Source: Chloroflexota bacterium (GTDB lineage: Bacteria > Chloroflexota > Anaerolineae > B4-G1). Taken from it: a DNA stretch of 11,333 nt. The DNA lies in NCBI GenBank assembly GCA_003648085.1, contig QMOC01000028.1, forward strand, positions 1 to 11,333, in the 5' to 3' direction. The position numbers and the translations under genes are program-made. This document shows, one piece after another, positions 1 through 11,333 of this stretch. Under the pieces are notes generated by a model. It saw only the letters and a list, made by a program, of their open reading frames with translations. It ran no database searches and was not told the DNA's origin. The first letter of the stretch is position 1, and every line of letters starts with the position of its first letter.

Positions 1-334
1 CGAGCAACAGGATGCCTACTTGTAGCGCCTCCTCCCGCTGGGCTGCCATCGTCTGGTATTCCTCGAAGCCGATGTCAAAGTACAGCGTCGGCAGATCGTT
101 GGCCTCAATGACCGTCTCCGCTGTACTATGCATTTCAGCAAACAGAGCCCGAACCGGCGGCTCGATGATCTTCCAGCCCTGCAGCCTGTACCAGGCGACG
201 CCACTAACAGCAATGAGGAATCCCAGGCTGACAGCCAGCAGGAGTTGGATCAACCCCTGTCGCGTCTGCACCCACCTTTTGGTCTCCAACCAGAAGGCGC
301 CACGATCAGAACGTTGCGAACCCTGTATGCGCAT
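1..334 (-). CDS. CotH-type protein, N-terminal part (runs off left edge)
   Basis: An open frame of 111 codons starts with ATG at 334 and reaches the window edge without a stop. It has a short charged N-terminus, one hydrophobic segment at about residues 28-48 (signal anchor or uncleaved signal peptide) and then LPTLYFDIGFEEYQ from residue 81. That last stretch resembles the start of the CotH domain, where a strand of this kind is followed by a helix and an R-[DE]-EAL-like segment (here QREEAL). CotH proteins include atypical secreted kinases acting on spore-coat proteins; in non-spore-formers their substrate is largely unknown. The ATG lies 3 nt after the stop of the DUF4956 gene and is preceded by AGGGAG at good spacing, so the two genes are surely cotranscribed. 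CotH next to DUF4956 is a known neighbourhood and supports the call. The kinase active site lies outside the window, so catalytic competence cannot be judged. The family call is an inference from a short stretch. Confidence 0.72.
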   Translation of the reverse strand, partial: MRIQGSQRSDRGAFWLETKRWVQTRQGLIQLLLAVSLGFLIAVSGVAWYRLQGWKIIEPPVRALFAEMHSTAETVIEANDLPTLYFDIGFEEYQTMAAQREEALQVGILLL

Positions 335-337
335 CGC

Positions 338-1018
338 CTAACTCCCTGGCATACTATTCTGGTCAACGAAACTAAAGGAACATCCAGGCACGGCATTCCT
401 CAAGTCATCAATCAGCCCAGCCAGCGCGTTCTGGTCTTTGCAGTCCAGGAAATAGGTCATCTGCAGCGTGTGGTCATGCCGGTCGAGCCGGCGCACATCT
501 ACGAGTTCAGCATGTTTGACCAAAATATCGTTGACGGTTCTAAACTCGTTCGCCTCTCCCGCGCCTCCCCCCCTTTCACGAACCTGGATATTCAGATACA
601 GGTTCCGGCGCTGGGAGCGCGGGGCAAACAGGCGGGTGGCAATCAGCAGGAGCATGATAATGCCAACCGCAACCAAGGTCGGAATCCGCTGATCGGCGCC
701 TAGACCGAGCCCAATGGCAATCGCCAGAAATAGATAAAGCAGTTCCTCGGGGTCTTTGATGGCGGTGCGGAACCGAACGATGGAGAGCGCCCCTACGAGT
801 CCCAATGACAACGCCAGGGAAGCCTTGACGACTGAGATAACCAGGGTGGTTATCAGGCTCAGCATAGGCAAGAGTCTGGCGAATTTACGTCGGTTGGACA
901 ATGCCTCACCAAATCGGGCGTAGTACCATGCCACAACCACCGAAAGGACGACACCTAACAGTAGATTAAGCACCAATGCGCTTACGGAAAGCGGTTCCAG
1001 GTTTATCAAGCCACCCAT
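338..1018 (-). CDS. DUF4956 family integral membrane protein
   Basis: This 226-residue protein has a membrane-embedded N-terminal half and a soluble C-terminal half. Hydrophobic segments lie at about residues 12-32, 50-75, 92-108 and 113-130. The hallmark is GALSIVRFRTAIKDPEEL at residues 76-93, the conserved core of DUF4956 proteins, followed by a Gly-rich membrane stretch. The tail, from about residue 140, alternates strands and helices (LYLNIQVRER, then a Gly/Ala/Glu linker, then a ferredoxin-like pattern), resembling a small ACT-like regulatory domain; that fold is a guess. The molecular function of DUF4956 is not established. It commonly sits beside CotH and VTC (polyphosphate-polymerase-like) genes, and here a CotH-like gene follows 3 nt later. 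The start is secure because AGGAGGT lies 7 nt upstream of the ATG. A 242-bp non-coding stretch separates it from the glycosyltransferase genes, so it probably begins its own transcription unit. Confidence 0.88.
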   Translation of the reverse strand: MGGLINLEPLSVSALVLNLLLGVVLSVVVAWYYARFGEALSNRRKFARLLPMLSLITTLVISVVKASLALSLGLVGALSIVRFRTAIKDPEELLYLFLAIAIGLGLGADQRIPTLVAVGIIMLLLIATRLFAPRSQRRNLYLNIQVRERGGGAGEANEFRTVNDILVKHAELVDVRRLDRHDHTLQMTYFLDCKDQNALAGLIDDLRNAVPGCSFSFVDQNSMPGS

Positions 1019-1025
1019 GTTAAAG

Positions 1026-1032
1026 ACCTCCT
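1026..1032 (-). promoter_or_regulatory. Strong Shine-Dalgarno of the DUF4956 gene
   Basis: AGGAGGT on the minus strand, 7 nt before the ATG at 1018, is a near-perfect anti-16S match. It fixes the start of the DUF4956 gene and is the strongest ribosome-binding site in the window. Confidence 0.85.
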
Positions 1033-1125
1033 CTCAGAAACATCAGAACACGGATGCTAGGACATCAACGGATCAATGCGCTGAATTTCGGAACGAACTC
1101 TAACAAAGCAAGTACCTCTGACACG

Positions 1126-1231
1126 GCGGCTAAAGCCGCGTGCTACCAGCGCTAAGTCGCCATGCGGCGACTCCCCAGCCCGCCGGAGGGCGGGCTTCGC
1201 AAAGGTAGCCCACGACTTCAGTCGCCGGGCT
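1126..1231. repeat. REP-like element: four consecutive hairpins
   Basis: Four inverted repeats follow each other within 106 bp. (a) 1126-1139: GCGGC/GCCGC around loop TAAA. (b) 1155-1172: AGTCGCC/GGCGACT, 7 bp perfect, loop ATGC. (c) 1177-1196: AGCCCGCC/GGCGGGCT, 8 bp perfect, loop GGAG. (d) 1207-1231: AGCCC and CGACT pair with AGTCG and GGGCT across a small internal loop. In addition GTGCTACC (1140-1147) can pair imperfectly with GGTAGCCCAC (1204-1213), which would enclose hairpins b and c. The layout resembles dispersed palindromic intergenic (REP/BIME-type) repeats. No U-run follows any stem on the minus strand, so they are not classical intrinsic terminators, though they could protect the 3' end or slow RNA decay. 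Confidence 0.75.
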
Positions 1232-1236
1232 GAGAA

Positions 1237-1254
1237 TTCTTAGACTTCTTAGAC
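1237..1254. repeat. Tandem 9-bp direct repeat
   Basis: TTCTTAGAC occurs twice in perfect tandem (1237-1245 and 1246-1254), immediately after the stop codon of the neighbouring glycosyltransferase. It could be replication slippage or the edge of a repeat insertion. No function is apparent. Confidence 0.6.
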
Positions 1255-1260
1255 ACGCTC

Positions 1261-2796
1261 TTAGTGAGATAAGGCTTCAATTTGCGCCTCCAGAGCCTCC
1301 ACGCGGGCCTCCAGTTCGGCCTGGCGCTGGATGGAAGCGGTCCAGAGAGCGATGGCCCGCTGCATCCACTCGGCCATTCGGCGATTGAGGGCCACCTGCC
1401 GCTCGATCATCGGATCCAGGTAGGGCTCGCGCAGATGGGAGGTCAGGTTGCGTCGCACCCAGGCGATAAACGGCCCCAGCAAAGGCACTCTGGAGCGAAC
1501 CACGTAACCGCGCAGAGCAATGTCGCTTTGAGCCATGATCTCATCGCTGAGGATGCTCAAAACCAACTCATCCCGGGGGATGACGGGGGCCGGTTGTGTC
1601 TGTGCTTCCTCACCTGCCTCCGCTGCGGGTTGTATCTCCGCTTCCCTGCCCGCTTCCACTACGGGTTCGGGGGGGATTTCGGGTAGCGTGTGGGTTACGG
1701 CCTTCTCCACAATCTCGGCCAGATTGGCCTCATACCGTTCCAGGCTGAACGCTTGTACCCGCTCCAGGCCACGCTCGATGAGTGTCTGGCGCAGACCGGT
1801 ATCCCTCAGCACCGTCAGAACTTTTTCAGCCAGGTCATCGGCGCTGCCAGGCTCACAGAGCAGCCCGGCATCGCCCAGAACCCAGGGCATAGCGCCAGCG
1901 CGAGCGGCGACCACTGGCACGCCACAAGCCATAGCCTCTACCAGCGGCTGACCAAATCCTTCGTGCAGACTGGCGGTCACATAGACGTCAGCCAGGCGAA
2001 AGTAGGGAGGCAACTCGTCCACTCGACCAGTCCAGATTACGTCACGGGCAATCCCCAGTTCGGCAGCACGGGCTCGGGCGTCAGCGACGATCGGGCGGAA
2101 CGCCGGATTGCTCCGGTCGTCGCCGACCAGCAGCAACTTGGTGTTTGGTATCTGGCTCTTGACCCGCGCCAGCGCCTCGATCAGGATGTCAATCCGCTTG
2201 TTGCCCGCCATACGGCCCACAAAAAGCAATACCTGTTGCCCCTCCAATTCGTAGCGCTGAACCAGTTTCGGGTCCCTATCACCAGGGGTAAATTGTTCCA
2301 AAGCCACTGCCAGAGGCAAAACGCAAATTCGATCAGGAGCGTAGCCAAGACGGTCAACGAGGTCTTGTTTGTTGAAGGGGCTGGGGGTGATACACAAGTC
2401 GGCGTAGTGAACCAATGCACTGCCCTCGATGTCCCGCATCAGTGCATCGCGGCCGATGTCGCTCCCCCATAGTTCGGGCGGGGTGACGTTGTGATAGTAA
2501 AAGATCACCGTTCCCCGGTCAATGCCTCGGATGCTCTCCATCAATGCATGGCGGCCCGGATAGTGATAGATGTACAAATCAGATAAACGGAAGTGTTCCT
2601 CCTGCCCTTCGATCAACTCCCTCAACGTGACGACGCTCGTCACCTCCTCAATGTCAGTCGGCACATTGTGAGGAGGGTGGAGGACGTAGACGTGCACGTC
2701 GTCGCCACGGCGGCGGAAAAAATGCACCTGGTTGATGATGCACGTCCCAATGGCATCCTCAGCCACCAGATTCAGGTTAATCAGGCTAACTTTCAT
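1261..2796 (-). CDS. GT4-family glycosyltransferase with C-terminal RVP-YxxP-Q-N module
   Basis: This 511-residue protein has a GT-B fold typical of retaining family-4 glycosyltransferases, which transfer a sugar from an NDP-sugar to a growing lipid-linked glycan on the cytoplasmic membrane face. The N-terminal half includes YYHNVTPPELW (100-110). The donor-binding half shows LFVGRMAGNKR (191-201, with R195 and K200 as likely phosphate contacts) and the EX7E motif HEGFGQPLVEAMA (E279, E287). Residues 372-410 form a Pro/Glu/Ala-rich linker. The shared module follows (RVPLLG at 436 to N471), and the protein ends in a heptad-like coiled coil (491-509). AGGGGAAG upstream of the ATG gives a sound ribosome-binding site. 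It is the last gene of the glycosyltransferase run, 38 nt after the previous one. Its catalytic half resembles the GT4 at 7046-8116, so they may be paralogues. The sugar donor and acceptor cannot be told from sequence. Confidence 0.9.
   Translation of the reverse strand: MKVSLINLNLVAEDAIGTCIINQVHFFRRRGDDVHVYVLHPPHNVPTDIEEVTSVVTLRELIEGQEEHFRLSDLYIYHYPGRHALMESIRGIDRGTVIFYYHNVTPPELWGSDIGRDALMRDIEGSALVHYADLCITPSPFNKQDLVDRLGYAPDRICVLPLAVALEQFTPGDRDPKLVQRYELEGQQVLLFVGRMAGNKRIDILIEALARVKSQIPNTKLLLVGDDRSNPAFRPIVADARARAAELGIARDVIWTGRVDELPPYFRLADVYVTASLHEGFGQPLVEAMACGVPVVAARAGAMPWVLGDAGLLCEPGSADDLAEKVLTVLRDTGLRQTLIERGLERVQAFSLERYEANLAEIVEKAVTHTLPEIPPEPVVEAGREAEIQPAAEAGEEAQTQPAPVIPRDELVLSILSDEIMAQSDIALRGYVVRSRVPLLGPFIAWVRRNLTSHLREPYLDPMIERQVALNRRMAEWMQRAIALWTASIQRQAELEARVEALEAQIEALSH
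1384..1491 (-). other. Shared C-terminal module, copy 1 (in the GT4 at 1261-2796)
   Basis: Residues 436-471 of the host protein. The pattern is RVPLLG, eight residues, RR, then Y-L-D-P, four residues, Q, three residues, N. It lies after a low-complexity linker and before a coiled-coil tail. The same pattern recurs at 5672-5779 and 8206-8310 in two glycosyltransferases of other families. Confidence 0.8.
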
Positions 2797-2834
2797 TATT
2801 ATCTTCCCCTATTCTGAGTTTTTGGCTCATCCTC

Positions 2835-4079
2835 TCAGGCCTCCAGCGCCTCATCGTAGACCTGCTGCAAGCGATCGAGGTAGCGATCCAGGGTCATGTG
2901 GGTATGAGCGAACTCGACACAACGTCGGCGCATAGCCCGTCGCTCGGGAGCCGAGCGGGCGAAGTGCTGAATTACCCGCTCGGTCAGCGCGACCGCGTCA
3001 CCAGGGGAGAAAAGGTACCCGGTCTCTCCATGCTGGATCAATTCCGGGATGCCGCCTATCGCGGAACCCAGCACTGGTGTCCCGGCCAGCATACTCTCAT
3101 AGATCACCATAGGCGAATTTTCGTACCACACCGAGGGTATAACCGTCAGGTCGGTCGCGGCGTACAGCGCGCGCATCTCCTGAAAAGGCACCTGTCCCAG
3201 GAGTTTCACGACTGACGGATCGAAGCGCCGTAAGGCCGCCAAAAAGCGATCCTCCCCCCTACCGGCCACAAGCAGGCGGAAGCGATCCACATACCTGGCC
3301 AACAAGGGCAGTGCCTCGATAACGGTTTTGATTCCTTTGCTCTCGACCATCGCTCCGGCAAGCAATAGGGTGCGAAACAAGCCACTTTCTCGCACATATT
3401 CTCTCACGAGAGAATCGGAGGGGGTCTGGAACAACGCCGGTTTAATGCCGTTGGGCACGACGCGGAAGCGCGCAGGGTTGTAACCCGCTGCGACGTGCAA
3501 ATCAACCAACTTTTGGCTCGGTGAGATGAAGAAACGCACGTTTTGAACCAGGCGGGCGAAAATCTGACGTCGCCAGGGGATGTTGGCCCAAAAATCCTGT
3601 CGCCGGAAGCAGTGACTGCAACCCCTGGGATGCTCCGCCGGGTCACACAACGCTCCGTCGCCCTTGTAAAGCATGTTGTTGGGACAGAGCAACCAGTGGT
3701 CGTGGAGCGTGAGCAGCACGGGCACGTTCACCCGACGGCAGGCTACAAAAGGGGCCAGCGTAGCGCCAGAAACGTTATGGACGTGGACCAAATCGGGTTG
3801 GACACGCCGTATTTCGGCCATCACATCCCGATATATGCGCGGGTCAAAGGTCTGCAAGAATGGATTTCCAGGCAAGTGGGACCGATAGGTCACCTCGTGG
3901 ACCGGAACCCCCTGGACATCACGATACCGGTCCTGTCCGCCGGGTATGCGGGCGTTGATCATCAGGATGGAGGCATCCACCCCACGTTGGAGCAGGCCGT
4001 GGCAGGTGTTGTAGACCATAACCTCGGCTCCCCCTTGATAGTGAGGGGGAAAGTAGTTTGTGATCAGAAGAACGCGCAT
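2835..4079 (-). CDS. GT4-family glycosyltransferase with Cys-cluster insert
   Basis: This is a 414-residue GT-B enzyme. I chose the ATG at 4079 because MRVLLITNYFPPHYQGGAEV is the canonical GT4 N-terminus (first strand plus GG loop). The open frame extends to an upstream ATG at 4229, but the extra 50 residues are Arg/Pro-rich, match nothing and would overlap the previous gene by 127 nt. With the chosen start the gap is 23 nt. Landmarks are VHVHN (98-102), LHDHWLLCP (125-133), a Cys set C132/C145/C154/C157, SPSQK (186-190), VVPNGIKP (207-214), AGAMVESKGI (241-250, K248) and the EX7E region WYENSPMVIYES (E320, E328). The HDxWxxCP plus C-x8-C-x2-C arrangement is typical of one GT4 subgroup and might bind a metal (inference). 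It ends without the C-terminal module. It probably adds one residue of the glycan; the sugar is unknown. Confidence 0.88.
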   Translation of the reverse strand: MRVLLITNYFPPHYQGGAEVMVYNTCHGLLQRGVDASILMINARIPGGQDRYRDVQGVPVHEVTYRSHLPGNPFLQTFDPRIYRDVMAEIRRVQPDLVHVHNVSGATLAPFVACRRVNVPVLLTLHDHWLLCPNNMLYKGDGALCDPAEHPRGCSHCFRRQDFWANIPWRRQIFARLVQNVRFFISPSQKLVDLHVAAGYNPARFRVVPNGIKPALFQTPSDSLVREYVRESGLFRTLLLAGAMVESKGIKTVIEALPLLARYVDRFRLLVAGRGEDRFLAALRRFDPSVVKLLGQVPFQEMRALYAATDLTVIPSVWYENSPMVIYESMLAGTPVLGSAIGGIPELIQHGETGYLFSPGDAVALTERVIQHFARSAPERRAMRRRCVEFAHTHMTLDRYLDRLQQVYDEALEA

Positions 4080-4102
4080 CGCTCTTACCGGCGTGACCCG
4101 GT

Positions 4103-5389
4103 TTACCTGCTGCGGATCGAGCCATATCCGCGGGATGATGTAGAGGGTTTCTTCGCCCGGCCTCCTCTTCGACAGGCGCGCAGGGTTCGGAAATAGATGC
4201 CTTCCACCACGTCCGCGATACGGGAACATGTATAGCGGCTCAGCACCCGCCGGCGACCGCTTTCCCCCATCTGCCGCGCCAGGGCTGGAGAACTAATCCA
4301 GCGCTTCAGGGCCTCCCCGATCGCCCCTGGATCGTCGAGCGGGACCAGCCAGCCATCTTGCCCATCGCGAATCACGGTGGAGACGGCCGCCGTGCGCGGT
4401 CCTATGACCGGCTTGCCCACAATCCACGCTTCCAGGAAGACGATGCCGAAGGCCTCCCCCCGCGAAGGGAGCACCAGACAGTCGCAGGCGTTCAGCGCAT
4501 CCAGTCGCACGTCGTCGGATACGGCTCCCAGATTCACCACTCCCGGCAGGCCATCGTGACGGGCGAACAGTCGGCGGGAGTAGTCCGTCTCCGGCCCTAC
4601 AACGAGGAAGATCAGGTGCGGGTGACTCCTCCGCAGGGCGATGAAGGCCTCCAGTGCTGTTCCCAGCCCCTTGTACTCGACCTGGCGTCCTAGAAACAGC
4701 GTCACAAAAGCGTCCTCCGGCAGCCCCAGCCGCTGGCGACAGGCCGTTATATCCCTCATCGGGTACGCCTCCGGGCGCAGTCCGTTGCCTGCGGTCGTCA
4801 CGCGCCACGGATCCAGCCCCAATCCCAGCAAGAAGTTTCGCTCACCTTCCGTGACAGCGATAACGTGGTCACTGCCGCGCAACACGTCCAACTCGTAGCC
4901 GATACCATAGGTCACTTCCTGGCCAGCATGGGTGTGGGGAGTGACGACCACCGGGACCTGCCGCCAGCGCGCAGCCAGATAGCCGTAGGCGACGTGGCCG
5001 TAGACCAGGCAGTTCAGATGAACCAGGTCATATTGTGGCAGCCTTGCCAGCATTGCAGCGAACATACCAGGGCACAGCGGCCCGCCTCCGAACAGGATGA
5101 ACGGCTCGTACCAGCGGGAGCGGGTCTGCCAATACTTGCCCAGACTCCAATGCAACACGCGCCAGACAAATTCGGTGCGCCGCATGCTGCGGAACCGGTA
5201 CACGTTGACCCCATTCACGCGCTCACGGGGTCCCAGTTCGTCTTTCCAGGTATGGTAGTCCAGCGAACGACTGGTAAAGACGTCTACCTGGTGCCCCCGC
5301 GCTACCAGTTCTTCCGAGAGGTCGGCGATGTATTTCTCCGAGCCACCGATAGCAGGCGGGTACTGATGAGTCACGTGCAACACACGCAT
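4103..5389 (-). CDS. GT4-family glycosyltransferase
   Basis: This 428-residue protein has a standard GT-B, family-4 layout. MRVLHVTHQYPPAIGGSEKY (1-20) carries the first strand and the GG acceptor/phosphate loop. DLVHLN is at 121-126, VTPHTH at 149-154, AVTEGERN at 178-185, GNGLRPEAYP at 201-210, FLGRQVEYKG at 232-241 (R235, K240) and the EX7E motif GEAFGIVFLE at 311-320 (E312, E320). The last 25 or so residues are Arg/Lys/Ser-rich and unconserved in appearance, with no coiled coil and no copy of the shared module. The start ATG lies 3 nt after the stop of the GT2 gene, so translation is probably coupled. No membrane segment is evident; such enzymes usually attach peripherally to the cytoplasmic membrane. 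It likely adds a sugar to the lipid-linked glycan made by this cluster. Donor and linkage cannot be assigned. Confidence 0.9.
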   Translation of the reverse strand: MRVLHVTHQYPPAIGGSEKYIADLSEELVARGHQVDVFTSRSLDYHTWKDELGPRERVNGVNVYRFRSMRRTEFVWRVLHWSLGKYWQTRSRWYEPFILFGGGPLCPGMFAAMLARLPQYDLVHLNCLVYGHVAYGYLAARWRQVPVVVTPHTHAGQEVTYGIGYELDVLRGSDHVIAVTEGERNFLLGLGLDPWRVTTAGNGLRPEAYPMRDITACRQRLGLPEDAFVTLFLGRQVEYKGLGTALEAFIALRRSHPHLIFLVVGPETDYSRRLFARHDGLPGVVNLGAVSDDVRLDALNACDCLVLPSRGEAFGIVFLEAWIVGKPVIGPRTAAVSTVIRDGQDGWLVPLDDPGAIGEALKRWISSPALARQMGESGRRRVLSRYTCSRIADVVEGIYFRTLRACRRGGRAKKPSTSSRGYGSIRSR

Positions 5390-5392
5390 ACC

Positions 5393-6907
5393 CTACGTCT
5401 TCTCGTCGTGTCCTGTGGACAACGCCCTGGTCAACGCAGCCAGGCGCTCGGCCAGTTCGTTGATCTCGCGGATATTCTCCTCCACATCACGCAACTGGCC
5501 CTGCAGGAGACGCCCGTGCTCCGTGGAACGTTGCTCCAGTTGATCGGTGCGCCGACTGACCCAGCCAATGAGTTCGCCGTGCTGCTCCAGGGCCTGGCCG
5601 TGTCTTGCCAGGATATAGTCGTGCTGCCCCAACCGGTCTTGCAGGGCTTTTAGATAGCCGACCACCTGGGCGTTAAAAATATTCTGTTGCTGGATGAGGG
5701 GGCGCACATACCACCTGACGGCAACGCTGCTCCACAGACGACGTAAGGCGACGATTAACCCGCCCACTATAGGCACCCGCGAGGCGAAGGGTGGCTCACG
5801 GATCTCCCGCCCGGCTTCAAGTTTGGCCGGCAGTCGTGCCCCTCGTCTCTCCCCCTGGTCGGCCTCTCGTTCCGCTTCAGGTTCTGCTCTGGAAGAGTGG
5901 CGCAGCGGTGGAGGCTCGTGGGGCACAGGGGCCAGCGACCGGTTGGCCTGCAGGTCTGCCAGGCCGGACATAGCCGCAGCCCGCAGATCGGTCAGCAGAC
6001 CGACCAGGGCATCGGCCTCCTCCTCCGAACTCTGGCGAAAAGCCAGAATATCGGGTAGAGCCAGAACTGTGCTCAGATAGGCCCGCCGCGCAGCCATCAG
6101 CTCCACCGTGCGCTCCAGGTGAGCCGCCCATGCCCGCTCGGCCGGTACGAACTCTCCCTCCAATCGCTCCAGTGTCCAATGTTTGAAGACAAAGCGCAGG
6201 CGTCCCCGATGCAGAGCATACTTGTGCTCGTGGCTCTCGCGCTGAGCCATTTGAGACTCGTAGTGGATCAAGCGGGCCACAGGCACGTAAACGACGCGGA
6301 AGCCGGCCTCGCGGACGGTGTAGCACCAGTCTACATCCTCGTAGTAGGCGGGATAGAAACCCTCATCGAGCAGACCCACGCGCTTCAGAGCGGTCCGGGA
6401 GATGGCCAACGCCGCTCCGGTGACGAAATCAGCGTCGCGCATCTGATCGAAGCGGCCATCGTCGGGTTCGTGGCGGCCAATGTGGTCCGTCTCGGCGCGG
6501 GGGCCATAGATGAAGCCCCCGGCGTGCTGGATGGAGCCGTCAGGGTAGAGCGCCTTACAACCGGCGATGCCGACAGAGGGATCCTGGAAAGTGTCCACCA
6601 GCGCCTCAAGCCATCCCTGCCGCACGACTGTGTCCTGATTGAGCAGCACCAACACGTCCCCCGTAGCAGCGCGCAGCCCGACGTTGTTGCCTGCCGCGAA
6701 GCCCAGGTTGCGCTCGTTGCGGATCAACTGCACCTGGGGGTAACACTGCGCCACGAAGTCCGCTGAGCCATCGGTTGAGCCGTTGTCCACGACGATGACC
6801 TCAAAAGCGGGATAGCCTTGGGCCAGCACTGCGCTCAGGCAGGCGTCCAGATACGCCATGCCGTTCCAGGCCAGGACAATCACCGATGCTTTAGGCTGTG
6901 CACTCAT
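5393..6907 (-). CDS. GT2-family glycosyltransferase (rhamnosyltransferase-like) with C-terminal module and long coiled coil
   Basis: This 504-residue protein starts with an inverting GT-A domain (about 1-250). Landmarks are SVIVLAWNG (8-16), VVDNGSTDGS (39-48), RNLGFAAGNNVG (66-77), LLNQDT (88-93; NQD in the metal-binding DXD position), FVTGAALAISR (161-171) and YYEDVDWC (188-195), with the acidic pair before the acceptor site. This subclass includes WbbL-type rhamnosyltransferases, but the sugar is uncertain. Helical segments and a charged linker (about 330-372) follow, then the shared module (RVPIVG at 377 to N412) and about 80 residues of probable coiled coil (418-496). The total is far longer than a plain GT2 of about 300 residues. 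AAGGA six nt before the ATG supports the start. Upstream lies the 138-bp hairpin-bearing spacer; downstream the next gene begins after 3 nt. No transmembrane helix is seen. Confidence 0.92.
   Translation of the reverse strand: MSAQPKASVIVLAWNGMAYLDACLSAVLAQGYPAFEVIVVDNGSTDGSADFVAQCYPQVQLIRNERNLGFAAGNNVGLRAATGDVLVLLNQDTVVRQGWLEALVDTFQDPSVGIAGCKALYPDGSIQHAGGFIYGPRAETDHIGRHEPDDGRFDQMRDADFVTGAALAISRTALKRVGLLDEGFYPAYYEDVDWCYTVREAGFRVVYVPVARLIHYESQMAQRESHEHKYALHRGRLRFVFKHWTLERLEGEFVPAERAWAAHLERTVELMAARRAYLSTVLALPDILAFRQSSEEEADALVGLLTDLRAAAMSGLADLQANRSLAPVPHEPPPLRHSSRAEPEAEREADQGERRGARLPAKLEAGREIREPPFASRVPIVGGLIVALRRLWSSVAVRWYVRPLIQQQNIFNAQVVGYLKALQDRLGQHDYILARHGQALEQHGELIGWVSRRTDQLEQRSTEHGRLLQGQLRDVEENIREINELAERLAALTRALSTGHDEKT
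5672..5779 (-). other. Shared C-terminal module, copy 2 (in the GT2 at 5393-6907)
   Basis: Residues 377-412 of the host. RVPIVG, eight residues, RR, then Y-V-R-P, four residues, Q, three residues, N. It is 36 residues long, the same as copy 1, and sits between a charged linker and a long coiled coil. The host is a GT-A enzyme, a fold unrelated to that of the other two hosts. Confidence 0.8.
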
Positions 6908-7045
6908 CCCGCGTCCTTATCTAGTTCTCGGTACGAAACAGGGTTGGAGGCCCGGCTTCAGCCGGGAGAACCCCGACGAACCGGGGCTTCCGTCGAGTCT
7001 TGTATCGCAAACTATCTACATCCTCGCGCCGGCGGCACCTGCTCC
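6908..7045. other. 138-bp intergenic spacer between two glycosyltransferase genes
   Basis: This is the only sizeable gap inside the glycosyltransferase run. It holds two adjacent hairpins (6951-6986) and the Shine-Dalgarno AAGGA of the GT2 gene. I found no convincing promoter, and no U-run follows the hairpins on the minus strand, so read-through is likely. The hairpins may set relative expression of the two halves of the operon. Confidence 0.6.
6951..6986. repeat. REP-like twin hairpin
   Basis: CCCGGC-TTCA-GCCGGG (6951-6966) is a perfect 6-bp stem with a 4-nt loop. Four nt on, CCCCG/CGGGG (6971-6986) forms a second stem around a 6-nt loop. An alternative pairing of CGACG (6974-6978) with CGTCG (6991-6995) competes with the second stem. 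The GGCTTCAGCC core resembles GACTTCAGTC and GGCTAAAGCC in the array at 1126-1231, so both spacers may carry members of one dispersed repeat family. Confidence 0.65.
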
Positions 7046-8116
7046 TCACGCTCCGAGGTCCTTCATAAGTAACCTCAAGTGCTCCTCAACCCTTTCGGGC
7101 AGAAAATCCCGCAGCCGCTCGCGCTGCCGGGCGATGATTTGGGACCGCAGATGCACATCCTCAACCAGCAGCCCGATCAACTCTGCCACCGCCGCATGGT
7201 CTTTAACCGTCACCAAAATGCCGCTGCCGCCCAACGTCTCGGGCACGGCAGCCGCTTTATAAGCGATGACGGGCACCCCGAAGTGCATACTCTCCAGCAA
7301 CGGTATGCCAAACCCCTCGTGCTCGCTCATGCTGAGATAGACGCTGGCACACCGATAGTAAGCCACTAATTGTGAATCGCCCACGTGGCCGGTGAACACC
7401 ACATCCGACAAACTCAGGCGCTCCACTAATGCCCGCAGAAACTCAAGGTAGGGCTCCATCCCCTGCGCCGATCCCACCAGCAGAAGCCGGGCATCCGGTC
7501 GCACGAGACGCTTGAGGTAATGGAACGTCAGGATCAGGTCCTCAAACCGCTTGTTGGGAGAGACGCGCCCCACGAACAGAACGTTCACACCATCTCGCCA
7601 CCGCTTCAGCACTTTCCGGTCCGGCCGGGCGGTGTAACGCCTCGGATCGAAGATAATAGGCAGAACGCCAAGACGGCTCCATCCCCGCCCCGCCAGTTCC
7701 TGGCAGTTGAACTTCGAGACCCCCCATCCTGCCTCAGCCAGCGTCCTCAGCCGATCCAACTGTTCACGTCCTGCTTGCGCGGCCTGGAGGTAGGCATCGT
7801 TGACACCCGCGAAGTAAGCGGACGGTGTGATGTTGTGATAGACCACTACTTTGCGGTCTGGAATCTGCTCCAACCAGGCCATCACCTCCGCCGAGTAGCG
7901 CAGGGAGAAGTGCAGCAGCAATATATTCGCCGGCGATGAATAGCGGGCATACTGCGCAATTGGCCGCGCACGGCCCGCGAAGTGGAGAGGTAGACGCTCA
8001 CAGAATATCTCGCTGCGATGCCCCATGCGTCGCAGCAGGCGCTGGAGGCTTAGAATCTGGTTGCTAACCGCATCTCCGTAGGAAACCGTGGGATGGAACT
8101 GATGCACCCCACTCAT
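7046..8116 (-). CDS. GT4-family glycosyltransferase
   Basis: This 356-residue enzyme is a compact GT-B protein. The N-terminal half contains FHPTVSYGDAVSNQ (7-20) in place of the usual GG loop, and VVVYHNITPSAYF (90-102). The donor half has LFVGRVSPNKR (180-190; R184, K189), LLLVGSAQG (211-219) and the EX7E region EHEGFGIPLLESMHFG (265-280; E267, E275). YHNITP and VGRVSPNKR closely match YHNVTP and VGRMAGNKR of the GT4 at 1261-2796, so the two are probable paralogues, but this one stops right after the catalytic fold with no linker, module or coiled coil. The start ATG overlaps the stop of the preceding gene in an ATGA junction, a sign of translational coupling. No membrane segment is visible. 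It likely adds one sugar to the same lipid-linked glycan; the donor is unknown. Confidence 0.9.
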   Translation of the reverse strand: MSGVHQFHPTVSYGDAVSNQILSLQRLLRRMGHRSEIFCERLPLHFAGRARPIAQYARYSSPANILLLHFSLRYSAEVMAWLEQIPDRKVVVYHNITPSAYFAGVNDAYLQAAQAGREQLDRLRTLAEAGWGVSKFNCQELAGRGWSRLGVLPIIFDPRRYTARPDRKVLKRWRDGVNVLFVGRVSPNKRFEDLILTFHYLKRLVRPDARLLLVGSAQGMEPYLEFLRALVERLSLSDVVFTGHVGDSQLVAYYRCASVYLSMSEHEGFGIPLLESMHFGVPVIAYKAAAVPETLGGSGILVTVKDHAAVAELIGLLVEDVHLRSQIIARQRERLRDFLPERVEEHLRLLMKDLGA

Positions 8117-9756
8117 TTTAGCCCGACTCTTTGGAATTCCTCGATCTCTCGACGCAGACGCATATTCTCCCGTGCCAGGTCGTTGAGCGCCTGCATCACT
8201 TTTCGATTGAAACTCGACTGCTTCTCTAACGAAGGGAACAAGTAGCGGCGAATCTCCGCGTTGATGATCCGCCGTACCACGGCGTGAACGGGACCCAAGA
8301 TCGGTACCCTCCAGTCAATCACATAATGGCGCGGCACGATGTCGCAATCACGCTGCCGGATTGAAATATGCCCTTCTCCTTCACCACCGATCATCTCCTT
8401 CCAGAGATCCTCGGCAATGTCCTCTGGTCTCTCAATCTCCCCAGACGGGGAAGTACCGTCAGCGTGAGCGCTTCTCTCACGAATCCGGCGCTCAATCTCC
8501 TCGGCATTGATGCTCTCATCAGGGATCTCGAGCCAATCCAACATAGCCTTCCTATCCGGGGCGCGGCGGGGGTGACGGCAGAACTCGATCAGGGGCCGCG
8601 CAGCCTTCTCCCACGTCAGATCCCGCCGGGCTTGCTCAAATCCCTCACGGAAGGTCTCCTCGGGCGCGACCAGCAGCCGAAGGATGGCCTCCGCAACGCC
8701 TTCTACATCCTCGTAATCCATAACGGCTCCCAGGTCATATCGCTCCACCACTCCGCTGGTGGCATCTCCCCGCGTCACCACCATCGGCAGTCCGGCCCAG
8801 ATGTAATCCAGCACCCGACTGCGGAAGGCCAAGCGGGCTTCGACGGTGTCGAAATGCAACGAAAGCCCTACGTCTGCTTCCACCAGGTAGTTGGGCCACT
8901 CCTCGTAGGAGACCCAATCGCCGAAAAACACGTGCCGGTCCAAAAGGCCCAGTTCCTCGGCCAGCCGAACGGCGGCCTGGTGTATCGGCATGTCGGGAAC
9001 GGCCTCTGTGTTGGGATGACGGGTGCCGGGGAAGACTAACTTCACGTCGTCACGCCGCTCCCGGATTTGCGCCATCGCCCGGATCGCCGTGAGAGGGTCG
9101 AGCCACTGCCACAATCCCCCGCCCCACAGCGCCACCTTGTCCTCCGGCCCGATGCCCGGCCACACCCCTTTCAGCACCTGCCGGGTGTGGCGCGGCGGTG
9201 ACGAGGGCAGACCAAAGGGCACTACATCTATCAACCGCCGCAATGACGGGTCCTCGCCGTAGGTGTGGACATTGACCCGTCCGGCGGCCTCCAGCAACCC
9301 CAGCCACCAATCCCGCTGCCGCTCGCTGGCGCAGACAAAGAAATCGCCGACCCGACATTGCATCTGCAAGATACGCTCCCGCTCCCGATGCTTGTGCTCC
9401 TGTTCAGGTGTTCCGGCGAACAGTTCCAGCGTCTCCAGTGGATGCGGATCGTAGCCGTCCACAATCAGGGGGATCCCGACCCTCTCCAGCATCGGGAACC
9501 AGGCCAGCACGTCTCCGCATAACAAAATGGCCTCCGTCCCCTCCACTGCCGGAGCCAGAGAGTCCCACCGACCAGGCTCGTAGGAGCATAAGCGGACATC
9601 GGCTGCGGGCAGTTGCGGATCGCCAGGGGCGGCCAGAGTGACCTGGAAAGGCCGGGCCAACACACGGGCCAGTTCCCAATAGCGAATACCCGGCCCGGCC
9701 ATACGGGGGCCTACGACGTCGTGGCTGATGATCAGAACGGAGGTACGCTTACTCAC
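8113..9756 (-). CDS. Divergent GT-B glycosyltransferase with C-terminal module
   Basis: This 547-residue protein begins SVLIISHDVVGPRMAGPGIR (6-25), a GT-B first strand followed by a Gly-rich loop. It continues with VDGYDPHPLE (99-108), VVPFGLPSSP (178-187), LWGGGLWQWLDPLTAI (210-225), FFGDWVSYEEWPNYL (277-291) and a donor-site helix near SRVLDYIWAGLPMVVTRGD (313-331). A clear EX7E pair is missing at the usual place, so it belongs to a divergent GT4-like subgroup often found next to Wzt/Wzm genes; that link is from memory. After about residue 400 comes a charged linker, then the shared module (RVPILG at 483 to N517) and a coiled-coil-like tail (520-543). It starts at GTG (9756), overlapping the end of the ABC gene by 8 nt, with a G-rich ribosome-binding site inside that gene. 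It overlaps the next gene by 4 nt. Function as a glycosyltransferase is well supported; substrate is not. Confidence 0.83.
   Translation of the reverse strand: MSKRTSVLIISHDVVGPRMAGPGIRYWELARVLARPFQVTLAAPGDPQLPAADVRLCSYEPGRWDSLAPAVEGTEAILLCGDVLAWFPMLERVGIPLIVDGYDPHPLETLELFAGTPEQEHKHRERERILQMQCRVGDFFVCASERQRDWWLGLLEAAGRVNVHTYGEDPSLRRLIDVVPFGLPSSPPRHTRQVLKGVWPGIGPEDKVALWGGGLWQWLDPLTAIRAMAQIRERRDDVKLVFPGTRHPNTEAVPDMPIHQAAVRLAEELGLLDRHVFFGDWVSYEEWPNYLVEADVGLSLHFDTVEARLAFRSRVLDYIWAGLPMVVTRGDATSGVVERYDLGAVMDYEDVEGVAEAILRLLVAPEETFREGFEQARRDLTWEKAARPLIEFCRHPRRAPDRKAMLDWLEIPDESINAEEIERRIRERSAHADGTSPSGEIERPEDIAEDLWKEMIGGEGEGHISIRQRDCDIVPRHYVIDWRVPILGPVHAVVRRIINAEIRRYLFPSLEKQSSFNRKVMQALNDLARENMRLRREIEEFQRVGLK
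8206..8310 (-). other. Shared C-terminal module, copy 3 (in the GT-B at 8113-9756)
   Basis: Residues 483-517 of the host. RVPILG, eight residues, RR, then Y-L-F-P, four residues, Q, three residues, N. It is one residue shorter than the other copies, between RR and Y. A charged linker precedes it and a heptad-like tail follows. Confidence 0.8.
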
Positions 9757-11119
9757 TCATCCCCCCGCCGTTCCACTCCCATTTCCCCCCCAGGCTCACC
9801 AGCCCGTACCGTTCGCCTTTCCCTACCTGGCGCACTTTGAAGGGGTAAAGACGGTCGTGGTAATCGTACATCACCGTATCGGCCCGGTTGTGGGCCGAGA
9901 CCGAGACGAGATATGTGCCCTCCATCAACGGAAGGTGATCTACGCAGTACAGGATGTCCCCCTCGCCTTCGACGAAAGGGATGTCCAGGCCGGCGAAGTG
10001 GGTGTTGGGGCCGCACACGTGCAGGCCGTCGTTCCGATGGACGGCCAGGCCAAAGACAGGACTCTCGACCCGCTGCTGGGCTCGATAGTGCAGCCGCACC
10101 ACCCACGGCTCTCCCACCTGAAACACGTGCCGTTCTGCCCCGGCCGCATCGAGGAAGGAGACATCCATAATCTCTATGTCCCCCGTCCCCCACCGTTGCT
10201 TCACCTCGGGCTCTTCCTCTTCTTCCTCCTGTGCTTCCTGCTGTGCCTCCTCGACCTCCTCCGAAAGGGGCTCAGCCTGTGAAGGGGCTTCTTCCTGAGA
10301 CGCGGCAGCCTTCATACGGGCCTCTTCCTCGGCCGCTGCGTGGCGCAGATATGCCGAAATGGTGTCCTCAACGTCGCCCGCAGCCCGAATCGCACCATCA
10401 TCCAGCCAGATGGCGTGGGAACATAGCCGGCGAACTGCCCCCAGGTCATGCGAGACGAAGCATATTGTGACGCCCTGCTGCTGTATCTCCATGATGCGTT
10501 CGAGGCACTTGTGCTGGAAGTTCTGGTCTCCCACCGCCAGCACCTCGTCCACCAGCAAGATCTCCGGGTCGGTGTGCACCGCTACGGAGAACCCCAGTCG
10601 CACGTACATGCCCGACGAGTAGTGCTTCACCGGCACGTCAATGAAACGCTCCAATTCCGCAAAGGCGATGATCTCATCCAGTTTACGCTGGATCTGAGCC
10701 CTGCTCAGCCCCAGAATGGAGCCGTTTAGATAGATGTTCTCCCGCCCGGTCAGGTCGGGATGGAAGCCGGCGCCCAGTTCCAGCAGCGCTCCCACCCGCC
10801 CCTTGACCTCGATCCGGCCTGAGGTGGGTTCGATGATGCGGGAGATGAGTTTAAGCACCGTGCTCTTGCCTGCTCCGTTAGGACCGATGATGCCCACCGT
10901 CTCACCCGGCGTGACCTCGAAACTGACGTCGCGCAGCGCCCAGAACTCTTCGGGCTGGCCATTATCCCTGCGCTGGGGGAAACTCAGTATCAATTCCTGC
11001 AAGGAGCGAGGACGCCCCTGGTGCAGAACGAAGCGCTTCGATACACTGTCAAACCGAATGGCTGCTTCCACGGTCTTCTCACCACCACCCGTCAAAACGG
11101 CGGCGTTGTCAGCCGCCAT
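9749..11119 (-). CDS. wzt: Polysaccharide ABC exporter ATPase, Wzt type with C-terminal glycan-binding domain
   Basis: This 456-residue protein powers export of a finished lipid-linked glycan through a Wzm permease. The ATPase domain spans about 20-260: Walker A GPNGAGKST (79-87), the family's characteristic signature HYSSGMYVRLGFS (166-178), Walker B ILLVDE (187-192) and switch His in SHD (H224). Residues 262-306 are a Glu/Ala-rich linker with a run of Glu near 298-303. From about 309 a beta-rich domain begins with RWGTGDIEIMDV, as in Wzt C-terminal domains that recognise the modified non-reducing end of the O-antigen. The annotated ATG (11119) lacks a clear ribosome-binding site; a GTG at 11071 (residue 17, VEAAIRF) has GGTGAG six nt upstream and begins where family proteins usually begin, so it is a strong alternative. 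It is the first gene after a candidate promoter. No Wzm permease gene is in the window. Confidence 0.93.
   Translation of the reverse strand: MAADNAAVLTGGGEKTVEAAIRFDSVSKRFVLHQGRPRSLQELILSFPQRRDNGQPEEFWALRDVSFEVTPGETVGIIGPNGAGKSTVLKLISRIIEPTSGRIEVKGRVGALLELGAGFHPDLTGRENIYLNGSILGLSRAQIQRKLDEIIAFAELERFIDVPVKHYSSGMYVRLGFSVAVHTDPEILLVDEVLAVGDQNFQHKCLERIMEIQQQGVTICFVSHDLGAVRRLCSHAIWLDDGAIRAAGDVEDTISAYLRHAAAEEEARMKAAASQEEAPSQAEPLSEEVEEAQQEAQEEEEEEPEVKQRWGTGDIEIMDVSFLDAAGAERHVFQVGEPWVVRLHYRAQQRVESPVFGLAVHRNDGLHVCGPNTHFAGLDIPFVEGEGDILYCVDHLPLMEGTYLVSVSAHNRADTVMYDYHDRLYPFKVRQVGKGERYGLVSLGGKWEWNGGGMSE
11078..11083 (-). promoter_or_regulatory. Shine-Dalgarno candidate for an internal GTG start of the Wzt gene
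   Basis: GGTGAG on the minus strand, six nt before GTG at 11071-11069, in frame. The ATG at 11119 has only A/T-rich sequence without a purine core before it. If this site is used, the protein is 440 residues and starts close to the first conserved strand. Confidence 0.45.
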
Positions 11120-11159
11120 TTGCTAAGTATCGTAGACTCGGGTGCGATTCCACGCCGCT

Positions 11160-11188
11160 ATGATAACACACTCCGCTTGAAAAGCCAA
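11160..11188 (-). promoter_or_regulatory. Candidate sigma-70-like promoter for the glycan operon
   Basis: TTGGCT (11188-11183), a 17-nt spacer and TATCAT (11165-11160) read on the minus strand. They match the consensus boxes at 4/6 and 5/6 positions. The predicted transcript start, near 11152, would leave roughly 33 nt before the ATG of the Wzt gene. It sits in the only gap between the HAD gene and the glycan genes. Such matches occur by chance, so this is tentative. Confidence 0.35.
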
Positions 11189-11191
11189 GTC

Positions 11192-11333
11192 TCATCTCTC
11201 TGACAGTGCTCGTTTCCACACCGCCATCAATTCCCCAATGTCCGCGCACACCAGGTCCGGCTTGACCGGCGAAGCGGTCAGGTCGGCCTCGGTGGCGATG
11301 CCCGAAAGGAGGAGCACGGTGGTCAGGCCGACC
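11192..11333 (-). CDS. HAD-IIA (NagD-type) hydrolase, C-terminal 46 residues
   Basis: An open frame enters from the right edge and ends at TGA (11194-11192). The visible part begins VGLTTVLLLSGIATEADL and continues with SPVKPDLVCADIGEL. In HAD-IIA phosphatases (NagD, p-nitrophenylphosphatase and phosphoglycolate-phosphatase relatives) the chain ends in just this way: G-[MLW]-x-T-[VIL]-L-V-L-[ST]-G-[VI], then T, then P-x-[PL]-x-[PLV]-x-x-x-S-[IL]-x-E-L. The helix after the core strand and the final strand-helix are therefore in place, and the stop is at the expected distance. The nucleophile Asp and the cap domain lie outside the window, so substrate is unknown; candidates are sugar or nucleotide phosphates and 2-phosphoglycolate. 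It is 72 bp upstream of the Wzt gene on the same strand, but a possible promoter between them suggests a separate housekeeping gene rather than a glycan gene. Confidence 0.82.
   Translation of the reverse strand, partial: VGLTTVLLLSGIATEADLTASPVKPDLVCADIGELMAVWKRALSER

What the first reader, a model, noticed from the sequence alone, without database searches (positions are those of the whole stretch)
1261..9756. One short C-terminal module shared by three unrelated glycosyltransferases of the same cluster
The GT4 (1261-2796), the GT2 (5393-6907) and the divergent GT-B (8113-9756) have catalytic domains of different families, yet all carry the same module near the C-terminus: R-V-P-[IL]-[LV]-G, eight residues, R-R, eight or nine residues, then Y-x-x-P-x4-Q-x3-N. 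Spacing is identical in all copies except for one residue between RR and Y. Each copy follows a variable charged linker and precedes a heptad-like tail. The three remaining glycosyltransferases (2835, 4103, 7046) end right after their catalytic fold. The module has an amphipathic, basic look (RVP...RR). It could be a membrane-interface anchor, an oligomerisation element or a docking tag that gathers enzymes into one assembly complex. I recall similar RxP...YxxPxxxQxxxFN tails on other glycan-cluster enzymes, including methyltransferases, but know of no named domain or assigned function.
Basis: partly seen in the sequence, partly recalled or inferred. Interest (0 to 1): 0.82.

Follow-up and report, generated by a model that had tools for sequence, protein, structure and literature searches.

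The report
Shared helical docking tail on glycan-building enzymes
Three sugar-adding enzymes in this gene cluster carry versions of one unnamed helical tail that, in related bacteria, also exists as small separate proteins encoded mostly just before particular sugar-adding enzymes, which suggests an assembly or anchoring system for building surface sugars.

Summary
A profile built without the window finds the module in the three named proteins (E 3e-27, 1e-25, 4e-21) and in none of the other four tested. No Pfam or NCBIfam match above cut-off was listed over it, and no solved-structure sequence matched significantly. It is not a local quirk: 116 of 395 genomes of the class carry it. Copies fall into six homologous subtypes (A-F); the window's are A, B and C. 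Beyond glycosyltransferases it sits on methyltransferases, sulfotransferases and many small separate proteins. Those mostly lie directly upstream of glycosyltransferase genes (61 of 68 pairs), and subtype predicts the glycosyltransferase family: 56 of 67 in the set that suggested the rule, 31 of 40 (16.2 expected) in loci fetched after the rule was written down. In the window a whole subtype-C protein is fused in frame to the divergent GT-B and still precedes its usual neighbour, GT4d. The module is predicted to start one long helix with a heptad-like pattern and polar Gln/Asn positions. Best reading: an amphipathic coiled-coil adaptor that oligomerises and gathers glycan enzymes at the membrane. 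Binding, membrane association and specificity are inferred, not shown.

The parts
1384..1491 (-). Module subtype A in GT4a (residues 436-471)
   Evidence: leave-window-out profile E 3.2e-27; 34 other A copies
1264..1383 (-). C-terminal tail of GT4a after the module
   Evidence: sequence; heptad power not significant in this protein alone (p 0.14)
1261..2796 (-). GT4a, GT4 glycosyltransferase carrying subtype A
   Evidence: PF13692 7.9e-36
5672..5779 (-). Module subtype B (B1) in GT2 (residues 377-412)
   Evidence: E 1.4e-25
5396..5671 (-). Predicted coil tail of GT2 (residues 413-504)
   Evidence: AF2 helix 382-503, block pLDDT 65-88 over 401-490; heptad power p 0.0008
5393..6907 (-). GT2 glycosyltransferase carrying subtype B
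   Evidence: PF13641 8.8e-30; GT-A-fold matches such as ppGalNAcT2 in PDB
8206..8310 (-). Module subtype C in GTB (residues 483-517)
   Evidence: E 4e-21
8113..8544 (-). Whole subtype-C adaptor (residues 405-547) fused in frame to the C-terminus of GTB
   Evidence: aligns end to end with stand-alone C proteins of L018, L071, L098, L121, L129; AF2 helices 14-30, 40-53, 83-141
8473..8538 (-). N-terminal helix box of the C adaptor (DWLEIPDESINAEEIERRIRER)
   Evidence: aligned with the stand-alone C starts; similar boxes seen by eye in many D and B2 proteins, though a strict pattern matched only 11 of 78 stand-alone proteins
8547..8553 (-). Shine-Dalgarno-like AGGAAGG just before the internal ATG (8542-8544)
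   Evidence: a match this good precedes about 3% of 1,639 internal in-frame ATGs; the four stand-alone C starts checked score lower
8113..9756 (-). GTB: divergent GT-B glycosyltransferase fused to the C adaptor
   Evidence: PF13692 7.8e-10; C fusion in 1 of 120 listed homologues, the window's own
7046..8116 (-). GT4d, no module; starts 4 nt inside the end of GTB[C]
   Evidence: ORF overlap; 5 of 8 stand-alone C genes are directly followed by a GT4d-like gene
4103..5389 (-). GT4c, no module
   Evidence: no module by profile
2835..4079 (-). GT4b, no module (likely start Met51; the longer ORF reaches 4229)
9749..11119 (-). Wzt-type ABC transporter ATPase with Wzt_C glycan-binding domain
   Evidence: PF14524 1.4e-29

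Best explanation
The module is the first part of one long helix that continues into a coiled coil (predicted). Its first half (about 22 residues, RVPxxGPLIAxxRRxWNxVxxRWY), rich in Trp, Tyr and Arg in the window copies, probably lies on the membrane surface. Its second half (PLxxQQxxFN...) starts the coil, with a conserved Gln and Asn at core positions that likely fix register and partner choice. In this phylum the element forms a family of adaptors, either separate small proteins encoded mostly just upstream of particular glycosyltransferases or fused to glycosyltransferases, methyltransferases and sulfotransferases. I infer that the adaptors oligomerise and hold their enzymes together at the inner face of the membrane, next to the exporter of an ABC-transporter-dependent glycan. 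Shown: presence, subtypes, homology between subtypes, subtype-to-neighbour pairing, fusions, association with Wzt_C genomes. Predicted: helix and coil. Inferred: oligomerisation, membrane contact, physical binding to the neighbouring enzyme.
For: Module in 116 of 395 class genomes and 71 of 400 phylum genomes, own genome included in both. Six subtypes, all mutually alignable by profile (79-99% probability, one-on-one). 61 of 68 next genes of stand-alone copies are glycosyltransferases; subtype and next-gene cluster share 1.32 bits, null mean 0.47, null maximum 0.80 in 20,000 shuffles. Fixed rule: 56 of 67 in that set, then 31 of 40 against 16.2 expected (p<=1e-5) in loci fetched after the rule was noted. 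Module-bearing genes precede 28 of 47 GT4d genes but 0 of 25 Wzt and 0 of 18 GTB genes. B1+GT4 in one ORF in L053 and L108; A and B2 are neighbours in L050, L083, L098 and L129 but one ORF in L040 and L116. Over the 141 of 167 copies with Q-x3-N, hydrophobic residues fall at -7, -3, +7, +11, +14, +18, +21, +25, +28 (fractions 0.51-0.94), a heptad with Gln at d and Asn at a. AF2 of the C adaptor: one helix 83-141, block pLDDT 86-98 over 81-140. Wzt_C in 108 of 116 module-positive and 169 of 279 module-negative genomes, p 4e-12 (cross-table counted by hand).
Against: No complex was modelled: only single chains could be folded and no coordinates were seen. In GT2 the module itself is low confidence (371-401 below pLDDT 50); pTM of the C model is 0.40. 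The family-wide hydrophobic periodicity peaks at 3.6 residues (power 0.44), ordinary helix, rather than at 3.5 (0.36), although 39 positions cannot separate them well. Window copies have net charge +4 to +6, but the family means over the whole matched stretch are only +0.5 (B) to +4.2 (E). The helical moment of the first half is moderate (0.48 in GT2); in GT4a and GTB the strongest moment lies in the tail. Adjacency and fusion can follow from operon linkage without binding. Wzt_C is also in 61% of module-negative genomes, and a Wzt gene lies in the fetched stretch in only 29 of 80 module loci (21 of 39 of 15 kb or more), many contigs being short. Pairing is not one-to-one: D precedes two GT4 clusters, and B1 and E share one.
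Confidence: 0.55

Rival explanations
1. Plain homo-oligomerisation: each enzyme or adaptor makes its own dimer or trimer through the coil, with no cross-talk between different proteins of the cluster. (The rivals overlap with the best reading and with each other, so the odds do not sum to one.)
For: Heptad-like pattern with Gln/Asn positions; WbdD trimerises through its helix (PMC3482155, passages); 'one of each subtype per locus' is only weakly suggested (p 0.048 and 0.058), and A and D are often duplicated (8 loci each).
Against: Does not explain stand-alone proteins without catalytic domain, the link between subtype and next gene, or A+B2 ORFs (L040, L116).
Confidence: 0.25
2. Dedicated subunit or activator: each small protein binds and stabilises the one GT encoded after it, as Alg14 anchors Alg13 (recalled); the coil is incidental.
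For: Stand-alone copies mostly sit directly upstream of specific GT clusters; B1+GT4 ORFs (L053, L108).
Against: The same module is also fused to GT2, GT4, methyltransferases and sulfotransferases; GT2[B1] is the commonest single arrangement (36 of 162 ORFs), though B is favoured by the subtype-B scan that supplied 35 of the loci.
Confidence: 0.25
3. Membrane-interface anchor only, like the amphipathic helix of PglH or PimA; specificity comes from the catalytic domains.
For: Basic, aromatic first half in the window copies and no transmembrane-grade hydrophobicity; PglH precedent (PMC5792488, passages); family periodicity peaks at 3.6.
Against: Discrete subtypes tied to particular GTs, conserved Gln/Asn in the coil half and low mean net charge in subtype B are not expected of a generic lipid anchor.
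Confidence: 0.2
4. Chain-length ruler: the coil sets a distance between polymerase and terminator, as in WbdD.
For: Wzt_C exporter next door; 3 of 42 type-E hits bear the source name 'O-antigen chain-terminating methyltransferase'.
Against: The window's tails are short (about 30-90 residues) and sit on GTs rather than terminators; 50 of 80 loci have two or more copies.
Confidence: 0.1

Closest known systems
WbdD-type chain terminators of ABC-transporter-dependent O antigens (E. coli O9a, K. pneumoniae O3/O4/O7)
   Different: Here several enzymes and separate small proteins each carry a homologous element; the amphipathic part precedes the coil; no terminator domain on the window's three.
Docking domains of modular polyketide/non-ribosomal synthases (recalled)
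   Same: Short terminal helices on many enzymes, in subtypes, that would pair partners.
   Different: Different enzymes, no shared family match listed; pairing here is inferred from gene order only.
Alg13/Alg14 (recalled)
   Same: A non-catalytic partner encoded apart from a soluble GT.
   Different: No Alg14 domain listed by Pfam in the ten adaptors scanned; predicted helical (C adaptor); several subtypes; often fused to other enzymes.
PglH ruler helix / PimA amphipathic helix
   Same: Basic amphipathic helix at the membrane (PMC5792488, passages only).
   Different: That helix is inside the catalytic GT-B fold; here it is an add-on outside it.

Membership tests
WbdD-type scaffold/terminator | Terminating catalytic domain (methyltransferase/kinase) on the coiled-coil protein | tested here: not met
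   Window carriers are GT4, GT2 and a GT-B; in relatives some carriers are methyltransferases
WbdD-type scaffold/terminator | Long coiled coil | tested here: inconclusive
   Helix and heptad-like pattern predicted, but short, periodicity peak 3.6; oligomer state unknown
WbdD-type scaffold/terminator | Amphipathic membrane helix C-terminal to the coil | tested here: not met
   The candidate amphipathic part lies N-terminal to the coil
WbdD-type scaffold/terminator | Belongs to an ABC-transporter-dependent glycan cluster | tested here: met
   Wzt with Wzt_C directly upstream in the window; genome-level association; no transporter permease gene lies inside the window
WbdD-type scaffold/terminator | Recruits a polymerase GT | not testable with these tools
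   needs binding experiments
Any Pfam-A or NCBIfam family | Model match over the module above the curated cut-off | tested here: not met
   None listed above cut-off over the module in the three window proteins or in ten adaptors; NCBIfam list for GT4a capped at 25 of 37
Any solved structure | Significant sequence or fold match over the module | tested here: not met
   Best sequence E 0.51 and 0.43, generic coiled coils; best Foldseek E 3.5 for the C adaptor
PKS/NRPS docking domains | Sequence relation to known docking families | tested here: not met
   No such Pfam/NCBIfam family listed at E<=1 for ten adaptors
Alg14 | Alg14 domain | tested here: not met
   Not listed at E<=1 for ten adaptors

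The most novel reading that the evidence does not exclude
A phylum-wide docking code for glycan assembly: homologous but distinct coiled-coil adaptors (A-F), each dedicated to one or two glycosyltransferase families, pair selectively with one another and so fix which enzymes stand next to each other, and in what order, at the exporter. Clusters evolve by swapping adaptor-plus-enzyme cassettes, as in the window, where a C+GT4d cassette appears to have been inserted behind GTB and its adaptor fused to it.
Probability: 0.25. Interest if true: 0.88.

Novelty: new variant of a known kind. Interest (0 to 1): 0.64.

Why it matters
How soluble glycosyltransferases are ordered into a pathway is an open question in bacterial glycan assembly. 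A small, separable element in defined subtypes, present both as free proteins and as fusions, would give a direct handle on it: partner choice could be read from sequence and tested with short peptides. It also gives a profile for annotating unnamed small proteins in Chloroflexota glycan clusters and suggests which glycosyltransferase each serves.

Tried and rejected
Rejected or weakened. (1) 'One of each subtype per locus', a strict hetero-oligomer: same-subtype pairs were only slightly rarer than chance (23 of 145 against 31.0, p 0.048; 30 of 145 against 38.5 without splitting B, p 0.058), and A and D are each duplicated in 8 loci. (2) Module confined to three proteins: rejected. (3) Known Pfam, NCBIfam, PHROG or PDB family: none convincing (weak sub-threshold coil-like hits exist, e.g. 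DUF6384 E 0.0013 and NF053609 E 0.0004, both far below cut-off). (5) Spread on plasmids: a type-E peptide had no match. (6) A region search with the GT2 module found only itself among 10 candidates; the tool needs exact 5-residue words. (7) AF2 of GT2 leaves the module uncertain; folding GTB whole was dropped because the alignment put the C adaptors over the catalytic domain.

Limits. The rule and the B1/B2 split were made after seeing the first set. In that set 78 stand-alone ORFs under 260 aa carried one module; 68 had a usable next gene, 6 had none and 4 were followed by another module protein. No B2 occurred in the second set, so B2->GT4d is not replicated. In set 2, 5 of 60 stretches were dropped as overlapping set 1; 4 stand-alone ORFs had no neighbour, 1 was followed by another module protein, and 2 type-A had no prediction; one counted hit is weak (L164, 73 bits), and some set-2 loci come from genomes already used in set 1. 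Genes are stop-to-stop ORFs, not curated calls. Of 162 module ORFs, 86 matched none of my nine catalytic seeds, but at least one, L080, is a methyltransferase. Many of the weaker phylum hits cover only the coil half (model positions about 28-58). Permutation tests ignore phylogenetic relatedness.

Literature. Eight searches listed no paper that I recognised as describing this module; I saw listings, plus passages of PMC11231755, PMC3482155 and PMC5792488. The library is open-licence PMC only.
Full report
What was claimed. Three glycosyltransferases of one cluster share a short C-terminal module. I call the proteins GT4a (1261-2796), GT4b (2835-4229), GT4c (4103-5389), GT2 (5393-6907), GT4d (7046-8116), GTB (8113-9756) and Wzt (9749-11119), all on the minus strand; these labels are mine.

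Check. The modules lie at the stated residues. With the window's copies removed, a profile of 34 modules from other genomes scores GT4a 3.2e-27, GT2 1.4e-25 and GTB 4.0e-21, and gives nothing below 0.5 in GT4b, GT4c, GT4d or Wzt. In the window's own genome (83% complete) only these three copies are convincing; two further listed places have E 0.4 and 0.8. The spacing G to RR is six residues, not eight. GT4a and GTB both match PF13692 and PF00534, so they are distant relatives of one fold; GT2 is different.

Distribution. 36 of 99 genomes searched among relatives (E<=0.01), 116 of 395 genomes of the class (E<=1e-4, completeness >=80) and 71 of 400 of the phylum carry it, the own genome counted in each; many weaker phylum hits cover only the coil half. 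A scan of one genome for each of 84,980 species with a subtype-B pattern matched 41 stretches, 37 confirmed, in 35 loci. The titles name Chloroflexi/Chloroflexota, Chloroflexia, Anaerolineae, Anaerolineaceae, Thermoflexales, Ardenticatenaceae, Dehalococcoidia, Chloroheliaceae or Oscillochloris, except one plain 'bacterium'. This pattern covers subtype B only, so it does not prove that other phyla lack the rest. A protein search with a type-E region over 5.8 billion proteins gave 42 hits; the four whose shown names include an organism are all Chloroflexi or Anaerolineae. A plasmid search found nothing.

Subtypes. In 82 non-redundant loci, chosen because they matched (80 with a module by the final profiles), I found 167 copies: A 35, B 78, C 6, D 35, E 10, F 3. 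Marker stretches: A NLTSHLREPYLDP, B WNxVSTRWYVxP, C RRxINAEIRRYL, D FYVNRLAxxQ, E RRLLRWYINPIVEQQN, F RRLTWWF. Profile-profile comparison links every pair of subtypes at 79-99% probability, one-on-one. Reversed ORFs gave 0 hits below 1e-4.

Carriers. Of 162 module ORFs, 36 are GT2 with B1 and 19 GT4 with A; others are methyltransferases, FkbM-type methyltransferases and GTB, and 86 match none of my nine catalytic seeds (at least one of these, L080, is a methyltransferase). Among 42 type-E proteins, the query's own record included, 35 have methyltransferase Pfam domains, 4 a sulfotransferase domain and 3 none; P0129 has two E modules. Of the module ORFs, 78 are under 260 aa with one module and no catalytic match. 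Some of them have an N-terminal helix box resembling EIxDPEIDxEEIMxxIRxRIxxRR; I saw this by eye, and a strict pattern matched only 11 of the 78.

Neighbours. Stand-alone modules mostly sit directly upstream of glycosyltransferase genes, often overlapping them: 61 of the 68 with a usable next gene. Clustering the next genes, subtype and cluster share 1.32 bits of information against 0.47 on average and at most 0.80 in 20,000 shuffles. I then wrote down the rule B2->0, C->0, D->0/1, B1->2, E->2, F->3 and fetched 60 further stretches, of which 55 were new. 31 of 40 stand-alone ORFs obeyed, against 16.2 expected (p<=1e-5); misses were D 2, B1 4, C 1, E 2; B2 did not occur. By the same rule the first set, from which the rule came, gives 56 of 67. 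Module-bearing genes directly precede 28 of 47 GT4d genes (16 more follow a GT4c), 32 of 55 weakly matching GT4, 28 of 72 GT4c, 7 of 25 GT4a-like, 4 of 23 GT4b, 5 of 57 GT2, 2 of 7 FkbM, 0 of 7 methyltransferase, 0 of 25 Wzt and 0 of 18 GTB. One-ORF combinations follow the same lines: B1+GT4 in L053 and L108, A+B2 in L040 and L116.

The window's special case. In GTB the tail from Met405 aligns end to end with stand-alone C proteins, N-terminal box included. Just before that ATG lies AGGAAGG; a match this good precedes about 3% of 1,639 internal in-frame ATGs, and the four stand-alone C starts checked score lower, so it is suggestive only. Of 120 listed GTB homologues only the window's own protein carries C; two others (P0102, P0119) are GTB+GT2 proteins with a B module, and nearly all of the 59 others that I aligned and read end in their own tail (EIARLRxLVxGYExGRFIRLMKWLH) or run into another domain after the same point. 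C stays next to GT4d: the GTB[C] stop overlaps the GT4d start by 4 nt. Of 8 stand-alone C genes in the two sets, 5 are directly followed by a GT4d-like gene (L018, L098, L129, L142, L147), L071 by a cut GT4d fragment, L121 by a methyltransferase-like gene and then GT4d, and L170 by a cluster-1 gene. In L105 and L110 the order is Wzt, (methyltransferase), GTB, GT2[B], GT4b, GT4c, GT4[A]; L090 shows the GT2[B]-to-GT4[A] part, and L048 the same part with Wzt directly before it and no GTB. The window has GT4c before GT4b. The simplest history is that a C+GT4d cassette landed between GTB and GT2[B] and C fused to GTB (inference).

Structure. AF2 of GT2 (15 aligned sequences) gives a confident catalytic domain, a low-confidence module and a helix 382-503. 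AF2 of the C adaptor (20 aligned sequences, pTM 0.40) gives helices 14-30, 40-53 and 83-141, the last with block pLDDT 86-98 up to residue 140. Across 141 of 167 copies (those with Q-x3-N, so Gln and Asn are invariant here by selection; in the earlier 37-row alignment Gln and Asn were invariant without that selection) the hydrophobic positions follow a heptad with Gln at a d and Asn at an a position, although the periodicity peaks at 3.6 rather than 3.5. Buried polar core residues often set register and partner choice in coiled coils (general knowledge). Sequence and fold searches of solved structures give no significant match for the module; for GT2 as a whole the best fold matches are GT-A-fold enzymes such as ppGalNAcT2.

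Context. Wzt_C is found in 108 of 116 module-positive and 169 of 279 module-negative genomes (Fisher p 4e-12; hand cross-table, computed); genome size and relatedness were not controlled. 75 of 80 module loci have at least one glycosyltransferase gene and 58 at least three; 29 show a Wzt gene in the fetched stretch. WbdD provides the precedent of a membrane-associated coiled-coil scaffold that recruits a glycosyltransferase (PMC11231755 and PMC3482155, passages).

Conclusion. The element is real, widespread in the phylum, unnamed in the libraries searched and tied to glycan clusters. A selective docking code is possible (0.25). Membrane contact and binding are untested.

Noticed in passing
window 2835-4229 (-): The GT4b ORF overlaps GT4c by 127 nt; the likely true start is Met51 at about 4079 (MRVLLITNYFPP).
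   Followed up: no
window 338-1018 and 2-334 (-): A DUF4956 membrane protein (PF16316) follows the cluster, next to another apparently membrane-anchored ORF cut by the window edge.
   Followed up: no
GTB homologues P0003-P0061: Nearly all of the 59 homologues read end in their own tail, a short coil plus a basic stretch (GYExGRFIRLMKWLH), or run into another domain; the window protein has the C adaptor instead.
   Followed up: partly
P0129; P0130, P0132, P0147, P0159: A 283-residue protein with two type-E modules and no Pfam domain, and four type-E proteins with a sulfotransferase domain (C-terminal module seen in P0130 and P0132).
   Followed up: partly
L052:11671-12834: One ORF with three type-A modules in tandem and no Pfam domain at E<=0.001.
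   Followed up: partly
L050, L072, L083, L098 type-A ORFs: The stretch before the A module looks, by eye, like a decayed half of a GT4; no Pfam match in the L072 ORF, though its duplicate in L040 scores 88 bits to the GT4 profile.
   Followed up: no
L125:10222-10791: The N-terminal box of a type-D protein weakly matches NF047736, LIC_10202 family (E 0.0064, far below cut-off).
   Followed up: no
L084:9524-11467: A repeat-rich protein resembling FG-GAP/VCBS types (by eye) is encoded just upstream of the stand-alone C gene.
   Followed up: no
L172, L174, L175, L176, L178: In five genomes of the phylum outside the class, type-A modules sit in ORFs over 1,000 residues long that match GT4 profiles (Pfam checked for L176 only).
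   Followed up: partly
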